Source: Planctomycetota bacterium (GTDB taxonomy: Bacteria > Planctomycetota > UBA1135 > UBA2386). Taken from it: a DNA stretch of 8,064 bases. The notes under the pieces were generated by a model. That model was not told where the DNA came from. It worked only from the letters and a program-made list of their open reading frames with translations, and ran no database searches. The translations under genes and the position numbers were made by a program. Position 1 is the first letter of the stretch. Each line of letters opens with the position of its first letter. The DNA is taken from NCBI GenBank assembly GCA_003235605.1, contig QJVU01000344.1:1-8064 (forward strand), in the 5' to 3' direction. This document shows positions 1 through 8,064 of the stretch, piece after piece.

Positions 1-249
1 AACATCTCGCCGGCGCCCCGCATTCCGTACCAGTCCTCGCTCGTGGGCGCAACCTTCGAGGCGCAGGCCGCGGCGGATGACCTGAACCAGCCGTACGCGC
101 TGAAGATCGCTGCGACCAACGGCTTGAGCGTGCGGTTGAACAACTGGACTCCGACGTTCCAGGTGGCGCAGATCACCGAAACGGGGACGTCGACCGGCAA
201 CGGCACGTTGTCCACGGCGGTCGCCGCGATCGTCGAGCTGGGGTTGTAG
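1..249 (+). CDS. C-terminal end of a secreted-type protein (5' truncated by window edge)
   Basis: The frame is open from base 1 to a TAG at 247-249, giving 82 residues of a protein that starts before the window. The in-frame ATG candidates and the GTG at 43 are internal, because the frame is open and protein-like on both sides of them. The piece is rich in Ala, Thr, Asn and Val, with no charged clusters and no cysteine, as expected of an exported beta-rich domain. Around residues 11-40 a pattern SLVGATFEAQAAADD...ATNGLSV resembles the end of the C-terminal domain of the kelch gene at 2260-3660 (a Leu-Val, then QA, then D, then SNA). Unlike that gene, about 40 further residues follow the motif. 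Function is unknown. The coding call is firm; the domain relationship is a by-eye comparison. Confidence 0.75.
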   Translation, partial: NISPAPRIPYQSSLVGATFEAQAAADDLNQPYALKIAATNGLSVRLNNWTPTFQVAQITETGTSTGNGTLSTAVAAIVELGL

Positions 250-370
250 GTCGCCCCGGGATCGAGGACCCCAGGTCGAAACCATCCACGCCGGAGGCGC
301 AAGGAGTCCTTGGAGTATAGGATTGGCGACAAGACTCGGAGCCGCCCCCCCCCAACACGTCTTCCATAAG
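250..370 (+). other. Intergenic leader with a C9 homopolymer
   Basis: These 121 nt separate the first partial gene from the next exported protein gene. An AAGGAG at 301-306 and a GGAG at 312-315 resemble ribosome-binding sites. They lie too far from the ATG at 371, but the second sits about 7 nt before a possible TTG start at 323. A run of nine C residues occupies 345-353. No convincing promoter or terminator hairpin was seen. Confidence 0.5.
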
Positions 371-1492
371 ATGGCAATGAACATCAAGCTCACCTGCGTC
401 CTCGGCGCGATCCTCGGCTCCTCGATCCTGGCCCAGAACTTCGTCACCACTCCACCGTCCGGTACGACGCTGGAGGGCCCGGACTCGACCCTCATCTTCG
501 GCTGGGCAGCCAACCAAGGACACCGCTTCATGGACAACACCCACGTTGGAGCCAAGCGCGGCCTCAAGGGCGTGTCGTTCCGGTCCGACTACCGGAACCA
601 CGACGCGATCGGCCGCACCTGGTCCAACGTGACGGTGATGGCAGCACATGGCGACTTCACCTCGATCTCGAAGTTGTCGCCCGACTACAAGCTCAAGGAC
701 ACGCCCACCAAGGTGTTCGATTCCCGGTGGAGCTTCCCGGCCCTGAAGGGGACCCCGGCGCTGAACCCTGCCGCGTGGGGCGGCGCGACCGGTGCCCTGA
801 ACTTCCGCTTCTCGACGCCCTGGGCCTACAACGGCAACGACGCCATCTTCCTCGAATGGCAGTTCAGCGGCGGCGTGGCCGACAACAACGTGCCGTGGGT
901 GGGCCCGACCCCGAGGGGCTTCGAGTACTACCTCGATTCGATGCCAGAGTCGATGTGGGAGGGCAGCAACAAGATCACCCAGACCCACCCGACCACACTG
1001 TCGCCCTGCTATGACTCCGCGTTCTACAAAGGCGGAACAAGCAAGACCAACGCTACCATCGACGCCTGGTTGAGCGGCACCGAGACCGCCGAACTCGTGG
1101 TCAAGACGAACTACACCTCGACGAAGAATCCCGTCATCTATGCCGTGGGTCTCGCCGGCAACGCCCAGGGTCTCGATCTTGGCGCGGGCTGCAACCGGCT
1201 GTACGTCGACTTCACCAGCCCCACCGTACTCGTCTACCTCCCTGCTCCCAGCAACACGACGGCGTTCGCAAGCCTGACGCAGACGGCGACGCGGAAGGCA
1301 TGGATGAAGGAGGTATGGGTCCAAGCGGCCTGGGCCGATTCGTCCAACCAGAGCCTCAGGCTGACCCATGCCGTGCAGGCCGCTTTTGGCTCCGCGAAGC
1401 CAGTCCCGGTGTTCGCGTCCTATGCGACGCCGAGCTTCAGTGTCTGGAATCAGGGACAGAAAGGTCTGCCCTACATGCGCTACGAGTACTGA
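371..1492 (+). CDS. Exported protein of unknown function with a divergent planctomycete-type C-terminal domain
   Basis: This 373-residue protein begins with a classic signal peptide (residues about 1-22: short Lys-bearing n-region, hydrophobic LGAILGSSI core, cleavage near LAQ). I chose ATG 371; ATG 377 also works. The frame is open back to a TTG at 323, but that would put a long polar stretch before the signal peptide. The mature protein is rich in aromatic residues, Thr, Ser and Asn and has only two cysteines, one in SPCYDS and one in a GAGC motif at about residue 274. A segment QAAWAD...LTHA (about 318-334) matches the position and spacing of the QA...D...SNA element ending the kelch gene downstream, so the C-terminal third may be a divergent copy of that domain. 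No enzymatic motif was recognised. A long reverse-strand open frame over the same DNA is a high-GC shadow. Confidence 0.85.
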   Translation: MAMNIKLTCVLGAILGSSILAQNFVTTPPSGTTLEGPDSTLIFGWAANQGHRFMDNTHVGAKRGLKGVSFRSDYRNHDAIGRTWSNVTVMAAHGDFTSISKLSPDYKLKDTPTKVFDSRWSFPALKGTPALNPAAWGGATGALNFRFSTPWAYNGNDAIFLEWQFSGGVADNNVPWVGPTPRGFEYYLDSMPESMWEGSNKITQTHPTTLSPCYDSAFYKGGTSKTNATIDAWLSGTETAELVVKTNYTSTKNPVIYAVGLAGNAQGLDLGAGCNRLYVDFTSPTVLVYLPAPSNTTAFASLTQTATRKAWMKEVWVQAAWADSSNQSLRLTHAVQAAFGSAKPVPVFASYATPSFSVWNQGQKGLPYMRYEY

Positions 1493-1551
1493 GTCAACCT
1501 CCCAGGCTTTCGCGCCTACTGCCACTTCGGCTACAAGGCCAAGGCCGGTAG

Positions 1552-1611
1552 TGCCGGCCTCACGCACGGGCTGGACATCTCGGAACCGGTGGCATGGGCG
1601 AGGTCTACCGC
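1552..1611 (+). pseudogene. Relic of a Ser/Thr kinase glycine-rich loop
   Basis: One short frame reads HLGTGGMGEVYR at 1576-1611, the P-loop signature of bacterial Hanks-type kinases. The intact kinase in this window has LLGTGGMGEVYL at 4045-4080. Both copies also have Pro-His at the same distance upstream (PH, five residues, then LG). The two DNA copies differ mostly at third codon positions (Leu, Gly, Gly and Glu codons), as expected if both were once under coding selection. Upstream the frame is closed by a TAG at 1549-1551; downstream it loses kinase character within a few codons (no VAVK lysine) and stops about 110 nt later. It is therefore a fragment, not a gene. A motif of this length arising by chance is unlikely but cannot be excluded by eye. 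Confidence 0.6.
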
Positions 1612-1661
1612 TCGCCTTGGGTCCCGGCTGGTCAACCCACCCGCCAGCCGGAGCCCAGAAC

Positions 1662-2029
1662 GAGAGAAGCTTCCCCCTCACTGTCGCCCTGGCCCCGGCC
1701 CTGGCCCTTTCCCTGGCCCTAGCCGACACTCTCGTCGCCCAGGGGACCCACACTCCCATCGGCAGCGGTTGTCCCGGCAGCAAGGGAGTGCCGACGCCGC
1801 GCTGCGGGTCCTCATGGAGCGCAGCCAGAAGGCCCGCTAGCGCCGCCCAGCTTCCGCATCTGGCTTCGAGTATTGCGGTCACAGGGGTTGGCGACGTTGG
1901 AAGGCCTCCATCTCGTTCGTGATTCCGAAGCTGTCACCGCCGCCAATCACGCTCTTCCACGCCTTTCCCGTGTTCGACAGTCAGGGAATCTACATGGCGA
2001 GCAACGCGGCGCCACTCAGCCTGAGATAA
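1662..2029 (+). pseudogene. Frameshifted, internally deleted relic of a secreted protein with the shared C-terminal domain
   Basis: In one frame a signal-peptide-like segment (hydrophobic Leu/Ala core, about 1671-1742, ending LVAQ) leads into GSGCPGSKGVP at 1761-1793, close to GKGCQGSAGVP of the intact kelch protein. The rest of that frame looks random and ends at 1922. In another frame, 1910-2029 reads SFVIP...LFHAFPVFDSQG...MASNAAPLSLR then TAA, matching the kelch C-terminus (TVPNDS...FNQAYVPDQ...MSNAA). From the GC cysteine to the SNA serine is 230 nt here against 357 nt in the intact copy, so about 127 nt are missing, not a multiple of three. No ATG begins the signal-peptide frame. A small exported protein consisting mainly of this domain is the likely ancestor. 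An assembly or sequencing error is possible but would not explain the missing length. Confidence 0.6.
1687..1722 (+). repeat. Three tandem 12-nt repeats (CCCTGGCC plus four variable bases)
   Basis: CCCTGGCC occurs at 1687, 1699 and 1711, each followed by four differing bases, giving an exact 12-nt period. In the reading frame of the relic it encodes the Leu/Ala-rich hydrophobic core of the signal-peptide-like segment, so each repeat unit adds four residues without shifting the frame. Confidence 0.75.
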
Positions 2030-2259
2030 GCGACCGTACCGCGCAGGTCGGGGTTGAGCGGCGCCGCTAGCCCCTGGGAGCCCGGACGTCGCGTCGGGCG
2101 GTCGTCGAACCTGTGGTCGAGGCGCTGAGCAGCTGGGCGTCCGAGCAGAATCGCACACACGCACCCTGGGACGCGGCGGGCAATGGAGTCAGCACGGGTA
2201 TCATGAACCGCACTTGGTGAGTCCGAAACAGCGATCCCTTCATCCTTGTGAGATCAGCC

Positions 2260-3660
2260 ATGCTCGTTCGCCCCACCCTGTTCTCGGCGTTCGCTCTCGC
2301 GGTAGCCACACCGCTCTCCGTGTCGGCACAGAGCCTGACATGGGTACGGGTTGCAAGCTCGGGCCCCCCCCAACGCTGCTGCCATGCAATGGCATATGAC
2401 GTGCAGCGTCAACGCACGGTGTTGTTCGGGGGGTGGGACATAGGCAAGGCAGCGGTGTTGGGCGACACCTGGGAGTGGGACGGCAAGGCGTGGAAGCAGG
2501 TCCAACCCAAGACCGTGCCGGCTTCACGTTGCTGTCACGCCATGACGTACGACTCGGGCCGCGGCCGCACGATCATGTTCGGCGGCGCCGGCAACGGGTC
2601 GGGCACCGACCTGTCGGACACATGGGAGTGGGATGGCACGGACTGGACCAAGATCAACACCCAGAACAGTCCAAGGCCTCGCCGATCGCCGATGCTGACC
2701 TACCATCTGACCAGCGGCAAGACCCTGCTGTTCGGCGGCGGGACCGGCAGCACGGGTTCGCCGTTCTTCCAGGAAACGTGGACCTATGACGGCAAGGACT
2801 GGACGCAGCTCAGCCCGAAGAACAGTCCTTTGGCACGCTGGGGCAGCGCGTTCGCGTTCCAGCTTACCCGCGCCAAGACCCTGCTGTTCGGCGGCGCGGG
2901 TGAGAAAGGAGCGGTCTACAACGACACCTGGGAGTGGGACGGCAACGACTGGACCAAACTGGGTCCGAAGAACAGTCCCTCGGCCCGATGGTTGATGTCT
3001 GGTGCTTTCAGCCTCGCCAACCGTCGCGTCTTCGTGTTTGGCGGTAGGCTCGACAAGCCGGACACCTGGGAGTGGGACGGCGTCGACTGGACTCCAACCA
3101 AGGTTGCCGCGTCTCCCGGAGGCCGCTCGGATCTGGCAATGGTCTATGAGCCGACGCGCAAGGTGATGACGGTGTTTGGCGGCTTCGCCAGGACGGCGGG
3201 GGTGCTCGGCGACACCTGGGAGCTCGTCAACGACCCGACGGCCACCTACACCAGCCTGGGCAAGGGCTGCCAGGGGAGCGCGGGCGTGCCTGCGCTTGCC
3301 GCGACGTCCTCAGGACCGATCATCGCGAAGCCCTTTGTCGTGAACATCACGAACGTACCGACCAAGACCAACACCATCCTGTTGCTGTTCGGTTTCTCCA
3401 AGACCCAGTGGGGCTCGCTCAACCTGCCCTGGGACATGAGTCCCTTGGGCATGCCTGGCTGCACCCTCTACGCCAGCGCCGACGTCATGGTGCCGCTGCC
3501 CAGTTCGAACGGTGGCGCCAGCCTGGGTTTGACGGTGCCCAACGACAGCACGCTCGTGAACGTGTTCTACTTCAACCAAGCCTATGTTCCAGACCAGACC
3601 CTGGGACCGTTCGGGGCGTGCATGAGCAATGCCGCCGAGGCGAAGATAGGGAGCAAGTGA
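2260..3660 (+). CDS. Exported kelch-repeat beta-propeller protein
   Basis: The protein has 466 residues from ATG 2260. A GTG at 2248 in the same frame is an alternative adding four residues; neither has a clear ribosome-binding site. Residues 1-24 form a signal peptide ending SVSAQ. Six kelch repeats follow (about 43-323), each of the form AM.YD...R/K..(L/V/M)FGG...DTWEWDG.DW, consistent with a six-bladed propeller, a fold normally used for protein or carbohydrate binding. The blades pair Gly-Gly with the downstream Trp as in known kelch motifs. From about 333 to the end lies a separate domain opening LGKGCQGSAGVP and closing QAYVPD...SNAA, a terminal domain I associate with exported proteins of some Planctomycetota; its role is not known to me. 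No copper-ligand domain of galactose oxidase is evident. A run of eight C residues sits early in the gene. It is probably transcribed on its own, with a 132-nt gap to the kinase gene. Confidence 0.9.
   Translation: MLVRPTLFSAFALAVATPLSVSAQSLTWVRVASSGPPQRCCHAMAYDVQRQRTVLFGGWDIGKAAVLGDTWEWDGKAWKQVQPKTVPASRCCHAMTYDSGRGRTIMFGGAGNGSGTDLSDTWEWDGTDWTKINTQNSPRPRRSPMLTYHLTSGKTLLFGGGTGSTGSPFFQETWTYDGKDWTQLSPKNSPLARWGSAFAFQLTRAKTLLFGGAGEKGAVYNDTWEWDGNDWTKLGPKNSPSARWLMSGAFSLANRRVFVFGGRLDKPDTWEWDGVDWTPTKVAASPGGRSDLAMVYEPTRKVMTVFGGFARTAGVLGDTWELVNDPTATYTSLGKGCQGSAGVPALAATSSGPIIAKPFVVNITNVPTKTNTILLLFGFSKTQWGSLNLPWDMSPLGMPGCTLYASADVMVPLPSSNGGASLGLTVPNDSTLVNVFYFNQAYVPDQTLGPFGACMSNAAEAKIGSK
2364..2371 (+). repeat. 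C8 homopolymer inside the kelch gene
   Basis: Eight consecutive C residues encode part of Gly-Pro-Pro at about residues 35-37, shortly after the signal peptide. A one-base slip here would truncate nearly the whole protein. A similar C9 run followed by AAC precedes the exported protein gene at 371. Confidence 0.8.
2464..3081 (+). repeat. Internal DNA repeats encoding kelch blades
   Basis: A 21-nt unit encoding DTWEWDG recurs nearly identically at 2464, 2617, 2923 and 3061, with weaker versions at 2773 (ETWTYDG) and 3211 (DTWEL). Spacing is 138-156 nt, one propeller blade of about 46-52 residues. The high nucleotide identity suggests recent blade duplication or gene conversion. Confidence 0.8.
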
Positions 3661-3722
3661 CGATCGCGCGCCGTCCGAACAAAACCGAAAGGGCCTCAAT
3701 CAGAAGAAGATCCAGCAGAAGC

Positions 3723-3747
3723 GCCCCAGGTCGGGTTGTTGTTTTTT
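3723..3747 (+). terminator. Weak terminator-like element after the kelch gene
   Basis: A short CCC-AGGTC-GGG inverted repeat is followed by TTGTTGTTTTTT, a T-rich tract that stands out in this GC-rich DNA, within the 132-nt gap between the kelch and kinase genes. The stem has only about three base pairs, so this could equally be part of the kinase gene's promoter region. Confidence 0.25.
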
Positions 3748-3792
3748 GGGCCCCCATCCCCGTCTCCATCCGCCGGTTGGTACCCTTGAGGG

Positions 3793-6429
3793 ATGAGCTC
3801 GCCCCCGACCGATGGTGCAGATCCGGACGCGCGGCAGCCCACCGAGGCGGACGAGCTCGTGGCCCGCTGCGTCCAGGAGATCGAGACGGAGGGGGACGTC
3901 GTCGTCGACCGTGTGTGCGCCGAGCACCCGGAGCTGGCTGACGAGATCCGCTCGCGGCTGGAACACCTGCACGGGATGGGCCTTCTGCGGCCGCGCAGCC
4001 CGCGCAAGGAGCTGCGCCAGATTGGTCCCCACAGCGTGTTGCGCCTGCTGGGGACCGGCGGCATGGGCGAAGTCTACCTCTGTGAGCAGCGCGACCCGGT
4101 GGTTCGTCGGGTGGCAGTGAAGGTGATCCGCGTCGGCATGGACACCGACGAGGTCGTGCGGCGCTTCGAAGCCGAGCGCCAGGTCCTGGCGCTCATGAAC
4201 CACCCGAACATCGCCGGAGTCTACGACGCGGGCTTGACCGAAGAGGGGAGACCGTACTTCGTGATGGAGTACGTCGCCGGAGCGCCGATCACGACGTACT
4301 GCGACACGGTACGGATGTCGACCGACGACCGACTCGAGCTCTTCACGAAGGTCTGCGATGCCGTTCAGCACGCGCACCATCGCGGGGTGCTGCACCGTGA
4401 CTTGAAGCCCTCGAACATTCTGGTCACCGAACAACACAGCCGTGTGGAACCGAAGATCATCGACTTCGGGATCGCCAAGGCAGCGGGCGCACGGTTCACG
4501 GTCGACGCGCCGGTCACGGTGCCGGGCCAGATGATCGGCACCCCCGAGTACATGAGCCCCGAGCAGGCTGCCTCCGGCGGTCAAGACGTCGATACCCGCA
4601 CCGACGTCTACTCCCTGGGTGTAGTCCTCTACGAGTTGCTCTGCGGCGAGCTGCCCTTTGACCCGAAGACCCTGCGTAGCGCCAGCGCCGTTGAACTGCA
4701 CCGGATCCTCCACGAGGAGGTACCTAGGACGCCCAGCACCCGCGCTACCCGCGGGGACGCCGCGACCACCCGGCGCACCGACCCCGCATCATTGCGCCGG
4801 CGCCTGCGAGGCGACCTGGACTGGATCGTGCTGCGCGCGCTGGAGAAGGACCGCAGCCGCAGGTACCCGACCGTCCTGGACCTGGCCGCGGACATCCGCC
4901 GGCACCTTGCCCACGAGCCGGTCGTGGCCGGCCCGCCGACGCTGCGATACCGGTTCGGCAAGCTGGTGCGCCGGCACCGCGTGGAGTTCAGCGCTCTGGC
5001 CACCGTGATGATCGCACTGATCGCGGGCCTCTTGATCAGTTGGCGATACGCCCGTCTGGCCGAGGCGAAGGCCCGGGAGTTCGACCAACTCGCCGGGGTC
5101 ATCCGGCACGAGCAGGTGCTGGCCCAGGAGCGCTACCTCTATCCGGCGTGGCCGGAGAAGATCGAGTCGATGGAGCGATGGCTGGCCGACGTCGAGGGGC
5201 TGCGGGACATGCGCACAGAGCTCCGCAAGACGGTGGCGCGGATCGAGAGCCGTGCTTCGGGTTCGCGGTCGGGCGTGGAGGAGGATTCCAGGGCCTTCCT
5301 GCTGACGACCCTGGAGGAACTGATCGACAGGATCGCCGGGCTCGAAGCAAAGGAGCGCAAGGGCGTTGTGGAACGGCTGGACTGGGCCCGGAGGGTGAGG
5401 GCGCTGACCGAGGCTCATCCGCGGGCTCGAGTGTCCTGGGCGGCGGCGCGGGCGGCGATTGCCGCCGCCGACGATGTCGTCGCCAGCGCACGCTACCGGG
5501 ACAGCGGCATCGATCTGCGACCGCAAACCGGGCTCGTGCCCATCGGCATGAACCCCCTCACGAAGCTCTGGGAGTTCTACCACTTGCGCTCGGCATGGAG
5601 CCCGACGTCGGGTACCGACCCGCGCGAGCTGCCGATCCCCAGTCACCGTCCGGACGGCTCGATCGACATTACGGAGGCGACCGGCATCGTGTTCGTGCTG
5701 TTGCCCGGCGGCGCGTTCCTCATGGGATCGCAGACCGAGGATCCGCACGCGCCGAACTACGACCCCGGCAGGATGAATGAGGAGGGGAAGCTACACGAGG
5801 AGACGGTGCAGCCCTTCTTCCTCGCCCGCCACGAGTTGACCCAGGGGCAGTGGATGCGGCTGATGGGGGGCAAGAACCCGAGCCGCTACCCGCCCGGCTT
5901 CAAGGCCGGGCCGATGAAGGTCGCCACCACTGCTGTCCACCCCGTGGAACAGCTGACCTGGACGATGGCCCAAGACCTCGTCCACCGCCACGGCCTCGCG
6001 CTGCCGTCCGAGGCTGAATGGGAGTACGCCTGCCGCGCGGAAACCACGACGCCCTGGTACTCGGGGGTGGAACCCTCAGGTCTCCGCCGTGTGGCCAACG
6101 TCCTCGATCAGGTCGCGCGGCTGGCAGGGTGGCAGGGGGACTTCGAGGCCTGGGACGATGGCTACATGCTCCATGCCCCGGTCGGCTCCTACGAGCCTAA
6201 CCGGTTCGGCCTGTTCGACATGCACGGCAACGTCTGGGAGTGGTGCGCCTTGCCGCCCGGCGTGAAGCCTGGGCGCTCCGGCGAAGTCGTGAACCACGTC
6301 TTTCGAGGCGGGAGCTTCTACTACGAAGCGAAATGGGCCCGCGCCTCAGCGCGCATCCATCACAGTTCCGAATTCACCGGCAGCTACATGGGCATGCGCA
6401 CTTCACGACCCCTGAAACCGGGTCGGTAA
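3793..6429 (+). CDS. Transmembrane Ser/Thr protein kinase fused to a SUMF1/FGE-like domain
   Basis: The 878-residue protein begins at ATG 3793. Residues 1-70 are a short acidic helical region (CAEHPELADEIRSRL). The kinase domain spans about 78-375 with all key motifs: GTGGMGEVY 87-95, VAVK Lys110, probable alpha-C Glu128, HRDLKPSN with Asp203, Lys205 and Asn208, DFG 224-226, SPE 255-257 and Asp271. LRGDLDWIV...EKDRSRRY near the end marks a subfamily common in planctomycetes. One membrane segment follows at about 399-417, then an alpha-helical, partly coiled-coil region (about 420-570), GLVPIGMNP...LWEF (about 581-595) and a SUMF1-like domain (about 631-875) with TQGQW, LPSEAEWEYACRAE, MHGNVWEW and RGGSF. 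Active formylglycine-generating enzymes have two cysteines just after GGSF; here that stretch is YYEAKWARAS, so catalysis is unlikely. The kinase should be cytoplasmic and the SUMF1 domain extracytoplasmic, suggesting signal sensing. Confidence 0.95.
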   Translation: MSSPPTDGADPDARQPTEADELVARCVQEIETEGDVVVDRVCAEHPELADEIRSRLEHLHGMGLLRPRSPRKELRQIGPHSVLRLLGTGGMGEVYLCEQRDPVVRRVAVKVIRVGMDTDEVVRRFEAERQVLALMNHPNIAGVYDAGLTEEGRPYFVMEYVAGAPITTYCDTVRMSTDDRLELFTKVCDAVQHAHHRGVLHRDLKPSNILVTEQHSRVEPKIIDFGIAKAAGARFTVDAPVTVPGQMIGTPEYMSPEQAASGGQDVDTRTDVYSLGVVLYELLCGELPFDPKTLRSASAVELHRILHEEVPRTPSTRATRGDAATTRRTDPASLRRRLRGDLDWIVLRALEKDRSRRYPTVLDLAADIRRHLAHEPVVAGPPTLRYRFGKLVRRHRVEFSALATVMIALIAGLLISWRYARLAEAKAREFDQLAGVIRHEQVLAQERYLYPAWPEKIESMERWLADVEGLRDMRTELRKTVARIESRASGSRSGVEEDSRAFLLTTLEELIDRIAGLEAKERKGVVERLDWARRVRALTEAHPRARVSWAAARAAIAAADDVVASARYRDSGIDLRPQTGLVPIGMNPLTKLWEFYHLRSAWSPTSGTDPRELPIPSHRPDGSIDITEATGIVFVLLPGGAFLMGSQTEDPHAPNYDPGRMNEEGKLHEETVQPFFLARHELTQGQWMRLMGGKNPSRYPPGFKAGPMKVATTAVHPVEQLTWTMAQDLVHRHGLALPSEAEWEYACRAETTTPWYSGVEPSGLRRVANVLDQVARLAGWQGDFEAWDDGYMLHAPVGSYEPNRFGLFDMHGNVWEWCALPPGVKPGRSGEVVNHVFRGGSFYYEAKWARASARIHHSSEFTGSYMGMRTSRPLKPGR

Positions 6430-6475
6430 CGGGGTAGCGGCGAACGGAGGAAGGGCGCTTTCCGCTCTTCCCCGC

Positions 6476-8064
6476 ATGAGGCAGTTCAAGACAGTCGTGC
6501 TCCTGTCCGCCGCGGCAGCCATGTTCGCTCTCGCCAGCCTGGCTGCCCTGTGGCCCACCGAGGAGATCGTCGTCGACCAGACGGCCTCGCAGAGCGAGGA
6601 GCAGCATGCGACAGCCGCGCCCGATCCCTTGGACGAAGGCCGCGAGGTGCTCCGAAACCCCGGCTGGTACGGTGCCCCAGTGGGAAGCCGGTTCCGCTAT
6701 CGCTGCGTGGCGGACACCCAGATGACAGTCCGCCAGGGCAAGGGCGGTTCCTCCGAGCGTCTGGCTGTTGGCATCCGGGGACAGCTGGAGGTGCTCGTGG
6801 TCACCCGTCGCAATGGTGAAATGGTGCTGCAGATGGCCTTCCCTGGCGTTCGCTTCCAGGCAGCGGACCATGCTACCTGCCAGAAGCTCCAGGCAGCGCT
6901 GGTCCGTCCGTTCCTCGTGCGGACTTCATCGACGGGCAACACCAAGGGCTACCGCTTCGGTCCGGGACTGGGCGCCTCGACCCGGCGCTGGATTCGCGCG
7001 CTGGTCTCGGCCTGGCGGGTGGTTGCGCCCGAGGCCGAGGAGGCCGAGTGGGCCGCGAAGGAGGGCGATGGAATGGGCTGGGCGCGAACCGAGTACCGCG
7101 CCGTCGCCCTTGAAGGACAGATGCTCCACGTCGAGCGCGCGCGCCTGGTCCAGCACGAACGTGTGCCACCCGGCGAAACCATCCAGGCCGGCCCCGAGGC
7201 GGATGGCCGAGGCCAGGCCTGCCTCGACGGAACGATCCGGTGGCTTCGATCCTGTCGCTGGGAGGACCGCTCCTATTCCGCGATCGCGGAAGCCGATGTC
7301 CAGCTCTCGGGCTGGTGGCGGAGCAGCTACCAGATGATCAGCCACGCAACCGTCCCCGTTTCCGCGCTGCCGCGGGTGGCGTGGGACGAGCCATGGGACG
7401 GCGCCGTAGGATCACCGGAGCTCGACGACGCCGAAGCTGCCCGGAACGAGGCGGAGCAGATGCGCGCGTTGCTGGCCGGAGTCACGTGCATCGAGCTGAC
7501 CACCAAGCTCGCCGAGCTGGCGAGGTTGGACAAGTTCGACAGCCCGGAGATGCATGAGGCCATCGAGCATCTGGCCTGGCTCGTGCGCCTGCGTCCGGAC
7601 ACGCTGCGGGAGCTGCACGTCCTGACCAACGAGCCGACCACCGACCCGAAGTTGGCGGCACTGGTCCTGAACGCCATCGGCACGGCCGGCACCCCTGCGG
7701 CCCAGGTCCAGCTCGGCGGGATCCTCGGCAACGTGAACCACAAGGAGGCCCGGCGCGTGGCCGCGGCACACGCATTGTTCCAGACCGCGAAGCCGACCCC
7801 AACGGTGCTGGACGGGATCCACGCCATCGCTGCAGCACCACACGAGGTTCCCGGCGTCGCGGGCACCAGCATGTTACTGCTGGGGGCGCTCGTGTCCGGG
7901 CTGCCGGAGGGAGCACCGGAACGCGTCCAGGCGCAGTCGCGCCTGCTGGCTCTGGAAGGCCATGCCCTCCGTGCAGGCCTCAAGGTCGACTGGCTCGAGG
8001 CCTTGGGCAATGCCCGGATGGTGAAGCAGGCTGCGCGCTTCCTGCAGGACGAGGACCCGGAGAT
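6476..8064 (+). CDS. Envelope protein with a possible vitellogenin_N/lipid-transfer-like and helical-repeat layout (3' truncated)
   Basis: The frame is open from ATG 6476 to the window end, giving 529 codons plus two bases. The start lies 46 nt after the kinase stop. GGAGG at 6446-6450 is too far upstream to be a normal ribosome-binding site. Residues about 6-26 form a hydrophobic signal peptide or anchor, followed by an acidic Gln/Glu/Ala-rich linker. Residues about 70-235 look beta-rich, opening with GSRFRYRC, then alternating hydrophobic strands and a RRWIRALVSAW helix near 170. From about 325 the protein is helical, with repeat-like units such as LAALVLNAIGTAGTPAAQVQL resembling HEAT or vitellogenin helical repeats. 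A sheet opening with G..(F/Y).Y followed by a helical horseshoe is the layout of the N-terminal module of large lipid transfer proteins. I infer that likeness from layout and short motifs only. Co-transcription with the kinase is likely; it may be a client or partner. Confidence 0.8.
   Translation, partial: MRQFKTVVLLSAAAAMFALASLAALWPTEEIVVDQTASQSEEQHATAAPDPLDEGREVLRNPGWYGAPVGSRFRYRCVADTQMTVRQGKGGSSERLAVGIRGQLEVLVVTRRNGEMVLQMAFPGVRFQAADHATCQKLQAALVRPFLVRTSSTGNTKGYRFGPGLGASTRRWIRALVSAWRVVAPEAEEAEWAAKEGDGMGWARTEYRAVALEGQMLHVERARLVQHERVPPGETIQAGPEADGRGQACLDGTIRWLRSCRWEDRSYSAIAEADVQLSGWWRSSYQMISHATVPVSALPRVAWDEPWDGAVGSPELDDAEAARNEAEQMRALLAGVTCIELTTKLAELARLDKFDSPEMHEAIEHLAWLVRLRPDTLRELHVLTNEPTTDPKLAALVLNAIGTAGTPAAQVQLGGILGNVNHKEARRVAAAHALFQTAKPTPTVLDGIHAIAAAPHEVPGVAGTSMLLLGALVSGLPEGAPERVQAQSRLLALEGHALRAGLKVDWLEALGNARMVKQAARFLQDEDPE

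What the first reader, a model, noticed from the sequence alone, without database searches (positions are those of the whole stretch)
6476..8064. Possible bacterial relative of the large lipid transfer protein (vitellogenin_N) module
The protein after the kinase combines a hydrophobic leader, a beta-rich region opening with a G..F.Y motif and an all-helical repeat region. This order is the hallmark of vitellogenin, apolipoprotein B and microsomal triglyceride transfer protein N-terminal modules. If real, it would be an envelope lipid carrier next to a membrane kinase in a planctomycete. The open frame and leader are seen directly; the family assignment is inference.
Basis: partly seen in the sequence, partly recalled or inferred. 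Interest (0 to 1): 0.7.

Follow-up and report, generated by a model that had tools for sequence, protein, structure and literature searches.

The report
Bacterial cousin of yolk lipid-transfer proteins
A bacterial, probably planctomycete, gene encodes a membrane-anchored protein built like the front half of the animal proteins that load and carry fat (vitellogenin, apolipoprotein B, MTP), and in most of the bacterial relatives examined a neighbouring gene encodes a secreted protein predicted to look like the missing fat-holding half.

Summary
ORF 6476-8062+ (529 codons, open at the window end) has a hydrophobic N-terminal helix, a linker, a beta domain and a helical-repeat domain. Alone it hits no Pfam family. 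A 20-sequence family profile matches lipovitellin collinearly over both domains (1.7e-29) and MTP (1.4e-12). The beta domain alone still finds lipovitellin, and nothing else significant (6.5e-6), so shared HEAT repeats do not explain the match. The AlphaFold model (pLDDT 83.9) has MTP, lipovitellin, ApoB and vitellogenin as its ten best PDB hits.

The chain lacks the lipid-holding C-terminal half. In relatives a nearby gene encodes a secreted all-beta protein: 29 of 35 loci, 10 of 16 held out. Its model's best PDB hits are MTP and lipovitellin, aligning to MTP 584-884, essentially the lipid-transfer domain. Sequence searches do not confirm that relation.

Best reading: half of a split, two-subunit bacterial large lipid transfer protein. 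Homology of the module is near certain; lipid transfer is inferred. No partner was found in this window, which ends within the gene. The kinase neighbour is not specific.

The parts
6476..8064 (+). Large-lipid-transfer N-terminal (Vitellogenin_N-like) gene, open at the window end; total about 551 aa inferred from P0001
   Evidence: ORF; relatives; family profile vs PDB; AF2 model and fold search; C-terminal 22 aa from P0001
6479..6547 (+). N-terminal hydrophobic helix (residues 2-24), signal anchor or signal peptide
   Evidence: AF2 helix 2-24; a hydrophobic N-terminal segment (KD15 > 1.6) in 18 of 20 members of A4
6548..6661 (+). Low-confidence linker (residues 25-62)
   Evidence: pLDDT < 50 for residues 25-59
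6662..7375 (+). N-sheet beta barrel domain (residues 63-300) with two inserted helices (132-142, 167-180)
7415..8062 (+). Helical horseshoe / HEAT-like domain (residues 314-529, cut by the window end)
   Evidence: AF2 helices 314-524; collinear with the lipovitellin helical domain
3793..6429 (+). Upstream neighbour, judged not part of the system: Ser/Thr kinase + FGE-sulfatase domain protein, 46 bp upstream, same strand
   Evidence: Pfam Pkinase 5.3e-45 and FGE-sulfatase 1.1e-33; association not specific

Best explanation
The gene encodes an inner-membrane-anchored, periplasm-facing protein that is homologous to the N-terminal module (N-sheet barrel + helical horseshoe) of animal large lipid transfer proteins. 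In its relatives it works with a separate secreted beta-sheet protein, encoded nearby, that forms the lipid cavity. Together the two subunits would make a split, MTP-like lipid transfer protein. The anchored half docks the complex at the inner membrane, cradles the beta-sheet half as the helical horseshoe of MTP does, and helps load or unload lipid for transport across the periplasm. Shown: ORF, homology and (by prediction) fold of the anchored module, and conserved adjacency of the partner in relatives. Supported only by one predicted structure: that the partner has the MTP lipid-domain fold. Inferred: that the two bind each other, that they carry lipid, which lipid, the direction of transfer, the membrane topology, and that a partner gene lies beyond position 8064 here.
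Confidence: 0.6

Rival explanations
1. MTP-apoB-like chaperone: the anchored module is an assembly factor for the secreted amphipathic beta-sheet partner, which then goes to the outer membrane or cell surface; lipid handling is incidental.
Against: The best partner matches are MTP's own lipid domain with 214-232 aligned residues, against 95-151 for the next four rows, all outer-membrane barrels; the other 15 of 19 do not end in F.
Confidence: 0.2
2. The module acts alone as a periplasmic binding scaffold (protein or glycan receptor), reusing the barrel as ApoB's barrel binds the LDL receptor; adjacency of the partner reflects another shared task.
Against: The partner sits beside 29 of 35 module genes, and its model, searched without using adjacency, best matches the missing half of the same animal proteins.
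Confidence: 0.13
3. Not a relative: an unrelated beta domain fused to generic HEAT repeats, with a misleading Vitellogenin_N match from the repeats.
For: Generic HEAT proteins do ring near profile positions 458-590 of Vitellogenin_N, and six designed alpha-repeat chains outrank lipovitellin in the whole-family profile search.
Against: The beta domain alone finds lipovitellin and nothing else significant, and 6 of 17 such pieces hit Vitellogenin_N at E<=1; the collinear match covers chain 3-508; Foldseek and VIA agree over both domains.
Confidence: 0.04

Closest known systems
Microsomal triglyceride transfer protein (MTP) large subunit
   Same: Barrel + helical horseshoe in the same order (model 61-529 to MTP 22-499); in relatives the separate partner aligns to MTP 584-884, essentially its lipid-transfer domain.
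   Different: Two genes instead of one chain; membrane anchor; no known PDI partner; bacterial; no measured activity.
Lipovitellin / vitellogenin
   Different: No C- and A-sheets or later domains in the chain; not a yolk protein.
Apolipoprotein B-100 N-terminal module
   Different: ApoB continues into long lipid-binding beta belts in the same chain (recalled).
Bacterial lipid carriers with LolA-like folds (LolA3, LmcA)
   Same: Weak Foldseek matches to the model (1e-4 to 1e-3, TM below 0.2 by query length).
   Different: Ranks 11-16, below the ten animal lipid-transfer hits; no helical horseshoe (recalled).

Membership tests
Vitellogenin_N / large-lipid-transfer N-terminal module (homology) | N-sheet beta barrel homologous to lipovitellin's | tested here: met
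Vitellogenin_N / large-lipid-transfer N-terminal module (homology) | Helical horseshoe following the barrel, collinear with lipovitellin and MTP | tested here: met
   Profile 77-561 to 1lsh 3-508; 73-559 to MTP 23-512; structure
Pfam PF01347 as curated (score threshold, a detection criterion) | Own sequence scores over the gathering cut-off of 24 bits | tested here: not met
   Window protein: 0 Pfam families at E<=10. Family: 17 of 20 members of A4 match at E<=0.01; P0004 scores 55.3 bits; 38 of 392 genomes of the relatives' phylum have a match over the cut-off, some of them plain HEAT, against 0 of 14 controls
Complete large lipid transfer protein (MTP, vitellogenin, ApoB) | C-terminal lipid-holding beta-sheets in the same chain | tested here: not met
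   The relatives in A4 end at or soon after the helical repeats; P0001 ends 22 aa past the window
Complete large lipid transfer protein (MTP, vitellogenin, ApoB) | Lipid-holding beta-sheets supplied by a partner | tested here: inconclusive
   Partner fold matches MTP 584-884 and is adjacent in 29 of 35 loci; no sequence support; not found in this window
Complete large lipid transfer protein (MTP, vitellogenin, ApoB) | Binds and transfers neutral or phospholipid | not testable with these tools
   Needs biochemistry
Generic HEAT-repeat protein | No more than the repeats is shared with lipid-transfer proteins | tested here: not met
   The barrel matches without the repeats
Kinase-linked signalling module | Conserved orthologous kinase next to the gene | tested here: not met
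   A kinase-like frame in 16 of 41 relative loci as well as the window, but at least 43 kinase matches in each of 8 genomes sampled, and in G126, G001 and G237 the nearby kinase is not the closest relative of the window's kinase

The most novel reading that the evidence does not exclude
These bacteria, probably Planctomycetota, have a complete two-subunit large lipid transfer protein, with anchored N-module and soluble lipid-cavity subunit encoded side by side, that is the bacterial sister or ancestor of the animal vitellogenin/ApoB/MTP family, so the yolk and lipoprotein machinery goes back to a bacterial envelope lipid shuttle later fused into one chain.
Probability: 0.4. Interest if true: 0.92.

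Novelty: new variant of a known kind. Interest (0 to 1): 0.8.

Why it matters
Large lipid transfer proteins are, as far as I recall, treated as an animal family whose origin is unclear; the listings of the paper searches named under Tried and rejected showed no report of a bacterial one. A diverse bacterial family with the same module, usually next to a gene for what looks like its missing half, makes the origin question testable by phylogeny and structure. It also suggests an unsuspected route for moving lipid across the enlarged periplasm of planctomycetes. Two ordinary genes can be expressed and assayed.

Tried and rejected
Generic HEAT artefact: rejected by the beta-domain-only profile. 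Kinase as functional partner: rejected as background; an apparent partner-kinase-module order in G237 (L136) is a single case. Lipid-cavity Pfam families: Vit_open_b-sht PF09172 in 17 genomes gave nothing, but nothing rang in the 14 controls either, so it is uninformative; MTP_lip_bd PF19444 in 26 genomes gave one match, E=1.28, elsewhere in G082, and one control also rang below the cut-off. Partner profiles with 19 and 35 rows against PDB sequences: none with 19 rows; with 35 rows four matches at E 0.11-0.49 (concanavalin A, a portal protein), none to a lipid-transfer protein. The fifth round of the local partner search drifted (window 3703-4788, reverse strand of the kinase, and L001 5616-6695); only rounds up to the fourth were used. 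Viral contigs with A1: 9 pattern matches, no relative. Plasmids with P0004: none. A first script picked the wrong strand for L011 and L019 and was redone. Papers: searches, listings only and several capped (for instance 12 of 1,474 papers shown and 10 of 783); none of the titles or abstract starts listed reports a bacterial large lipid transfer protein. The library lacks most subscription journals and preprints, so this is weak evidence of novelty. P0004 and P0014 already carry PF01347 in precomputed annotation, so automatic annotation has flagged single bacterial proteins. No tree with animal sequences was built because none were in hand.

Counts: the 35 rows are the top rows (E<=1.4e-30, before the list passes to weaker, mostly HEAT-only matches); they and the 45 partner rows were typed by hand into the script from the two outputs. 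One search scored at most 6 candidates and at most 3 per genome, so the counts are lower bounds. Nineteen of the 29 partners are those from which the profile was made and had been found by looking at flanks, so the fair number is 10 of 16 (12 of 16). Misses: G006:C11 (contig ends 355 bp upstream; nothing in the 2.1 kb downstream), G031:C27 and G119:C697 (module gene cut by a contig end; nothing upstream), G273 (true miss), G006:C6 and G237 (found only locally, about 2.1 and 2.8 kb away). Of 45 partner rows, 12 are not beside a listed module row; three of these (G018:C95, G006:C85, G006:C78) lie beside weaker module matches, nine do not.

Full report
What is there. The ORF at 6476-8062+ is open at the window end. 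It has no Pfam match at E<=10 and no NCBIfam match at E<=1, and its only PDB sequence match is E=0.66. The protein search returned three proteins: P0001, nearly identical (1 mismatch in 424 residues) and ending 22 residues past the window, and two 646-647 aa proteins of about 30% identity. One scan of reference genomes gave a single relative, in a named MAG (bacterium isolate Co_bin.47, L001). A search of 199 genomes of that genome's phylum brought in further full-length relatives. The phylum looks like Planctomycetota: 15 of 25 sampled genomes carry PSD1, a domain I recall as planctomycete-typical, against 0 of 14 controls. The window itself could not be placed because no genome is held for it.

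Is it the Vitellogenin_N module? The window protein alone gives nothing. P0003, P0002 and L001 give Vitellogenin_N hits below the cut-off (23.2, 18.5 and 20.6 bits against 24), and P0004 scores 55.3 bits. Of the 20 members of alignment A4, 17 match Vitellogenin_N at E<=0.01, best 2.6e-24. The A4 profile finds lipovitellin at 1.7e-29 in a single stretch, chain residues 3-508, and MTP at 1.4e-12, among 177,635 PDB sequences. Six designed alpha-repeat chains rank above lipovitellin, in the HEAT part only. Because generic HEAT proteins can ring Vitellogenin_N near profile positions 458-590, I cut the repeats off. The beta-domain-only profile of 17 members finds lipovitellin at 6.5e-6, the next match being 0.07; it does not reach MTP. 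Of the 17 pieces, 6 hit Vitellogenin_N at E<=1, best 7.9e-9.

What is missing, and what sits next door. In MTP the C-terminal beta domain (604-894) holds lipid binding and transfer (PMC3337244, passage seen). The bacterial chains end at or soon after the helical repeats. Reading the flanks of relatives showed a secreted, all-beta-looking protein beside the gene. A local iterated profile found it in 19 of 21 relative loci searched with flanks, not in L056, L071 or the window. Profiles of both proteins were then run over the same 392 genomes, with at most 6 and 3 candidates per genome scored. Of the 35 top module rows, 29 have the partner on the same strand, 24-636 bp away, 26 upstream and 3 downstream. 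Leaving out the 19 loci that built the partner profile, 10 of 16 have it, and 12 of 16 with a local search. Partner matches occur in 31 of the 392 genomes at E<=1e-4; nine of the 45 partner rows lie beside no module match that I found.

How it most likely works. An N-terminal hydrophobic segment is present in 18 of 20 module proteins and 16 of 19 partners. I infer an anchored periplasm-facing module and a secreted partner that together form a split MTP-like lipid transfer protein. The homology of the module is shown and its fold predicted with good confidence; adjacency is shown in relatives; binding, cargo and direction are inference. The chief rival is that the module chaperones the partner, as MTP does apoB.

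The kinase. The gene 46 bp upstream is a Ser/Thr kinase with an FGE-sulfatase domain. A kinase-like frame lies in 16 of the 41 relative loci as well as in the window. In G126, G001 and G237 the kinase near the module gene is not the window kinase's closest relative. I do not count it as a partner.

Novelty. Single bacterial proteins already carry automatic Vitellogenin_N annotation. None of the papers listed in nine searches (listings only, several capped) reports a bacterial large lipid transfer protein or a split one in its title or abstract start. In PMC3337244 and PMC10907164 I saw only search passages.

Noticed in passing
window 3793-6429 +: Ser/Thr kinase fused to an FGE-sulfatase-like domain; G001 alone has 70 matches to it at E<=1e-60.
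   Followed up: partly
window 2248-3660 +: Kelch-repeat protein with a leader-like N-terminus (MRSAMLVRPTLFSAFALAVATPLSVSAQ) and a C-terminal GKGCQGSAGVPAL stretch.
   Followed up: no
window 323-1492 +: 389-aa ORF, perhaps a secreted protein starting further inside the frame, with no Pfam or NCBIfam match; not hit by the partner profile.
   Followed up: partly
G006 (L056, L063, L071, L138 and others): One 4.2 Mb genome shows module-gene matches on several contigs (C11, C49, C6, C85, C78, C122; C20), a striking expansion.
   Followed up: no
L136 (G237:C333) 720-5890 +: Partner, kinase and module gene lie in a row on one strand; single case.
   Followed up: partly
L142 (G027:C7) 4356-9300 +: Two partner genes in a row before the module gene.
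   Followed up: no
G119:C697 end and G119:C263 start: Module gene ends one contig and a partner gene starts another, as if one locus were split by assembly.
   Followed up: no
Pfam PF01347 profile positions 458-590: Generic bacterial HEAT proteins match this part of Vitellogenin_N, so automatic PF01347 annotation in bacteria mixes true modules with plain HEAT repeats.
   Followed up: yes
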